From an uncultured Flavobacteriales bacterium (lineage in GTDB: Bacteria > Bacteroidota > Bacteroidia > Flavobacteriales_D > CAJJDF01), in the NCBI GenBank assembly GCA_905182785.1, contig CAJJDF010000016.1, positions 1 through 64,000 on the forward strand: a stretch of DNA of 64,000 nt. The letters run 5' to 3'. Positions 1 to 64,000 of the stretch are shown one piece after another. Position 1 is the first letter of the stretch; each line of letters begins with the position of its first letter. Position numbers and translations under genes: made by a program. The notes under the pieces are model-generated. The model ran no database searches, was not told where the DNA came from, and worked only from the letters and a program-made list of their open reading frames with translations.

Positions 1-177
1 TTTAGCTTCATTTCTCTTGTTTTGATATAAGAAATTTGTAATTTCTGTTAAGCTATTTGTGGTAACGCTAATAGCCGATAAAACTACAACTGTATTTTCG
101 TTTGCAATGAGATTTGCAACCTCTTTCATCCTTTGTGGTTAACCCAAAAAAGTTCCTTTAAATTTAATTACTTTCAT
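1..177 (-). pseudogene. Aspartokinase N-terminus, start region disrupted (partial, runs off window)
   Basis: From an ATG at 177 the minus strand reads MKVIKFKGTFLG, then a TAA stop, then PQRMKEVANLI and an open frame to the window edge including VVVLSAISVTTNSL. Aspartokinases normally begin MKVxKFGGTSxG and carry SAMSGTTN, so the family match is clear although only 59 codons are visible. The KFGGTS nucleotide/aspartate-binding motif reads KFKGTF, the codon after LG is a stop (139-141), and the SG of SAMSG is SV. The only in-frame restart is an ATG at 129, which would drop the essential motif. A TATATTTG promoter box lies at 204-197, so the upstream start looks original. Either the gene is decaying or this is a sequence error; the rest of the gene is outside the window. 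Confidence 0.7.
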
Positions 178-182
178 TGTTT

Positions 183-221
183 AATTTAAAATTTAACAAA
201 TATAATTTAAAATTTAACAAA
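183..221. repeat. Two direct copies of an 18-bp AT-rich unit
   Basis: AATTTAAAATTTAACAAA occurs at 183-200 and again at 204-221, a 21-bp period, between the divergent aspartokinase and RNA methyltransferase genes. On the minus strand the first copy contributes the TTTG of the aspartokinase -7 box. It may be a regulator site or a simple AT-rich duplication. Confidence 0.5.
197..204 (-). promoter_or_regulatory. -7 promoter box TATATTTG for the aspartokinase gene
   Basis: The minus strand reads TATATTTG, a match to the Bacteroidota TAnnTTTG box, 19 bases before the ATG at 177. No TTG at the expected -33 spacing was seen; the nearest TTTG is only 13 bases away. Confidence 0.4.
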
Positions 222-268
222 AATAATTTTTGATTTGATTTTTTAGAGAGATAGTTTAAAATAAACTC

Positions 269-276
269 TATTTTTG
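269..276 (+). promoter_or_regulatory. -7 promoter box TATTTTTG for the RNA methyltransferase
   Basis: TATTTTTG matches TAnnTTTG and lies 19 bases before the ATG at 296. No clear -33 TTG at canonical spacing. Confidence 0.4.
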
Positions 277-295
277 CAAACTAAACAAAACAACT

Positions 296-1741
296 ATGGA
301 ATATACGCCTCAAGACATTAAAAAGGGAAACGAATTGGAATTAGAAATTACCGATATGGCTTTTGGTGGAAAAGGAATTGCAAAAATTGAGGTAGGAGAA
401 GGTAAATTGGTGATTTTTGTACCCAATACAATCCCTGGGCAAGTAGTGAAAGCAAGAATTTTCAAAAAGAAAAAGAGTTATTGTGAGTGTAAATTAATAG
501 ATGTAATTAAGAAATCTCCAGATGAAATTGAAGTTGATTTTCAGCCAATTTCTGGAGCGCCTTACATTACTTTTCCTATAGAGAAACAAAGAGAATATAA
601 AAAAAGCACAACAATAGAGCAATACAGAAGATTAGGTAAAATAGAGAATATAGACGATTTGTTTGATACTTATATAGAATCGCCAACTACTTTTCATTAC
701 CGTAATAAAATGGAATATGCGTTTAGTACTATTCGTTATGATTTAGATTCAGAAGAAACATTAGATGATGAGTTTGCCTTAGGATTTAAGAGAAGAGGAA
801 CTTGGTGGATGGTAGAAAACATGGACAAAGACTCTGGATTATTTGATGCCGAATTTGAAAACAAACTAAAAGAAGTAAGGGAATATTTATACAAAACTGG
901 TTTGCCAGCTTGGCATCCACCAAAGAAACACGGATTTTACAGGTATTTAACAGTACGTAAATCATATTTGAATAATAAGTTATTATTAAACTTAACTACT
1001 TCGGATACGGGATTAGTCCATTTTGATAAGCAAGCTTTTGTGGATTGTGTAACAGGAATTTTTGGAGATAGAGTTGCAGGAATTCTACTTACAATAAATT
1101 CAAGCTTGGGAGAGAGAGCTCACAATGATAAGAACGATTATGAAATGTTGTTTGGAGAAAACAAAATTGAAGAAAATTTATTGGGATTAAATTTTGAAGT
1201 AAGTATGCAAAGCTTTTTTCAAACGAACCCTAAGTCAGCAGAGAAACTTTACACCAAAGTAATTGATTATGTATTGGATGGGATGGAGTATTCCAAGGAT
1301 GATACTGTAATGGATTTATTCTGTGGAACAGGAACAATTGGTCAATTAATATCGAAGAAGACAGGAGTAAAAGTTATAGGAGTTGATATTATAGCAGAAG
1401 CAATTGAAAATGCCAAAGCCAATGCAAAAAGAAATGAAGTAGAAACAGCTACATTTTATGCAGCAGACGTAGGTAAGTTTTTAATTAAATACCCACAATA
1501 CGAAGGAAAGATAAAAACAATTGTTTTGGATCCTCCAAGAGCAGGGATTGCTCCAAAAACATTGGCAAAAGTAGCCAGTTTAGATGCAAAACGAGTCGTC
1601 TATGTTTCTTGTAATCCTGCAACACAATCTAGAGATGTTGAAGTTTTTAGAGAACACGGTTATCAACTTAAGAAAATTAGCTTTGTAGATCAATTTCCTC
1701 ATACTTCACACATTGAAGCAATTGCAATTTTTGAAAAATAA
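296..1741 (+). CDS. 23S rRNA (uracil-C5)-methyltransferase, RlmD/RlmCD/TrmA family
   Basis: SAM-dependent enzyme that methylates C5 of a uridine in rRNA or tRNA. A TRAM-like RNA-binding domain occupies about residues 8-70, a central RNA-recognition region follows, and the Rossmann methyltransferase domain shows DLFCGTGTIG, DPPRAG and the catalytic cysteine C439 in VSCNP. Length (481) fits the family. Classical RlmD carries a Cys cluster (C-x5-C-x2-C) binding a 4Fe-4S centre between TRAM and the central domain; here the corresponding stretch reads PISGAPYITFPIEKQ with no cysteines, so the cluster is absent. The target uridine therefore cannot be assigned from the sequence. It stands alone, divergent from the aspartokinase. 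Confidence 0.85.
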   Translation: MEYTPQDIKKGNELELEITDMAFGGKGIAKIEVGEGKLVIFVPNTIPGQVVKARIFKKKKSYCECKLIDVIKKSPDEIEVDFQPISGAPYITFPIEKQREYKKSTTIEQYRRLGKIENIDDLFDTYIESPTTFHYRNKMEYAFSTIRYDLDSEETLDDEFALGFKRRGTWWMVENMDKDSGLFDAEFENKLKEVREYLYKTGLPAWHPPKKHGFYRYLTVRKSYLNNKLLLNLTTSDTGLVHFDKQAFVDCVTGIFGDRVAGILLTINSSLGERAHNDKNDYEMLFGENKIEENLLGLNFEVSMQSFFQTNPKSAEKLYTKVIDYVLDGMEYSKDDTVMDLFCGTGTIGQLISKKTGVKVIGVDIIAEAIENAKANAKRNEVETATFYAADVGKFLIKYPQYEGKIKTIVLDPPRAGIAPKTLAKVASLDAKRVVYVSCNPATQSRDVEVFREHGYQLKKISFVDQFPHTSHIEAIAIFEK

Positions 1742-1837
1742 AACACAAATATTTAACAAAATTTAGATTTGTTGAATTATATTTAAAATAGTTGTTAAAA
1801 AAACAACAAAACACTTCTCTTCTAAAATAATACTACT

Positions 1838-1845
1838 TATCTTTG
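1838..1845 (+). promoter_or_regulatory. -7 promoter box TATCTTTG for the ACT-gldFG unit
   Basis: TATCTTTG matches TAnnTTTG and sits 33 bases before the ATG at 1879, suggesting the transcript carrying gldFG begins here rather than at gldF. Confidence 0.4.
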
Positions 1846-1878
1846 TATAGTAGAAAAATAAAAAATAAAATACTGTAA

Positions 1879-2529
1879 ATGAGTAATATATCAAAAATAA
1901 TTGAAAAAGAGATTTCATCATCTCCTTTTTTAGAGGAATCAATTGCTGAAGACTTAATAAATATTTCGTCTCTAGCTAGAATGCTTAAGCCAAAAGTGGA
2001 AGCAGAATTGGGTAAAGAGGTAAAGACGGGAGCACTTGTTATGGCGATTAACCGAATGCAATTCGAGAAATTTCATGAAATAAATGGTAAAATAGAAGAG
2101 TTTATGAATTCTTTGGGAGATATAATTATCAGGAGTAACCTGAATGATTATGCGTTTAAAAACTCACCAACCTTAGCACAAGCACAAATGAAATTAATAG
2201 AAGCTTCTAGTGATTTGATTGATGGTTTTTGTACAGTTTCACAAGGTGTTTATGAATCAAACATTGTAGTAATAAAATCTTTGTCTGATAAAGTTGATGA
2301 ATTGTTTGCAGACGAAATTCAATTATTCAAAATGGAAGATTTATCTTCTGTCACATTAAGATTACCGGAATTTAATGTTCCTGGAGCTTATTATTTTCTA
2401 TTAAAGAAAATAGCTTGGGAAAACATTAATATTTTTGAAATTATATCGACAACAAATGAAATAACATTGGTTGTAAAAAACCAAGATATTGACAGAGTAT
2501 TCTCTTTATTAATGTCTTTTAAGAAATAA
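1879..2529 (+). CDS. ACT-domain protein of unknown function upstream of gldF
   Basis: A 216-residue soluble protein without signal peptide. The N-terminal ~130 residues look helical, with a segment SSLARMLKPKVEAELGKEV resembling a small winged-helix or helical domain. The C-terminal ~60 residues (PGAYYFLLKKIAWENINIFEI, then TTNEITLVV) have the shape of an ACT ligand-binding domain, as found in amino-acid-responsive enzymes and regulators. It ends only 6 bases before gldF, so the two are probably cotranscribed. Function unknown; a role in sensing an amino acid is an inference from the fold, and its position near the aspartokinase remnant (whose own family uses ACT domains) may be coincidence. 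Confidence 0.6.
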   Translation: MSNISKIIEKEISSSPFLEESIAEDLINISSLARMLKPKVEAELGKEVKTGALVMAINRMQFEKFHEINGKIEEFMNSLGDIIIRSNLNDYAFKNSPTLAQAQMKLIEASSDLIDGFCTVSQGVYESNIVVIKSLSDKVDELFADEIQLFKMEDLSSVTLRLPEFNVPGAYYFLLKKIAWENINIFEIISTTNEITLVVKNQDIDRVFSLLMSFKK

Positions 2530-2535
2530 TAATTT

Positions 2536-3264
2536 ATGCTGTCACTTATTAGAAAGGAAGTAGGTAGTTTTTTTAGTTCCATTGTTGGTTACATTACAAT
2601 TGTAATATTCTTATTGTCAATAGGAGTATTTATGTGGGTAATTCCTGGAAAAACTAATGTATTTGATAGTGGATTTTCTGACATGGGATTTCTATTTGCT
2701 AATGCACCAGCTATCTTTCTATTTTTAATACCAGCCATTACCATGAGGCTTTTTGCAGAGGAAAGAAGAATGCAAACTCTAGAGCTTTTATTTACAAAGC
2801 CAATCACAGATTTACAAATTGTACTGGCAAAATATATTGCTGGTTTGGTACTTCTTATTTTTTCTTTGTTACCTACTTTGGTCTATTATTATTCCATAGT
2901 ACAATTGGGTGATCCAGTTGGTAATATTGATTCTGGAGGAACAATTGGTTCTTATATCGGTTTGTTTTTTCTAGGTGCTGGATTTTTAGCAATTGGTTTG
3001 TTTGCATCTTCAATTACTACCAACCAAATTGTCTCTTTCTTGGTAGCAGTTGTTTTGTGTTTCTTTGTTTATCTAGGTTTCGATTTTATTGGGAGTAACA
3101 TTGCTTCAGGAGAAACAGCTTACAACATTAAGAACTTAGGAATAGAAGAGCATTATGCTTCCATTCAAAGAGGGGTAATAGATTCAAGAGATATTTTGTA
3201 TTTTATTAGTTTGATAGTCGTGTTTTTATTGGCTACTAAATTGAGTTTAAAAAGATCTAAATAA
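2536..3264 (+). CDS. gldF: Gliding-motility ABC transporter permease GldF
   Basis: Integral membrane permease (242 residues, six predicted membrane segments) of the ABC-2 type, forming with GldA and GldG the transporter required for gliding in Flavobacterium johnsoniae. The family hallmark is visible in LFAEERRMQTLELLFTKPITDLQIVLAKY at about residues 67-95, directly after a membrane helix. Its stop codon shares one base with the gldG start, showing translational coupling. The ATPase gene gldA is not in this window, as is common since gldA is often unlinked. Many non-gliding Bacteroidota also keep gldFG, so motility itself is not proven. Confidence 0.9.
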   Translation: MLSLIRKEVGSFFSSIVGYITIVIFLLSIGVFMWVIPGKTNVFDSGFSDMGFLFANAPAIFLFLIPAITMRLFAEERRMQTLELLFTKPITDLQIVLAKYIAGLVLLIFSLLPTLVYYYSIVQLGDPVGNIDSGGTIGSYIGLFFLGAGFLAIGLFASSITTNQIVSFLVAVVLCFFVYLGFDFIGSNIASGETAYNIKNLGIEEHYASIQRGVIDSRDILYFISLIVVFLLATKLSLKRSK

Positions 3265-4985
3265 TGAAAGGGAATTCTAAAATACTCATACAAGTAATAG
3301 CAGTTGCACTCGTTATTTTTTTAGCAAACTTTATTGGTTCTAAAAAGTTTTTAAGAGTGGATCTTACCGAAGAGAAAATTCATTCTTTGTCTGAAACTAC
3401 GATTGATATTCTTCAAGATGATTCTTTGATAAAAGAGGAACTAAGATTTGAAGTTTATTTGGAAGGAGATTTACCACCAAAACTGAGAAAGCTACAGTTG
3501 GCACTGAAAGAAAAATTAAGTGAATTGAAAGCTTACGGAGGAGCTAATATTTTCTTTGAATTTATTGATCCAGCCAAAGAGGAGTCTAGAAAAGAGGAGG
3601 TTTTTAGTCAACTCTATGAACAAGGGTTACAACCTACAAAAGTGAGTACTTTGGTGGGAGGAACAAAATCCGATATGTTACTTTTTGGAGGTGTAATGTT
3701 GAGAACAATTGACAACAGAAATATTCCAATTCAGATTCTTTCTCCTAGTAATTTAGATCCAAATAGTGGAGCTGCAATTCCAGTCCCTATTGATTTTATT
3801 CCTGTAGAAAATATAATAAATGATTTGGAGTATTTATTATTGGAAGGAATTTATAAAGCAGTAAACCCTAACAGAAAAAAGATTGGATTTTTGCAAGGGC
3901 ATGGAGAGTTAAAGGAACTAGAAAGGTATGACGTAACCTTCGAATTATCTAAGTTTCATGCGGTAGAAGATATAACTCTTAGCGGAAAGCTTAATTCATT
4001 GAATAATTTTGATGCTTTGGTTATTGCAAAGCCTACAAAACCTATCAGTGAAAAGGATAAATACCTCATTGACCAATTTATAATGAAAGGTGGAAAAGTA
4101 GCTTGGTTAATTGATCCTGTTGAAGTTAATCAAGATTCGTTAGATTTTAACGAACAAACTTTTGGGCTAGAAAGAGAATTAAATGACATTGATGAACAAA
4201 TATTTACCTACGGAGTAAGGTTAAATAAAGATTTAGTGATTGATGTAAATTCTATAAAAATTCCTTTAGGAGGAAATTTATACAAATGGTATTATTATCC
4301 GTTTATCCGTACCGAAAAAATTGACAATCCTATTGTGAATAATGTAAATCCTATTCGATTGAAATATGCGAGTACCATGGATTTACTTAAGAACCCTGAG
4401 ATTACAAAAACACCTTTATTAGTTACTTCAGAAAAATCGATAACGTATAAAATTCCTGTAAGAATTAATTACCAAATGATTGGGCTAAAGGAAGAAGTGA
4501 TAAAGTACAATGCAACTCCCAATAGAATTGTGGCAGCCATGTTGGAAGGGAAATTTAAGTCTAATTTTAGAAATAGATTGACGGCTAATTTTTTGAAAAA
4601 TGCGCCAGTAAAACACAGGGATGAAGGAGTTCAAAATAAAATGTTGGTCATAAGTGATGGGGATATAATTAATGCAGAAGTGGATTCTTTTCAAAACAGA
4701 AAAGGTAATATGATTGTAAGGCCTTTGAATATCAATTTTGATAAATTTGATAGAAGCATGACTTTTGGAAACAAAGAGTTTTTTGTGAATGCTATGGAAA
4801 GCTTAATGGGGTTAGACGATCTTATTCCGCTAAGAAGTAAAACAATTACGCTAAGACCTTTGAACAAAGCAAAAGTAGAAAGTGAACGTACTTATTGGAA
4901 AGCAATCAATGTATTCATTCCAATTCTTGTCATCTTTATTTTTGGAATTTTCTATAATTTCTTGAGGAAAAGAAGATTTAGTTAA
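3264..4985 (+). CDS. gldG: Gliding-motility ABC transporter auxiliary protein GldG
   Basis: Partner of GldF, 573 residues, anchored by a membrane helix at residues 8-25 and another near residues 545-563, with a large extracytoplasmic ABC-transporter auxiliary domain between. Motifs seen in the family include the DLTEEKIHSLSE segment after the first helix and the GFLQGHGE segment near residue 211. The start codon overlaps the gldF stop (TAATG). Substrate of the GldAFG transporter is unknown. No terminator hairpin is evident before the next gene, which begins 112 bases downstream with its own promoter box. Confidence 0.92.
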   Translation: MKGNSKILIQVIAVALVIFLANFIGSKKFLRVDLTEEKIHSLSETTIDILQDDSLIKEELRFEVYLEGDLPPKLRKLQLALKEKLSELKAYGGANIFFEFIDPAKEESRKEEVFSQLYEQGLQPTKVSTLVGGTKSDMLLFGGVMLRTIDNRNIPIQILSPSNLDPNSGAAIPVPIDFIPVENIINDLEYLLLEGIYKAVNPNRKKIGFLQGHGELKELERYDVTFELSKFHAVEDITLSGKLNSLNNFDALVIAKPTKPISEKDKYLIDQFIMKGGKVAWLIDPVEVNQDSLDFNEQTFGLERELNDIDEQIFTYGVRLNKDLVIDVNSIKIPLGGNLYKWYYYPFIRTEKIDNPIVNNVNPIRLKYASTMDLLKNPEITKTPLLVTSEKSITYKIPVRINYQMIGLKEEVIKYNATPNRIVAAMLEGKFKSNFRNRLTANFLKNAPVKHRDEGVQNKMLVISDGDIINAEVDSFQNRKGNMIVRPLNINFDKFDRSMTFGNKEFFVNAMESLMGLDDLIPLRSKTITLRPLNKAKVESERTYWKAINVFIPILVIFIFGIFYNFLRKRRFS

Positions 4986-5063
4986 ACTTCTCGTTATTAT
5001 TTTAAAATAAAACTCTTTCATTAAACCCTCATTTCTTGTATATTGATAAACAATTACTAAGAA

Positions 5064-5090
5064 CCCATAATGGGCAATTTATTATTTTTG
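5064..5090 (+). promoter_or_regulatory. Promoter with a small palindrome, nearly leaderless start
   Basis: A perfect 11-bp palindrome CCCATAATGGG (5064-5074) lies just upstream of a TAnnTTTG box, TATTTTTG at 5083-5090. The ATG follows only 7 bases later at 5098, so the transcript would have almost no leader. The palindrome is placed where a repressor would cover the promoter; this is inference. Confidence 0.35.
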
Positions 5091-5097
5091 GGTTTAA

Positions 5098-5904
5098 ATG
5101 AAAAAAGCTTTACTCGTACTATTTCTAATTCCACTTATTTCCCTTGCCGGAAATGATAATTTTCACATTGGAGCCAGAAACTCTGGAATGGGAAACACAG
5201 GATTAACCTTAGCAGATGTTTGGGCAATTCGTTACAATCAAGCAGCTTTGGCAGATATAAGCCAAATAGCAGTTGGGATTTCATACGAAAGTAGATTTTT
5301 TACCAAGAGTTTGGGGATTCAATCTTTTGCTTTTGTTTTACCCACAAAAAGCGGAACTTTTGGAATTAATTACACAGGGTTTGGCGATAATTTATACAGA
5401 GAAACCAAACTAGGATTAGGTTACGGAATGAAATTATCAGATAAATTCAACATAGGAATTCGACTAAATTATCATTCATTAAGATTAGGAAATAACTACG
5501 GAAAAGCAAATAATTTGACTTTTGAAATCGGTTTTGTTGCCAAGCCAACCAAGAATTTAGAAATTGGTTTTCACCTTTTTAATCCATCCGCAGTAAAGCT
5601 GAATGATTACCAAAATGAAATAATTCCTGTAATTATGAATCTAGGTATTTCGTATAAATTCTCTGATAAACTAAGAACTAATGTTGAGATAGAAAAAGAT
5701 ATAGAGCACCCTTATTCTCTAAAAATAGGACTTGAGTATTTGCCTTTGGAATATTTATATATAAGAGCAGGAATTACAACCAACCCAACTATGCCAACTA
5801 TTGGTTTTGGAGTTGTAAAAAACCAATTTAAAATAGATTTTTCATCCAATTTTCATCCTAGTTTAGGAATTACTCCAGCTTTAGGAATGACATACACATT
5901 TTGA
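5098..5904 (+). CDS. PorV/PorQ-like outer membrane beta-barrel protein
   Basis: A 268-residue secreted protein: signal peptide at residues 1-17 (ends SLAGN), then the segment GARNSGMGNTGLTLADVWAIRYNQAAL, which is typical of the PorV/PorQ and FadL-like barrels of Bacteroidota. The remainder is alternating amphipathic strands and it ends in an aromatic residue (MTYTF), as barrels do. PorV and PorQ act in type IX secretion, but paralogues with other roles are common and this one is short, so the exact role is open. It is followed 91 bases later by an outer-membrane helix-hairpin-helix protein, an arrangement suggesting the two proteins act together. Confidence 0.6.
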   Translation: MKKALLVLFLIPLISLAGNDNFHIGARNSGMGNTGLTLADVWAIRYNQAALADISQIAVGISYESRFFTKSLGIQSFAFVLPTKSGTFGINYTGFGDNLYRETKLGLGYGMKLSDKFNIGIRLNYHSLRLGNNYGKANNLTFEIGFVAKPTKNLEIGFHLFNPSAVKLNDYQNEIIPVIMNLGISYKFSDKLRTNVEIEKDIEHPYSLKIGLEYLPLEYLYIRAGITTNPTMPTIGFGVVKNQFKIDFSSNFHPSLGITPALGMTYTF

Positions 5905-5995
5905 TGGCCTATAATAGCCTTTTAATTTTTGAGATATTTTATCAATAGGAATAAAATTAGTAGCAAATGATTTGTGCAGTAGCGTTTAACAAAAT

Positions 5996-8071
5996 ATGAA
6001 AATAATTAAGTTTTATATCATTTTAGGAATCTTATGTTCTTCGCAATGTGGGTACTCTCAGGAAGAATCTAAGGAGAAAAATGAAATTATAGAGCAAAGA
6101 ATTGAATACATTGGTGGAGAAAATGAATCCATTGATTACACCACATTATTCGATAATCTGTATTATTTTTACGATCATCCAATTAATCTAAACAATATCA
6201 ATGATGTAGAATCTCTACTAGAGGTAGGATTAATCTCTGACTTACAATTGTTGAGTCTGAAAATGCATATTGCTGCAAATAATAAACTGATGACAATTTA
6301 CGAGTTGCAGGCTGTACAGGGATTTGATAGGGAAAGTATTCGTAATATGTTGCCTTTTGTAAAAGTCTCACAAGAATTATTTACACCCAATGTTTCTCTT
6401 AAAGAAATATTAAAAAACTCGAGTAATGAAGTTTACTTGAGAAACATAAGAGACATTGAACAAAAAAAAGGATATTCTCTCAAAGAAGAAGAGGACGACA
6501 AACGTTATTTGGGAAGTCCTGATAAACTATATATCCGTTACCGATTTCGCTATTTGAACAAGATAAGTTTAGGATTTACAGCAGAAAAAGACCAAGGGGA
6601 AGAGTTTTTTAAAGGTTCACAAAAAAAAGGATTTGATTATTACTCGGCTCATTTTTTCATGAAAGATTTCGGACGATTAAAAGCTCTGGCCGTAGGAGAT
6701 TATCATTTTCAAGTAGGACAAGGACTAACTCTTTGGAGTGGCTTAGCTTTCGGCAAATCCATTGATATTAGTTCAGTTAAGCGAAATGCAGTTGGAATAA
6801 GACAGTATGCTTCGGCAGATGAAAATAATTTTTTGAGAGGAGGAGCAGCTACTTTTGGAATCACAAAAAACATTAGTTTTTCGGCTTTTTATTCCCGTAA
6901 GAAAATTGATGCAAACATTACCGATACACTTGATTTTCAAAATAATGATGTTGTATTCTCTTCTTTTCAAAACAGTGGTTTTCATAGAGTAACGGCCGAA
7001 TTAAATGATAAAGATGCTATTCAAGAAACACATTTTGGAGGAAGAGTAGAGTTTCAAAACCAAGCTCTTAAAATTGGAGCTACAGGATTTGCTTCCCAAT
7101 ATGGAGGAGAGTTTAGTAGAAAACTTAGTTTTTACAATCAGTTTGAATTCTCTAACAATAAAAACTCAGTTTTTGGGATGGATTACAATTACGTACACAG
7201 GAATTTCAATTTTTTTGGAGAGTTTTCGAGGAGTGAAAATGGAGGGTTGGCTTATGTAAATGGATTATTGATGTCGCTCGACCCTAGATTTTCATTCACT
7301 ATTTTACACAGAAACTATGGAAAGGATTATCAAAATTTATTGAGTAATGGATTTGCCGAAAGTAACTCGAGAAATGAAAAAGGAATTTATATGGGGTTTG
7401 ATGCCAAGCTTAACAGACAATTCTCTTTAACTGGATTCATAGATTTTTTCACTTTCCCTTGGCTTAAGTTTCAGGCTTATTCGCCCAATACGGGAGGTTA
7501 TGATTATAATGTGCAATTAACCTATAAGAAAAGTAGAAATTTTTCAGCTTACGCCAGAGTCAGGTATCAAAACAAAGAATTAAATAACAGTGCCATAGAA
7601 TCTTCTACGTATCAATTGGTGGATGAGAAAAGAACCAATTACAGACTAAACCTTTCTTATAAAATAACTGATTATTTGACTCTTAAAAATAGAGTAGAGG
7701 TAGTTCAATACCAAAAAGGAACTGCCGATAAAGAAATGGGATTTTTGGCTTACCAAGATGTGGTATTTAAACCCAAATCAAAACCATATTCTTTCACCGC
7801 TCGTTACGCTTTGTTTGACGTAGAAACTTACAATGCCAGAGTGTATGCCTATGAAAATGATGTATTATACTATTTTTATATTCCGGCTTATTATAAAGTA
7901 GGTTCTCGATTTTATTTAACTGCTCGTTACAAATACCGCAAAAAATTTGATTTCTGGATTCGTTATGGAGTATGGAATTATAGAAATGAAGAAACTATCC
8001 TTAGTGGATTAGAGGAAATACAAGGGAACATCCGTTCTGATGTGAAGGTTGTTTTTAGGTATTTGTTTTAA
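5996..8071 (+). CDS. Outer membrane protein with N-terminal helix-hairpin-helix (ComEA-like) repeats
   Basis: A 691-residue exported protein with signal peptide (residues 1-21, ending in GYSQ). After it come helix-hairpin-helix-like motifs at about residues 60-120 (PINLNNINDVESLL, then MTIYELQAVQGFDRESIRNMLPF), like those of ComEA-family DNA-binding proteins. The C-terminal two thirds are rich in aromatic beta strands and end in VVFRYLF, as expected of a large beta-barrel. This family is widespread in Bacteroidota and uncharacterised; a role in DNA or polymer handling at the outer membrane is only an inference from the motif. Likely cotranscribed with the preceding barrel gene. Confidence 0.6.
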   Translation: MKIIKFYIILGILCSSQCGYSQEESKEKNEIIEQRIEYIGGENESIDYTTLFDNLYYFYDHPINLNNINDVESLLEVGLISDLQLLSLKMHIAANNKLMTIYELQAVQGFDRESIRNMLPFVKVSQELFTPNVSLKEILKNSSNEVYLRNIRDIEQKKGYSLKEEEDDKRYLGSPDKLYIRYRFRYLNKISLGFTAEKDQGEEFFKGSQKKGFDYYSAHFFMKDFGRLKALAVGDYHFQVGQGLTLWSGLAFGKSIDISSVKRNAVGIRQYASADENNFLRGGAATFGITKNISFSAFYSRKKIDANITDTLDFQNNDVVFSSFQNSGFHRVTAELNDKDAIQETHFGGRVEFQNQALKIGATGFASQYGGEFSRKLSFYNQFEFSNNKNSVFGMDYNYVHRNFNFFGEFSRSENGGLAYVNGLLMSLDPRFSFTILHRNYGKDYQNLLSNGFAESNSRNEKGIYMGFDAKLNRQFSLTGFIDFFTFPWLKFQAYSPNTGGYDYNVQLTYKKSRNFSAYARVRYQNKELNNSAIESSTYQLVDEKRTNYRLNLSYKITDYLTLKNRVEVVQYQKGTADKEMGFLAYQDVVFKPKSKPYSFTARYALFDVETYNARVYAYENDVLYYFYIPAYYKVGSRFYLTARYKYRKKFDFWIRYGVWNYRNEETILSGLEEIQGNIRSDVKVVFRYLF

Positions 8072-8418
8072 TTCTTATTGTTTCCCTTCTTTAGCTAGAC
8101 TTTCTGTATTACAACAGTTACTGTCAAATGTTCAGCTAAAATTAACTATCTTAATCATTGCGATTTGTTCATTTTTTTCATTGATGACAAAACGAACCAA
8201 AAAATCTAGGCTTCATTCTACTTCACGATTTTAACTTGTATTTTTCGATTCAGTCAGTGATTTCCTCTACAAGTTCCCGAACTTCTTCCCTCATTTACGA
8301 AAAATTCTGCATTAAAATTCCTTCTTAGATTGAGGCCGATACTAAAAAAGGCCAAGCTGTGCTTATAATTTAGTTTTACAAATATTCATTATCCGATATT
8401 AATCAGAACATTTTTTCA

Positions 8419-8536
8419 GACTGAGCCTTTCGATTATCGCTAAAGATAAACTCAGTCGAAGTCTCACAAAGAATATTTCACGTTTTAAATTAATGTAATA
8501 CTTTAATGAATAAAGATGCTGAAATAAATTCAGCAT
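8419..8536. repeat. Composite palindromic intergenic repeat (in the 540-bp gap 8072-8613)
   Basis: The gap after 8071 has no credible gene. It contains an inverted repeat GACTGAG (8419-8425) and CTCAGTC (8451-8457), the 14-mer TCTCACAAAGAATA (8462-8475), and a hairpin ATGCTGAA-ataaa-TTCAGCAT (8516-8536). The same 14-mer, in reverse orientation, and the same hairpin type recur at 40890-40923, so these are modules of a dispersed repeat family. 8072-8410 shows nothing I can name. Confidence 0.7.
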
Positions 8537-8556
8537 GACTGATAAAAAGAATTTAC

Positions 8557-8588
8557 AAAAAACCCCCCACACAAAGTGTAGAGGTTTT
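8557..8588 (-). terminator. Intrinsic terminator of the OmpA-family gene
   Basis: On the minus strand AAAACCTCTACAC pairs across a short loop with GTGTGGGGGGTTTT, running into T6, starting about 25 bases after the stop at 8614. Confidence 0.8.
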
Positions 8589-8613
8589 AACTAATTACTA
8601 GTAAACTAAAAGA

Positions 8614-10896
8614 TTAGTTATTCAATTTCATCATTCTAACCTCCACACGTCTGTTTTTAGACTTGTCTTCTTCGTTATCGTTAGTTTCAGCAGGTTTTTC
8701 TTCTCCGTAGTTTTTAATTACGATACGGTTAGCGTCAATCCCTTTACTAATTAAGTACTTTCTCGTCTGTACCGATCTTTTGTTAGAAAGATTCATATTA
8801 TAATCCAAAGTTCCGTCACTGTCAGTATGACCAAGGATAAGTATGAGTGTATTTGCATTCATATTTACTTTGGTGGAGAAGGTGGCCAGCTTTGTTTTGT
8901 ACTGGGTTCTCATATTCGATTTATCCGAATCAAAATAGACATTCACATAATCCATTGTTACCATATCGTCCAATACTTCTGCAACAGTCATTTTATCCAT
9001 TTCTTTTTTGTTGTTATCTAACAATTCATCAATGTCAACTTTTTCTACTCTTGGGTATCTTATTCCGTCTCTAGTTTTCTTTCTTCTAGAAGTAGGACAA
9101 CCAAAGTTATCTGCTGGTCCTGGCTCATTCACACAAGAATCTATGTTATCGTTCAGTCCATCTCCATCACTATCTTGGCAACAAGTCAACTGTTCTAATG
9201 GACAACCATTATTCTCGTAAACTCCGGGAATAGTAGGACATCTATCAATCGTGTCAATAATTCCATCTTTGTCCGTATCTGGGCAACCTTTGTTTACTCT
9301 AAACCCTTTTTGAGTAGGACAAGCATCTTCGTAATCCATAATTCCATCTCTGTCTGTATCAGGACAACCGTTATATTTTCTTGGTCCTTTCACGTATGGA
9401 CAAAAATCTTTGTAATCAGGAATTCTATCGCCATCTGCGTCAGGGCAACCTTTCATTTTCCAAGTTCCAGAATCAGTAGGACATAAATCTAATTTATCCG
9501 ACACTTTATCATTGTCAATGTCACTTGGCATTTTATGTTTTATTCCAAATACAATACCTGCATATACATTCGCATTGAACATTCTTCTTTGTCCTAACAA
9601 ATTATTAATATTATTGGCTCCAAAAAATATGTTTTTAACCCTGGCATAAGCTCCTACATTCACTTGTCCATTCCTTTGCAAGGAAACAGGTATACCTGCT
9701 GACCAATCTGCTGTTTCATACCTTGCTCCAATCGTATTAATCATTAAATCATGAACTCTTGAAGGATCGCTTTTTTCCCAAATAGGGAAAGAGCCAGAAT
9801 AATTTAAATAGAAATTAGGTAGAATTTGATAATCAAATTGAAGATTTAGAGCAGTTGGCAGCCTCATTCTAAAATTCGTGTCTTCATCCACTTGGTTGTT
9901 TGTAACAGTAGGCAAAACCTGACCTTGAATTTCATTTTCATTCAGTTTTTGATCAAATAAGGTGATGTAATTAATGGTATTATTTTGGTCATTAATAAAA
10001 TTATAAGAATTGGTATCTTTTGTATATTTAAGACTTCCTATATTAGTAATAGAAGCACCAACCTTGTACTTATACTTATTCATGTGTTTACTCGGGTTCT
10101 TTCTTCTTCTATCCATTTCATAATAGAAATCTTTGTATTTTGGTCTGTATTCATAGACAACACCCAAATCCATTCCAATCCCTAGATTTGAAGAGAAAAG
10201 TTGATTTTTATCGTCACTTTCTCCATATTTAAACTCCATATTATCATAAGTCAGTTGTTCATTTGCATTAAAAGTAACAGGGCCTCCTTCTGTGTATAAA
10301 AAACGGGCAGTAATTCCATTTAAAATTTTAAATGTTAATCCAGCTTTCCAGAAATTTTCTCTGTCATCAATTAGTGTTCTTGAATAAGTCAAGTTGTGTT
10401 CCACCCATTTCATTTGAGAGAAACTTAACTTTCCTTGATTAAATTCCTTCCCAATACTATTTGTATCCCCAGTGAAGGAATTAAAATCCAATAAACTGAG
10501 TTGATCTTCTAACCCATCAAAATTGGTAAACTCCTTATACCTGATAGAATAACCAATAGCATCTTTAGGTGTTATTTCCAAGAAACCTGTAAAGGCTGTT
10601 GCCTCAATCATTTCACTATAATAACCTTTAAAAATCGGTTTTTTATAGGCACTTTTGTCTGGGGTATTATGGATGAAATTATTGAAGTTATTTCCAATGT
10701 AATTATTCGAATAAGTATAGTTTCCTCCAAAACCAATTGCCCATTTGTATCTGTTGTCAGCTAAAGAAGCAGGTTGAACTAGAGCACTAAAAGATCCTGC
10801 ATAATTTTCATTTACAAAAGAATTATAATGAGTTTGAGATTTAGTATTAAAGTTAAATAAGGAGAGAGCGAAGAATATAAATAGGTATTTTTTCAT
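8614..10896 (-). CDS. OmpA-family protein: DUF5723-like barrel, thrombospondin type 3 repeats, OmpA domain
   Basis: A 760-residue outer-membrane protein. A signal peptide (1-20, ending NTKSQ) is followed by a DUF5723-like segment (SALVQPASLADNRYKW) and a barrel region to about residue 455. Five thrombospondin type 3 repeats follow (forms such as DTDRDGIMDYEDACP), which bind calcium and form a stiff stalk. The C-terminal OmpA domain (about 650-750) has GHTDSDGTLDYN and LSNKRSVQTRKYL and should bind peptidoglycan in the periplasm. Such proteins link outer membrane and cell wall. Single gene with its own terminator. Confidence 0.85.
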   Translation of the reverse strand: MKKYLFIFFALSLFNFNTKSQTHYNSFVNENYAGSFSALVQPASLADNRYKWAIGFGGNYTYSNNYIGNNFNNFIHNTPDKSAYKKPIFKGYYSEMIEATAFTGFLEITPKDAIGYSIRYKEFTNFDGLEDQLSLLDFNSFTGDTNSIGKEFNQGKLSFSQMKWVEHNLTYSRTLIDDRENFWKAGLTFKILNGITARFLYTEGGPVTFNANEQLTYDNMEFKYGESDDKNQLFSSNLGIGMDLGVVYEYRPKYKDFYYEMDRRRKNPSKHMNKYKYKVGASITNIGSLKYTKDTNSYNFINDQNNTINYITLFDQKLNENEIQGQVLPTVTNNQVDEDTNFRMRLPTALNLQFDYQILPNFYLNYSGSFPIWEKSDPSRVHDLMINTIGARYETADWSAGIPVSLQRNGQVNVGAYARVKNIFFGANNINNLLGQRRMFNANVYAGIVFGIKHKMPSDIDNDKVSDKLDLCPTDSGTWKMKGCPDADGDRIPDYKDFCPYVKGPRKYNGCPDTDRDGIMDYEDACPTQKGFRVNKGCPDTDKDGIIDTIDRCPTIPGVYENNGCPLEQLTCCQDSDGDGLNDNIDSCVNEPGPADNFGCPTSRRKKTRDGIRYPRVEKVDIDELLDNNKKEMDKMTVAEVLDDMVTMDYVNVYFDSDKSNMRTQYKTKLATFSTKVNMNANTLILILGHTDSDGTLDYNMNLSNKRSVQTRKYLISKGIDANRIVIKNYGEEKPAETNDNEEDKSKNRRVEVRMMKLNN

Positions 10897-11022
10897 CCGG
10901 TATTTTTTTAAATAGAGTAAGTTAACTTTTTTAAAGGTAATATTTTTTATATATTTATGTGGTTAAGTTTATGTAGCTTAACATCTTTATTTATTAATCG
11001 AATTATTTTTTTTATAAAAGGA

Positions 11023-11184
11023 ATGTTAGACAAGTTTTTATATTATCTCAATCCACTTACATTGTTCAATAGAAATAAGGAGGATTCAATTAATGCATCG
11101 CATAAGTCAATGCAATTAGTTAATAGAATTTCTATTTATTTATTTATTTTTTGTTTGGTTATGATTGCAAGAAAGTACCTTTAA
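11023..11184 (+). CDS. Small membrane protein, DUF6728-like (53 residues)
   Basis: Starting from the ATG at 11023, preceded by a purine-rich AAAAGGA, a 53-residue protein is encoded: a short basic N-terminus with YLNPLTLFNR, then LVNRISIYLFIFCLVMIA as a single membrane helix. The pattern of NP-x-LF and NRIS followed by one helix resembles the small DUF6728 proteins of Bacteroidota as I recall them. The longer in-frame extension upstream (10957) looks non-coding. Its stop overlaps the stop of the converging MutS-like gene by four bases. Function unknown. Confidence 0.55.
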   Translation: MLDKFLYYLNPLTLFNRNKEDSINASHKSMQLVNRISIYLFIFCLVMIARKYL

Positions 11185-12977
11185 ATCGAATTAGTGATTC
11201 CCATTTTTTTCATCAAGAATTGAGCATTCATGTTTGAGCAAATTCCTGGTTTCAATTTGTAATCAAATATTAAATTATCATTTTCAATTTCTACATCAAA
11301 ATAGCTGTTTTCTATTTGTGAAGGGAAATCATTTTTTAGGCTACACAAAGATAAATCATGTGTTGCAATAATTCCAGCAGTTTTGTAGTTAATTAATTGT
11401 TGCACAAATCTTTTTGAACCTTCTGCTTTGTCTTTTGAGTTTGTTCCTTTGAGTATTTCATCTAGAATTATGAATAGTTTTTCTCCAGATTTTAGTTTGT
11501 TTACAATAAGTTGTAGGCGCTTTAATTCCGAATAAAAATAAGATTCATTTTCCGACAAAGAATCAGTTGTTCTCATACTAGAAAACAAAGGGAGAGGAGT
11601 AAAGCTAAATTTTGTAGCAGACACTGATGCTCCACTCATTGCAAGAATAAGATTTACACCTATTGCTCTCAAAAAAGTACTTTTTCCAGCCATGTTAGCT
11701 CCAGTAATAATTGTGAATTTTTGTAAGTTGTCTAATTCAAAATTATTTACAACTCTTGTTTTATTGTTGAGCAAGGGGTGAGCCAAATTTTCTGCAGAAA
11801 GAACAATGTCTTTATCCATTTCAGGAAAATTATTGGTAGGGTTATTAAAATGAAAATTACCTAAACTACTAACTGTTTCCATTTCATATACAGCCTCAAA
11901 CCAATTCTTTATTTCTTCGGAATTGGAGCTGAGCCATTCCTTAAGTTTAAACAAGTAGTTCAAATCCCACAACATTAAAACATTCATTAGAATAGCAAAA
12001 ACAGGATTACTTCTGTTGTCAATTTGTTCCGTAATTTTGGTCAATTTTCCGATTTCAATAGAAGCAGACTTGTTATTCGTCTTTAGTTTAGATTTTATTA
12101 AATTCAATTTCTCTGATACAAATTCTTCGTTTTCTATACAGTTTGACAATACTTGGTGTTGAGATAATACAGATAAATAATTGCCAATATTTTTATGTTG
12201 TGTATTTATTATTTTTAAATTTTTTCCTGTTATTCCTAATGGAATAAATAAAATAAACACCAATAATGAAGACGGAATGATGGAATAGGAAGCGAGAATT
12301 ATAGACATTATAGAGATTATAGGAATAAGGATTAATAAAGCTCTCCAAATCGCTTTGTTTTCAAAAACAGGAATTTCCTTGGCCTTCCAATTAAGTAGTT
12401 TTTCTATTTCTGATTCATTCGATTTAAAATGCAATCCATTTGCTCTAAAATTTTGTCTCCAATCAATTTTTGTTGCTAATTCTTGAGTTGCTTTTTGCCT
12501 GTTTTTAATTTCTATTTTATCTGTTTCAAAATTCAAGAGTAAGTCTGCCAATTGTTCTTCAGAATGAAAAGAAGTAGTTCTATTCAAATATTGAAATAAA
12601 GATTTTTCTCCAAACAAATCAATATCATGAGAGTAATTGTGTTGGCTATTTATAAAACGATTTCCGTTTCCATAATGAGAATAATCTCCTTCAATACAAG
12701 AGATTTCATCTTCATTAATTTTTTTCTTTTTTTCTAAAATCGATAAATAAGTTTTTTCTCGACTATTCAACCTTACTAAGAAGCCAAATATAATAACGGG
12801 AACAATTGCTCCAAAAAGAATATTGAAATTACCAAGATAAATGGTGAAAGCAATGAGAATAATTAATGCAATGAAAGCCGCTATTCTAGAAATCATTATC
12901 CCAGAGAGTTTTTTCTTTTGTTTAATTATTAAATCATTTAAATGATTAATGTTGTTGTGATAAATATCTAATTGCAT
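11181..12977 (-). CDS. Membrane-anchored MutS-related ATPase
   Basis: 598 residues. The C-terminal third is a MutS-type ATPase: Walker A GANMAGKST at 426-434, Walker B LFIILDE at 501-507, the GTNS motif right after it, and the ATHD switch histidine. The N-terminus lacks the mismatch-binding domain of MutS; instead it has membrane segments at about 31-68 and 210-246, with a helical lever-like region between. This architecture is a known but uncharacterised Bacteroidota family, distinct from MutS1 and MutS2, and mismatch repair should not be assumed. A CAAAGTTA box (minus TAACTTTG) lies 17 bases upstream of the start. Confidence 0.8.
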   Translation of the reverse strand: MQLDIYHNNINHLNDLIIKQKKKLSGIMISRIAAFIALIILIAFTIYLGNFNILFGAIVPVIIFGFLVRLNSREKTYLSILEKKKKINEDEISCIEGDYSHYGNGNRFINSQHNYSHDIDLFGEKSLFQYLNRTTSFHSEEQLADLLLNFETDKIEIKNRQKATQELATKIDWRQNFRANGLHFKSNESEIEKLLNWKAKEIPVFENKAIWRALLILIPIISIMSIILASYSIIPSSLLVFILFIPLGITGKNLKIINTQHKNIGNYLSVLSQHQVLSNCIENEEFVSEKLNLIKSKLKTNNKSASIEIGKLTKITEQIDNRSNPVFAILMNVLMLWDLNYLFKLKEWLSSNSEEIKNWFEAVYEMETVSSLGNFHFNNPTNNFPEMDKDIVLSAENLAHPLLNNKTRVVNNFELDNLQKFTIITGANMAGKSTFLRAIGVNLILAMSGASVSATKFSFTPLPLFSSMRTTDSLSENESYFYSELKRLQLIVNKLKSGEKLFIILDEILKGTNSKDKAEGSKRFVQQLINYKTAGIIATHDLSLCSLKNDFPSQIENSYFDVEIENDNLIFDYKLKPGICSNMNAQFLMKKMGITNSI

Positions 12978-12994
12978 TCAATAATTATTTAGAC

Positions 12995-13002
12995 CAAAGT
13001 TA
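12995..13002 (-). promoter_or_regulatory. -7 promoter box TAACTTTG for the MutS-like gene
   Basis: Minus-strand TAACTTTG matches TAnnTTTG and ends 17 bases before the ATG at 12977. Confidence 0.35.
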
Positions 13003-13124
13003 AAAGGATTATTGCTTAAATAATAGTTTTTATTCTAGAACATTTATAAGTTTGTGGTAAAAGGTATTTTAAAACAAAATTGACTTTTATTAAAATATAA
13101 AATACAAAACACGAAAAATATTAT

Positions 13125-14468
13125 ATGAAAAAAATTGCAATTCTTGGGGCTGGAAGATCATCATCTAGTTTAATAAGGTATTTATTAGAACAGTCGGAGC
13201 AGTATTCTTGGAAAATAAGAGTATGCGATTACGATTTAGAAATAGCTAAGCAAAAAGTCAATAATCACCCAAATGCAGAGGCAGTGAAGTTTGATGTGTT
13301 TGATCATGCAGAAGTGGAGAGAGAGATTGGAAAAGCAGATTTAGTATTATCTATGTTGCCTGCTAGAATGCACATCCATGTAATAGAAGAGTCAATAAAA
13401 CAAAAGAAAAGTGTGGTAACACCTTCTTATATTTCGCCCGAGGTGAAAGCGCTAGATGAAGCAGCTAAAGCAGCAGGGATTTTAATAATGAATGAATTGG
13501 GTGTGGATCCAGGAATTGATCACATGTCGGCAATGAAATTGCTAAACGAAATACGAGAAGAAGGTGGAGAGATATTAGATTTCGAATCTTTTACAGGAGG
13601 CCTGGTGGCACCTGAAAGTGATAATAACCCATGGAATTATAAATTCACTTGGAATCCAAGGAATGTAGTTTTAGCAGGTCAAGGAGGGCCCGCAAAATTT
13701 ATAGAAGAAGGAAGGTATAAGTATATACCATACAATAAGTTATTCCGTAGAACCGAGTTTATTGAGATTGAAGGACATGGAAAGTTTGAAGGAATCGCCA
13801 ACCGTGATTCATTAAAATACCAATCGGTTTATGATTTAGAAAAGATAAATACACTTTACCGAGGTACACTTAGAAGAGTTGGTTTTTCTAGAGCTTGGGA
13901 TGTATTTGTGCAAATAGGTGCAACAGACGACAGTTATCAAATGGAAAATACGGAAGAAATGACTTACCGTGATTTCATCAATTCATTTTTATCTTATGAT
14001 AGATCAGATTCTGTAGAACTTAAATTAAGGCATTACCTTAAAATTGATCATGATGATGAACTGTGGCAAAAACTAGAATGGTTAGGAATATTTGAAAATA
14101 AAAAAGTAGGGTTGAAAGATGCTACACCAGCACAAATTCTTCAAAAGATATTGGAAGACAAGTGGACACTTGACCCAGAAGACAAAGATATGATTGTGAT
14201 GTGGCATAAGATTGTTTACAATAATAAGTCTGGAGAAAGGAAAGAAATTCATTCGAGTATGGTTTCTATTGGAGAAGACCAAACTTATACCGCAATGAGT
14301 AATACAGTAGGATTGCCTTTAGGGATTTGTTGTAAATTGATTTTGGAGGGTGAAATCAAGGCAAAGGGAGTACAAATGCCACTTGCAAAAGAATTTTATT
14401 TACCAATTCTTAAAGAATTAGAACAATACAATATTTCATTTAGCGAGAAAGAGATTCTCTCGAATTAG
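13125..14468 (+). CDS. Saccharopine dehydrogenase family protein (saccharopine reductase-like)
   Basis: A cytosolic NAD(P)-dependent oxidoreductase of 447 residues. The N-terminus KKIAILGAGRSSSSLIRYLL is the nucleotide-binding Rossmann motif, and MNELGVDPGIDHMSA together with LDFESFTGGLVAPESDNNPW are characteristic of saccharopine reductases that interconvert saccharopine and its semialdehyde precursor in lysine metabolism. No lysine-ketoglutarate reductase partner is adjacent, so direction and pathway are unclear. Interesting beside the decayed aspartokinase at the window start, as both touch lysine metabolism, but they are 13 kb apart. Single gene with a strong terminator. Confidence 0.8.
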   Translation: MKKIAILGAGRSSSSLIRYLLEQSEQYSWKIRVCDYDLEIAKQKVNNHPNAEAVKFDVFDHAEVEREIGKADLVLSMLPARMHIHVIEESIKQKKSVVTPSYISPEVKALDEAAKAAGILIMNELGVDPGIDHMSAMKLLNEIREEGGEILDFESFTGGLVAPESDNNPWNYKFTWNPRNVVLAGQGGPAKFIEEGRYKYIPYNKLFRRTEFIEIEGHGKFEGIANRDSLKYQSVYDLEKINTLYRGTLRRVGFSRAWDVFVQIGATDDSYQMENTEEMTYRDFINSFLSYDRSDSVELKLRHYLKIDHDDELWQKLEWLGIFENKKVGLKDATPAQILQKILEDKWTLDPEDKDMIVMWHKIVYNNKSGERKEIHSSMVSIGEDQTYTAMSNTVGLPLGICCKLILEGEIKAKGVQMPLAKEFYLPILKELEQYNISFSEKEILSN

Positions 14469-14492
14469 TGTAAAAGAGAATTACAAAATTTT

Positions 14493-14523
14493 AAAAGGAC
14501 AACTGATTTAGTTGTCCTTTTTA
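14493..14523 (+). terminator. Intrinsic terminator of the saccharopine dehydrogenase gene
   Basis: AAAAGGACAAC (14493-14503) pairs with GTTGTCCTTTT (14511-14521) across TGATTTA, then T residues. Perfect 11-bp stem. Confidence 0.9.
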
Positions 14524-14649
14524 TTTATTACTCAACTAGACTCCCTTTTTTATAGTGGAATTAAAGCGGTGTGTTATTTTCTAAAAATCATTTCAAACTT
14601 CATCTCACATTAATTAATCTAGGTTAAGAGTGCTTTGGACTCCATTACT

Positions 14650-14657
14650 TAAATTTG
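14650..14657 (+). promoter_or_regulatory. -7 promoter box TAAATTTG for the pirin gene
   Basis: TAAATTTG matches TAnnTTTG and lies 26 bases before the ATG at 14684. Confidence 0.35.
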
Positions 14658-14683
14658 TTTAAGATTTTATTAAAAATAGAATT

Positions 14684-15547
14684 ATGGAAAAGAAAATTAA
14701 ACAAATAATACCTGCACAATTGGTAAATATGGGCGGTCACATGTTGGACCAACCTTTGCCAGTTCATGGATTGGATTATGTTGATCCATTTTTATTAATT
14801 CACCATTGGAAGAGTGAATTACCAGGAGACCAAAGACAGCAAGATGCTGGTGTGGGACCACATCCTCACAGAGGATTTTCTCCAGTTACATTTATATTTA
14901 AAGGAGAAGTAAATCACCAAGATTCATTAGGTAATAATGCAATGGTAAAAGAAGGTGGAACACAATGGATGTTTGCTGGAAGTGGAATTACTCACAGTGA
15001 GCGATTTTCTAAAAAATTAGTTAAAAATGGAGGCGAACTTGAGTTTATTCAGTTTTGGGTTAATACACCTGGAGAACACAAAATGAAACCTCCTTTTTAT
15101 AAACCTATATCCAAAGAAGAAACTCCAGTCATAGAAACAGATAAATCTAAAGTCTATATAGTTTCGGGAGAGCTAAACGGAATAAAAGGAGCAGTAGAAA
15201 CTTATTCGCCACAATTGTTATTGAGAGGAGAAGTGAAAGAAAGCGGAGAATTGGAGATTCCAATACCGGCAAATTTTAATTCTTTACTTTATTTGCTTGA
15301 TGGAGAAATAGTTGCTAACGAACAAAAAATGAAAGCCAAAGACATGGCAGTTTATGAATTGGAAGAAGGAAGTATTTCTTTCAAAGCAAATAAAGATACT
15401 CGTTTCATGATTTTATCAGGAGAACCAATTGGCGAAAAAATTGCTCAGTATGGTCCTTTTGTAATGAACAACCAAACAGAAATTATGCAAGCCCTAAGAG
15501 ATTCTCAAATGGGAAAAATGGGAGTGCTTATTGAAGAGTTTGATTGA
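14684..15547 (+). CDS. Pirin family protein
   Basis: A 287-residue cytosolic bicupin. The N-terminal cupin shows the pirin signature HPHRGFSPVTFIFKGEVNHQDS and SGITHSER, with the histidines and a glutamate that bind one iron; the C-terminal half is the pirin C domain (LLYLLDGE, ILSGEPIGE). Bacterial pirins have been reported as quercetin 2,3-dioxygenases or as redox-dependent regulators; neither can be chosen here. Preceded by its own promoter box, followed by a long palindrome at 15663. Confidence 0.85.
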   Translation: MEKKIKQIIPAQLVNMGGHMLDQPLPVHGLDYVDPFLLIHHWKSELPGDQRQQDAGVGPHPHRGFSPVTFIFKGEVNHQDSLGNNAMVKEGGTQWMFAGSGITHSERFSKKLVKNGGELEFIQFWVNTPGEHKMKPPFYKPISKEETPVIETDKSKVYIVSGELNGIKGAVETYSPQLLLRGEVKESGELEIPIPANFNSLLYLLDGEIVANEQKMKAKDMAVYELEEGSISFKANKDTRFMILSGEPIGEKIAQYGPFVMNNQTEIMQALRDSQMGKMGVLIEEFD

Positions 15548-15662
15548 TAATTTTTGCCCTTCTCTAAATCCTATTGAAAAATGGAAGTGTAGAGGTATGA
15601 ATTTGAAATAGCTCTCAGGTATTTAAATATCATTCTTTAATCCTTCTGCTAACAACCCTAGA

Positions 15663-15706
15663 AATAAGTTAATACAGTTGTTAATTAACAACTGTATTAA
15701 CTTATT
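15663..15706. repeat. Perfect 44-bp palindrome between convergent genes
   Basis: Arms of 22 bases meet without a spacer at 15684/15685: the left arm starts AATAAGTTAATACAG and the right arm ends CTGTATTAACTTATT. All 22 pairs are complementary. It lies 116 bases after the pirin stop and 12 bases beyond the stop of the converging 106-residue gene. No long T-run follows on either strand, so it is not a textbook terminator, though a bidirectional terminator is the simplest role. Confidence 0.9.
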
Positions 15707-15718
15707 AGATTCAATCTG

Positions 15719-16039
15719 TTATGAGATAGCTTTTATTAATTTTAATTCAACTACCTCGTCAAGGCAAATACTATATCCTCCTGCGTTAGCTTCTTTAACT
15801 ATTTTTTCAAAGTTTTTTTTCTTTTGAGTTAATTCAATGATTTTATCGTCCAAAACTTGTTGATTTATGGTATGGTCTTGCTCCCAGTTGCGCATGTACT
15901 GAAGTTTATATTCGTTTATATTTTTATTTATAATTGAGGTAAGAATAGTCTTTGCCTCATTTGGGTTATATACACCACTTATTAAATTTGATTTGTTCAA
16001 TTGTTTAATTGAGTTCATAATGTTTTGTTTTTGACTCAT
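15719..16039 (-). CDS. Unknown 106-residue protein divergent from a LysR regulator
   Basis: No family recognised. The protein has no signal peptide or membrane helix; it is charged and mostly helical, with a Lys/Glu-rich segment at about residues 65-83 and one cysteine (C92). The start ATG at 16039 has no better upstream alternative. It faces the LysR gene across 422 bases, and an inverted repeat with a central single base lies 118 bases upstream of its start. By the usual arrangement of LysR systems this would be the regulated target, but LysR targets are normally enzymes or transporters, so the pairing is unusual. Confidence 0.55.
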   Translation of the reverse strand: MSQKQNIMNSIKQLNKSNLISGVYNPNEAKTILTSIINKNINEYKLQYMRNWEQDHTINQQVLDDKIIELTQKKKNFEKIVKEANAGGYSICLDEVVELKLIKAIS

Positions 16040-16461
16040 AGAGTCAGTTAAACTTCAATTTCATATTAGTTGCTTGCTTTCTTTAAGCTGATATGAAGTA
16101 AGCTTTATTTTACATTACAAATCTCGGATAAACTTATACTACATGAAAGTTTAATATTTTTATGTAATACATAAAAAATATTTATGTATTGTAGGTACTG
16201 TATTTTAATAATATTTATTTTTATTTCACATCAGTTATACAATAATATCTAACTGAATAAATTAAGCTGTATTACACTTAAATATTTAATATACAATGTT
16301 TAGAAGTTTTTATTATTTTGGTTTATTAAAGTAGACAAGCTGTTTTTTAAATTAACATTTCGGTCTGTAAAAGGAGTTTTGTCAATGATATTTTTAATAA
16401 TGGACTTCATAAATAGATATATTACATTATATTTATAACACATTATATATAAAAATATTTT
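16040..16461. other. 422-bp divergent intergenic region, AT-rich, operator-like
   Basis: No reading frame of note. Besides the inverted repeat at 16157-16177 it carries further TTATGTAT-like half sites at 16181-16190 and many A/T tracts up to the LysR start. It probably holds both divergent promoters, but I see no clean TAnnTTTG box for either. Confidence 0.5.
16157..16177. promoter_or_regulatory. 21-bp inverted repeat, candidate LysR binding site
   Basis: TTTTTATGTA (16157-16166), one central A, then TACATAAAAA (16168-16177): perfect 10-base arms. It includes the T-N11-A spacing typical of LysR-family sites, and a further half site TTATGTA follows at 16182-16188. Position is 118 bases upstream of the unknown gene and 285 upstream of lysR. 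Confidence 0.45.
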
Positions 16462-17352
16462 ATGAATTACACTTTACATCAGTTAAAAATATTTCTTGAA
16501 GTAGTAAGACAAGGTACTATTACTAAGGCAGCAGATGAAATGCATATGTCACAACCTGCACTCTCTATTCAACTCAAAAATTTTCAAGCCCAATTTGACA
16601 TTCCTTTAACAGAGATTATAGGAAAGAAAACTCACGTTACAGAGTTTGGAAAATCTATTTCAGTTATCATAGAAAACATTTTGAATGAAGCGGAAGCTAT
16701 TAAATATAAGACCAAAGAGTATAATGGTCTTTTTTCAGGAAAATTAAGAATTTCTATAGCCTCTACTGGTAAATACGTGATTCCTTATTTTCTAAGTGAT
16801 TTTTTAAAAAATAACTCAGGAATAGATTTAACCTTAGATGTATCGAATAAAACCAGTGTGATAAATAGTCTAAAGAATAATGAAATTGATTTCGCATTTG
16901 TATCTGTTTTACCTACGGATTTAAAAGTAAATGAAGAGATTTTACTAGAGAATAAATTGTATTTGGTGGGGAATGAAAAGAATATCGAAAATGAAAAAAC
17001 ATTAATTTACCGAGAAGATGGTTCTGCAACAGGTGCGGCAATGGTAGATTATTTTAGTAATTCTAAAGAAAGAAAAAGTTTGAAGTTAACTTCAAATGAA
17101 GCGGTGAAACAGGCTTGTATTGCAGGGGTTGGTTACTCTATTTTGCCTTTAATAGGCATTAAGAATGAGTTGTCTAATAAACAATTATACATTGTTCCTT
17201 CCAAGGGTTTACCAATAACAACAAATTGGAGGTTAATCTGGTTACAAAGCAAAAAGCTATCACCAGTTGCCGAAGCTTTTTTGAATCATATAAAAACAAA
17301 CAAGCACGATATTATTCAAAAACAATTTAATTGGTATTTGAGTTATAGATAA
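16462..17352 (+). CDS. LysR-family transcriptional regulator
   Basis: A 296-residue regulator. Residues 1-60 form the winged helix-turn-helix (YTLHQLKIFLEVVRQGTITKAAD, then MSQPALSIQLKNF), followed by the linker helix and a type 2 periplasmic-binding-like effector domain from about residue 90 (GKLRISIASTGKYVIPYFL). The overall pattern resembles CbbR/CysB-like members more than LysR itself, but the effector cannot be predicted. It is divergent from the 106-residue gene, the likely target. Confidence 0.88.
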   Translation: MNYTLHQLKIFLEVVRQGTITKAADEMHMSQPALSIQLKNFQAQFDIPLTEIIGKKTHVTEFGKSISVIIENILNEAEAIKYKTKEYNGLFSGKLRISIASTGKYVIPYFLSDFLKNNSGIDLTLDVSNKTSVINSLKNNEIDFAFVSVLPTDLKVNEEILLENKLYLVGNEKNIENEKTLIYREDGSATGAAMVDYFSNSKERKSLKLTSNEAVKQACIAGVGYSILPLIGIKNELSNKQLYIVPSKGLPITTNWRLIWLQSKKLSPVAEAFLNHIKTNKHDIIQKQFNWYLSYR

Positions 17353-17582
17353 CGAAGGTTTAACTTTTTTATAGAATGAATAGTCTTTAAAAGAAAAGTG
17401 ATTTAAGATCCAAGGTTTTATTAAAAGTAGAATTAAGTTTATATTTTGCTTCGTTTTTTTATCAGAGGAAAAGAAACACGGGTTGCAAAAACCAAAGTTT
17501 AAAATATAACACAGAGTAATATTCACTCATCCTCATTATTATCCTATTATAAAAAGATAAAGATTAAAAGTAGAATAATTTG

Positions 17583-17590
17583 TATTTTTG
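17583..17590 (+). promoter_or_regulatory. -7 promoter box TATTTTTG for the M3 peptidase
   Basis: TATTTTTG matches TAnnTTTG, 31 bases before the ATG at 17622. The preceding gap carries a 14-mer ATTAAAAGTAGAAT twice (17420-17433, 17563-17576), of unknown meaning. Confidence 0.4.
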
Positions 17591-17621
17591 TTTTTCGTAA
17601 AATAAAGAACAAACACATTCA

Positions 17622-19649
17622 ATGTCAGAACAAAATAACCCACTTTTAGTCCCTTTCGATTTAGCTCCTTTTTCTAAAGTAAAAAACGAAGATTTTTCAC
17701 CCGCTTTTAAAATATTGATAAAAGAAGCAAAGGAAGAAATAGAAGCAATTGCTAATAACACAGCAGCTCCAACTTTCGAAAATACGATAGAAGCTATGGA
17801 GTTTTCTGGAAACCAACTAGACAGAGTGTCGAGCTTGTTTTTTAATTTGAATTCAGCTGAAACTAATGACGAAATTCAAGAAATTGCGCAGGAAGTTTCT
17901 CCGCTTTTAACAGAATTTGGGAATGACGTTACGCTTAATCCAGTTTTGTTCCAAAGAGTGAAAGCTGTGTATGATACGTTAGCCGATTTAGATTTGACTC
18001 CAGAACAAACAACTTTATTGGAAAATAGCTACAAAGGTTTTTCTAGAAATGGAGCAAACCTAAACGAAGTAGATAAAAAGACGTTAAGAGAAATTGACAC
18101 GAAATTATCTAAACTAAAACTGACTTACGGAGAAAATCTATTGGCTGAAACAAATGGCTATGAACTTCATTTGACAACAGAAAGAGATTTAGCAGGATTG
18201 CCAGATGGAGTAAAGGAAGCTGCAGCACAAACTGCAAAATTACAAGGAACAGAAGGCTGGGTATTTACATTACATCACCCAAGTTACGGTCCGTTTATGA
18301 AATATGCTGACGACAGAGAGCTAAGAATGAAAATGGCAATTGCGTTTGGGGCTAGAGGATTTCAAGAAAATAGCTTTAGCAACAAAGAAATTACTTTGCA
18401 AATAACAAAGTTAAGACACCAAAGAGCGAATTTATTGGGTTACACAACTCATTCCCATTTTGTATTGGAAGAGAGAATGGCAACCAGTCCTGAGAAAGTA
18501 AATCAGTTTTTGGGAGAGATGTTAGAAAAAGCGAAACCATTTGCACAAAAAGAATTTGATGAGTTGGCTCAGTTTGCCAAAGATTTAGATGGAATCACAG
18601 AGTTCCAAAAATGGGATTCGTCTTATTACGCAGAGAAATTAAAAAAGAAATTATTCAATCTGGATGACGAGCAGTTAAAGCCCTATTTCAAATTAGAAAA
18701 TGTGATAGAAGGAGCTTTTACTGTTGCTAATAAATTATTTGGATTAACATTCAAGAAAGTAAGCAACATAGATAAATACCACCAAGAAGTAGAAACTTAC
18801 GAAGTGTATGACGCCAAAGAAAATTTGGTTTCTATCTTTTATGGCGATTATTTCCCAAGGGAAGGAAAGAGAAACGGAGCTTGGATGACGAGCTTTAAAT
18901 CACAACAAAATAAAGACGGTAAAAACGAAAGACCTCACATTTCTAATGTGTGTAACTTTACAAAACCTACAGATACTAAACCATCACTTTTAACTTTTGA
19001 CGAAGTTACGACTTTGTTTCACGAGTTTGGTCATGGATTACACGGGATATTAGCCAATACTACTTACCCAAGTTTATCAGGGACTAGTGTATATTGGGAT
19101 TTTGTAGAATTACCAAGTCAAATTTTAGAGAACTGGTGTTACGAAAAAGAATGCCTAGATTTATTTGCAAAACATTATGAGACAGGAGAAACAATTCCTA
19201 TGGAGTTTGTAGAGAAAATAAAAGAATCTGCTAATTTTATGGAAGGACTTGCCACTTTGCGTCAAGTAAGTTTTGGATTGCTAGACATGAGCTGGCACGG
19301 AATAGATCCTTCGGATATTACAGATGTAAAAGCACACGAAAGAGAAACATTTGACAAAACAGCTTTCACTCCTGATGTAGCAGAGAATTGCATGTCGGTA
19401 GCTTTTTCTCATATCTTTAATGGAGGTTATTCATCAGGGTATTACAGTTACAAATGGGCTGAGGTTCTTGATGCAGATGCTTTCGCATTCTTCAAGGAGC
19501 AAGGGATTTTTAACCCAGTAATTGGAGCATCATTTGCTTTAAATATCCTAAGTAAAGGTGGAACAGAACACCCAATGAAATTATACAAAAGATTTAGAGG
19601 ACAAGAACCAAATCCAGATGCATTGCTTGAGAGAGCGGGGTTGAAGTAA
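17622..19649 (+). CDS. M3 family zinc metallopeptidase (oligopeptidase A / Dcp type)
   Basis: A 675-residue cytosolic peptidase; no signal peptide. The zinc site is HEFGH at 467-471 (H467, E468, H471) with the third ligand glutamate E496 in DFVELPSQILENW. Length equals that of oligopeptidase A and dipeptidyl carboxypeptidase. The ELPSQ form and the GTS segment are closer to oligopeptidase A, which degrades short peptides and cleaved signal peptides, but family members overlap in specificity. Transcribed with its own promoter box; a repeat element separates it from the next peptidase gene. Confidence 0.88.
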   Translation: MSEQNNPLLVPFDLAPFSKVKNEDFSPAFKILIKEAKEEIEAIANNTAAPTFENTIEAMEFSGNQLDRVSSLFFNLNSAETNDEIQEIAQEVSPLLTEFGNDVTLNPVLFQRVKAVYDTLADLDLTPEQTTLLENSYKGFSRNGANLNEVDKKTLREIDTKLSKLKLTYGENLLAETNGYELHLTTERDLAGLPDGVKEAAAQTAKLQGTEGWVFTLHHPSYGPFMKYADDRELRMKMAIAFGARGFQENSFSNKEITLQITKLRHQRANLLGYTTHSHFVLEERMATSPEKVNQFLGEMLEKAKPFAQKEFDELAQFAKDLDGITEFQKWDSSYYAEKLKKKLFNLDDEQLKPYFKLENVIEGAFTVANKLFGLTFKKVSNIDKYHQEVETYEVYDAKENLVSIFYGDYFPREGKRNGAWMTSFKSQQNKDGKNERPHISNVCNFTKPTDTKPSLLTFDEVTTLFHEFGHGLHGILANTTYPSLSGTSVYWDFVELPSQILENWCYEKECLDLFAKHYETGETIPMEFVEKIKESANFMEGLATLRQVSFGLLDMSWHGIDPSDITDVKAHERETFDKTAFTPDVAENCMSVAFSHIFNGGYSSGYYSYKWAEVLDADAFAFFKEQGIFNPVIGASFALNILSKGGTEHPMKLYKRFRGQEPNPDALLERAGLK

Positions 19650-19652
19650 ATT

Positions 19653-19755
19653 CCCAACCCTAGCCCTTCCCGAAGGGAAGGGGGATTTCAAATGCTTTGG
19701 AAATATAAATAATTATTACGAGAATGTTCCTTCCCTTCGGGAAGGCTAGGATGGG
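19653..19755. repeat. MITE-like palindromic element with inverted ~27-bp ends
   Basis: The left end (19653-19681, CCCAACCCTAGCCCTTCCCG onward) and the right end (19729-19755) are near-perfect inverse copies; each end also contains its own small palindrome CTTCCCGAAGGGAAG or CTTCCCTTCGGGAAG. The 47-base interior is AT-rich. It is far more GC-rich than its surroundings, has no coding capacity, and a degenerate half copy occurs at 26421-26450. Confidence 0.8.
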
Positions 19756-19793
19756 ATAAAACGAGAATAAAAAATAATTAACATAATAAAAAC

Positions 19794-22490
19794 ATGAAAC
19801 ATATACTATCAATACTAGCAGTAACACTTTTATTTACAAGTTGTAAAACATTAAAACAACCTAGAAATTCTGATCCAATAGAAGTTGTGGCATTGCCAGA
19901 ACTTACTATTCAGGAAGTAGATAGAAATGCCAAAACTGAAGTTGCCGATTACCAAGCAAGTAATAAAAGGGTAAATGATTTATTACATACCAAACTGGAT
20001 GTAAAATTTGATTGGGAAAAGCAATATTTGTACGGAAATGCAGAGCTTACTTTCAAGCCTTATTTTTATTCTACTAACGAATTGGTGTTGGATGCAAAGG
20101 GAATGGATATAAAATCTGTTATACTTATTGACACAGTTGTTATTTCAGGTTTCCAATACTTAACTAAACATCCATCAAAAATAGATTTGAAGTATACCTA
20201 TGATGGAATGAAAATCACTATTGATTTGGGCAAAACCTATACAAGAAAAGAAACTTATACTATTAAAATAGACTACACGGCAAAGCCAAACGAAATTGAA
20301 GCGATTGGAAGTAGTGCAATCACAGATGAAAAAGGGTTGTATTTTATAAACCCATTAGGAACTGATCCTAAAAAAATGCCACAAATTTGGACTCAGGGAG
20401 AAACTGAAGCAAGTTCGTGTTGGTTTCCTACTATTGATTCTCCAAACGAGAAAACGACTCAAGAAATATCCATTACAGTAAAAGATAAATACCTGACTTT
20501 ATCAAACGGAAAGATGATATCATCTACAAAAAATGCAGATGGAACAAGAACCGATTATTGGAAACAAGATTTGAAACACGCTCCGTATTTATTTATGATG
20601 GCAGTAGGAGAATTTGATATTACAAAAGATTCTTGGACTCGCCCAGATGGTAGAAAAATGGAAGTGAATTATTACACAGAGCCAGAATACACGCCTTACG
20701 CAAAAGCAATTTTTGGTAAAACTCCAAAAATGATTCAGTTCTTCTCGGATAAACTAGGAGTAGAATACGCTTGGGACAAATACAACCAGATTGTGGTAAG
20801 AGATTACGTGTCGGGAGCTATGGAAAATACTACGGCAGTAATTCACGGAGATTTCTTGTACCAAACGGATAGAGAATTGTTAGATTCTGATAACGAGTCT
20901 ATCATTGCACACGAATTGTTTCACCATTGGTTTGGTGATTTGGTAACGTGTGAGTCTTGGTCAAACCTTACGGTAAACGAATCTTTTGCAAATTACAGCC
21001 AATACTTGTGGGATGAATTTGAACACGGTAAAGTAGTGGCAGACAGAAATGCTTTTGGAGAAATGTCAGGTTACTTTCTTTCTTCGGGTCAAAGTGGATA
21101 CCACGATTTGGTGTATTTTGATTATGAAAGTGAAATGGAAATGTTTGATGGAACTTCTTACAACAAAGGAGGAAGAGTCTTACACATGTTGAGAAATTAC
21201 GTAGGAGATGAAGCATTCTTTTTGTCTTTGAAACATTACTTAGATAAAAAAAGATTTGGTACAGGAGAATCACATGATTTAAGGCTTTCTTTTGAAGAAG
21301 TAACCGGAGAAGACATGAACTGGTTTTTTAACCAATGGTATTTCGACAAAGGGCATCCAACATTAAATTTCACACAAGAGTATGATGAAATAACAAAGAA
21401 ACTGACCGTAACAGTAGAGCAAAGACAAGATTTAGAAAAATTTACTGTGTTTCAATTGCCAATAGGAATTGATATTTATACAAAGGGAGGAATAGAAAGA
21501 AAAAACATTACTGTAACAAAAACGAATCAATCTTTTGATTTCTATACAGAGGCCCCTTTATTAGTAAACATAGATGCAGACAAAGTTCTTTTGTGTAAGA
21601 AGACAGAGGAAAAATCAATGGAACAATGGATTTATCAATTGAATAATGCACCTCTTTATTTGGATAAAAAAGAAGCATTTGCAAAAGTTAAAAACAGCAA
21701 AGATACTTCTTATGTGAATGCTGTATTTGGAATGTTGGAACAACCTCATTACGATTTCAATAACATGGCAATGGGTAAATTGTCTGAGCTGAAAAAACAA
21801 CAACCAGAAAAATTAAAAGCAACTTTATTGAAATTAACAACAAACAAAAAATCTTCGGTAAGGGCAAATGCCTACAAAAACTTAGAAGGATATTTTGGAG
21901 AAGATGCAGGTCACGAAAAGCTATTGGCAAAAGGATTAAAAGATAATTCATACAAAGTAATAGGAGTTTGTTTGGGAGCTTTGGCAAATAATAATCCAGA
22001 AAAAGCAATGGAAGTTGCCAAAGATTTAGAAAACGAAAAAAGTAATGCTGTTAGTTCTGTGTTGGCAAGTTTGTATGCCGATCATGGAACAAAAGAAAAT
22101 CATGATTTTTTCAAAAATGCTATTTCCAATACAGGAGGATTTGCAAAATATGGATTGCTTAATCAATATTCTTCTTACCTGAGCAGATTAGATGAAAAAG
22201 ACATTTCTGATTCTTACGAAGTATATGAAAACGTAATTTTAACTTCTAGTACTTGGTGGATAAAAATGGGAGGTTACCAAGGATTACTAGCTGCAAAAAA
22301 CAGAATGACAAATAGGATTAGTGAGTTGAATACAGAGTTAAGCACTGTTTCTGATTTGATGAAAAAATCGAAAATTGAAAGAGGAATTAACGATTATAAA
22401 GTAGAAATAGACAAAATAAATTCAGTTTATAAGAAAGTAAAATCAGAAGAGAAAGACAGTAAAGTACTTGATTACTTAAAAAATATGTAA
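19794..22490 (+). CDS. M1 family zinc aminopeptidase lipoprotein
   Basis: An 898-residue exported aminopeptidase. The N-terminus ends in LLFTSC, a lipobox at about residue 17, so the enzyme is probably lipid-anchored in the envelope. The M1 signature is complete: GAMEN at 341-345 for substrate amino-terminus binding, and HELFHH at 373-378 with E396, giving zinc ligands H373, H377 and E396. After about residue 600 a helical HEAT-like C-terminal domain follows. It would release N-terminal residues from imported or external peptides, alongside the neighbouring M3 and DPP IV peptidases. Confidence 0.9.
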   Translation: MKHILSILAVTLLFTSCKTLKQPRNSDPIEVVALPELTIQEVDRNAKTEVADYQASNKRVNDLLHTKLDVKFDWEKQYLYGNAELTFKPYFYSTNELVLDAKGMDIKSVILIDTVVISGFQYLTKHPSKIDLKYTYDGMKITIDLGKTYTRKETYTIKIDYTAKPNEIEAIGSSAITDEKGLYFINPLGTDPKKMPQIWTQGETEASSCWFPTIDSPNEKTTQEISITVKDKYLTLSNGKMISSTKNADGTRTDYWKQDLKHAPYLFMMAVGEFDITKDSWTRPDGRKMEVNYYTEPEYTPYAKAIFGKTPKMIQFFSDKLGVEYAWDKYNQIVVRDYVSGAMENTTAVIHGDFLYQTDRELLDSDNESIIAHELFHHWFGDLVTCESWSNLTVNESFANYSQYLWDEFEHGKVVADRNAFGEMSGYFLSSGQSGYHDLVYFDYESEMEMFDGTSYNKGGRVLHMLRNYVGDEAFFLSLKHYLDKKRFGTGESHDLRLSFEEVTGEDMNWFFNQWYFDKGHPTLNFTQEYDEITKKLTVTVEQRQDLEKFTVFQLPIGIDIYTKGGIERKNITVTKTNQSFDFYTEAPLLVNIDADKVLLCKKTEEKSMEQWIYQLNNAPLYLDKKEAFAKVKNSKDTSYVNAVFGMLEQPHYDFNNMAMGKLSELKKQQPEKLKATLLKLTTNKKSSVRANAYKNLEGYFGEDAGHEKLLAKGLKDNSYKVIGVCLGALANNNPEKAMEVAKDLENEKSNAVSSVLASLYADHGTKENHDFFKNAISNTGGFAKYGLLNQYSSYLSRLDEKDISDSYEVYENVILTSSTWWIKMGGYQGLLAAKNRMTNRISELNTELSTVSDLMKKSKIERGINDYKVEIDKINSVYKKVKSEEKDSKVLDYLKNM

Positions 22491-22508
22491 GGCTGCAAGA
22501 TGAGTAGG

Positions 22509-22616
22509 TTACTTTTCTTTTTTAAGGATTAGTTGAGGTTTCAACTTAACTTTTTTACTTTCTGTACAACAAAGACAAACATTCTGGCAACAGAGATGAC
22601 CGTGATTACAATCCAT
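22509..22616 (-). CDS. Cys-rich 35-residue reading frame overlapping the gene upstream
   Basis: An ATG at 22616 opens a frame of 35 codons starting MDCNHGHLCCQNVCLCC and ending in a lysine-rich tail. It overlaps the last 11 bases of the preceding gene in the +1 frame. Its C-x-H-x8-C-x2-C pattern nearly matches the C-x-H-x9-C-x2-C motif that occurs twice in that gene, so it is either a coupled small protein or a third repeat put out of frame by a one-base change. Six cysteines and two histidines in the first 17 residues make metal binding plausible. Confidence 0.4.
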   Translation of the reverse strand: MDCNHGHLCCQNVCLCCTESKKVKLKPQLILKKEK

Positions 22617-23304
22617 TAATAGAATCATTTATTCTATAATTTGAATCGTTTTGAATTTTATCTTCATCCCTACATTGTGGGCAACCTTCCCCTCTATGTC
22701 CATCAAAATTATGTTTACAAAAACGGGTAGATTTAATTTCATGCAATTTATTGTAATATGCATTTTTCTTGTAATTAGAGTCATTTTGCATTTTATACTG
22801 ATGTAAACATTGATAACAAGCTTGTCCTCTTAATTGATTCCAACCGTGTTCGCAAGTATTTGGTTCCCTTGGTTTAAAATCTAATAATGGAGAAGGATAC
22901 ATTCTTTGTAAATGATATTCGTAATAATAGCCCCAAGAAGAATTGCCAATGTAAGTGTATACTTTTTTTCCTAAAATGGAATAAGTAGAATCTCCGTATT
23001 TAAAATTGTAAGGGTTTGGTTTATTGTAAGGAAAATTAGCATGAGGTCCCTCAGTGAATTTTCTGTTTCCAATCTTTACTAATTTGTAATAAATAGTTGG
23101 ACTGTTTAAGACGCTATTTTGAAACACCAATTGCTCATTGAGCCAGGCCGAATCATTTTCTATGATTAATTTCCCTCTCAAGCTGTCTTCAATAGCTATT
23201 AAAACTGCGATTTTCTTTGTTGAGGTTATGTCTTGAGAAAACAAGGAGCCACAACAAATTAATAGAAAAAGAATAGCTAGAGATGGTTTAAAAAAAATTA
23301 TCAT
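22606..23304 (-). CDS. Secreted protein with two Cys/His zinc-ribbon-like repeats
   Basis: A 232-residue exported protein of no family I recognise. A signal peptide covers residues 1-24 (ending SLFSQ). The middle is beta-rich with tyrosines. The C-terminal part holds two copies of one motif: C151-x-H153-x9-C163-x2-C166 and C196-x-H198-x9-C208-x2-C211, each followed by a QNDSNY segment. Such spacing suggests metal-binding knuckles, unusual for an exported protein. A downstream overlapping frame carries a third similar motif. Confidence 0.6.
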   Translation of the reverse strand: MIIFFKPSLAILFLLICCGSLFSQDITSTKKIAVLIAIEDSLRGKLIIENDSAWLNEQLVFQNSVLNSPTIYYKLVKIGNRKFTEGPHANFPYNKPNPYNFKYGDSTYSILGKKVYTYIGNSSWGYYYEYHLQRMYPSPLLDFKPREPNTCEHGWNQLRGQACYQCLHQYKMQNDSNYKKNAYYNKLHEIKSTRFCKHNFDGHRGEGCPQCRDEDKIQNDSNYRINDSINGL

Positions 23305-23454
23305 AAATCTAAGTTAGAGAAAAGAGAATTTTATAAATCATTATTAGTAAACTTTAACAATAATACTTCATTCTGTTCTCTATTCCATCACAACTTCATT
23401 ACCTTAGTATTCTTTAAAACGAAGGACTAATTAAAAACGACAAATTACTAAACC

Positions 23455-25143
23455 ATGTCAGACGATAAAAAAATAATATTCTCAATGGATAGAGTGAATA
23501 AAACCACTCCATCTGGACAACACATACTAAAAGATATTTACCTTTCTTTCTTCTACGGAGCCAAAATTGGAATCCTTGGACTGAACGGATCTGGGAAATC
23601 TACTGTAATGAAAATTATTGCAGGATTGGATAAGGAATACCAAGGAGAAGTAGTTTTTCAAGACGGTTACACTGTTGGTTATTTACCGCAAGAGCCAACT
23701 TTAGATCCTACAAAAACGGTAAAAGAAATTGTAAAAGAAGGAGTACAATCTACCATGGATATTTTGGCAGAATACGAAGAGATTAACAATAGATTCATGG
23801 ATGAAGAAATCATGAATGACCCTGATAAAATGAACGACTTGATTGAAAAACAAGGTAAAGTTCAGGAACAAATTGATCATTTGGATGCTTGGGATATTGA
23901 CAGTAAATTGGAAATGGCAATGGGAGCATTAAGAACTCCAGAAGGGGATACGCCTATCAAGAATTTATCTGGAGGGGAATTAAGAAGAGTTGCTTTGTGT
24001 AGACTTTTATTACAAAACCCAGATGTATTGCTATTGGATGAGCCTACCAATCACTTGGATACTGAATCGGTACAATGGTTGGAGCAACATTTACAACAAT
24101 ACGCAGGAACTGTAATAGCAGTAACTCACGATAGATTTTTCTTAGATAACATTGCAGGATGGATTCTAGAATTGGATAGAGGAAAAGGAATTCCTTGGAA
24201 AGGGAATTATTCATCTTGGATGGAGCAAAAATTAAAAAGGTTGCAACAAGAAGAAAAATCAGAAAGTAAAAGACAAAAACATTTACAAAGAGAGTTGGAA
24301 TGGGTGAATCAGAATCCTAAAGGAAGAAGAGCGAAAAATAAAGCTCGTATCGCCAATTATGAAGATATGTTGAGTCAAAAATCTGCTGAGAAAGAAGCAA
24401 TTTTGGAAATTCCAATTCCTAACGGACCAAGATTAGGAAAAGAAGTAATAGAAGCTACTAATGTGGCAAAAGCATTTGGGGATAAAGTATTGTACGAAGA
24501 TTTGAATTTCAAATTACCACCAGCTGGAATTGTAGGGATTATTGGTCCTAACGGAGCAGGGAAAACGACAATGTTCCGTATGATAATGGGAGAAGATACA
24601 CCAGACTCTGGAGAATTTAAAGTAGGGGATACAGTAAAGATTGGTTATGTGGATCAAAAACACAAAGACATGGATCCTGAAAAAACTGTATTTGAAGTTG
24701 TTTCTGGAGGTGCTGATAACATTGAGATTGGTGGAGAGAAAATAAACGCTAGATCGTACATTTCAAGATTTAATTTTGGAGGTAATAGTCAAAGTAAAAA
24801 AATAAAAGTGCTTTCTGGAGGAGAAAGAAACAGATTACACTTGGCAATGACATTGAAAACAGAAGCCAATGTTTTACTACTGGATGAGCCAACCAATGAT
24901 TTGGATGTAAATACACTGAGAGCTTTAGAAGAAGGGATTCTAAATTTTGCAGGATGTGCAGTAATTATTTCTCACGATAGATGGTTCTTAGAAAGAATTT
25001 GTACGCATATTCTTGCTTTTGAGAATGACTCGGAAGTGTATTTCTTTGAAGGAACTTACGAAGAGTACGAAGAGAACAAAATCAAGCGTTTAGGTAATCA
25101 AATTCCTACAAGAGTGAAGTATAAAAAACTGATGAGGGATTAG
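23455..25143 (+). CDS. ettA: Energy-dependent translational throttle protein EttA (ABC-F ATPase)
   Basis: A 562-residue soluble ABC-F protein that binds the ribosomal E site and gates translation with the cell's energy level in E. coli. Two ATPase domains: Walker A GLNGSGKST and GPNGAGKTT; signatures NLSGGELRR and VLSGGERNR; Walker B LLLDEPTNHLD and LLLDEPTNDLD. The linker between them contains the arm and P-site tRNA interaction motif region (KLKRLQQEEK). The opening SMDRVNKTTPSGQHILKDIYLSFF and length match EttA rather than other ABC-F paralogues. Single gene with a strong terminator. Confidence 0.92.
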   Translation: MSDDKKIIFSMDRVNKTTPSGQHILKDIYLSFFYGAKIGILGLNGSGKSTVMKIIAGLDKEYQGEVVFQDGYTVGYLPQEPTLDPTKTVKEIVKEGVQSTMDILAEYEEINNRFMDEEIMNDPDKMNDLIEKQGKVQEQIDHLDAWDIDSKLEMAMGALRTPEGDTPIKNLSGGELRRVALCRLLLQNPDVLLLDEPTNHLDTESVQWLEQHLQQYAGTVIAVTHDRFFLDNIAGWILELDRGKGIPWKGNYSSWMEQKLKRLQQEEKSESKRQKHLQRELEWVNQNPKGRRAKNKARIANYEDMLSQKSAEKEAILEIPIPNGPRLGKEVIEATNVAKAFGDKVLYEDLNFKLPPAGIVGIIGPNGAGKTTMFRMIMGEDTPDSGEFKVGDTVKIGYVDQKHKDMDPEKTVFEVVSGGADNIEIGGEKINARSYISRFNFGGNSQSKKIKVLSGGERNRLHLAMTLKTEANVLLLDEPTNDLDVNTLRALEEGILNFAGCAVIISHDRWFLERICTHILAFENDSEVYFFEGTYEEYEENKIKRLGNQIPTRVKYKKLMRD

Positions 25144-25190
25144 TTTTTTTAAGTAACTAGTAATCAGTGAAAAGTGAATAGTTTTAGTTT

Positions 25191-25230
25191 AGCCCTTTAT
25201 TTTTCATAGAAAAATAAAGGGCTTTTTTAT
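25191..25230 (+). terminator. Intrinsic terminator of ettA
   Basis: AGCCCTTTATTTTTC (25191-25205) pairs perfectly with GAAAAATAAAGGGCT (25209-25223) across ATA, followed by T5. Confidence 0.93.
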
Positions 25231-25397
25231 TTTGTAATTCATTGCTACAACACGGAATCTCACTGAGCATATTTCATATTAAAAATAAACTAGGCTAAAA
25301 GTTTAAATATATCGGGCTTGGTAACTTTAACAAGTCATTTCTAACTACCTTTAAGGAAGAAATAATCATACATTATTAATTAATAATAAAAAAAATC

Positions 25398-26243
25398 ATG
25401 GCACAACAAGAATACGGAATACCAGAATTATCAAAAGCAGGAAAATTTGGAATAGGAGGAATAGTAATTATTCTAATCTTATTAATAGCAGTTTGGAAAT
25501 CTTCTGTGAATATTGGATATGGAGAAGCGGGAGTTTTATTTAAAACTTTAGGAGAAGGAGTTGTAACAGACGAACCAGCAATTGATGAAGGGTTTCATAT
25601 TATTGCACCTTGGAACAAAGTAGAAAAATACAATACGAAACAACAAGAGTTGTTTCAAAAAGACATGACAGTATTGTCTTCAAATGGATTGGAGATTAAT
25701 CTAGATATTTCTGTATTGTATCAACCTGATTTGAAAAACTTAGGTAAACTTCACCAAACTAAAGGAACTAGTTATGTAGAAACTGTAATTACTCCACAAA
25801 TTAGAGCCGTTACAAGAAGTGTGGTAGGAAGGTATACGCCAGAGCAATTATATTCTACAAAAAGAGATGCTATTCAAAATGAGATTTTCGAAGAAATGAA
25901 AATTGAATTGGACTTGCAATTTGTACAATTGAATGCAGTATTGGTAAGGAACGTAACACTTCCTATAAAAATTAAAAACTACATTGAAAAGAAGTTAGGT
26001 CAGGAACAAGAAACTTTGGAATATGAATTTAGACTTGAGAAAGCTAAAAAAGAAGCTGAAAGACAAAAAATTGATGCAGAAGGAAAAGCTGCAGCAAATA
26101 AGATTTTAAGTGCTTCTTTAACAGATAAAATTCTTAAAGAAAAAGGAATTGAAGCAACTTTAAAGCTATCTGAATCGCCAAACTCTAAAGTAGTTATTAT
26201 AGGAGGGGCAGACGGAATGCCAATAATTCTTGGAGACAATTAA
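25398..26243 (+). CDS. Prohibitin / SPFH-domain membrane protein
   Basis: 281 residues: a membrane helix at about 17-33, then an SPFH (band 7) domain (YGEAGVLFKTLGEGV, DEGFHIIAPWNKVEKYNTKQQE) and a coiled coil at about 200-245 rich in Lys/Glu (KKEAERQKIDAEGKAA), ending in VVIIGGADGMP. It most resembles prohibitin and HflC, membrane scaffolds that oligomerise into rings and often partner with FtsH-type proteases. No partner gene is adjacent. Flanked by terminators, so monocistronic. Confidence 0.88.
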   Translation: MAQQEYGIPELSKAGKFGIGGIVIILILLIAVWKSSVNIGYGEAGVLFKTLGEGVVTDEPAIDEGFHIIAPWNKVEKYNTKQQELFQKDMTVLSSNGLEINLDISVLYQPDLKNLGKLHQTKGTSYVETVITPQIRAVTRSVVGRYTPEQLYSTKRDAIQNEIFEEMKIELDLQFVQLNAVLVRNVTLPIKIKNYIEKKLGQEQETLEYEFRLEKAKKEAERQKIDAEGKAAANKILSASLTDKILKEKGIEATLKLSESPNSKVVIIGGADGMPIILGDN

Positions 26244-26284
26244 GTAAGGAGGAATTAGTCCTTAGTAAATAGATTTTTATTTAA

Positions 26285-26327
26285 TCCACCACTAAATTTT
26301 TTCAAAATTTAGTGGTGGATTTTTTTT
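26285..26327 (+). terminator. Intrinsic terminator of the prohibitin-like gene
   Basis: TCCACCACTAAATTTT (26285-26300) pairs perfectly with AAAATTTAGTGGTGGA (26304-26319) across TTC, then T8. Confidence 0.95.
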
Positions 26328-26420
26328 GAACAGAATTTTTTCAATGATATTCTGATAATTAAGCCTGGGAGAAGAAACTTAAAATTCAATAAATAGAATC
26401 GTTGGCTATCAAAAAAAAAG

Positions 26421-26450
26421 ATCCTTTCCTTTGGGAAGTTGGGTATGGGA
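26421..26450. repeat. Degenerate half copy of the 19.7-kb element (in gap 26328-26576)
   Basis: ATCCTTTCCTTTGGGAAG followed by GGGTATGGGA resembles the right end of the element at 19729-19755 with several substitutions. Between 26461 and 26535 the gap also has pyrimidine-rich, loosely repeated text (ATCTATCATC, ATCTACCATC). No gene is seen. Confidence 0.5.
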
Positions 26451-26543
26451 TTTTCATCCTTAGTCTTGCTTCTTTTTTCTTGTCTCTAATTTCTTATTCT
26501 CAACATCTATCATCCAAAATCTTACATCTACCATCTTTTTTAG

Positions 26544-26551
26544 TAGTTTTG
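26544..26551 (+). promoter_or_regulatory. -7 promoter box TAGTTTTG for the SulP gene
   Basis: TAGTTTTG matches TAnnTTTG, 25 bases before the ATG at 26577. Confidence 0.4.
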
Positions 26552-26576
26552 CACACTCAAAAATGACGAACCAAAC

Positions 26577-28121
26577 ATGAAAAAGCATTTAAATCTATTT
26601 GATTTATCACAAAAGGTAAATTACAAAACAGAAATATTAGCAGGATTAACAGTTGCAATGACAATGATTCCTGAATCTTTGATGTTTGCAATTTTAGCTG
26701 GATTTCCTCCTCTGGTAGGATTGTATGGAGCATTTATTATGGGATTGGTTACCGCAATTTTTGGAGGTCGTCCAGGATTAATTTCGGGTGGAGCAGGAGC
26801 AACAGTTGTAGTTGTAATGGCATTAATGATAAGAGCAGATGGATTAGAATATGTATTCGCAGCAGTCATATTAGCTGGGGTGATACAGCTTATAGTTGGG
26901 TTATTAAAACTAGGTAAATTTATTCGATTAGTTCCTCAGCCAGTAATGTTTGGATTTGTAAATGGATTGGCTATTATCATTTTTATGGCTCAAATGAAAC
27001 AATTTGAAATTGGAGCAGGAGAAGCTGCTACATGGATTTCTGGAACGCCATTATATACCATGTTAGGATTAGTTGTGTTTACAGTGGCAATAATCATAAT
27101 TTTCCCAAAAATAACAAAAGCAGTACCCGCTTCATTGGTTGCAATTATTGTCGTGTTTATTGTGGTTTATGTATTCAATATAGAAACCAAACAAGTAGTA
27201 GACATAGCTTCTGTAAGTGGTTCTTTACCTCCATTTCACATACCTCAAGTACCATTTACTTGGGAGACTTTAACAATTATATTCCCATTTGGGTTAACCA
27301 TGGCAGCCGTAGGACTTACAGAGGGTTTGCTTACGCTTAACTTGGTAGATGAGATTACAGAGACAAAAGGAAACAGTAACAGAGAATGTTTGGCTCAAGG
27401 GAGTGCCAATATATTGAATGGATTCTTTTATGGAATGGGAGGATGTCCAATGATTGCACAAACTTTAGTTAATTTATCGGCAGGTTCTAGAGCGCGATTA
27501 TCAGGGATAATTGCAGCACTTACAATTCTTCTTATTATTCTGTTTGGAGCGCCAGTGATTGAGCTAGTTCCTATTGCTGCCTTGGTAGGAGTTATGGTGA
27601 TGGTTGCAATTGGTACCTTTGAGTGGGCAAGTTTCAAAGCTTTGAGAAGAATGCCAAGGTCAGATATTTTTGTTATGATTTTGGTTACTTTAATTACCGT
27701 GGTCTTGCATAATTTAGCTTTAGCAGTATTAATAGGAGTAATCATTTCTGCCTTAGTATTTGCTTGGGAAAGTGCAAAAAGAATTAGAGCAAGAAAATAC
27801 ATAGATGAAGAAGGAGTGAAGCATTATGAAATTTACGGACCTTTGTTTTTTGGTTCTATAACAGCTTTTAACGATAAATTTGATGTGGCAAACGATCCAG
27901 AAGAAGTGATTATTGATTTTGAAGAAAGTAGAGTGTCTGATATGTCGGCAATTGAAGCTTTAAATAAATTGACAGAAAAATATTTGCAGTCTGGGAAGAA
28001 ATTACATTTAAAACATTTATCTAAAGATTGTATTCAATTATTAGAAAATGCAGATAAAGTAATTGACGTTAATGTAATGGAAGATCCTACGTATAGAGTA
28101 GTGGTGGATAAAGTAGATTAA
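26577..28121 (+). CDS. SulP family inorganic anion transporter with STAS domain
   Basis: A 514-residue integral membrane protein with about ten to twelve membrane segments up to residue 400 and a cytosolic STAS domain after it (IIDFEESRVSDMSAIEALNKL). The SulP signature region is seen in AGLTVAMTMIPESLMFAILAGFPPLVGLYGAF and in the conserved FGGRPGLISGGAGATVVV. SulP proteins carry sulfate, bicarbonate or other anions, usually with proton or sodium; a sulfate pathway gene is not adjacent and no carbonic anhydrase is present, so the substrate is undetermined. Confidence 0.9.
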   Translation: MKKHLNLFDLSQKVNYKTEILAGLTVAMTMIPESLMFAILAGFPPLVGLYGAFIMGLVTAIFGGRPGLISGGAGATVVVVMALMIRADGLEYVFAAVILAGVIQLIVGLLKLGKFIRLVPQPVMFGFVNGLAIIIFMAQMKQFEIGAGEAATWISGTPLYTMLGLVVFTVAIIIIFPKITKAVPASLVAIIVVFIVVYVFNIETKQVVDIASVSGSLPPFHIPQVPFTWETLTIIFPFGLTMAAVGLTEGLLTLNLVDEITETKGNSNRECLAQGSANILNGFFYGMGGCPMIAQTLVNLSAGSRARLSGIIAALTILLIILFGAPVIELVPIAALVGVMVMVAIGTFEWASFKALRRMPRSDIFVMILVTLITVVLHNLALAVLIGVIISALVFAWESAKRIRARKYIDEEGVKHYEIYGPLFFGSITAFNDKFDVANDPEEVIIDFEESRVSDMSAIEALNKLTEKYLQSGKKLHLKHLSKDCIQLLENADKVIDVNVMEDPTYRVVVDKVD

Positions 28122-28188
28122 TTTTTTTTAAGCCAACTAAATCAATCACTTTAACGTATAAAATATAGAAGAGCAAAAATCAGAAAAT

Positions 28189-28725
28189 ATGAAATTGAAA
28201 TTATTAGCAGCAGCACTTGTATTTTTTAGTGTATTATCAGGATGTAAAAAAGTAAATAAATTGACTCAATTCACTATTGAATATGATGAATCAGTAGTAA
28301 TTCAATCTTCAACTGGAATAGCCTTGCCGTTTGATCTGTTAACTCCAGATATTGAAACCAATTCATCTTCCAAGTTTGAATCGAATGATACAAGAAAAGA
28401 TTTGATAGAAGAGATTAAGCTAACCAAACTTAATTTAACTCTTACTTCACCAACTTCAGGAGATTTAACATTTTTGAAATCGATTGATGTATTCATTAGT
28501 GCAGATGGATTGGATGAAGTTAGGTTAGCTTGGATATCTAATGTATCAGAGTCGGTAGGGAAATTTTTAGATTTATCTGTCGAAGATTTTGATTTTAAGG
28601 AATACATCAAGAAAGATGATTTTAAATTGAGACTAAAGACTGTAACAGACAAAGCAATAACAAACGATCATGAGCTAGCTATTCACTCTGAGTTTTTTGT
28701 AGATGCAGAAATTTTAGGTCTATAG
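28189..28725 (+). CDS. Hypothetical lipoprotein, 178 residues
   Basis: A signal peptide ends in LSGC, giving a lipidated cysteine at residue 19, followed by a Lys-rich start KKVNKL. The mature part is hydrophilic with beta-strand periodicity (FTIEYDESVVIQSS, VDVFI-like strands) and contains no cysteine besides the anchor. No family recognised. It begins 67 bases after the SulP stop and may be on the same transcript. Confidence 0.7.
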   Translation: MKLKLLAAALVFFSVLSGCKKVNKLTQFTIEYDESVVIQSSTGIALPFDLLTPDIETNSSSKFESNDTRKDLIEEIKLTKLNLTLTSPTSGDLTFLKSIDVFISADGLDEVRLAWISNVSESVGKFLDLSVEDFDFKEYIKKDDFKLRLKTVTDKAITNDHELAIHSEFFVDAEILGL

Positions 28726-28758
28726 GTTAGTTCAAATTTTTTTAAAACTTCCCCTGCA

Positions 28759-28790
28759 GATTGACATTTAGCGATAGCGTAATGGCAATC
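28759..28790. repeat. Small palindromic intergenic repeat
   Basis: GATTGACATT and AATGGCAATC form ten-base arms with one mismatch around TAGCGATAGCGT. The interior is more GC-rich than the surroundings. The rest of the 208-bp gap (28726-28934) shows nothing further. Confidence 0.5.
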
Positions 28791-28934
28791 GGTTTATTAC
28801 TACAAACTTAATTAAATAATTTCAATATTTAATAAACTCCGAGAACACATCTATCCAATCTACTACTTTCATTGTTAGATAGTAAGTCGAGTTTTTCTTA
28901 ATAGTTTGTTTTTCACCTTGAACCATTTACAAAG

Positions 28935-29441
28935 TTAACCTGCACCTTGTTTATTTATATAACGAGGTGCGAGGGACTGCTTTTTAATCTGAGGCAAAAT
29001 AGTTATACAAGCTTTATTTATAGTGTCAGAGAAACCTGATTTATCAACTATACAATCAATATAACTTAATTTCATTTTATAGTAATAATTGCTATCATTC
29101 ACAGATTTATATTGATAATCTCCTATACTATCTACACATTTACTACATGTGTTTTCGCAAAATTGATTTATTGTACTAATAATTTTTTTTCTTTCACTAA
29201 TACTTATTTTTTCATTTAAACATTGGTTAGACATATAATCTAAATTTATTATCATTTCATTTAAAGTTGAATAAATTTCACTTGTGTCAATATTTCTATC
29301 AGATTTATAAATCACTTTTAAAAATGATGTAGCAACTTCATAGCATTTAATATCATCATCAATATTTTTAAAATTGATTTTTGATTCTCCACATGAAAAT
29401 ATAAAGAAAATGGTAACTAGACTTATAAAAATATTTTTCAT
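28935..29441 (-). CDS. Hypothetical lipoprotein, 168 residues, Cys-rich
   Basis: Signal peptide ending FIFSC gives a lipobox cysteine at residue 17. The mature protein is helical with eight further cysteines, including FCENTCSKC at about residues 108-116, which could form disulfides in the envelope. No family recognised and the C-terminus (KQSLAPRYINKQGAG) is plain. It converges on the other hypothetical lipoprotein gene. Confidence 0.6.
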   Translation of the reverse strand: MKNIFISLVTIFFIFSCGESKINFKNIDDDIKCYEVATSFLKVIYKSDRNIDTSEIYSTLNEMIINLDYMSNQCLNEKISISERKKIISTINQFCENTCSKCVDSIGDYQYKSVNDSNYYYKMKLSYIDCIVDKSGFSDTINKACITILPQIKKQSLAPRYINKQGAG

Positions 29442-29476
29442 CTTATCTATTTAAATGTAATATAACTTTCCCTGCT

Positions 29477-29541
29477 CCGCTGGATTTGCAATCCTGCGGT
29501 ATTCATTAGTAATTTAGTCATTAACTATCCCGAATGGATAG
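29477..29541. repeat. Two small palindromes in the gap upstream of the unknown lipoprotein
   Basis: CCGCTGGATT-tgc-AATCCTGCGG (29477-29499, one mismatch) and CTATCC-cgaat-GGATAG (29525-29541). They resemble decayed copies of the dispersed palindromic repeats of this group of bacteria; in style they match the 28759 element. Confidence 0.5.
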
Positions 29542-29591
29542 TAATCGGAGTAAGATATGACTTTATGAGTAGAGTAGTTCATTGTTTAGAA

Positions 29592-31883
29592 TTAATTTTC
29601 CATCAAATTATCCTCCAAAAATTTCGTCATTTTATTAAACAAATGCAGTCTAGTTTTTCCGCCATAAATTCCGTGATTACGGTTAGGGTAAACAAACATA
29701 TCAAACTCTTTGTTTTCTTTTACCAAGGCATTTACCATTTCGTAAGTGTTTTGAGGATGCACATTGTCATCTCCACCACCATGAACCAATAAGAAAGCTC
29801 CTTTTAGTTTAGAAACATGATTAATAGGGGAGTTTTCGTCATATCCATTTGCATTTTCTTGAGGAGTTCTCATGAAACGCTCTGTATAAATGTTGTCGTA
29901 ATACCTCCAGTTGGTAACGGGAGCAACAGCAATTCCAGCTTTAAAATAATCAGCTCCTTTTGTCATACAAAGTGCAGCCATGTAACCTCCATAACTCCAG
30001 CCTTGTATTCCAATATTGTCTCCATCTACATAAGATAAGCTACCCAAGTATTTAGCAGCACCAATCAAATCTTCTGTTTCGTATTTTCCCAATTGTAAAT
30101 AAGTAGAATGTTTAAAATCTCTTCCTCTAAACATAGTTCCTCTGGTTTCTACACACACCACCAAAAAACCTTTTTTTGCCAATAAATGGTGCCACATCAT
30201 AGTTGCTCCACCCCAAGAATCTTTCACCACATTGTTTCCAGGACCGTTATAACCTGTCATAAAAACTGGGTATTCTTTGTTTTTATCAAAGTTTGGTGGT
30301 TTAATCATCCAAGCATTTAATTCTTGCCCAGAGTCTGTTTTTACAGTAAAAAACTCTTTGCCTGGCAACCTGTATTTCGTTAATCTATGCACTAATGCTT
30401 TATTGTCTTGTAGTATTTTTAATTGCTCTCCATTTGCTTTGTGCAATGAGATAAGAGAAGGTGTATTAGCATCCGTATGGTAATTGATGTAATATTTCAT
30501 TCCTTTACTAAATGCGGTCGAGTTATTTCCTTTTCTTGTAGATAGGTTTTTCTTTCCTGTTCCATCAGTTTTTACCACATACAAATCTTGGTAAATGGCT
30601 CCATTTTCCGAAGACAAATAATAAACCAATCCGTTCTTCTCATCCACACCTTGTATTTCAATTACATCCCAATTTCCTTTTGTCAGTTGTAGCTCTTTTC
30701 CGTCAATTGTGTTTAAGTAAATGTGGTTAAACCCATCTTTTTCACTCATCCATAAATAGGTGTTGTTGTCTTCAAAAAATCTTAGGTTATCGTGAATATC
30801 AATGTATGTCTTAGCAGTTTCTGTATAGTAAGGTTTAGCCATGTAAGAGAACTCTTTTTGAGCCCTAGTAATATTAAAATCTACCATCATTAGTTGCAGC
30901 TTATTTTGTAACCTGTTAAGCACTGTAAGGGATAATTTCATTGGATCTTTCGTCCAGTTTATTCTTGGAATGTAATTTTCTTCCGTTTGGTTTAAGATTT
31001 CTATAGGAGTTGAAATCTGCCCCAAAACATCATACATGTGAATGCTTATTTTAGAATTATCTTCTCCAGCTTTAGGGTATTTAAAACGGTATTCTTCAGG
31101 ATATAAAGTCCCGTAATAATCCAAGTGAAACTCTTTCACTTTGCTTTCGTCAAATTTCCAATACGCTATTTTTGTTCCATTCTCATTCCATTGAAACCCT
31201 TTATGAAATCCAAATTCCTCTTCATAAACCCAGTCTGTACCTCCATTTATTACTTCATTTATTTTTCCATCGTAAGTAATGCCATATTCCTTTCCAGTTT
31301 CTGTGTTTACATAGAACAGATTATTTTCTCTTACAAAAGCAACTAAATTTCCCGAAGGCGAAAAATCGGCTAGCCTTTGTTTTCCTAATTTTTTATCAGA
31401 TAAAGGAGTCGTTTTTTTTGTCTTAAGGTCATAAATGTAATAATACGATTTGCTAGATCTTCTGTAAATTCCTTCTTGCTCTGTTGCGATTAATACTTTC
31501 GTTTCGTCTGCACTAAATTGGTATTCATCAATAGGAATAGGTCCTCCATCTTCATCAGCTAAATCCATAAAAGAAAAAAGAGTATCTACACTTTCATATG
31601 TAGCATAAGAATATTTAACTACAACCGATCCATCTATACTATTTCCCATAGAGGTAAAGTGTTCTCCATCATTCATAGAGCGAACCCCTCTTACCGATTT
31701 TCCATAAAACTCACCAGAATACCAAATCTTATCATTTGTTAGTTCAGTTCCAGCTTCAGAATTTTCATTATCAAAAGGATTTTCAACACTCGAAACAGGG
31801 CTGTTGTTCTCAGTGTTTTTTAAAGAGGAACAAGAGATAAAAGCAAAGAGGATAGGTGTAAGAAGAATGTATTTTAATTTCAT
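29592..31883 (-). CDS. Dipeptidyl peptidase IV (S9 family) lipoprotein
   Basis: A 763-residue exported serine peptidase releasing N-terminal X-Pro dipeptides. The signal peptide ends FISC (lipobox near residue 18). An eight-bladed beta-propeller domain (to about residue 500) includes the EEEFGFHKGFQWNENGTKIAYW segment; the alpha/beta hydrolase domain has the triad S630 in GWSYGG, D705 in HGGGDDNVH and H737 in NRNHGIYGG, with the human-like spacing of 32 residues from Asp to His. It belongs to the peptide-degrading set with the M1 and M3 enzymes. Single gene. Confidence 0.92.
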   Translation of the reverse strand: MKLKYILLTPILFAFISCSSLKNTENNSPVSSVENPFDNENSEAGTELTNDKIWYSGEFYGKSVRGVRSMNDGEHFTSMGNSIDGSVVVKYSYATYESVDTLFSFMDLADEDGGPIPIDEYQFSADETKVLIATEQEGIYRRSSKSYYYIYDLKTKKTTPLSDKKLGKQRLADFSPSGNLVAFVRENNLFYVNTETGKEYGITYDGKINEVINGGTDWVYEEEFGFHKGFQWNENGTKIAYWKFDESKVKEFHLDYYGTLYPEEYRFKYPKAGEDNSKISIHMYDVLGQISTPIEILNQTEENYIPRINWTKDPMKLSLTVLNRLQNKLQLMMVDFNITRAQKEFSYMAKPYYTETAKTYIDIHDNLRFFEDNNTYLWMSEKDGFNHIYLNTIDGKELQLTKGNWDVIEIQGVDEKNGLVYYLSSENGAIYQDLYVVKTDGTGKKNLSTRKGNNSTAFSKGMKYYINYHTDANTPSLISLHKANGEQLKILQDNKALVHRLTKYRLPGKEFFTVKTDSGQELNAWMIKPPNFDKNKEYPVFMTGYNGPGNNVVKDSWGGATMMWHHLLAKKGFLVVCVETRGTMFRGRDFKHSTYLQLGKYETEDLIGAAKYLGSLSYVDGDNIGIQGWSYGGYMAALCMTKGADYFKAGIAVAPVTNWRYYDNIYTERFMRTPQENANGYDENSPINHVSKLKGAFLLVHGGGDDNVHPQNTYEMVNALVKENKEFDMFVYPNRNHGIYGGKTRLHLFNKMTKFLEDNLMEN

Positions 31884-31970
31884 TTTATTTTATTATTGAA
31901 TGAGAAACGAATATAATAAATTTATAGGAAGTGAGGGTGATGAAAACCTATATTTCAGAAGTTTCTTAGA

Positions 31971-32016
31971 ATGATTAAAATCATAATCAAAAGCAATATT
32001 TTTTTATTTATATTTG
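31971..32016 (+). promoter_or_regulatory. Fur-like inverted repeat and -7 box upstream of feoA
   Basis: ATGATT-aa-AATCAT (31971-31984) is a 6-base inverted repeat, followed by AATC, resembling the Fur consensus of GATAAT half sites. A TATATTTG box (32009-32016) matches TAnnTTTG, 21 bases before the GTG start. The repeat would overlap the -33 region, as expected of an iron-dependent repressor. Confidence 0.45.
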
Positions 32017-32037
32017 TTCTAAATAAGAGAATAAAGA

Positions 32038-32253
32038 GTGAGACTTTCAGATTGTAAAACAAAAAAAGAGGGAATTATTAAAGAGATTTTGGAGTCAGAA
32101 TTTGACAACAAGATGCTCGAATACGGTATCGTTCCTGGAGTGAAGCTAATTGTTGTAAGTAGAGCTGCTTTTGGCGGACCTATTTATATTGCAATTGGTG
32201 CTCAAAGAATTGCAATTCGTAAAAAAGAAGCTACACACATAATATTAGAATAA
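32038..32253 (+). CDS. feoA: Ferrous iron transport protein FeoA
   Basis: A 71-residue SH3-like cytosolic partner of FeoB. It starts with GTG at 32038 (MRLSDCKTKKEGIIKEI), the usual FeoA opening, and contains the typical MLEYGIVPGVKLIVVSRAAFGGPIYIAIG core. It stimulates or gates ferrous iron uptake by FeoB. It is first in a feoA-feoB-Cys-rich gene cluster, with a 91-base gap before feoB, and lies behind a Fur-like site. Confidence 0.92.
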   Translation: MRLSDCKTKKEGIIKEILESEFDNKMLEYGIVPGVKLIVVSRAAFGGPIYIAIGAQRIAIRKKEATHIILE

Positions 32254-32344
32254 TGCCCCAAATAGGCACTGTATTAGTTATAGTATAAAGTATAATGAAT
32301 AGAATCGAGACTCATAACTGTTTCCAATTATCAATTTTGTGTAA

Positions 32345-34381
32345 ATGAAAAAACTTAAAGTAGCACTTATTGGAAACCCAAATGTTGGAAAAACCACCTT
32401 ATTTAATAGATTGTGTGGTGTAAATCAAAAAACGGGAAATTACCCAGGTGTAACGGTAGATAAAAAACAGGGAAATTTTACACACCTTTCTCATTCTATT
32501 GATGTAATAGATTTACCTGGTTTTGATAGTATTTATCCAAAATCATTGGATGAAGAGTTGGTTGTAGATTTTTTAAAAGAAAATTCTGGGAATTCTGATG
32601 TCGATAAACTGTTGTTTATTGCAGACGGTACCAATATAAAGAAAAACTTATATTTATTGTCTCAAATTAAGGATTTGGGATACGATATTGTGCTTGCTAT
32701 CAATATGATGGATGTAGCCAAAAGAAAAGGTATTCTTATTGATAAAGAAGCTATTGCAGAAGAGTTTGGAGTGCATGTTGTAAAGATTTCGGCAAGAAAA
32801 GGACAAGGAGTAGATGAATTAAAATCTGCCATATTATTGGAGTCCCCCGAAATGAAAACGGACAAATTAATTTATTTGAAACCCGAGAATCATGGGGTTT
32901 TAATGAATTACGTGAAGGAATGTGTGTCAGAGAATCCTTACAAAGCTTTCCTCAATATTACTCAAGAGAATCGAATTCCAGAAATAAATGTAAAGAAATG
33001 GAAAACCGAAGAAGCTATTTTAAGGTATCAATACGTTAGAAAAATCATTGATAAAACGATAAAGATTGATAAATCTTTAGCTTCAGATGCTACCACAAGA
33101 ATTGATAGGATTTTACTGCATAAAGTATTTGGATACGTTATTTTTATGTTTGTACTGTTGGTGATATTCCAATCTGTATTTTCTCTTTCTGCTTACCCAA
33201 TGGATTTAATAGATCAATTTTTTAGTTGGTTATCAGGAACACTATCGAGTACTTTACCTCCAGGAAGTTTTAGTGATTTAATTACACAAGGTTTAATTCC
33301 TGGAATAGGAGGGGTTATCATATTTGTTCCACAAATCGTTATTTTGTTTTTGTTTTTTGCCCTGCTGGATGAAAGTGGTTACATGAATCGCATCATTTTC
33401 TTGATGGATAGATTGATGCAAAAAGTTGGGATGAGCGGAAAGAGTGTGATTCCATTAATCTCTAGTTTTGCTTGTGCTGTGCCTGCAATTATGGCTACAA
33501 GAACGATAGAGAACAAGAGAGAAAGATTAATTACGATTATGGTTGCTCCGCTATTAACTTGCTCGGCAAGGCTACCTGTTTATACAATTTTGATAGGTTT
33601 GCTAGTTCCCGATCAGTTTTATTACGGAATCAGTTTACAAGCTCTCGTCTTGTTAGCTATGTATTTGTTAGGAATTTTTACTTCGGCAATTGCAGCTTTG
33701 GTTTTCAAATACATTATTAAGAATAAATACAAGAGTTTTTTCATCACAGAAATGCCAAGTTATTTGGTTCCTAGCTTTAAAAATGTAATGCTCACAATAT
33801 GGGAAAACACCAAATCATTTGTATGGAGTGCAGGAAAAATAATTGTTGCTGCATCCATCATTTTATATGTGTTGGCTACCAATGGAGGAGAAAAATTTGA
33901 CAAGGCAGAAACTCATATTATGACTGAGTTTGCTCAATTACCAGATTCTAAAAAGGATGCAATGGTATCCACTTATCAATTGGAGAATTCTTATTTGGGT
34001 AATTTGGGAAAAACGATTGAGCCAGCCATTATTCCTTTGGGTTACGATTGGAAAATTGGAATTGCCTTAATTAGCTCTATTGCTGCAAGAGAAGTGTTTG
34101 TAGGAACTATGGCAATTATCTATAACATAGATTCGGACGAAGAAATGAAGATTACACAAAGGCTAGATTCCGAGATAAATGCCAATACAGGCGAACGAAC
34201 TTTCAATTTTGCAACTTGTATTTCTTTACTTTTGTTTTATGCTTTTTCTTTGCAATGTATGAGTACAATTGCCGTTACATACAAAGAGACAAAATCATTT
34301 AAATGGACAAGTGTCCAATTTTTGTATATGACTATTTTGGCTTATGTTGTATCTTTAATCGCTTATCAAATGTTGAGTTAA
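32345..34381 (+). CDS. feoB: Ferrous iron transporter FeoB
   Basis: A 678-residue inner-membrane Fe(II) transporter. The N-terminal G domain has the P-loop GNPNVGKTT (10-18), G3 DLPGF (56-60), and NMMD as the G4 motif; a GDI-like helical linker follows. The membrane part has the two Gate-type repeats, e.g. LIPGIGGVIIFVPQIVILFLFFALLDESGYMNR (about 318-350) with the key cysteine in SSFACAVPAIMATRTI. Its stop overlaps the next start by one base. Confidence 0.95.
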   Translation: MKKLKVALIGNPNVGKTTLFNRLCGVNQKTGNYPGVTVDKKQGNFTHLSHSIDVIDLPGFDSIYPKSLDEELVVDFLKENSGNSDVDKLLFIADGTNIKKNLYLLSQIKDLGYDIVLAINMMDVAKRKGILIDKEAIAEEFGVHVVKISARKGQGVDELKSAILLESPEMKTDKLIYLKPENHGVLMNYVKECVSENPYKAFLNITQENRIPEINVKKWKTEEAILRYQYVRKIIDKTIKIDKSLASDATTRIDRILLHKVFGYVIFMFVLLVIFQSVFSLSAYPMDLIDQFFSWLSGTLSSTLPPGSFSDLITQGLIPGIGGVIIFVPQIVILFLFFALLDESGYMNRIIFLMDRLMQKVGMSGKSVIPLISSFACAVPAIMATRTIENKRERLITIMVAPLLTCSARLPVYTILIGLLVPDQFYYGISLQALVLLAMYLLGIFTSAIAALVFKYIIKNKYKSFFITEMPSYLVPSFKNVMLTIWENTKSFVWSAGKIIVAASIILYVLATNGGEKFDKAETHIMTEFAQLPDSKKDAMVSTYQLENSYLGNLGKTIEPAIIPLGYDWKIGIALISSIAAREVFVGTMAIIYNIDSDEEMKITQRLDSEINANTGERTFNFATCISLLLFYAFSLQCMSTIAVTYKETKSFKWTSVQFLYMTILAYVVSLIAYQMLS

Positions 34382-34503
34382 TGCAAGATTTATTATTATA
34401 CATATCGTTAATTGCAGCAATTACCTATTTAGGCTTTAAAGCATACACTATTTTTTTTAAAAAAGAAAAATCATGTGGTAACGGAAGTTGTGGATGTGAT
34501 TAG
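34381..34503 (+). CDS. FeoB-associated Cys-rich membrane protein
   Basis: A 40-residue protein starting at the ATG that shares one base with the feoB stop: a single membrane helix (about 4-25) then the tail KKEKSCGNGSCGCD with three cysteines. It matches the small FeoB-associated Cys-rich family that replaces FeoC in many bacteria and may deliver or sense iron at FeoB. Confidence 0.88.
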   Translation: MQDLLLYISLIAAITYLGFKAYTIFFKKEKSCGNGSCGCD

Positions 34504-34556
34504 AAAATTAATTGTTTTTTAATTCTATCTCAATTTTTCAACTCAAATAAATTCGG

Positions 34557-34564
34557 TACCTTTG
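34557..34564 (+). promoter_or_regulatory. -7 promoter box TACCTTTG for serC
   Basis: TACCTTTG matches TAnnTTTG, 29 bases before the ATG at 34594. Confidence 0.4.
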
Positions 34565-34593
34565 ATTTAAACAAATTAAAGACCCAAAATTTC

Positions 34594-35655
34594 ATGTCAA
34601 AAGTTCATAATTACAGTGCAGGACCTTGTATTTTACCACAAGAAGTTATCAAAGAAGCAGCAGAGGCTGTTCTTAATTTTGATGGATTAAATTTATCTAT
34701 TTTAGAGGTTTCGCACAGAAGTCCAAATTTTGTTGCTGTAATGGATGAAGCAGTAGCTTTGGTAAAAGAATTACTAGAAGTGCCAGCAGGTTATTCTGTT
34801 TGTTTTACACAAGGTGGAGCAAGCCTTGGTTTTTTGATGTCCGCTTACAACATGATTGGCGACAACAAAAAAGCAGCATACATCAATACAGGAACTTGGG
34901 CAGATAAAGCAATAAAAGAAGTAAGTAATGTAGGGGAAGTAAACGTTATTGCATCTTCAAAAGACAGTAATTTTAATCACATACCAAAAGGATTTACGAT
35001 CCCAACTGACTGTGATTATTTACATTATACTTCTAACAACACAATTTTCGGAATACAATTTAAAGAAATTCCTAATACATCAATTCCATTGGTGTGTGAC
35101 ATGAGTTCTGATATTTTTAGTAAAAAAGTAGACATCTCAAAATTTGATTTGATTTATGCTGGAGCTCAAAAAAATATGGGGCCAGCTGGAGCAACTTTAT
35201 ACATTATAAAAGACGAAGTTTTTGGAAGAAACAGAATCAAGATTCCTACCATGTTGAACATTGAGACTCACGTAAAAAAAGATTCTATGTTTAACACTCC
35301 TCCAGTCTACTCAATCTATGTTTCTATGCTTAATTTAAGGCATTTGAAAAAGATTGGTGGAGTATCAGCTCAACAAAAAATTAACGAAGAAAAAGCAAGA
35401 ATTTTATATACTGAAATTGATAGAAATCCTTTATTCAAAGGAGTTGCTGCAACTGAAGACAGAAGTAATATGAATGCAACATTTGTATTGACTGACGAAA
35501 GCAAGCAAGCAAAATTTGATGAAATGTGGAAAGCTGCAAACATCAGTGGAATAAAAGGACACAGAAGTATAGGAGGTTATAGAGCTTCTATGTACAATGC
35601 TTTGCCAGTATCCTCTGTGCAAGTATTGGTAGATGTAATGAAGGCTTTGGATTAA
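34594..35655 (+). CDS. serC: Phosphoserine aminotransferase
   Basis: A 353-residue cytosolic PLP enzyme making 3-phosphoserine in serine synthesis. It begins with the family opening HNYSAGPCILP, has FTQGGASLGF for phosphate binding, and the PLP lysine K193 in AGAQKNMGPAG; it ends GGYRASMYNALP. No serA is adjacent, which differs from many Bacteroidota where serA follows. A bidirectional terminator separates it from the converging anti-sigma gene. Confidence 0.95.
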   Translation: MSKVHNYSAGPCILPQEVIKEAAEAVLNFDGLNLSILEVSHRSPNFVAVMDEAVALVKELLEVPAGYSVCFTQGGASLGFLMSAYNMIGDNKKAAYINTGTWADKAIKEVSNVGEVNVIASSKDSNFNHIPKGFTIPTDCDYLHYTSNNTIFGIQFKEIPNTSIPLVCDMSSDIFSKKVDISKFDLIYAGAQKNMGPAGATLYIIKDEVFGRNRIKIPTMLNIETHVKKDSMFNTPPVYSIYVSMLNLRHLKKIGGVSAQQKINEEKARILYTEIDRNPLFKGVAATEDRSNMNATFVLTDESKQAKFDEMWKAANISGIKGHRSIGGYRASMYNALPVSSVQVLVDVMKALD

Positions 35656-35671
35656 CATTTAATTATTACGC

Positions 35672-35709
35672 ATAAAAAAAGCTCCGAGAATTTCGGGGCT
35701 TTTTTTTAT
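35672..35709. terminator. Bidirectional terminator between serC and the anti-sigma-like gene
   Basis: AAAAAAAGCTCCGA pairs with TCGGGGCTTTTTTTT across GAATT (one G-T wobble), so T-runs appear on both strands. Confidence 0.9.
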
Positions 35710-35732
35710 GCTATTATTTTTTAAAAAATTCG

Positions 35733-35960
35733 TTAAGAATTTATTTTCTTCTTCATCTCATCTTTCTCTTCACAAGTCAAGCATTCTTGTGCTTGTGTAA
35801 TGTTACCAAAAAGACTTTTGAAAACATGAGAAAATTTCTTGTAGCCTCTACATTTTCCACACCTTGCGTTATGAAATCTTAACCTTATCTTTTCTTTAAA
35901 ACTAAGTTCGTTCCAATCGTTACGATCTATTAAGTGTGCAGCTTCTTTACAATCTATCAT
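35733..35960 (-). CDS. Small zinc-finger anti-sigma-like protein
   Basis: A 75-residue soluble protein with C4 and the H30-x3-C34-x2-C37 signature of the ZAS zinc finger found in anti-sigma factors (MIDCKEAAHLIDRND..., FHNARCGKCRGYKKF). It lacks the membrane segment of classical anti-sigma factors, so it may be a cytosolic redox or zinc sensor; a second CxxC lies at LTCEEK. Its ATG overlaps the last base of the sigma gene stop, showing coupling. Confidence 0.75.
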   Translation of the reverse strand: MIDCKEAAHLIDRNDWNELSFKEKIRLRFHNARCGKCRGYKKFSHVFKSLFGNITQAQECLTCEEKDEMKKKINS

Positions 35961-36517
35961 TAGTCAAACCATTTTTTATCCAAACATTCCTTTAGCTGAA
36001 TCTTAGCTCGGTGGATGATTACCCAAAAATTGGACGAAGTTATTTCATACTCATTACATATTTCTTCAGAATCTTTATTGTCAATGAATTTATCAATAAA
36101 AATTCCTCTTTGTTTCTCTGGCAACAATTCAATGCAACTCATTAATGCTCCTCGCAGTTCAGTGTTTTCTATAGTTGCTTCTGTTTCATTCACTTCTCTG
36201 TTGGGAGTTGTAGCTTCTATCCAGTTATTTTCGTTTTCATCATTGGAAGTGTATTGAGAAATAGGTCTAGTTTTTCTGCTTTGTTGTTGCCTCCAGTGGT
36301 CTATTATTTTTCGCTTAAGAATAGAAAAAAGCCAAGTCTTAACGGTACTTTTTTGTTCAAATCTATCCCAAGCTTTCAATGCAGAAAAAAATGTATCTTG
36401 GACTAAATCCTTGGCCAAATCACGATCACCAACTCTATTTGCTGCAAAATTAAAGAGCATATCAGAGTAATCGTCTACCCAGGTATTTAAATCTATGTCG
36501 CTTTTTTTCTTGACCAA
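35960..36517 (-). CDS. ECF-type RNA polymerase sigma factor
   Basis: A 185-residue group 4 sigma factor. Region 2 (DYSDMLFNFAANRVGDRDLAKDLVQDTFFSALKAWDRFEQKSTVKTWLFSILKRKIIDHWRQ) binds the -10 element, and region 4 (MSCIELLPEKQRGIFIDKFIDNKDSEEICNEYEITSSNFWVIIHRAKIQL) contacts -35. The start is TTG at 36517, 3 bases after the mazG stop; no better start is in frame. It is followed by its presumed regulator. Confidence 0.88.
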   Translation of the reverse strand: MVKKKSDIDLNTWVDDYSDMLFNFAANRVGDRDLAKDLVQDTFFSALKAWDRFEQKSTVKTWLFSILKRKIIDHWRQQQSRKTRPISQYTSNDENENNWIEATTPNREVNETEATIENTELRGALMSCIELLPEKQRGIFIDKFIDNKDSEEICNEYEITSSNFWVIIHRAKIQLKECLDKKWFD

Positions 36518-36520
36518 AAA

Positions 36521-37282
36521 TTATGTTTTTTTTGCTTTTTCCCAATACATGTCCATTTCCTCCAAACTCATTTCCGACAGTTCTTTTCCGTCTTTTTTCG
36601 ATTCAGTCTCAAGATATTGAAATCTTTTAATGAATTTTTTGTTTGTTCTTTCTAGGGCATTTTCAGGGTTTACTCCTATAAATCTAGCATAATTAATTAA
36701 GGAAAACAATACATCCCCAAATTCATCTTCTATCTTATCAGTCTTTCCGTCAATCTCTACTTTTAGCTCCTCAATTTCTTCTATTACTTTCTCCCACACT
36801 TGATCTTTGTTATCCCAATCAAATCCTATTCCTCGAGCTTTCTCTTGAATTCTAGCTGCTTTCACCAAAGCAGGAAGTGACCTTGGAACTCCTTCCAAAA
36901 CTGATTTTTTTCCTGATTTAAGTTTTATTTTTTCCCAATTTCTTTTTACTTCTTCTTCCGTCTCGGCAATGGTATCTCCATAAATATGAGGATGTCTTTC
37001 TACCAATTTATCGCACACACTATTTAGTGCATCTGCAATATCAAACTCATTGGTTTCAGAAGCAATTTTTGCATAAAAAACGAGGTGAAGCATCACATCT
37101 CCAATCTCTTCTTTTATATCTTGCATGTTTCCATCTAAGATGGCATCTGCCAATTCGTAAGTTTCCTCTATGGTAAGATGACGGAGCGATTCTATCGTTT
37201 GTTTTTTATCCCAAGGACATTCGGCACGAAGCTCATCCATGATAATTAATAACCGCTCGAATGCTTTGAGTTTATTTTGCAT
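36521..37282 (-). CDS. mazG: Nucleoside triphosphate pyrophosphohydrolase MazG
   Basis: A 253-residue cytosolic house-cleaning enzyme that hydrolyses NTPs to NMP and pyrophosphate. Two MazG folds are visible: the first with CPWDKKQTIESL, EETYELADAI and EEIGDVMLHLVFYA, the second near residues 170-215 (EIEELKVEIDG, EDEFGDVLFSLINYAR). I chose the ATG at 37282; the frame extends to a TTG at 37294 that would add four residues. The start overlaps the preceding lipoprotein gene by 11 bases. Confidence 0.92.
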   Translation of the reverse strand: MQNKLKAFERLLIIMDELRAECPWDKKQTIESLRHLTIEETYELADAILDGNMQDIKEEIGDVMLHLVFYAKIASETNEFDIADALNSVCDKLVERHPHIYGDTIAETEEEVKRNWEKIKLKSGKKSVLEGVPRSLPALVKAARIQEKARGIGFDWDNKDQVWEKVIEEIEELKVEIDGKTDKIEDEFGDVLFSLINYARFIGVNPENALERTNKKFIKRFQYLETESKKDGKELSEMSLEEMDMYWEKAKKT

Positions 37283-37856
37283 TTTGCTTTTCAAATAATT
37301 CCATTAATTCCTCATCCGATAAATCAATTGTTTTTAATCTCGCCTTGTGGTTCTCAATAGATGAGTGATTTGGAAATTTTTCTATGATTTCTTTAATCGC
37401 TTTTTTTGCTTCTTCCTTACTGTCCATTTTATCGTAAAGAAAAGCCCTTAAATTCATTTCTTCAATGATATTTGTGTCAGTTGAATTTTCGTCAATAATT
37501 AGAGTGTTCAATCTTATTGCTTCGTAATCTTGATTAAGTCCCATTGCAGCTCTCACACCTTTTCTAATGGCTTCTCTTCTGTGTTCGCTAGTTGTAAATT
37601 TTGAAGCATGTTTTTGTGCAGATTCCAACATTTTTATTGAATAAGCTTTACTTAACTCAAGCGAATCTTCGTTCATCAATTTCTTTTCCAACTCTTCCAT
37701 GTAATAATACAATTCCATGTCGACCAATGAATCAAGGTTAGTTAGCATAAATTGCTCCTCTGCGTTTACAGCTTCTTCTACTGGAGTTGAAGGTTCTGAG
37801 TTACAAGAAAAAAGCAAAACTGCTGAACTGATTGTGATTAAAATTATTTTTTTCAT
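37272..37856 (-). CDS. Hypothetical lipoprotein upstream of mazG
   Basis: Signal peptide ending LLFSC places the lipid anchor at residue 18. The mature 176 residues are acidic and helical, with TPR-like periodicity (MNLRAFLYDKMDSKEEAKKAIKEIIEKFP), suggesting a helical scaffold in the periplasm or on the outer membrane. No catalytic motif. It is first in a compact cluster with mazG, sigma factor and anti-sigma-like protein. Confidence 0.7.
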   Translation of the reverse strand: MKKIILITISSAVLLFSCNSEPSTPVEEAVNAEEQFMLTNLDSLVDMELYYYMEELEKKLMNEDSLELSKAYSIKMLESAQKHASKFTTSEHRREAIRKGVRAAMGLNQDYEAIRLNTLIIDENSTDTNIIEEMNLRAFLYDKMDSKEEAKKAIKEIIEKFPNHSSIENHKARLKTIDLSDEELMELFEKQNAK

Positions 37857-37930
37857 TTTATTTTTTATTTCTGTAAATATATAATTTTTGAGATTTTATT
37901 AATCTCTATTTTACTTCATTTTTATACGGG

Positions 37931-39031
37931 TCATTTTACCAATTCCCCTTGGTCAATTTCAAAGGAAAAACATTCGTATTTTCTTTTTTTGAAAAACGCA
38001 GGCAATCTTTTTGTATTGGTATCCGTAATAAATACTTGACCATATACTCCTTCACATATTTGGTTCATTAAATGAGCGATCCTGTGTTCATCTAGTTTGT
38101 CATAAATGTCATCCAGCAATAAGATAGGCTTTGATTCTGTTTTGGATTCAATGTGCTTAAATTGTGCTAATTTCAATGCGATCAAAAATGTTTTTTGTTG
38201 TCCTTGTGAACCAAATTTTTTCAAGGGTCTGTTTTCAATTTCAAAACTAAAATCATCTTTGTGAGTTCCTTTGGTTGTGTAACCAATGAATTTCTCTTTG
38301 TATAAACTGTCCTTCAATAAATCCTCAAAATTCTTTTCATCCAATTGCGATTTATAATTCAATTGAGCGGTTTCGTTTCCTCCAGAAATAGTGGAGTAAA
38401 TTTCATCAAAAACTAATTTAAATTCGGATATAAATTTCGTTCTGTGTTCATAAATTTCTTCTCCAACAGCTATTAATTGTTCATCCCAAATTTGCAAAGA
38501 TAATTCATCAAATTTTGCTCCTTGTTGTAGGTTTTTTAAAAATGCATTTCTTTGTACCAGCACTTTATTATATTTAATAAGTGTTTGCAGGTACTTTTTG
38601 TCGTATTGAGAAATTATTAAATCTATAAATTTCCTCCTCGTTTCACTTCCATCATAAATCAAATTAGTATCCATAGGAGAAATAAGAACTGTATTGATTA
38701 ATCCAATGTGTTCAGATAATTTCTCGTATTCTTTCTTCCCTTTTTTGAAAACTTTTTTCTTCCCTCTTTTAACTCCACAGTATACATTCTCAGGTTTTTC
38801 TTCTCCTTTAAATTCTCCTTGAATCACAAAAAAGTCTTCTTCGTTTTTTATGTTTTGGGAATCTACTGAGTTAAAAAAACTCTTGCAGTTTGATAAATAA
38901 TAAATACCATCTAATAGGTTGGTTTTTCCCATTCCATTTTTACCCAAAAAACAGTTGACAAACGGAGATACTTTTACCTCTATTTGGTCGTAGTTTTTGA
39001 AATTAAGAAGAGAAATTTTATTTAAAATCAC
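37931..39031 (-). CDS. recF: DNA replication and repair protein RecF
   Basis: A 366-residue SMC-like ATPase that loads RecA at gapped DNA. Walker A is GKNGMGKT (30-37) after the typical opening LLNFKNYDQIEV; the signature KFGSQGQQKTFLIALKLAQ and Walker B PILLLDDIYDKLD are near the C-terminus. The start is GTG at 39031, which gives exactly the expected RecF beginning. It is not next to dnaN or gyrB here, as usual in Bacteroidota. Confidence 0.93.
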   Translation of the reverse strand: MILNKISLLNFKNYDQIEVKVSPFVNCFLGKNGMGKTNLLDGIYYLSNCKSFFNSVDSQNIKNEEDFFVIQGEFKGEEKPENVYCGVKRGKKKVFKKGKKEYEKLSEHIGLINTVLISPMDTNLIYDGSETRRKFIDLIISQYDKKYLQTLIKYNKVLVQRNAFLKNLQQGAKFDELSLQIWDEQLIAVGEEIYEHRTKFISEFKLVFDEIYSTISGGNETAQLNYKSQLDEKNFEDLLKDSLYKEKFIGYTTKGTHKDDFSFEIENRPLKKFGSQGQQKTFLIALKLAQFKHIESKTESKPILLLDDIYDKLDEHRIAHLMNQICEGVYGQVFITDTNTKRLPAFFKKRKYECFSFEIDQGELVK

Positions 39032-39150
39032 AGATTTATAATTCGTTTTGGAATTGATTACTAAAATACTATTTTTTGAACAAATTAACAGAGAAACCGA
39101 GGGGGATTTTGTAATTTGTAATTCATAATATTTTAATTCTAAAAGCAGAG

Positions 39151-40725
39151 ATGAAAAGATTTAAATCCAGTGTGTTGATGTTACTAGTTTTTACAGGGAT
39201 AGTTTCTTGTGTAAAATTCAAAAAAGCAGATTTAGTAATCCATAATGCACGAATTTATACAGTAAATGGAGAGTTTGAAGTGGCCCAAGCCATGGCAATT
39301 ACAGATGGAATAATTGTGGCTGTAGGGAAGGAGCATGAGATTATGAATAAATACAGAGCTTCAGAAATTATAGATGCCGAAACTCGTCCGATTTACCCTG
39401 GTTTTATTGATGCACATTGCCATTTTTTAGGTTCTGGGCTTAATGGGTTGGCAGTAAATTTGAGTGAAGCAAAATCCATGGAGGAAATTGTAGAGTTACT
39501 TCAAAACGGAAAGAAGGATAAGTTGGATTGGTTAATAGGTTTTGGTTGGGACGAAAATAAATGGGATTCTCCAGAACTTAATAATAACTTATTAAACGAA
39601 AAATTCACTGACATTCCTGTTATGCTTTGGAGAGTGGACGGGCACAGTTTACTTGCTAATAATATGGCTTTGCTTAAAACAGAGTTTATGCCAGAGTTAT
39701 TTAATGGAATCGTAAAAGAAGAAAATATTCATCATTTTACTAAAGCAATAAACTATACCAAACAACAAAAAAAGAATGCGTTACGAAATTCGGAATCAGC
39801 TTTTTTTTCACAAGGAATTACTACAGTTTCTGATGCTGGATTAACCAAAGAAGAGGTAGAATTAATTCAATCTATGCAAGAGTCAGGAACGCTTGAAATG
39901 AGAATTTATGCCATGCTTTTTCCTTCTCCAGAATCCTTAGAAATGGATGCGATTTTTGAAGATAGACTAACGGTAAACTCTTATAAAGTTATGCTAGATG
40001 GGAGTGTGGGGTCTAAATCTGCTTGTTTTAAATCTCCCTACCGAGGAACTAATAATTATGGAAAATTATTAATGTCAAGAGATAGTTTGGCACGAATTGC
40101 ACTCCTTGCTTACAACAAAGGTTTTCAGTTAAATGTTCATGCTATTGGAGATTCGGCAGTGAAAGTAGCCTTGGTTGAAATGGGAAAAGTATTGAAAGAA
40201 ACGAACGGAATGACCTGGCGAATAGAACACGCACAATCTGTGAGCGAAGAAGATGTAAAACTATTTGGTCAGTACAATATTATTCCTTCGGTTCAGCCTA
40301 CACACTTGGTAGATGACATGAAAGCAGGAATTGTAAAATCTGTAGATAAAGAATCGCTTAAAAACTCATACCGATTAAAATCCTTGTTGGAACAAAATCA
40401 AACTATAGCTTTAGGAACAGATTTTCCTGTAGCGAGTAAAAATCCAGTAGAGACTTTTTACAATGCCATTGTGAGAAACCCAAGAATAGAATTTCCGATT
40501 GCTGACAATGAAAATTTGACAAGGGAAGAAGCTCTTAAAGGGATTACATTTTGGCCAGCTTTAGCCAATAAAGAATACGGAACCAAAGGAACTATTGAAG
40601 TTGGAAAATTTGCTGATTTCGTAATCCTGAATCGTGACATTATGAAGGTGCCAGAAGAGGAAATAAAAGACGCCAAGGTTGTTTATACTTTTGTGAATGG
40701 AGTAATTGTATTTGAGAATAGGTAG
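39151..40725 (+). CDS. Amidohydrolase family lipoprotein (YtcJ-like)
   Basis: A 524-residue metal-dependent hydrolase with a lipobox ending IVSC (about residue 20), hence exported and anchored. The amidohydrolase signature is clear: DLVIHNARIYTVNG, PGFIDAHCHFLG (HxH metal ligands), a later HAIGDSAV and WRIEHAQSV, and LGTDFPVASKNP with the metal aspartate. Members cleave N-acyl or amide bonds of varied substrates; the substrate is unknown. Divergent from recF across 119 bases. Confidence 0.85.
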   Translation: MKRFKSSVLMLLVFTGIVSCVKFKKADLVIHNARIYTVNGEFEVAQAMAITDGIIVAVGKEHEIMNKYRASEIIDAETRPIYPGFIDAHCHFLGSGLNGLAVNLSEAKSMEEIVELLQNGKKDKLDWLIGFGWDENKWDSPELNNNLLNEKFTDIPVMLWRVDGHSLLANNMALLKTEFMPELFNGIVKEENIHHFTKAINYTKQQKKNALRNSESAFFSQGITTVSDAGLTKEEVELIQSMQESGTLEMRIYAMLFPSPESLEMDAIFEDRLTVNSYKVMLDGSVGSKSACFKSPYRGTNNYGKLLMSRDSLARIALLAYNKGFQLNVHAIGDSAVKVALVEMGKVLKETNGMTWRIEHAQSVSEEDVKLFGQYNIIPSVQPTHLVDDMKAGIVKSVDKESLKNSYRLKSLLEQNQTIALGTDFPVASKNPVETFYNAIVRNPRIEFPIADNENLTREEALKGITFWPALANKEYGTKGTIEVGKFADFVILNRDIMKVPEEEIKDAKVVYTFVNGVIVFENR

Positions 40726-40847
40726 ATTATTCTAAGAAAATAAGTGGAAAGTTGTTGTTGAGAAATGGAGAACGGACAATGATGGTAGAGCAGATATATA
40801 AGTAGGAAAACTCCTCCTTGACTATTCAAGTCCGTCTGAACGGAGTC

Positions 40848-40923
40848 GAAGACTGTAACGCGAATCGATTTATTTTTATAAAGATTTCGTATTCTTTGTG
40901 AGATCCTGAAATGAATTCAGGAT
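40848..40923. repeat. Second copy of the palindromic repeat modules seen at 8.4 kb
   Basis: In the 298-bp gap after 40725: a GAGTCGAAG stretch, the 14-mer TATTCTTTGTGAGA (40890-40903, exact reverse complement of 8462-8475), and a hairpin ATCCTGAA-atgaa-TTCAGGAT (40903-40923) followed by GACT. The rest of the gap shows no gene. Confidence 0.7.
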
Positions 40924-41023
40924 GACTGGAATAATAACTCAATAATTTGGGTAACTAATTGATAAGTTTATTTGAATTTCATCCTAATGAATAACTGTTT
41001 TCGCAACATCAATTATCAATTAA

Positions 41024-41671
41024 CTAATTCAACTCCCTATACATCCCAATCCAATCGGGGTTTTGCATGTCTTTAAATAACTCAAATATTTTTGGGCCAT
41101 GAAAATAATCTTGAATTTGATTAACTCCGTATTTCTGTAAATAAACTGTTTGTGCGTAACTAGGTCGCCATCTATTTGCAGACCAACCTCTGTCCTCATC
41201 AGGAACTATACTTGCACCTTTACTATACCTAGGATGAATAGAATAACGTAATTTCCATATATCCCAAACAGGCAAGCAAATTGGTCGCATATCTTCCCAA
41301 AGTGTATCTACATAGGTCATTCCACCTCTTAGGATGGGAACGTCTAAAATATACCCGCAATCAATTCCTACTTCCTTAAAAAAATCTATTCTTTCTGGGT
41401 TTGCAGAATTTTTTAATAAGCCTTTGGCATACATTACAAAATTTTCTTCAGTAATGTTTGATTTACTTACAATTTCTCCCGTTAAAGAATTTATTTTAAG
41501 CATGACAAAGGTAACCGTTCCTGAGCTAGCAGTTGGGTTTATATTAAATCCTAATTCGTATTTAACACTAAAATTAGTAGTTTGTGAATTAATACATAAC
41601 GGAAACATTCCTACACAGAAAATAAGTGTAGATAGATAAAGATTAGGTATAATTTTTTTGATCACAGTCAT
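41024..41671 (-). CDS. Unknown secreted protein, 215 residues
   Basis: I start at the ATG at 41671; the frame extends upstream into the neighbouring flavoprotein gene without a signal peptide, whereas this start gives a signal peptide of about 28 residues (TLIFCVGMFPLCINSQ). The mature protein contains an aromatic, Pro-rich C-terminal half (GMTYVDTLWEDMRPICLPVWDIWKLRY, then NPDWIGMYREL) that looks conserved but matches no family I know. It follows the flavoprotein gene by 38 bases on the same strand and may be cotranscribed. Confidence 0.6.
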   Translation of the reverse strand: MTVIKKIIPNLYLSTLIFCVGMFPLCINSQTTNFSVKYELGFNINPTASSGTVTFVMLKINSLTGEIVSKSNITEENFVMYAKGLLKNSANPERIDFFKEVGIDCGYILDVPILRGGMTYVDTLWEDMRPICLPVWDIWKLRYSIHPRYSKGASIVPDEDRGWSANRWRPSYAQTVYLQKYGVNQIQDYFHGPKIFELFKDMQNPDWIGMYRELN

Positions 41672-41709
41672 TCGTTTTGCTCTATTAAAAACAAAAATTA
41701 AGCCAAAAT

Positions 41710-43218
41710 TTACAACCTTTGTAGGGGAGTACAAACTCCATCTACGCAACTGTAACACTTTAGTTTATCTTTAAAAATAGAAGATTTAAAAACTGATTTA
41801 TTCAGTAACATTCTCACACACTCCTGAATTCCTTCAATGATAGAAGGATGAGGATGAATAAGTTCGGCAAGTTCTTCTATTCCTTTGTCCATTTTTATAA
41901 GTAAAGCAACCGCCTGAATCGCACTAGAAGCGTGTTCTCCAATGGCTCTCATTCCAAGAATTTTCATTTCCTTGTCGTTGGTCACAATAATCTTAAAAAA
42001 ACCTTCTGTTTTTCTCATGGCAATTGCACGGGCAATGCACGAATAATCTAATTTTACAACCTTAATCGGTATGTTTTGTTCGCCACATTGTTTTTCATTC
42101 ATTCCCACAGCAGCCACTTCTGGATCTAGGAACATAATGTTACTAATGTTGTCGTAAGAAATTCTTTCTTTTTCTTCTTCCGAAAACATCCTTTCTACTG
42201 CATGTCTTCCTTCCAATTCTCCAACATTTACCAAGGATATATGTCCTGATACATCACCTACAGAGTATATATTAGGAACATTGGTTTGTGTATCGTCATC
42301 TCCAATGTGTCTTCCTCTTTTACTCATCAAGACACCAGCATTCTCCATTCCAATGTTTTCAAAATTTGGAATTCTACCAATAGAAAGCATTGCTTTTTCT
42401 ACTCTTATTACTTCTTTTCTTCCGTCTTCGTAAGCTAATTCATATTCAACTTCTCCGTCTATTTTTTCTAACCTCACTAGGCTAGCTTTGTTGTGAATTG
42501 TTACTCCATTTTTCTTTAGGTTATTTTCTACCAAAGAAGAAATGTCACGGTCTTCGAAAGGAAGAATGTGATTTGCTTTATCTATCAAATATACTTTTGT
42601 TTTACTAAAACTAGAGAACATAGTTGCGTATTCACAACCAATCACTCCAGCCCCTACAATTACTAAGCTTGTTGGAAAAGCCTCCATGTGATGAATTCCA
42701 TCACTGGTCATAATTGTTTTCTCATCTACATCAATAGTAGGAATTTTTCTTGGCCTACTTCCTGTTGCAATAACTATGTTTTCTGCCCAAATTACAGTCT
42801 CGGTTTCGTCCTTTCTCATGATTTCTACTTCGTGTTTAGAAATCATTTTGGCCGTACCTTTTTCATAAGTAAATCTATCTTTTAGTTTGGTGTCCAACAT
42901 TTTTACGTGAGAAGAATACTGAAACTTACGTTCAAAAACTGCATCTTTGATCGTTTTTTGTACGTCATCCCAAGTTACTTCCAGTTGCCTTCTTCCTGCA
43001 GAATACAGAGAGGTATTTATTGTGTCGACTTTTCTCGAAAGTTCCCACATTGTTTTTGAAGTTAATGCTCCGTTATAAATTCCGGCTCCACCCAATTTGT
43101 TTTTTTCTATCAAAACAACTGATTTCCCAAAATCTACGGCTCTCATTGCGGCAGCATAGCCTGCAGGCCCTCCTCCAATGATGCACACATCAAATTTTTT
43201 AGTCGAATTTTCTTCCAC
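41710..43218 (-). CDS. FAD/NAD(P) oxidoreductase of the dihydrolipoamide dehydrogenase family lacking its redox disulfide
   Basis: A 502-residue flavoprotein starting with GTG at 43218. FAD site GGGPAG (15-20), NAD(P) site IVVGAGVIGCEY-like GAGVIG, GDVSG, and the C-terminal HPHPSIIE with the catalytic-pair region are all present. The C-x4-C disulfide of dihydrolipoamide dehydrogenases is replaced by G46 and A51 in GGAGIYNGALTSK, as in soluble transhydrogenase-like proteins that lost one cysteine, but here both are gone. A short extension ends in KCYSCVDGVC (C488, C491, C496). Reaction unknown; electron transfer through the tail cysteines is a guess. Confidence 0.75.
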   Translation of the reverse strand: MEENSTKKFDVCIIGGGPAGYAAAMRAVDFGKSVVLIEKNKLGGAGIYNGALTSKTMWELSRKVDTINTSLYSAGRRQLEVTWDDVQKTIKDAVFERKFQYSSHVKMLDTKLKDRFTYEKGTAKMISKHEVEIMRKDETETVIWAENIVIATGSRPRKIPTIDVDEKTIMTSDGIHHMEAFPTSLVIVGAGVIGCEYATMFSSFSKTKVYLIDKANHILPFEDRDISSLVENNLKKNGVTIHNKASLVRLEKIDGEVEYELAYEDGRKEVIRVEKAMLSIGRIPNFENIGMENAGVLMSKRGRHIGDDDTQTNVPNIYSVGDVSGHISLVNVGELEGRHAVERMFSEEEKERISYDNISNIMFLDPEVAAVGMNEKQCGEQNIPIKVVKLDYSCIARAIAMRKTEGFFKIIVTNDKEMKILGMRAIGEHASSAIQAVALLIKMDKGIEELAELIHPHPSIIEGIQECVRMLLNKSVFKSSIFKDKLKCYSCVDGVCTPLQRL

Positions 43219-43326
43219 TCTTATTTTTTTAATTTTAACTCGTATTCCATTACTTATCTAGCACAAGGTATGAATTTTTTCACTTTTGTGCTTCATTTTA
43301 ATTAATTCTTAATCAATTAGTTTTTG

Positions 43327-43334
43327 TAGTTTTG
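43327..43334 (+). promoter_or_regulatory. -7 promoter box TAGTTTTG for the Cys-cluster gene
   Basis: TAGTTTTG matches TAnnTTTG, 28 bases before the ATG at 43363. Confidence 0.4.
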
Positions 43335-43362
43335 TGGTACTCGTTTTATAAAATGAATACCT

Positions 43363-43893
43363 ATGATGGAATACCAAAAAATACTAGATCTTCCCAAGCA
43401 AACTGTAGATAAGAACAAAAGCTTTATTACTAAATTAAAAAGGAAGAAAGCAAACTCAATTGATGATATGTTTCACGAAAAGCACGAAGAGGTTTTTGAA
43501 GACATAGATTGCTTAAAATGCGGAAACTGTTGTAAAACGACAAGTCCTATTTTTAGAGAAATAGACATAAAAAGAATCGCAAAGAAACAAAAAATGAAAG
43601 CGGTTGATTTTATCGAAACTTACCTCAGGATAGATACAGATGGAGATTACGTTTTACAAACTTCACCTTGTGCTTTTTTGGATCAGGAAGATAATAGCTG
43701 TACCATTTATGATTACAGACCATTGGCTTGTGAAGGTTACCCACACACCAACAGAAAAAACATGTATCAAATTCTAGATTTGACGCTAAAAAACACAGAA
43801 ATTTGCCCAGCGGTAGCAAGAATTGTAACCGAATTAGAAAAAGCTACTAATATGGATAGGCCAAAGCCTAGAACTCAAGATGGAAGGGGTTAG
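43363..43893 (+). CDS. YkgJ-family cysteine-cluster protein
   Basis: A 176-residue cytosolic protein with the CxxCgxCC pattern (CLKCGNCC, about residues 50-57) and further cysteines in SPCAFLDQEDNSCTIYDYRPLACEGYP, the zinc- or iron-sulfur-chelating core of the YkgJ/YcgN family. It is predicted to hold one metal centre; no precise function is established. Divergent from the flavoprotein gene, a pairing worth noting since both are redox-type proteins. Confidence 0.8.
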   Translation: MMEYQKILDLPKQTVDKNKSFITKLKRKKANSIDDMFHEKHEEVFEDIDCLKCGNCCKTTSPIFREIDIKRIAKKQKMKAVDFIETYLRIDTDGDYVLQTSPCAFLDQEDNSCTIYDYRPLACEGYPHTNRKNMYQILDLTLKNTEICPAVARIVTELEKATNMDRPKPRTQDGRG

Positions 43894-43932
43894 GTTTAAT
43901 CCCTATATATTTTATTATTCTTAACGTTTTGG

Positions 43933-43958
43933 CTAAACTGCGTTTTAATGCAGTTTAG
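43933..43958. terminator. Hairpin between convergent genes, probable terminator
   Basis: CTAAACTGC (43933-43941) pairs with GCAGTTTAG (43950-43958) across GTTTTAAT, followed on the + strand by GTTTTGTT. Confidence 0.6.
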
Positions 43959-43977
43959 GTTTTGTTGTGTGTAGTTT

Positions 43978-44337
43978 TTAATTAGTTATTGTGAAATTAA
44001 TTCTCACAGTTTCAACATTGGAACATCCAGTGGACTTACCTCCAGAGCAAGTTTCAATTTCAACAAAGTCCGTTCCAGTATAGTTTTGAAGAGGCTCATA
44101 TTTATAAACTACACTCCAATTTGTGCTTGAGTCTCTAATCAATTCACTTTTTTGAAAATGTTGCGCTTGAGTCTGTATAGTTGCTCCTTCTTCATCGCCT
44201 GAAATCATTAAATCAATTTCATAGTCATCAGAATTATTGATAGTTACGTTTACCTCTCTATCACCATTTTCTTTGTTACAATTCGTAAGTGATAAGATAC
44301 AAGTTGCTAAAAATAATAATTTCAGAATCTTCTTCAT
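43978..44337 (-). CDS. Hypothetical lipoprotein, 119 residues
   Basis: Signal peptide ending LTNC (lipobox near residue 20). The mature part has beta-strand character, with VNVTINNSDDYEIDLMISG near the start and ETCSGGKSTGCSNVETVRINFTI at the end, reminiscent of an immunoglobulin-like fold with one possible disulfide. No family assigned. Confidence 0.6.
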   Translation of the reverse strand: MKKILKLLFLATCILSLTNCNKENGDREVNVTINNSDDYEIDLMISGDEEGATIQTQAQHFQKSELIRDSSTNWSVVYKYEPLQNYTGTDFVEIETCSGGKSTGCSNVETVRINFTITN

Positions 44338-44621
44338 ATGTTTTGATTTTAGATTTTAAGTTTGACAATGCATTTTCTTAATCGATATTACACACAACAA
44401 CCGAATATAGTTAACTGTTAAAAGTAATTGACTACTAATTAGTTGTTTTAGTTGAAACGAATGTAATTACTTTTTTTAATATCAGCAAAAAAAAAGTAGG
44501 GTGTTTTAATTAAAAGTTACTGATTGTTAGCAGGAAATAGGGCAAACTTTTTTATTGCTAATTTCGATTAAAATAAAATGCAACTTTTTGGTTATTAAGT
44601 TCATCTTACAATTATTAAACT

Positions 44622-44750
44622 TTAGTTTATAAAACCACCTACAACTATTCCAATTAATACTGCTAATAAATTTCTTAAAATTGAATTCCTAATATTTGTT
44701 CTTTCTTCAAGATTAATAAAACTTTTGTTTTTAACAACAAGAAGCTGCAT
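44622..44750 (-). pseudogene. Possible remnant of a membrane protein N-terminus downstream of arsM
   Basis: A frame from ATG 44750 gives 42 residues ending NSILRNLLAVLIGIVVGGFIN, then TAA. The hydrophobic stretch with RN-x-LAV-x-IG-x-VVG is how a common Bacteroidota membrane-protein family begins, from memory; here it stops where a methionine would be expected and the frame beyond reads SLII before another stop. It overlaps the arsM end by 20 bases. It could also be a real one-helix peptide. The gap 44338-44621 shows no gene or hairpin. Confidence 0.3.
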
Positions 44751-45783
44751 CCCCATTTTCTCTAGCGGTAAAAGGAATATTTCCTCCACAACCTTCAAAA
44801 ATTCCGAAATGTGTATCCCAAGTTCCGTGAAAATCAAAGTGTTTTTTGAACCTTGTTTCGTGCAACATATTGTAAGTGTTTCCACAAACCGACATTACTT
44901 TTCCTTTAGGAAAATAGTGGTGCTCGTCCAATAAAAACCCTAATTCTTCTTCAGGGATTCCTCCTTTGTAAGCCACTGCTTGTCCGTAATCTTCACAATC
45001 CGATTCTAATCCCTCTATTTTCCACAAACGGTAAGTTACTGAGTAAAATTTGATGTCTCCCACCAATTCTTCTACAGCTTCGTTTTCTATTGTAATGGGT
45101 TTGTCTTCAATTGCTCTAGGATCTGTAAATCCTGCTTTTTTTGCTGTTCTCAAGAAATCATTCCAGTACAAAGCTCCGCTTAAACATTCGCCCCACAATA
45201 CTTTGTCTTCTTGTAAATGTTGTGGAATTCTACAATCGCTATACACATCAGAGAAATACATTTCTCCACCTGGTTTAAGTAGTTCATAAGCATCTTGTAA
45301 TACTTTTAGTTTATCGGTAGCTAAGTTTATCACACAGTTAGAAATAATAACGTCAAACGAACCTTTTTCAAGATTCAATTCATCCAATTTCTCTATGTTT
45401 CCTTTTATGAATTCTACGTTAGATTTTGCATAACCAAATTGTTTTCTGTGGTATTCAATTCCATCATTTGCAACTTTTAGTTGTTCGTCTGTCATGTCTA
45501 CCCCAATCACGTATCCATTTTCACCTACAAGTTTCCCTGCAATGTAACAATCACGTCCACTTCCAGAACCTAAATCTAGGATTCTTAATCCTTTTACATC
45601 CGAAGGGATTGTAAGTCCACACCCGTAATATTTTGCATTTACTTCATCCGAGACTAAGTTCAAAGCCTCCATAATGTGTTTGGGTGGTTTGCTCAAAGTG
45701 CAACAAGCATTTGTTTTTAAATCTTCTGATTTTTGCAATTCTGTTCCGTAATAATCTTGTACTTCTTGGTGTATGTTTTTCAT
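44731..45783 (-). CDS. arsM: Arsenite S-adenosylmethionine methyltransferase ArsM
   Basis: A 350-residue cytosolic enzyme methylating trivalent arsenic. SAM motif LDLGSGSGRDCYIAG follows YYGCGL; the arsenic-binding cysteine set is visible as NACC (27-28), YYGCG (C55), SNCVIN and GECLSG, and an extra pair CC closes the protein. Motif and length match bacterial ArsM. No arsR, arsB or arsC is adjacent. A spaced inverted repeat (TTTTATCT 45842-45849, AGATAAAA 45874-45881) lies upstream. Confidence 0.9.
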   Translation of the reverse strand: MKNIHQEVQDYYGTELQKSEDLKTNACCTLSKPPKHIMEALNLVSDEVNAKYYGCGLTIPSDVKGLRILDLGSGSGRDCYIAGKLVGENGYVIGVDMTDEQLKVANDGIEYHRKQFGYAKSNVEFIKGNIEKLDELNLEKGSFDVIISNCVINLATDKLKVLQDAYELLKPGGEMYFSDVYSDCRIPQHLQEDKVLWGECLSGALYWNDFLRTAKKAGFTDPRAIEDKPITIENEAVEELVGDIKFYSVTYRLWKIEGLESDCEDYGQAVAYKGGIPEEELGFLLDEHHYFPKGKVMSVCGNTYNMLHETRFKKHFDFHGTWDTHFGIFEGCGGNIPFTARENGDAASCC

Positions 45784-45921
45784 GTTGATTTTTGGTATTC
45801 TTCTCGGTAATAATTTACGATAATGAAGTCGTTTTGGATTGTTTTATCTTACGAAATAGATATTATTATTGTCAGATAAAATTATTAGGATTCAAGAATT
45901 TGTTAGGTTTACTTATAAAGT

Positions 45922-46563
45922 TTATAATTTCCTAGCTACCATTAATCCATCTCTCACAGGAAATAACACATTTTCTACACGAGAATCTTCGTGTATTTTT
46001 TTATTGTACTCGTCTAGTGATTTTGTGTCTACATCAGTTTTCACATCTTCTTGTACTACTTTTCCACTCCACAATACATTGTCGGCAATGATATAACCGC
46101 CTTTGTTTACTTTGTCAATCGCCAAGTCATAGTAATTAGAATAATTGTGTTTGTCAGCATCTATGAATACTAAGTCAAACTTCATATCAAGAGTAGGAAT
46201 TATATCTATTGCATTTCCAATTCTCATGTCAATTTGGTCTGTGTAGCCCGCTTTTTCAAAATAAGAATTAGCCATTGTTTCCAACTCGTTATTGATATCA
46301 ATGGTAATTAATTTTCCATCTTTTTGCATTCCTTCTGCAAAACAAATAGCTGAATAGCCAGTATAAGTTCCAATTTCTAAGATGTTTTTTGGTTGTATCA
46401 TGTGGCTAAACATACTTAATATTCTTCCTTGAATATGGCCAGAAAGCATTCTTGGAATAAGTACTTTCATATGCGTTTCTCTGTTTAATTCGTACAATAC
46501 ATCACTTTCTTTGGCAGTGTGTATTCCTGTGTAATCATCTATTTCTGCGGGTAAAAAATCCAT
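45922..46563 (-). CDS. O-methyltransferase, catechol/caffeoyl-CoA type
   Basis: A 213-residue SAM-dependent enzyme of the cation-dependent O-methyltransferase family: NILEIGTYTGYSAICFAEG for SAM, FDLVFIDADKHNYSNYYD with the metal aspartate, and YIIADNVLWSGKV. Substrate unknown; such genes are common as singletons in Bacteroidota. It follows the T9SS cargo gene by only 2 bases, so both are on one transcript. Confidence 0.88.
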   Translation of the reverse strand: MDFLPAEIDDYTGIHTAKESDVLYELNRETHMKVLIPRMLSGHIQGRILSMFSHMIQPKNILEIGTYTGYSAICFAEGMQKDGKLITIDINNELETMANSYFEKAGYTDQIDMRIGNAIDIIPTLDMKFDLVFIDADKHNYSNYYDLAIDKVNKGGYIIADNVLWSGKVVQEDVKTDVDTKSLDEYNKKIHEDSRVENVLFPVRDGLMVARKL

Positions 46564-46565
46564 AG

Positions 46566-47675
46566 TTAGTTTTTAATAAATTGTTTTGAAATGTATTGGT
46601 TATCAAGGATTACTTTAATGATGTAATATCCAGGGTTTAATTCGGATAAGAATAGAGTAAACTCAGGTTTATAAGAAAATTGATTTTCTTGCACTACTTT
46701 TCCTTGTAGATCTATAATTTGATATTTAATTTTTTTTGAGGGAGCAGTAATATTCTTTAGGAATATCCTAAAATAATCGGAAGCAGGGTTTGGCATTGCC
46801 TGTAAATCAGGAGATTTTTCAATCTCAATTCTTCCTAAATATCCGGAAAGTGTCAGTTCATATAATTTTGGATCAGGAAAAAAACTGTGATCTTCTTGCG
46901 AAATGTAAACCGTATTGGCATCCGAAAAACAAATTCCTTCTTTTTGAGTAAGGGGATAAACATTGGAAGAGCTAGTTCCGTCAAAGAAATCATTTCCTAT
47001 GTAGTTGTCAAAAATAAAGACTCTGTCCATAGAAAGTACGGCTAGTTTTCCAGAGGAATGAATGTCTGCTCCGGTTATTAATCCAGAAGGAAAACTATCT
47101 AGCAATAAAGCAGAATATGTTCCGGCAGAATCGGGTAATTGATATAATTTAGAATAGCCAGATGTTCCCCAGTTTTTGGAAATGAGGTACAAATTATTTC
47201 CATGATGAAACAAAGCTTCACAATCGGAATTTTTGTTTGGGTCTGGGAAAGTCACTTGATCTTGGTAAGCGTAATTAATGATTTCTGGTGTCACATTATT
47301 CCCCACAATAGAATCTGGATTTGGGATTTTATAAATTCTCAAATTGGTTCGGTTGTGGCTATTGTTTCCAATATCTCCAATGTAGTAATTGCCTAAATTA
47401 TCTTGTGTAATGTCTTCAAAATCTATATTAGTTGCTCCGTTCAAATAAATGGAATCTAATTGAATTCCGTTAGAATCTATGTTGTAAATAATGGGACCAT
47501 CTCCACCGTCATTGTGAGTCCAAAAAGAATTATCATCCACATAAACTAAACCCGAATTCTCATTGAGATAGGAGGGGAGAATGGAAACTAATCTTAGGTT
47601 TTGAGAAAATAATACATAGCCCATTCCTATAAAAAATGTCGTTAAAAGAAAAGATTTTATTTGAATTAGATTCAT
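46566..47675 (-). CDS. Secreted beta-propeller-like protein with T9SS type A sorting domain
   Basis: A 369-residue exported protein. Signal peptide to about residue 25 (GYVLFSQ). The body (LPSYLNENSGLVYVDDNSFWTHNDGGDGPIIY, DFEDITQDNLGNYYIGDIGNNSHNRTN) looks like a six-bladed propeller related to phytase or esterase-like proteins. The last ~75 residues (AMPNPASDYFRIFL, YQIIDLQGKVV, LNPGYYIIKV, KQFIKN) are a type A sorting signal for the type IX system. Probably cell-surface or released; ligand unknown. Confidence 0.85.
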   Translation of the reverse strand: MNLIQIKSFLLTTFFIGMGYVLFSQNLRLVSILPSYLNENSGLVYVDDNSFWTHNDGGDGPIIYNIDSNGIQLDSIYLNGATNIDFEDITQDNLGNYYIGDIGNNSHNRTNLRIYKIPNPDSIVGNNVTPEIINYAYQDQVTFPDPNKNSDCEALFHHGNNLYLISKNWGTSGYSKLYQLPDSAGTYSALLLDSFPSGLITGADIHSSGKLAVLSMDRVFIFDNYIGNDFFDGTSSSNVYPLTQKEGICFSDANTVYISQEDHSFFPDPKLYELTLSGYLGRIEIEKSPDLQAMPNPASDYFRIFLKNITAPSKKIKYQIIDLQGKVVQENQFSYKPEFTLFLSELNPGYYIIKVILDNQYISKQFIKN

Positions 47676-47749
47676 GTTAAACTAGCTATTTGCCATTTCA
47701 ATTTTTAAATGGCAATAATGATTCTCAAAAATAATAGAAACAATCGGTT

Positions 47750-48484
47750 CTACTGGCTTATAAAGTTATAAATAATGTAACCCGTTTGCGAATTACTTCC
47801 TTCTAAATCTGAAGAAACTCGAGTAGTTTTTTTGGCAAATTTTAATGCTGTATTCAAAATACATTCACTCTTAACAGTAGATTTAGAGGGAATAACACGA
47901 GCATTTTTTACTCTCCCAATTTTGTCTACGTTAATCTCTATGTACACTTTTCCGCCTCCTTTACAGATGTAGGCAGGAGTTTTGGTGGAACATTCTCTGC
48001 CAGGAACGTTACATTCTTTAGTGACTTTTCCGGCAAAAGCATTTTCTTTTTTGCTTTCTGTTTTTTCTTTTTTATCGTCCTTTTTGGTTGGTTTTGTTTC
48101 AAATTTTGAGAGATCAAAACCTTCAATTCCTTTCTCTCTTAGTTCTTCTACCGATTTTTTGTTTTCTGCCTCAACAGCTTCCAGTTGTTTTTGCTCTATC
48201 TCACTTTCACTGTAGTCTTCGTAACTCTGGTTTCGGATATCCTGAATGTCTTTCATCAAATCTTTAAGTGTTTGATTGTTCTCAGGTGTTTGAATTTCTT
48301 CCTCGGGATTTATTATTTTCTCAATCTCTTCGGGATCTTTAAAATCCAATTCTAGAATAGCAGTATTTGGAATAACGTATACTTTCGTTTCTAAAGTAGA
48401 AATATTAAAATACAGAAGAGCCGCAACATGAATTACAAGAGTAATCAAGATAGCAATAAGACTTCCTTTTCCGTATCTATTCAT
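47750..48484 (-). CDS. TonB-like energy-transducer protein
   Basis: A 244-residue inner-membrane protein with one membrane helix (about 9-28), a long charged periplasmic spacer rich in Glu/Lys, and a C-terminal domain YIEINVDKIGRVKNARVIPSKS... with ALKFAKKTTRV, like the TonB C-terminal fold. Cysteines pair-wise at EC-N-V-P-G-REC may form a disulfide. It lacks adjacent exbB or exbD. Divergent from the DUF3276 gene. Confidence 0.7.
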   Translation of the reverse strand: MNRYGKGSLIAILITLVIHVAALLYFNISTLETKVYVIPNTAILELDFKDPEEIEKIINPEEEIQTPENNQTLKDLMKDIQDIRNQSYEDYSESEIEQKQLEAVEAENKKSVEELREKGIEGFDLSKFETKPTKKDDKKEKTESKKENAFAGKVTKECNVPGRECSTKTPAYICKGGGKVYIEINVDKIGRVKNARVIPSKSTVKSECILNTALKFAKKTTRVSSDLEGSNSQTGYIIYNFISQ

Positions 48485-48578
48485 GGATTTATTAGTGTGC
48501 AGCAGTCAACTATTATTAATACCCTAAAAATAGAAAAGAATACGGTCAAAACTTAATTTTGAGTGAAAATACTTATTG

Positions 48579-48638
48579 AATTTAAACCAATTATAAAACA
48601 TATAAAATTGGTTTAAATTGTAAGAATTTGTATGTTTG
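48579..48638 (+). promoter_or_regulatory. Promoter with 14-bp inverted repeat upstream of the DUF3276 gene
   Basis: AATTTAAACCAATT (48579-48592) and AATTGGTTTAAATT (48606-48619) are perfect arms around 13 bases. The right arm contains TTG (48608-48610), which lies 20 bases before TATGTTTG (48631-48638); this TTG-N20-TAnnTTTG is the best complete promoter in the window. The arm covering the -33 element looks like an operator. Confidence 0.65.
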
Positions 48639-48666
48639 TTTTATAAATATAATAAAATACAGATAG

Positions 48667-48984
48667 ATGGATGATGTAGCAAATAGAGATGAAGTTTATT
48701 CAAATGCAGTAAGAGCGGGGAAGAGAACCTATTTTTTTGATGTAAAAGCAACAAGAGGAAATGACTTGTATGTAACAATTACAGAGAGTAAAAAGAAGTA
48801 TAAAGAGGATGGGGAGTTCTTTTATGAAAAACACAAACTGTTTTTATACAAAGAAGATTTCGAAAAATTTAAAGATGGATTCGATGACGTATTAAATAAG
48901 ATTAGTGAATTAAGAGCTACAGGAGATTATAAAGAAGACAACAAAGAAGATTATACTTCGGAAGTAAAGTTTGAAGATTTGTAG
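48667..48984 (+). CDS. DUF3276 family PUR-like nucleic-acid-binding protein
   Basis: A 105-residue cytosolic protein. The core AGKRTYFFDVKATRGNDLYVTITESKK...FEKHKLFLYKEDFEKFKDGFDDVLNKI is the single PUR-type repeat characteristic of DUF3276, conserved across Bacteroidota and related to bacterial Pur-alpha proteins that bind single-stranded DNA or RNA. Homodimers are expected. A strong hairpin terminator follows, so monocistronic. Confidence 0.9.
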   Translation: MDDVANRDEVYSNAVRAGKRTYFFDVKATRGNDLYVTITESKKKYKEDGEFFYEKHKLFLYKEDFEKFKDGFDDVLNKISELRATGDYKEDNKEDYTSEVKFEDL

Positions 48985-49006
48985 AGTTTAATTTTAAGAT
49001 TTTAAG

Positions 49007-49041
49007 AAAGAGTAGTTGATGATTCAGCTGCTCTTTTTTTT
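49007..49041 (+). terminator. Intrinsic terminator of the DUF3276 gene
   Basis: AAAGAGTAGTTGA (49007-49019) pairs with TCAGCTGCTCTTT (49024-49036) across TGAT, all 13 pairs including two G-T wobbles, then T5. Confidence 0.9.
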
Positions 49042-49152
49042 GTTTCTTTTTTCTTCTTTTTGATTTGATTACATCAATGAGTTTATTGAATTTGTATTTA
49101 CGCATTCATTTTCTTAACGTAAATTTCAACATATTGGAAAAGTGTAGAGAAT

Positions 49153-50013
49153 TTATCCTGCTCTAAAAGAACCTAATTCAGGCTTCTCATCAATTATTCC
49201 AGCGAAATGTAAGGTATGCAACACATTCTTTAGAAGTTTATCGCTAATTTGGTTATTTACACTCCATTCGGTAGCGTGAAACCATTGCTCTACGTCTTCT
49301 ATTTCTTGGTTGTATCGTTCACTCACTTCTTCTATTGAAGTAGGTGAGGTCATAAACTGTTTGGAAGTAAAATAAATTACTTTCAACATTTTATCAATCG
49401 CTTTTTTTTCTTGGTCCAGAATATTATTGGTGGCAGCAATCATAAAACAAGGCCAAGGCGTAACGTAATCTCCCAAGTGTTTTAAAGTTCCATTGTCTAC
49501 ATAAGGTTTGGTAGTATATTTTTCCCAATAGAAAGCATCTGTTTCATTCTTGGTAAGTGACTCGAGAGCTCCTTCCAGATTCTTAATGATATTAAATTGA
49601 GATTTTTCTAGCTTAATTTTCTTTGAATTAGCATCTACAATCGGCATTAAATGAGAACCTGAACCAAACCTACTTATTGCATATTTCTTATCGTAAATTT
49701 CTCCGTAGTGATTTATAGGATTGTTTTTTCCTGTGTAAAGTCCCCAAATAAGTGGAGTATTCAAATACTTTCCAATCAGTTTAGATGGGTTCCCATTTAC
49801 AATGTCCGATACAATTCCTTCGGTCAATAAAATACACACATCTATTTCATCATTTCTAAGAGCTTTGGTCATTTGACCTGTTCCCCCTTTAAAAACTGTC
49901 CATTCTACTTCAATTCCTTCTTTTTCGAACAATCCATTTTCCATTGCCAAGTGCCAAGGAAGATTAAAGTGCTCGGGTACCCCGCCAACTCTTATTTTGG
50001 TTAATTTTTTCAA
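49153..50013 (-). CDS. Cytosolic periplasmic-binding-like protein (Ca3427 type)
   Basis: A 286-residue protein with the type 2 periplasmic-binding fold: IRVGGVPEHFNLPWHLAMENGLFEKEGIEVEWTVFKGGTGQMTKALRNDEIDVCI, as in thiamine/taurine-type binding proteins, but without any signal peptide. It matches the Ca3427-like group known from yeast and Bacteroidota as cytosolic proteins. The start is TTG at 50013; the first in-frame ATG is 25 codons in and would cut the first strand. Ligand and role unknown. No transporter genes are adjacent. Confidence 0.75.
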   Translation of the reverse strand: MKKLTKIRVGGVPEHFNLPWHLAMENGLFEKEGIEVEWTVFKGGTGQMTKALRNDEIDVCILLTEGIVSDIVNGNPSKLIGKYLNTPLIWGLYTGKNNPINHYGEIYDKKYAISRFGSGSHLMPIVDANSKKIKLEKSQFNIIKNLEGALESLTKNETDAFYWEKYTTKPYVDNGTLKHLGDYVTPWPCFMIAATNNILDQEKKAIDKMLKVIYFTSKQFMTSPTSIEEVSERYNQEIEDVEQWFHATEWSVNNQISDKLLKNVLHTLHFAGIIDEKPELGSFRAG

Positions 50014-50136
50014 TTCTAATTTTATATCGGTCTTCGATACATTTCTCTTTCAGAAAAACACTAAGCCCTCGGTTTTTTAAATCAGAACCCTGAGGTTTTT
50101 AGCTTGCTGAAAAGAAACTCGAAGGGTAGTTTCGGA

Positions 50137-50724
50137 TTACTTTTTAATAAATTTCATTTTATAATCTACTGGTACAATTCCTTTACTAATGTCAGTCAAT
50201 TTTCTTTTAATTAATCTCTTTTTCAATGGAGATAAATAATCGGTAAATAACTTAGCTTCAATGTGATCGTATTCATGCTGAACTACACGAGCAGCAAGTC
50301 CAGTTAATTCTTCTTCTACCAATTCCCATTTCTCATTATAGTAAGAAATAACTACTTTATCTTGTCTAAAAACCTCTTCTCTTATTCCGGGAATACTTAA
50401 ACATCCTTCTTCAAATCCCCATTCTTCTCCAGTTTCTTCCTCTATGATTGGATTGATAAAAACTCTCTTAAATGTTTTAAGAAATTCATTTTCTTTCTCT
50501 TCTTCCTCATTTTCTGCTTCATCTTCTGCAAAAGGAGATCCATCAATAATAAAAAGCCTTAGTGCTTTTCCAATTTGTGGAGCAGCTAAACCTACACCTC
50601 TCGATCCATACATGGTTTCGAACATGTTTTCGATAAGTGTTTTCGTTTCCTCATTCAATTCCTCAATTTCTTGAGTCTCTTTTCTCAAAATAGGATGTCC
50701 GTAGGCATATATTGGTAATATCAT
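50137..50724 (-). CDS. def: Peptide deformylase
   Basis: A 195-residue metalloenzyme removing the formyl group from new proteins. Motif 1 GVGLAAPQIG (43-52), motif 2 EGCLSIP (C108 as metal ligand) and motif 3 QHEYDHIE (H150, E151, H154) are all intact. An acidic insertion (about 64-80) is typical of Bacteroidota. It is 6 bases downstream of ruvX, one operon. Confidence 0.95.
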   Translation of the reverse strand: MILPIYAYGHPILRKETQEIEELNEETKTLIENMFETMYGSRGVGLAAPQIGKALRLFIIDGSPFAEDEAENEEEEKENEFLKTFKRVFINPIIEEETGEEWGFEEGCLSIPGIREEVFRQDKVVISYYNEKWELVEEELTGLAARVVQHEYDHIEAKLFTDYLSPLKKRLIKRKLTDISKGIVPVDYKMKFIKK

Positions 50725-50730
50725 TGTTAT

Positions 50731-51159
50731 TTATTTTAAGTAAGAATAAGATTGTGAATCCAAATAAGATTGAAGAATAATAGTTGCACTAATTTTGTCT
50801 ACCATTTTTTTATCTCTTCGGTCTTTCTTTTTCATTCCTCCTGCAAACATAGCTTGTTTGGCTAGTTTGGAAGTAAATCTTTCATCTACTCGTTCTACTT
50901 TTATTTCTGGGTATAGCTTCCCAATTTTTTTTGCTAATGTATCCGAAGGTTTGGTTGCATCTGTAGGTAAATTCTGAAGATTCATAGGTTTTCCTACTAC
51001 AATGCATTCAATCTCTTCTTTGGTTGTCAATTCTTTTAAATAATTATAGATTTCATTGGTCGCCACCGTATCCAATCCAGTTGCAAATATCTTTGATGCA
51101 TCTGTAATGGCAATACCAGTTCGTTTCATTCCGTAATCTATTGCAAGAATTTTACCCAT
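50731..51159 (-). CDS. ruvX: Holliday junction resolvase RuvX/YqgF (pre-16S rRNA nuclease)
   Basis: A 142-residue RNase H-fold nuclease. DYGMKRTGIAITD at the start, VVGKPMN, and VDERFTSKLAKQAM with DKISATIILQSYL carry the acidic catalytic residues. YqgF proteins process the 5' end of 16S rRNA in E. coli and were earlier called RuvX. Together with def this is a conserved Bacteroidota pair. Confidence 0.93.
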   Translation of the reverse strand: MGKILAIDYGMKRTGIAITDASKIFATGLDTVATNEIYNYLKELTTKEEIECIVVGKPMNLQNLPTDATKPSDTLAKKIGKLYPEIKVERVDERFTSKLAKQAMFAGGMKKKDRRDKKMVDKISATIILQSYLDSQSYSYLK

Positions 51160-51163
51160 GCCA

Positions 51164-51171
51164 CAAAAGTA
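51164..51171 (-). promoter_or_regulatory. -7 promoter box TACTTTTG for ruvX-def
   Basis: Minus-strand TACTTTTG matches TAnnTTTG only 4 bases before the ATG at 51159, so the transcript would have almost no leader. Confidence 0.4.
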
Positions 51172-51552
51172 CGAGTTTTTTATTAGTTTGGAATGATAGA
51201 GTTTAGAATATTTATTTCTGCTATTAATATGATTTTTTCTTCTTTTTACCTTGATACTTCAAGTTCCTAAAAGTACAAGCTCCAAAAAAGAAACAAAAAA
51301 ACTCAAGACTGGTTAAAAATGACTAAAAATGACTTCTTATTTCTAAAACAAAAAGACTAGTTCGTGTCCTATATTTTAAATTACATAATTCAATACAGAA
51401 CTCAAATAGTTTTTTGTTTCTTAATGAAAGAAAAATTTATTTTCTTAACGTTAATTTCAAAAGGTTGGATAAATTTCAATTAGTGTTAAAAAAAGGAGAA
51501 CTTATTTTTTTACCTAAAACAACATAAAGCTGAATATTTATTATCTTTCATT
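51172..51552. other. 381-bp gap between ruvX and pfkA, no gene
   Basis: No frame with coding character. It contains AAAAATGACT twice at about 51317-51336, text like CAAGTTCC/ACAAGCTCC at 51258-51285 (degenerate short repeats common in this group), and a 22-base stretch ATTTTCTTAACG onward at 51439-51460 that is nearly identical to 49108-49129. Confidence 0.5.
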
Positions 51553-52524
51553 ATGAAAAGAATTGGAGTTTTTACATCAGGAGGAGATTCACCAGGAATG
51601 AATGCTTGTATTAGAGCAGTAGTAAGAACTGCCATTTACAATGGGGTGGAAGTGATTGGAATAAATCGCGGGTATAATGGAATAGTAGATAATGACTTCA
51701 TTGAACTTAAATCTCATTCTGTTGCGAATATATTACAGAAAGGAGGAACCATTTTGAAATCGGCAAGGAGTAAAAGTTTTTTTACTGAAGAAGGAAGGAA
51801 ATCTGCTTTTGAAAACATATCACAGGCAGGAATTGAAGGCATAATTGCTATTGGCGGAGATGGAACCTTTACAGGAGCCCATATTTTTAATCAAGAGTAC
51901 AACATTCCATTTATAGGAATTCCAGGAACTATTGACAATGATTTGTACGGGACAGATGAAACGATAGGTTACGACACTGCTTTGAATACTGTGGTAGATT
52001 GTGTGGATAAAATACGCGATACTGCGAGTTCCCACAATCGATTATTCTTTGTAGAAGTAATGGGAAAAGATGCTGGATTTATTGCACTTAGAAGTGGAAT
52101 AGGAGTGGGAGCAGAAGCAATTTTGGTCCCAGAGACAAAGACTTACATCAATAAATTAATAGCAAAACTAGAAGCAGGAAGAAGAAAAAGTAAAACCAGT
52201 GGAATTGTAATAGTTGCCGAAGGTGATAATGCTGGTGGCGCATATGAAATAGCTAGAAAAGTAAAAGAAAAATTTAATTTTTATGACACCAGAGTCTCTG
52301 TACTGGGTCATTTACAAAGAGGTGGAAAGCCGAGTGCTAGAGATAGAGTTTTGGCAAGTCAATTGGGATTTTCTGCTGTGGAGAATTTAATTGCTGGAGA
52401 AACCAATAAAATGGTGGGAATGGAGAATAACAAAGTAGTTCTAACCCCATTCGAGAAAGCAATAAAATACAACAAGGAATTGAACCCTAATTTATTGAAA
52501 TTAGTGGAGGTTTTGAGTATTTAG
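51553..52524 (+). CDS. pfkA: 6-phosphofructokinase
   Basis: A 323-residue ATP-dependent glycolytic kinase. Motifs: GVFTSGGDSPGMNA at the start, GGDGTFTGAH for ATP, GIPGTIDNDLYGTDETIGYDTA with the catalytic aspartate, and GHLQRGGKPSARDR. The Gly in GGDGT rather than Asp marks it as ATP- and not pyrophosphate-dependent. Single gene, terminator shared with dnaK. Confidence 0.95.
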   Translation: MKRIGVFTSGGDSPGMNACIRAVVRTAIYNGVEVIGINRGYNGIVDNDFIELKSHSVANILQKGGTILKSARSKSFFTEEGRKSAFENISQAGIEGIIAIGGDGTFTGAHIFNQEYNIPFIGIPGTIDNDLYGTDETIGYDTALNTVVDCVDKIRDTASSHNRLFFVEVMGKDAGFIALRSGIGVGAEAILVPETKTYINKLIAKLEAGRRKSKTSGIVIVAEGDNAGGAYEIARKVKEKFNFYDTRVSVLGHLQRGGKPSARDRVLASQLGFSAVENLIAGETNKMVGMENNKVVLTPFEKAIKYNKELNPNLLKLVEVLSI

Positions 52525-52543
52525 AAAAGATTAGAAACAAAAA

Positions 52544-52578
52544 AAAATCCCCAATTGCGATAAGCAATTGGGGATTTT
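52544..52578. terminator. Bidirectional terminator between pfkA and dnaK
   Basis: AAAATCCCCAATTGC (52544-52558) pairs perfectly with GCAATTGGGGATTTT (52564-52578) across GATAA. Confidence 0.93.
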
Positions 52579-52599
52579 AAATTTATATGAATTGTGAGA

Positions 52600-54495
52600 T
52601 TATTTCTCTTCAGTCACTTCTTCAAAGTCAACATCCGTTACTTCTTCGTCACCTTCGTTAGATTCAGCTCCTCCTTCTGGTTGAGCTCCTCCTTCTGGTG
52701 ATGCGTACATTTCTTGACTAGCTGCTTGGAAAACTGTATTTAGTTTTTCAATTCCTGCTTTCATTGCATCCAAATCTGCTGTTTCATGAGCTGCTTTTAA
52801 TGCAACTAACGCTTCTTCAATTGGTGCTTTTTTGTCTGCTGGAATCTTATCTCCATACTCTTCAAGTTGTTTTTCCGTTTGGAAAATCAAACTATCTGCT
52901 TCGTTTACTGTTTCAGCTTGTTCTTTCTTTTTGTTGTCTTCGTCAGCATTTGCTTCTGCTTCTTGCTTCATTTTTTCAATATCTGCTTCACTCAATCCTG
53001 AAGAAGCTTCAATTCTAATGTTTTGCTCTTTACCAGTTGCTTTGTCTTTTGCCGATACATTGATGATTCCGTTAGCATCAATATCAAAGATTACCTCTAC
53101 TTGTGGTTCTCCTCTTCTTGCTGGTGGAATATCAGTTAATTGAAATCTTCCTAGCGTTCTGTTGTCAGCTGCCATTGGTCTTTCTCCTTGTAATACATGG
53201 ATATCTACCGCTGGTTGGTTATCTGCTGCTGTAGAGAATACCTGAGATTTTTTTGTTGGAATAGTTGTGTTTGATTCAATTAATCTTGTCAATACACCTC
53301 CCATAGTTTCAATCCCAAGAGATAATGGAGTTACATCAAGTAACAATACATCTTTTACTTCTCCTGTAAGAACTCCTCCTTGAATTGCTGCACCAATTGC
53401 TACAACTTCATCAGGATTTACTCCTTTAGACGCTTCTTTACCAAAGTATTTTTTTACTGCATCTTGTACAGCTGGGATTCTTGTAGAACCTCCTACCAAG
53501 ATAACTTCATCAATATCACTGTTTGATAATCCTGCAGCTTTCATTGCAGTTTTACATGGCTCGATTGTTCTTTTTACCAAGTCATCAATCAATTGCTCAA
53601 ATTTTGCTCTAGTCATACTTCTTACCAAATGCTTTGGAATTCCGTCTACTGGCATGATATAAGGCAAGTTGATTTCTGAAGTAGCTGTACTAGATAATTC
53701 AATCTTAGCTTTTTCAGCAGCTTCTTTCAATCTTTGTAATGCCATAGGATCTTCTCTTAAGTCAATTCCTTCGTCACTTTTAAATTCTTCGGCCAACCAA
53801 TCAATAATTTTTTGATCTACATCATCCCCACCTAAGTGAGTATCTCCGTCAGTTGAAAGTACTTCAAATACTCCGTCTCCTAATTCAAGGATAGAAACAT
53901 CATGAGTTCCTCCACCAAAATCAAAAACAACTATTTTTTGGTCTATGTCTTTTTTGTCCAATCCATAAGCTAATGCTGCTGCAGTTGGCTCATTTATGAT
54001 TCTTTTGATAGTTAATCCAGCAATTTCTCCAGCTTCTTTAGTAGCTTGTCTTTGCGAATCATTAAAATATGCAGGTACTGTAACTACAGCTTCAGTAACT
54101 GTTGTACCCAAATAATCTTCAGCAGTTTTCTTCATTTTTTGAAGAACCATTGCAGATATTTCTTGTGGAGTATATAATCTATCGTCTATTTTTACTCTTG
54201 GTGTATTGTTGTCTCCTTTAACTACTTTGTAAGGTACTCTTGCGATTTCCTTTTTACATTCGTCAAATTTGTTACCCATAAATCTCTTGATAGAGTAAAT
54301 TGTTTTTGTTGGGTTAGTGATCGCTTGTCTTTTTGCAGGATCTCCTACCTTTCTTTCTCCTCCTTCAACAAAAGCAACTACAGAGGGTGTAGTTCTTTTA
54401 CCTTCGCTATTAGGAATTACTACCGGCTCATTTCCTTCCATTACGGAAACACATGAGTTAGTCGTCCCTAAATCTATTCCTATTATTTTGCCCAT
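52600..54495 (-). CDS. dnaK: Molecular chaperone DnaK (Hsp70)
   Basis: A 631-residue cytosolic chaperone. ATPase domain with [25 protein letters not shown] and [11 protein letters not shown]; substrate-binding domain with [18 protein letters not shown] and [23 protein letters not shown]-terminal lid ending in [11 protein letters not shown]. No grpE or dnaJ is adjacent. The upstream region contains unusual palindromes (see 54568-54624). Confidence 0.97.
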
Positions 54496-54567
54496 ATTAA
54501 TTTGTATTGTTTTTTATTAAATAATTTACGATTACTTCTATTCAATCTTTATGCCACTAGATATTTT

Positions 54568-54624
54568 ATGACATATTTGTGTCATGGCACGAAATATATA
54601 GATGTCAGGAGGACATTTTGGCAG
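54568..54624 (-). promoter_or_regulatory. dnaK promoter region with TGACA/TGTCA repeats
   Basis: On the minus strand: CTGCCAAAATGTCC (54624-54611), TGACAT (54607-54602), TATATTTC (54598-54591, one base off TAnnTTTG), then ATGACA-caaata-TGTCAT (54585-54568). The repeated TGACA/TGTCA halves straddle the promoter, as heat-shock operators do. No CIRCE or sigma-32-like box is seen. Confidence 0.45.
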
Positions 54625-54697
54625 ATTTTTTATAATAATCTAGCTAAAAAATAATAGGCAGTTGTTTAAAAAAAATAGTTTTGAGAAAATTATAAGA

Positions 54698-55723
54698 TTA
54701 ATCCACAGTCCAAGTTGTTAATCCTTCTTTACAAAACTCATATCTTTTTGCTTGTCCGCCAAATTTTTCTAAGGCTTTTAATACTTTATAACGATTCGCT
54801 TCTTCGGCATAGAAAATCATAAAACCACCACCACCTGCACCTGATATTTTTCCTCCTGTGGCCCCAGATTTTATTGCGGTAGAATAAATATCATCTATCA
54901 ATTCATTGGTGATTCCCTCGGCCATTTTCTTCTTATTTTCCCATCCTGTAGATAGGATTTCTCCAATTTTATACAATTCATCTTTCAGCAAGGCTTCTTT
55001 CATCAAATAAGCTTGTTCTTTTACCTGGTGCATTGCTTGAATTGGTTTTTCTTGTTTAGTTTGAGCATTATTGGCTTGGGTTTCAATAATCCTTGCCGAC
55101 TCTCTACTTGTTTTGGTGTAATAAAGTATCAAATTGAATTGCAATTCATTCAATAATTCTTCCCTTATTCTCAATGGATTTACAATCACTTTGTTATCTT
55201 TATAAAACTCCATGAAGTTTACTCCTCCAAAAGTAGCTGCATATTGATCTTGTTTTCCTCCAGCCATTTTCAAATCCACTCTTTCTATGTCATAAGACAA
55301 TTGTGCAATGTCATATTCTCCAAGTGGTAATTTAAACCATTCTACAAACGCGCCAAGAATAGAAACAACTAGGGTAGAGGAAGTCCCGAGTCCAGACCCT
55401 GAAGCTACATCCATGGTAGTTATTAACTCAAAAGATAAATTTTTTAAACCAAATTCCTTGACGACTCTATTGTAAACTCCTATTTGTAAATCTAAAGTTC
55501 CAGAAATAGGTAATGTCTGTGCAGAATCAAATTCAAGTACCTCGCCTCTGTCTAGGGCTTTGAAAATTATTTTCCCATCCGTACGGGGAATGATTGTGGT
55601 GTAGGCATACAAACTAATTGCTGCATTAAGAATCGCACCTCCATAGTTGTCGGAATAAGGGCTTACATCCGTTCCGCCACCTGCAAAACCAATTCTAAAA
55701 GGAGCTTTACTTCTAATTTTCAT
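54698..55723 (-). CDS. GHMP sugar kinase, HddA-like (heptose 7-phosphate kinase type)
   Basis: A 341-residue GHMP kinase: SKAPFRIGFAGGGTDVSPY, the ATP loop DVASGSGLGTSSTLVVS (about 103-119), and the C-terminal GGKISGAGGGGFM. The sequence resembles D-glycero-D-manno-heptose 7-phosphate kinases that feed nucleotide-heptose for surface glycans. No gmhA or epimerase is adjacent, so other phosphosugar substrates remain possible. It follows the glycosyltransferase gene by 112 bases. Confidence 0.8.
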   Translation of the reverse strand: MKIRSKAPFRIGFAGGGTDVSPYSDNYGGAILNAAISLYAYTTIIPRTDGKIIFKALDRGEVLEFDSAQTLPISGTLDLQIGVYNRVVKEFGLKNLSFELITTMDVASGSGLGTSSTLVVSILGAFVEWFKLPLGEYDIAQLSYDIERVDLKMAGGKQDQYAATFGGVNFMEFYKDNKVIVNPLRIREELLNELQFNLILYYTKTSRESARIIETQANNAQTKQEKPIQAMHQVKEQAYLMKEALLKDELYKIGEILSTGWENKKKMAEGITNELIDDIYSTAIKSGATGGKISGAGGGGFMIFYAEEANRYKVLKALEKFGGQAKRYEFCKEGLTTWTVD

Positions 55724-55835
55724 AGTTTATATTTTGATTTTGATACCAGCCAGAAATATGAATACTCAGTTTTATATATTTTTATTGTAGAGACTGAACT
55801 TTTATTCTAGATAAAAAAATGAATAAATATGCCAT

Positions 55836-56816
55836 TTATATTTCTTTTTCTATCGAATAATTATTTCGAACAGGAGAGTTTCTACCAATTAATTCGGCAA
55901 TGAAACCTGCCAAAAATAACTGAGTTCCAACTATCATAGCAAATAAAGCTATGTGAAACCAAGTATTATCTGCTAGTAGAATTGCTCCTTTGTTTATAAA
56001 TAATTTATCAATCCCAAGCCAGAATGTCAATCCAAACCCAAGGATAAAGAAAAGTGTACCAATTAACCCAAAAAAGTGCATTGGTTTTTTGCCAAATTTT
56101 GTGATAAATGTAATTGTAAATAGATCTAAAAATCCGTTTACAAATCTGTTTAGTCCAAATTTTGAAACTCCGTATTTTCTTTCTTGGTGTTGAACTACTT
56201 TTTCTCCAATTTTATCAAATCCTGCTCCTTTTGCTATCACAGGAATATACCTGTGCATTTCTCCAAAAATTTCAATAGAACGGACGACATCTCCTTTGTA
56301 GGCTTTTAAGCCACAGTTCATGTCGTGCAGTTTTATTCCACTAAATATTCTAGTTACTCCATTGTATATTTTAGTAGGAATTGTTTTGGATAATGGATCG
56401 TGTCTTTCTTTCTTCCATCCCGATACTACATCATAATTTTCTTCCATTATCATACTGTACAACTCAGGAATTTCATCTGGGCTGTCTTGTAAATCTGCAT
56501 CCATTGTAATTACTACATTTCCTTTGGTTGATTGAAATCCGGTATTGAGTGCAGCAGATTTTCCGTAATTTCTTCTAAATTTTATTCCTTTTACAGCCGG
56601 GTATTTCTCTTTTAATTGTTCTACAATCTCCCAAGAAGTATCCTTGCTACCGTCATCTATTAGAATTGCTTCGTATGAAAAGCTATTTCCTGCGCATACC
56701 CTATCAATCCAAGCTAATAACTCAGGTAATGATTCTTCCTCGTTATATAAAGGAATTACTATTGAAATATCTAATTTTTCTGTAACCACGTTCTCTAAAT
56801 TTTTATTTGGTGTCAC
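55836..56816 (-). CDS. Membrane-anchored family 2 glycosyltransferase (polyprenyl-phosphate type)
   Basis: A 326-residue inner-membrane enzyme transferring sugar from a nucleotide donor, probably to undecaprenyl phosphate (ArnC/GtrB-like). Catalytic domain: DISIVIPLYNEEESLPELL, IDDGSKDTSWEIV, ITMDADLQDSPDEI (DxD) and MNCGLKAYKGDV; two C-terminal membrane helices (about 233-265, 275-300). The frame opens with GTG at 56816, overlapping the lipoprotein gene by 14 bases. Confidence 0.85.
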   Translation of the reverse strand: MTPNKNLENVVTEKLDISIVIPLYNEEESLPELLAWIDRVCAGNSFSYEAILIDDGSKDTSWEIVEQLKEKYPAVKGIKFRRNYGKSAALNTGFQSTKGNVVITMDADLQDSPDEIPELYSMIMEENYDVVSGWKKERHDPLSKTIPTKIYNGVTRIFSGIKLHDMNCGLKAYKGDVVRSIEIFGEMHRYIPVIAKGAGFDKIGEKVVQHQERKYGVSKFGLNRFVNGFLDLFTITFITKFGKKPMHFFGLIGTLFFILGFGLTFWLGIDKLFINKGAILLADNTWFHIALFAMIVGTQLFLAGFIAELIGRNSPVRNNYSIEKEI

Positions 56817-57414
56817 TCATTCCTTCTTCAATCTTTTTAAGTAGTTCTTCAATGTTTCCAGAAGTTTCTCCCATATCAGAATCTAATCCTTTTAAAGTTT
56901 TTGAGATTTCATCAGTATCAATATTTTTAAGAAATTCGTTTAATTTATTGGTTCCAGTTTCAACACTTCCACCAATATTTTTCAAAACTCCTTTAACATC
57001 CAAATTTTTTAAATCTATTCCACTTAGATCCAATACATTTAGTTTGTCAAGGAAATTATTCATCATGTTTTTGGTAGTTAATTGAACATCTACTTTCCAT
57101 TCTCCATTTTCCTGAACTACTGTCAAAGGTATAGGCTTTTCTTTTCCTTCCATAAAACAATCGCAAGTTGCAATTTCGTTTTCCGTAACACAATCAATGT
57201 TTTTTAATATTCCATCACCAAAACTAATCTCTATTCCTGATTCCAAAAAATTTAAAGTAGATTTTGATTTTTCAGTAGCTAAGGATTTTGCTTTGTCAAA
57301 ATCTTTGTCAGAAATTGCTGCAAAAAAATCATTAACTGTTGTTTCAGGTTTGTTCCCAGAGCAAGATAATAGCAAGGCAATTGATAATAATCCTATGAAT
57401 TTAACTATTCTCAT
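56803..57414 (-). CDS. DUF4878-like lipoprotein
   Basis: Lipobox at LLLSC (about residue 18). The next ~110 residues, with ETTVNDFFAAISDKDFDKAKSLATEKSKSTL and a closing WKVDVQL, match the NTF2-like DUF4878 domain of Bacteroidota lipoproteins. The tail to residue 203 is helical and charged (KNLDVKGVLKNIGGSVETGTNKL). Function unknown. The 3' end overlaps the glycosyltransferase start. Confidence 0.7.
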   Translation of the reverse strand: MRIVKFIGLLSIALLLSCSGNKPETTVNDFFAAISDKDFDKAKSLATEKSKSTLNFLESGIEISFGDGILKNIDCVTENEIATCDCFMEGKEKPIPLTVVQENGEWKVDVQLTTKNMMNNFLDKLNVLDLSGIDLKNLDVKGVLKNIGGSVETGTNKLNEFLKNIDTDEISKTLKGLDSDMGETSGNIEELLKKIEEGMSDTK

Positions 57415-57446
57415 TTTAGTGTTTTTTAAATTAAAAATGAAGATAC

Positions 57447-57481
57447 AAAAAAAGGCACAATTATAAAATTGTACCTTTTTT
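57447..57481 (-). terminator. Hairpin between the two small lipoprotein genes, probable terminator
   Basis: AAAAAAGGCACAATT and AATTGTACCTTTTTT form a stem (one mismatch) around ATAAA; T-run on both strands. Confidence 0.75.
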
Positions 57482-57500
57482 AAAGTTTGTTAAAAAATAC

Positions 57501-57725
57501 TTAGTTAGCAACAGTTTCTTTAATCTCAGTTACGATAGCTTCAGTTGAATCCATTACTACAGTAGCAGCAGAATCCATAGTTTCAGTAATAGTTTCTTCA
57601 ATTACAGTTTCTGTTTCTTCAATTACAGTTTCTGTTTCGTCAACAACAGTACTTGCAGCATCTTCAGCAGCTTCACAAGAAAATAATGCGAATGCAGCAA
57701 CAATAGTTAAAAATTTAATTTTCAT
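57501..57725 (-). CDS. Small acidic low-complexity lipoprotein
   Basis: 74 residues: signal peptide ending LFSC at residue 17, then an almost entirely Glu/Thr/Val/Ala mature peptide with an imperfect tandem unit (ETETVIEE twice). The DNA shows the matching repeat. No fold or function can be assigned; small repetitive acidic lipoproteins are frequent in this group. Confidence 0.65.
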   Translation of the reverse strand: MKIKFLTIVAAFALFSCEAAEDAASTVVDETETVIEETETVIEETITETMDSAATVVMDSTEAIVTEIKETVAN

Positions 57726-57799
57726 AATAGTTAAAATATAGGGTTAATAATTCCTTAAAGGTATTACTATTATTATAATATAAAAAATAAACCATCTTT

Positions 57800-58870
57800 T
57801 TATTGAAACTCTATAGAATTTTTCGCATAAGCTTCCCACTTTTCTAATGCATTTTTCATATCCTCGGGTAATTCAGATTCAAATTCCATCCACTTACCTG
57901 TATAAGGATGAGTGAAGCCAAGTGTTTTTGCATGTAATGCTTGTCTTGGAATTAATTTGAAACAGTTTTGTACAAATTGTTTGTATTTGGTAAAAGTTGT
58001 TCCTTTCAAAACTGTATCACCATCATAATCTGCATCATTGAAAAGCGTATGTCCAATGTGCTTCATATGAACTCTAATTTGGTGAGTTCTACCAGTTTCT
58101 AACTTACATTCTACCAAGCTAGTATATCCATATCGTTTTAATACCTTGTAATTAGTAATGGATGCTTTTCCGAATTCTCCGTCAGGAAAAACAGTCATTA
58201 ATTTTCTGTTTTTAAGAGATCTTCCTGTATGAGCTTCTATCCTGCCTTCATCTTCTTTCACATCCCCCCATACTAAAGCCCAATATCTTCTGTCAGTTGT
58301 TTTGTCAAAAAATTGTTTTGATAAATCTACCAAAGCTTTTTCTGTTTTACCCACCACCATTAATCCAGTTGTGTTTTTGTCTAGTCTGTGAACTATTCCG
58401 GGCCTTCCTTCATAATCTCCTCTTTGTGGAAGGTTTTTGAAATGATACAATAAAGCATTTGCCAAAGTTCCATCAAAATTTCCATATCCAGGATGAACAA
58501 CCATGTCCATAGGTTTATTTATCACAGCCAAATATTCGTCTTCGTATACAATATCCAAGGGAATATCTTCTGGAATAAGTTCTGACTCTCTTACTGGGTA
58601 AGGATACATCAGCACTATTTCATCCAATGGTTTTGTTTTATGATTGGCTTTCACTTCTTGTTCTGCCACTCTTACATATCCATTTTTTATAGCTTCTTGT
58701 ATTTTACTACGAGATATATTAGGTAATCTATTCATTAGGAATTTATCTATCCTTACGACTTCTTGCCCTTTATCTGCAGTGAATTTATGATGCTCAAATA
58801 ACTCCGGATTCTCATCTGGACTTAAACGAATAGGTTGAATTTTTTCGGGTTGTTTTTTTTGTTGACTCAA
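57800..58870 (-). CDS. rluD: RluD-family pseudouridine synthase
   Basis: 356 residues: an S4 RNA-binding domain (about 38-90, RIDKFLMNRLPNISRSKIQEAI) and the RluA/RluD catalytic domain with VHRLDKNTTGL, catalytic D164. It isomerises uridines in 23S rRNA, most likely 1911, 1915, 1917. The start is TTG at 58870, three bases after the preceding stop. Together with the PASTA gene this follows a common Bacteroidota gene order. Confidence 0.9.
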   Translation of the reverse strand: MSQQKKQPEKIQPIRLSPDENPELFEHHKFTADKGQEVVRIDKFLMNRLPNISRSKIQEAIKNGYVRVAEQEVKANHKTKPLDEIVLMYPYPVRESELIPEDIPLDIVYEDEYLAVINKPMDMVVHPGYGNFDGTLANALLYHFKNLPQRGDYEGRPGIVHRLDKNTTGLMVVGKTEKALVDLSKQFFDKTTDRRYWALVWGDVKEDEGRIEAHTGRSLKNRKLMTVFPDGEFGKASITNYKVLKRYGYTSLVECKLETGRTHQIRVHMKHIGHTLFNDADYDGDTVLKGTTFTKYKQFVQNCFKLIPRQALHAKTLGFTHPYTGKWMEFESELPEDMKNALEKWEAYAKNSIEFQ

Positions 58871-58873
58871 AAT

Positions 58874-61117
58874 TTAGTTATTGCTTTTTACAAATTTAGC
58901 AACTTTAATCTTTCTTGTGTCATTATGGAGTAATTTCACAAAATAAATTCCAGATTGATAGTTAGAAACATCAAATCTATTTCTTGCTTTTCCATGATAA
59001 ATTACTTTTCCAGACAAATCAATAATATGTAACGTGTAGTTATACAGATTAATATCTGAGCTAAAATTTATTGTTGAATTGGTAGGATTAGGAAAAATAG
59101 TTATTGTTTTTATTTCTATTTCTTTTTGCCCAATCAAGTAATCTCTTTGAAAAACAAAAGAAGGCCTTACCATGATATTTCCTGCAAATCCAGAAGTATT
59201 CCAAGCTCCTGATGTTTTGTAGAATAATTTAGAAGATTTATCTATATTTCTATCAAAACCAAAGTTTATTCGATCCGCAGTAACTTGAACGATACCTATG
59301 TAATATTTCCCTGCATTTAAATAAAAATTAGAATCTAACGGATATTCATAAAATCCATTTGTTCCTAAATTATACCTAGGAACATCTGTTCCTGTTTTTT
59401 GATAAATAATAGAGTTTGGTCTTCCTGCATTGTCATCCCAAATTGTAATGAGAAAATTAGAACTATTCATGTTGTAGGCGGAGGGAGTAAAATGCATAAA
59501 TACAGATTTTATAGAGTCTCCATTTACCAAATTGTATTCCATTGCAATTTCCGGAAATAATAGTCCAAGTCCTTGAACTCCATAAGCCGCTTCTGCAGTT
59601 CCATCATCATAAGAATAGAAATCCCAAAAAGCTTGTGTAAGTTTTACAGTATCATTCAATCTGCATTTATCTGGAGTTGTGGTGTGTCTTACCAAAATAT
59701 CAAATGCAGCATTGGTATCTATCATTGTGGTATCAAAGAAATAAGACGGAGGTATGTTAAATTTCGTCTCAAAATTAGTAGATCCACCTATAGAAGGTGT
59801 TGCAGGATTATTTATAATAAGTTGAGATATTCCATTATAACTTATTTCTAAATTATTACTTCCTATTAATTTCCCTGTGCTACTGTTGTTTCTTTGTCTT
59901 ACAACTAAAGAATCTAACATAGAGTTTAATGGATCCATTTTGTAATGTTTCCATGGCATTGCAGTATAATCTTTTAATAAAGTTCTTACAGGATATTGAA
60001 AAGCAACATCATCTCTTATTGTATCATTAAACGCTCTAAAACTTGTAAGAAATACGTAGTCAATATGCCAATGATCAAAACTACCAGAAAGAGTAGCGTA
60101 ATTTGCAAACCTGAATTTAAATCCTGCTTTTAAATATTTTGCATCTAATATAGGAATCATTACTTGCTTGTAATTTGTATCCAACCTTTCACCTGGAGTA
60201 TTCCAAACACTGAACCATTTATTGTCATTAGGCGACCAAAATTGAACAATTAAAGAATCTGAAGTTTCTGGTTTGTCTCCTAACCCTTCTGCTTGATAAT
60301 AAAAACTTAAGTACAAAGAATCTGATAATGTAGCTGTATTCCCACTAGAATTAATATTAAGAAAAATAGGTTTCGAAGTTAAATAATCTGCTAGACCATA
60401 AGCTGTAGGACTTGTGAAATTATAAGGATATCCATTTTCATTCAATCCATCAAAAGTTACAACACCAATTGTGGGAGGATTAATTCCGTAATCGTTATTT
60501 CTGAAAGCAAAATTATCTTGCCATAAGGAATTAGTATCAGTTGCTGAAACAAAATAGACTCTTGCAGAATCCTGAACAATATCTGGAGGTAGAACATAAT
60601 AGATGTTATCTGGAGAAGCAACAGTTCCTAGAGTGTCATCTGTATTATAAGGGGGCCAAACAGGAACTGTAACACATACAATCGGATATACATCCAAATC
60701 ACAAATTGTTCTCATTCCCATTGAAGGTAATGCGACAGTATCAATTTGAAAAGTATCAGGAGAGGTACCGATAAGAGTATATTGATAGTTGTAAGTAGTA
60801 TCCAACATAAATATTGCTGTATCTACATCTGGAACTCCTGCAATTAGAATTTTGTGAAATAAGGTATCAATTACATTCGCATCTCCTGGTTTCGCATCAA
60901 ATTTCTTGAACTTATCGATAGAAAAATCATCTTTAAAAGGCAATTTAATTGTATCAATTGAATAAATGTAATTATTGTTTAAACTACGACTTACTTGGGC
61001 TTGACTCATTTTATATTCTCGAACTAGCTTAGGGTTTATTCCTAAAGGTTCTAAAGATTCTTGAGACTGTAACTGAAATGAAACGAAGAAAAGGGTTATA
61101 ATAAAAATTCTGTACAT
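58874..61117 (-). CDS. Large secreted protein with T9SS type A sorting domain
   Basis: A 747-residue exported protein. Signal peptide to about residue 18 (FVSFQLQSQ). The body is beta-rich, Asp/Asn-rich and without recognised catalytic motifs; a domain near residue 200 (LNENGYPYNFTSPTAYGLADYLTSKP) recurs in similar surface proteins. The last ~75 residues (ITIFPNPTNSTINFSSD, LHIIDLSGKVIY, YQSGIYFVKLL, KVAKFVKS) are a type A sorting signal. Cotranscribed with PASTA and rluD genes. Confidence 0.85.
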   Translation of the reverse strand: MYRIFIITLFFVSFQLQSQESLEPLGINPKLVREYKMSQAQVSRSLNNNYIYSIDTIKLPFKDDFSIDKFKKFDAKPGDANVIDTLFHKILIAGVPDVDTAIFMLDTTYNYQYTLIGTSPDTFQIDTVALPSMGMRTICDLDVYPIVCVTVPVWPPYNTDDTLGTVASPDNIYYVLPPDIVQDSARVYFVSATDTNSLWQDNFAFRNNDYGINPPTIGVVTFDGLNENGYPYNFTSPTAYGLADYLTSKPIFLNINSSGNTATLSDSLYLSFYYQAEGLGDKPETSDSLIVQFWSPNDNKWFSVWNTPGERLDTNYKQVMIPILDAKYLKAGFKFRFANYATLSGSFDHWHIDYVFLTSFRAFNDTIRDDVAFQYPVRTLLKDYTAMPWKHYKMDPLNSMLDSLVVRQRNNSSTGKLIGSNNLEISYNGISQLIINNPATPSIGGSTNFETKFNIPPSYFFDTTMIDTNAAFDILVRHTTTPDKCRLNDTVKLTQAFWDFYSYDDGTAEAAYGVQGLGLLFPEIAMEYNLVNGDSIKSVFMHFTPSAYNMNSSNFLITIWDDNAGRPNSIIYQKTGTDVPRYNLGTNGFYEYPLDSNFYLNAGKYYIGIVQVTADRINFGFDRNIDKSSKLFYKTSGAWNTSGFAGNIMVRPSFVFQRDYLIGQKEIEIKTITIFPNPTNSTINFSSDINLYNYTLHIIDLSGKVIYHGKARNRFDVSNYQSGIYFVKLLHNDTRKIKVAKFVKSNN

Positions 61118-61124
61118 GTATCTT

Positions 61125-61895
61125 TTACTTATTTATCGTTACAATAATCTCACTTCCTTCTGCAATGGTTGCACCTTCTATATATTCAGGGCTTTGATGA
61201 GTTATAGGAGTAGAGGCTGAATCCTCTTTGCTAATGGCTTTATTAAGATTATAAAGAGTAACTAGAGAAAATGTTTTATTTCCTAACTCCAAATTAGCTT
61301 CACTTATTGTTTTGCCTACTAAGTTTGGTATTGGAACTTGGGCATTTAAGTTTTGACCTTTCCCTATTAAAACTTCTACTGTAGAGTTTTTTGGCAATAT
61401 AAATCCTGCTTTCACAGATTTACCTTTGTATTTTACATCTAATACTACATTTTTGTAGGGATTTGGAATAAGAGTCCATTTCATATTAAGTCCTGCAATG
61501 GTAAGTTTTGTTGCAGCCAAAGATTTTGAATTATCTTGAATAGCAGGCAGTTTAATTTTTTGTTCCATTTTTCGAACAACCGTTAAATAGATAATGCGAT
61601 TACTCTTAACCCATGACTCTAATGAATCTGAAAATGGTTTTGGACTTTGAAGAATAACTGTGTTCTTCTGTTTATTTGCATAAACAGAATCAATAGTTAG
61701 TCTTAATTCATAGGTGTTTGCTAATTCTTCTGCTTCTTCAATAGATAATCCTAAGAAACTTGGAGTCTCTATTTTTTGGCCATGATTGGTATAAAAATTC
61801 AACCAAATTAATGTAACAACAACTATTAGTATAGCTGAAAGAAATGCGAATAAAAAGTTTTTAAGCAGAGGTTTAGATTTAATTTTATTCCACAT
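61125..61895 (-). CDS. PASTA-domain membrane protein
   Basis: A 256-residue protein: one membrane helix (about 13-31), then three PASTA modules in the periplasm (TPSFLGLSIEEAEELANTYELRLTI, LPAIQDNSKSLAATKLTIAGLNMKW, IPNLVGKTISEANLELGNKTF). PASTA modules bind peptidoglycan or muropeptides; there is no kinase or transpeptidase domain, so it is a stand-alone sensor or anchor. First of a three-gene operon with a T9SS cargo and rluD, gaps 7 and 3 bases. Confidence 0.85.
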   Translation of the reverse strand: MWNKIKSKPLLKNFLFAFLSAILIVVVTLIWLNFYTNHGQKIETPSFLGLSIEEAEELANTYELRLTIDSVYANKQKNTVILQSPKPFSDSLESWVKSNRIIYLTVVRKMEQKIKLPAIQDNSKSLAATKLTIAGLNMKWTLIPNPYKNVVLDVKYKGKSVKAGFILPKNSTVEVLIGKGQNLNAQVPIPNLVGKTISEANLELGNKTFSLVTLYNLNKAISKEDSASTPITHQSPEYIEGATIAEGSEIIVTINK

Positions 61896-61922
61896 TTAAC
61901 TGAGTTAATTATTAGTAAGAGG

Positions 61923-61930
61923 CAAATATA
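61923..61930 (-). promoter_or_regulatory. -7 promoter box TATATTTG for the PASTA operon
   Basis: Minus-strand TATATTTG matches TAnnTTTG, 27 bases before the ATG at 61895. Confidence 0.4.
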
Positions 61931-62021
61931 ACGAAACAAAGTGAATTCTATTTTATACCCTAACTATTAATTAACAATCCTTGATTTTAAAAATAAATTA
62001 GTGAATGTCTTATCTAAAACT

Positions 62022-62029
62022 TACATTTG
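62022..62029 (+). promoter_or_regulatory. -7 promoter box TACATTTG for the symporter gene
   Basis: TACATTTG matches TAnnTTTG, 24 bases before the ATG at 62054. Confidence 0.4.
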
Positions 62030-62053
62030 TTTTTGTAAAAAAAATCAGTATAA

Positions 62054-63847
62054 ATGAATTTTTCGACACTCGATTGGATAATAATAATTTCATTCTTAGC
62101 TATCACACTTTTTATAGGTTTATACTTTAAGGATAGAGCCAGTAAAAGTTTAACTGATTTTTTCTTGGCTGGAAGAAATTTACCTTGGTACATTGCTGGA
62201 ATTTCTATGGTTGCAACCACATTTGCTGCTGATACACCTTTGTGGGTAACAGAAGTTATTCATAAAAGTGGAATTTCTGGAAACTGGCTATGGTGGAACA
62301 TGCTGATAGGAGGTATGGTGACTACTTTTTTCTTTGCAAAACTTTGGAGAAGAGCAGATGTACTCACAGAATTAGAATTTCTCGACATTCGATATTCTGG
62401 CAAGATTGTTAATTATTTCAGGGGATTCAAAGCTGTTTATTTAGGCATATTTTTTAATGCAATTGTTATAGGATGGGTAAATTCTGCCATGATAAAAATA
62501 ATGATGGTCTTCTTTGGAACCGATTCCCAAACAGCCTTTTACATTGTTGCAGGACTCATGGTTTTAATTGCTATTTATAGTTCAATCTCAGGATTGTTAG
62601 GGGTTGCAATAACTGATGCTTTACAATTTGTCTTGGCAATGACAGGTTGTATTATTTTGGCAGTTATTATGGTAAATTCCGAGCAAGTTGGTGGAATTGA
62701 TGGGTTAAAAGAAAAACTACCAGCTTGGCGTTTCGATTTTTTTCCAAATTTTGACAAAGCGAATACAATTGGAACTTTCACAGTTTCTATTTTAGCTTTC
62801 ATTTCTTTTATTGGAGTTCAATGGTGGGCAAGTTGGTACCCAGGAGCTGAACCTGGTGGTGGTGGATATATTTCTCAAAGAATGATGAGTACCAAAAGTG
62901 AAAAAGATTCTGTTTTCGCTACTTTATTTTTCCAAATAGCACATTATTGCCTTCGTCCTTGGCCTTGGATTATTGTAGGACTTTGTGCTTTGGTTGTTTA
63001 TCCCGATTTAACTAGTGCTAATGCAGGAGAAGGATTTGTGCGAGCTATGAATGACTTTATGCCGTCAGGATTAAAAGGATTGTTGTTTACTGCATTTTTG
63101 GGAGCTTACATGAGTACAATATCAACCCAGCTGAATTGGGGTGCTAGTTATTTAACCAATGACTTGTATAAAAGAAATTTTGGAAAAGACGAAACACAAA
63201 AACAACTAGTTAATAAAGGAAAACTATTTACGGTTGTAATAATGATAGTTGCAGTTATCACTACGACTTTTATAGAAACAATAGATGGAGCAGCTAGATT
63301 TTTAATAGGATCTTCTGCAGGTTTAGGAGCAGTTTTAATTCTGAGGTGGTACTGGTGGAGAATAAACATTTGGAGTGAAATAAGTGCAACCTTAGCACCA
63401 ATTTTAGGATATACTATTGCAAAATATGTGATTGCTCCCAAGTATCAAATTGAGGATGGAAATGCATTCATTGAAAACGAAGGGATTTTATTAGTAACAA
63501 CTTTATTTACTACAATAGTTTGGTTAATTGTTACTTTCATGACTAAACCGACCGACAAAGAAAAGCTACTTTCATTTTACCACAAAGTAAAACCTGATGG
63601 AGCATGGAATCCAATTAAACAATTGACTAATTACAAAGAAGAAAAATCTAACCTCCCTTATTTAGTAGTATGCTGGATAACCTCTGTTTGGATGACCTAT
63701 TCAATTTTGTTTTTTATTGGTAAATTAATATTTAAAGAATGGTATTCTGTAATGATTTGGGGGGCAAGTTCGTTAATCAGTCTTATACTATTTAGAATAT
63801 TCTTAAGTAAAACCTCAATTTTTGATAAAACCCCAATCAATGACTAA
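62054..63847 (+). CDS. Sodium:solute symporter (SSS family)
   Basis: A 597-residue integral membrane protein with about 14 membrane segments. SSS signature regions include the DFFLAGRNLPWYIAGISMVATTFAADTPLW segment near residues 35-64 (the AGR motif and Na+-site helix) and SSISGLLGVAITDALQF. Substrate could be a sugar, amino acid or nucleoside; not predictable. Its end overlaps the methyltransferase start by 8 bases. Confidence 0.9.
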   Translation: MNFSTLDWIIIISFLAITLFIGLYFKDRASKSLTDFFLAGRNLPWYIAGISMVATTFAADTPLWVTEVIHKSGISGNWLWWNMLIGGMVTTFFFAKLWRRADVLTELEFLDIRYSGKIVNYFRGFKAVYLGIFFNAIVIGWVNSAMIKIMMVFFGTDSQTAFYIVAGLMVLIAIYSSISGLLGVAITDALQFVLAMTGCIILAVIMVNSEQVGGIDGLKEKLPAWRFDFFPNFDKANTIGTFTVSILAFISFIGVQWWASWYPGAEPGGGGYISQRMMSTKSEKDSVFATLFFQIAHYCLRPWPWIIVGLCALVVYPDLTSANAGEGFVRAMNDFMPSGLKGLLFTAFLGAYMSTISTQLNWGASYLTNDLYKRNFGKDETQKQLVNKGKLFTVVIMIVAVITTTFIETIDGAARFLIGSSAGLGAVLILRWYWWRINIWSEISATLAPILGYTIAKYVIAPKYQIEDGNAFIENEGILLVTTLFTTIVWLIVTFMTKPTDKEKLLSFYHKVKPDGAWNPIKQLTNYKEEKSNLPYLVVCWITSVWMTYSILFFIGKLIFKEWYSVMIWGASSLISLILFRIFLSKTSIFDKTPIND

Positions 63848-64000
63848 TTCTAACAACTGGTTTGCAAGCTGGTTCGACTCCCCATATTACCATATTTTAT
63901 ATAAAAATAGAGACTACAAGGAAGCTGATTTTTTTATACAAAATTTAACCAGTTACCTAAAACCAAATAACGAAGATGAAATTCTGGATTTGGCTTGTGG
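63840..64000 (+). CDS. Class I SAM-dependent methyltransferase (partial, runs off window)
   Basis: From the ATG at 63840 the frame gives WFASWFDSPYYHILYKNRDYKEADFF and ends in ILDLACG, the start of the SAM-binding motif I. The WFxSWFDSPYYHxLY opening is typical of a small Bacteroidota methyltransferase family. Only 53 codons are visible; substrate unknown. Confidence 0.85.
   Translation, partial: MTNSNNWFASWFDSPYYHILYKNRDYKEADFFIQNLTSYLKPNNEDEILDLAC

What the first reader, a model, noticed from the sequence alone, without database searches (positions are those of the whole stretch)
22509..23304. Exported Cys/His-repeat protein followed by an out-of-frame third repeat
The protein has two C-x-H-x9-C-x2-C motifs at identical spacing. 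Directly after its stop, in the +1 frame and starting at an overlapping ATG, is a 35-codon frame with a third, nearly identical pattern (C-x-H-x8-C-x2-C) and six cysteines. It is either a coupled metal-binding microprotein, a programmed frameshift product, or a recent frameshift.
Basis: partly seen in the sequence, partly recalled or inferred. Interest (0 to 1): 0.55.

Follow-up and report, generated by a model that had tools for sequence, protein, structure and literature searches.

The report
Frameshifted tail of exported Cys/His protein
A genus-restricted, probably exported protein with cysteine/histidine repeats has lost its last repeat to a fairly recent frameshift: in the nearest relative found, the same repeat is still part of the protein, so this is ordinary gene decay rather than a new mechanism.

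Summary
The 232-aa minus-strand ORF (22606-23304) has two C-x-H-x9-C-x2-C motifs. A third Cys/His cluster lies in the +1 frame across its stop codon (22509-22628). The third cluster is homologous to real coding sequence: in the closest relative found (G001, at the syntenic place) it is the in-frame third motif of one 340-aa protein (14 of 28 residues identical), and a fourth copy follows. All six Cys and both His are kept between the two, four of the six Cys codons differing only by TGC/TGT. The more distant pair, G002 and G003, have one motif and no trace of the third. The small frame is thus not conserved as a separate gene anywhere I could look. Best reading: an in-frame repeat was put out of frame in the window's lineage by an indel in the linker of a freshly duplicated repeat unit, recently relative to the split from G001. 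A translationally coupled microprotein is not excluded but has no positive support and would lack a signal peptide. Programmed frameshifting is unlikely. The whole family is an orphan confined to one genus (4 of 4 genomes; no other hit). Ordinary, modest interest.

The parts
22606..23304 (-). Exported orphan protein, 232 aa; hydrophobic N-terminal signal-like segment ending LFSQ, genus-specific domain with ...VYTYIGNSSWGYY..., then two C-x-H-x9-C-x2-C units
   Evidence: ORF and translation; orthologues in 3 of 3 other genomes of the genus at the same locus; export inferred from sequence only
22807..22854 (-). Motif a, CEHGWNQLRGQACYQC, conserved in all four genomes of the genus
22672..22719 (-). 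Motif b, CKHNFDGHRGEGCPQC, probable duplicate of unit a specific to this lineage
   Evidence: DNA alignment of unit b to unit a score 53 against a maximum of 37 in 300 mononucleotide shuffles
22609..22628 (-). 20-nt zone between the +1-frame stop (22629-22631) and the 0-frame stop (22606-22608), where both frames are open; any switch of frame must lie here
22509..22628 (-). +1 frame with the displaced third motif (DCNHGHLCCQNVCLCC), 39 codons (35 from the second ATG at 22616)
   Evidence: 14 of 28 identical to in-frame residues 233-260 of G001 orthologue P0003
19794..22490 (+). Convergent M1-family peptidase, 18 nt beyond the small frame; marks the conserved locus
   Evidence: Pfam PF01433 E 1.8e-43; neighbour also in L028 and L030, its C-terminal part also in L029
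23455..25143 (+). Divergent ABC-F ATPase, the other flank of the locus
   Evidence: 96% and 92% identical orthologues on the same contigs in G002 and G003; the name ABC-F is recalled, not from a call

Best explanation
The gene encodes a secreted, fast-evolving protein of one Flavobacteriales genus. Its C-terminal tail is built of short Cys/His units (probably zinc-binding; inferred) whose number changes by unit duplication and loss. In the common ancestor of the window species and G001 the tail included a C-x-H-x-H-x-C-C-x3/4-C-x-C-C unit in frame. In the window lineage unit a was duplicated to give unit b, and indels in the linker between b and the next unit put that unit in the +1 frame. The protein now ends after two motifs, and the third survives as an out-of-frame remnant that has not had time to decay. 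Shown: in-frame homologue, conserved ligand positions, spacing change, synteny. Inferred: direction of change, non-translation of the remnant, metal binding and export.
For: G001 orthologue (L003 1006-2028 -, 340 aa) carries CNHGHICCLTTFCECC in frame after the unit equivalent to a. G000 and G001 are sisters by the neighbouring M1 peptidase (68% identity against 54-57% to G002/G003; G002-G003 73%). Tail identity to G001 is 0.47, like the in-frame part at 0.49; 6 of 6 Cys and 2 of 2 His are kept, with 4 Cys codons changed synonymously. Simulation: if the piece had been free for more than about a quarter of the window's branch, keeping all 8 ligands has P below about 0.06. Motif b to c is 109 nt (36 codons + 1), against 135 nt for a to b here and 141 nt for the equivalent G001 spacing. 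The window end lacks the intrinsic terminator that the three relatives have just after the gene, as expected if this 3' end was rearranged.
Against: Only one relative has the third motif, so the direction (loss of frame here rather than fusion in G001) rests on parsimony: the motif must have been coding to keep its Cys codons, and the segment belongs to a protein with an export signal. The eight conserved ligand positions are also what a still-translated frame would show. No reads, strains or ribosome data were available.
Confidence: 0.75

Rival explanations
1. The third unit has become a separate, translationally coupled Cys-rich microprotein: ribosomes ending at TAA 22606-22608 restart at the ATG at 22616 (or 22628) and make 35-39 aa.
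For: Start and stop lie very close. All eight Cys/His ligands are intact. The passages of PMC6728339 that I read describe termination-reinitiation at overlapping genes, with Bacteroidetes using little Shine-Dalgarno.
Against: No relative has a separate frame: G001 has it in frame, and G002 and G003 show no trace in any of the three same-strand frames in about 110 nt after their stops (by eye). The product has no signal peptide while the homologous segment belongs to an exported protein. The RNA fold of the junction is unremarkable (z -1.74).
Confidence: 0.14
2. Programmed ribosomal frameshifting makes a minor longer product carrying the third motif.
For: Homology of the tail to the in-frame C-terminus of G001.
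Against: A +1 (or -2) shift is needed within 20 nt, codons AAT GAT TCT ATT AAT GGA TTG TAA; none matches the +1 sites I recall (release-factor-2 type), and a -1 slippery heptamer would give the wrong frame. G001 needs no shift.
Confidence: 0.03
3. Sequencing or assembly error: the protein of the living organism still runs through the third motif.
For: The genome is in 73 contigs. No strain copies could be compared.
Against: There is no long homopolymer at the switch zone. The b-to-c linker is also 26 to 32 nt shorter than its counterparts, so real indels exist there.
Confidence: 0.08

Closest known systems
Orthologue in G001 (public record CALLII010000101.1, uncultured Flavobacteriales bacterium MAG; locus L028/L003)
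   Same: Same locus beside an M1 peptidase, 48-49% identical over the aligned part, same motif types including the C-x-H-x-H-x-C-C unit
   Different: Four Cys/His units, all in one frame; an extra gene lies between it and the M1 peptidase
Orthologues in G002 (JAHEIE010000046.1, Crocinitomicaceae bacterium MAG) and G003 (JALRIS010000202.1, Flavobacteriales bacterium MAG)
   Same: Same locus, 41-46% identical, motif a
   Different: Only one Cys/His unit and a terminator-like hairpin directly after the stop
Pfam zinc fingers (zf-RING_14 PF17978; Prok-RING_4 PF14447)
   Same: Cys/His metal-ligand spacing in general
   Different: All scores under the curated cut-offs: 15.8 of 26.6 bits for G001, 9.2 of 27 bits for the window protein

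Membership tests
Genus-restricted exported Cys/His protein family (this study) | N-terminal domain with E-D-S ... Y-T-Y-I-G-N-S-S-W-G and C-x-H-G-x5-G-x2-C-x2-C | tested here: met
   Alignment of four orthologues; each of 4 genomes has one match to the motif pattern
Pfam or NCBIfam zinc-finger family | Score above the curated cut-off | tested here: not met
   no family above cut-off
Translationally coupled gene pair | Downstream frame conserved as a separate ORF in relatives | tested here: not met
   G001 has it in frame; G002 and G003 lack it; only 3 relatives exist in the held set
Programmed +1 frameshift gene | Recognisable slippery site and conserved frame break | tested here: not met
   Zone codons read directly; the frame break is absent in G001. 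The site list is from recall.
Zinc-binding protein | Metal bound by the Cys/His ligands | not testable with these tools
   AlphaFold model too poor to judge (mean pLDDT 42.2)

The most novel reading that the evidence does not exclude
A repeat module of an exported metal-binding protein was split off by frameshift and retained as a coupled, cytoplasmic Cys-rich microprotein: a caught-in-the-act case of small-protein birth by frameshift.
Probability: 0.12. Interest if true: 0.45.

Novelty: new member of a known kind. Interest (0 to 1): 0.2.

Why it matters
It explains an odd-looking overlapping frame as gene evolution: a fast-changing, genus-specific secreted protein gains and loses Cys/His units, and one unit has just been shifted out of frame. 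The family itself is not in the libraries searched but is small. Its use is as a caution against calling such remnants microproteins without looking at relatives.

Tried and rejected
Fold prediction of the window protein on the 4-row alignment gave mean pLDDT 42.2 and pTM 0.25, so no fold search was made. PDB sequence search with the profile: only one hit, E 0.53. Plasmid and phage records: no match to P0003. Viral contigs: none. Defence models: none. A profile of the third motif alone (A3, which includes the window's own row) hit the window and five other genomes of 395 with E 0.007 to 0.09, partial matches that I did not follow up. The hypothesis that loss of an intervening gene removed a fourth unit was considered but left open, because the intervening gene differs between G001 (585 aa) and G002/G003 (280-281 aa). 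The pattern was miswritten by one codon (it missed the known copies) and was replaced.

Full report
Observation. The minus-strand ORF 22606-23304 encodes 232 aa with a hydrophobic N-terminal segment (MIIFFKPSLAILFLLICCGSLFSQ) and two motifs, CEHGWNQLRGQACYQC and CKHNFDGHRGEGCPQC. The +1 frame 22509-22628 encodes MILLMDCNHGHLCCQNVCLCCTESKKVKLKPQLILKKEK. In that frame a stop lies directly upstream of the first ATG (22629-22631) and the 0-frame stop lies at 22606-22608, so the only stretch where both frames are open is 20 nt long. The motif is well above chance: three stop-free copies in six frames of the window against 4 in 6.0 million codons of first-order Markov sequence; expectation 0.07 and 0.05 per window for the x9 and x8 DNA patterns. 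One search also matched at 52756, but that match holds an in-frame TAA.

Relatives. In a search of 100 relatives, 4 of 100 genomes (the window's own and the three others of its genus) have a match. In the order sample it is 4 of 399, the same four. In the phylum sample it is 1 of 395, the window's own. The genus set held is 4 genomes, all 4 with a match. The family is thus an orphan of one genus as far as these samples go. Named records that match are MAGs labelled uncultured Flavobacteriales bacterium, Crocinitomicaceae bacterium and Flavobacteriales bacterium.

The third motif is in frame in the sister species. G001's orthologue (340 aa, L003 1006-2028 -) has CNKGHNKGVGKPCEIC, CKHGHNMNAGQACYQC, CNHGHICCLTTFCECC and CAHSHDCCSSNCPCC in one frame. 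BLASTP of the window's small frame to it: 14 of 28 identical, E 4e-7 for this single pair. The genus search with the G001 protein found the small frame by itself (E 7.4e-4). G002 and G003 have only the first motif; about 110 nt after their stops no similar motif is seen in the three frames of that strand (read by eye). A pattern for C-x-H-x-H-x-C-C found the window copy, both G001 copies and one G002 place elsewhere (C38) that I did not characterise.

History. By the adjacent M1 peptidase the window and G001 are sisters (68% over 887 codons; 54% to G003 over 382 codons and 57% to an 80-codon piece of G002; G002-G003 73% over 81 codons). The locus is the same in all four: the gene lies convergent to the M1 peptidase, directly in the window, with one other gene between in the three relatives. 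The ABC ATPase flank is present in G002 and G003; it was not found as an orthologue in G001's 90%-complete assembly, only a 38% paralogue was. Unit b in the window looks like a duplicate of unit a (DNA score 53; 300 mononucleotide shuffles: mean 22.3, maximum 37). Unit b against G001's second unit is not significant (26.5 against a shuffle maximum of 35.5), so descent of b from a within this lineage is an inference; the repeat finder at its settings listed no repeat family here. First-codon spacing is 135 nt from a to b, 109 nt from b to c, and 141 nt between the equivalent G001 motifs. The break in frame lies in this shortened linker.

Age of the frame break. Over 32 aligned codons the tail has 8 identical, 7 synonymous and 17 changed codons, amino-acid identity 0.47, against 0.49 for 224 in-frame codons of the same pair. 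All six Cys and two His are kept and four Cys codons differ by TGC/TGT. With third-position divergence 127 of 224 taken as neutral (Jukes-Cantor 1.06, half on each branch), the chance of keeping all eight ligands is 0.32 if the tail was free for a tenth of the window's branch, 0.063 for a quarter, 0.038 for 0.3 and 0.005 for half. So the tail was coding in this frame for most of the time since the split. Either the break is recent, or the frame is still under constraint; the data do not separate these fully. The assumptions (equal branches, neutral third positions) make this a rough bound.

Function and mechanism. Pfam, NCBIfam and PADLOC give no family above cut-off (PADLOC has no curated cut-off in this tool and gave nothing at E 0.1). 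The structure model is uninformative. From the ligand spacing I infer zinc-binding units on a secreted protein; this is not shown. The three relatives each have a terminator-like hairpin just after the gene and the window has none in 22300-23600, which fits a rearranged 3' end.

Alternatives. Reinitiation at the nearby ATG is physically plausible. Passages of PMC6728339 describe termination-reinitiation and little Shine-Dalgarno use in Bacteroidetes. The start of the abstract of PMC9976891 in the search listing says that Bacteroidia ribosomes fail to recognise Shine-Dalgarno sequences. But nothing here supports a separate product positively. Programmed frameshifting lacks a site and lacks a need in the relative. 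An assembly error cannot be excluded without reads.

Verdict. The finding is an ordinary decay event in an orphan gene.

Noticed in passing
window 22606-23304 compared with L002, L003, L004: The orphan protein evolves very fast: 41-48% identity within a genus whose adjacent ABC ATPase is 92-96% identical (G003, G002), while the stretch YTYIGNSSWG is invariant in all four.
   Followed up: partly
between M1 peptidase and this gene: L002 309-1151, L004 576-1421, L028 2047-3804: The spot between the two conserved genes holds different PKD-like, putatively sorted exported proteins in relatives (280-281 aa in G002/G003, a 585-aa ORF in G001) and nothing in the window: a variable insertion place (domain labels by eye).
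   Followed up: partly
L003 1093-1146 and 1261-1320: The C-x-H-x-H-x-C-C-x3/4-C-x-C-C unit matched no Pfam family above its cut-off; its occurrence outside the genus is unsettled (five genomes with weak partial hits).
   Followed up: no
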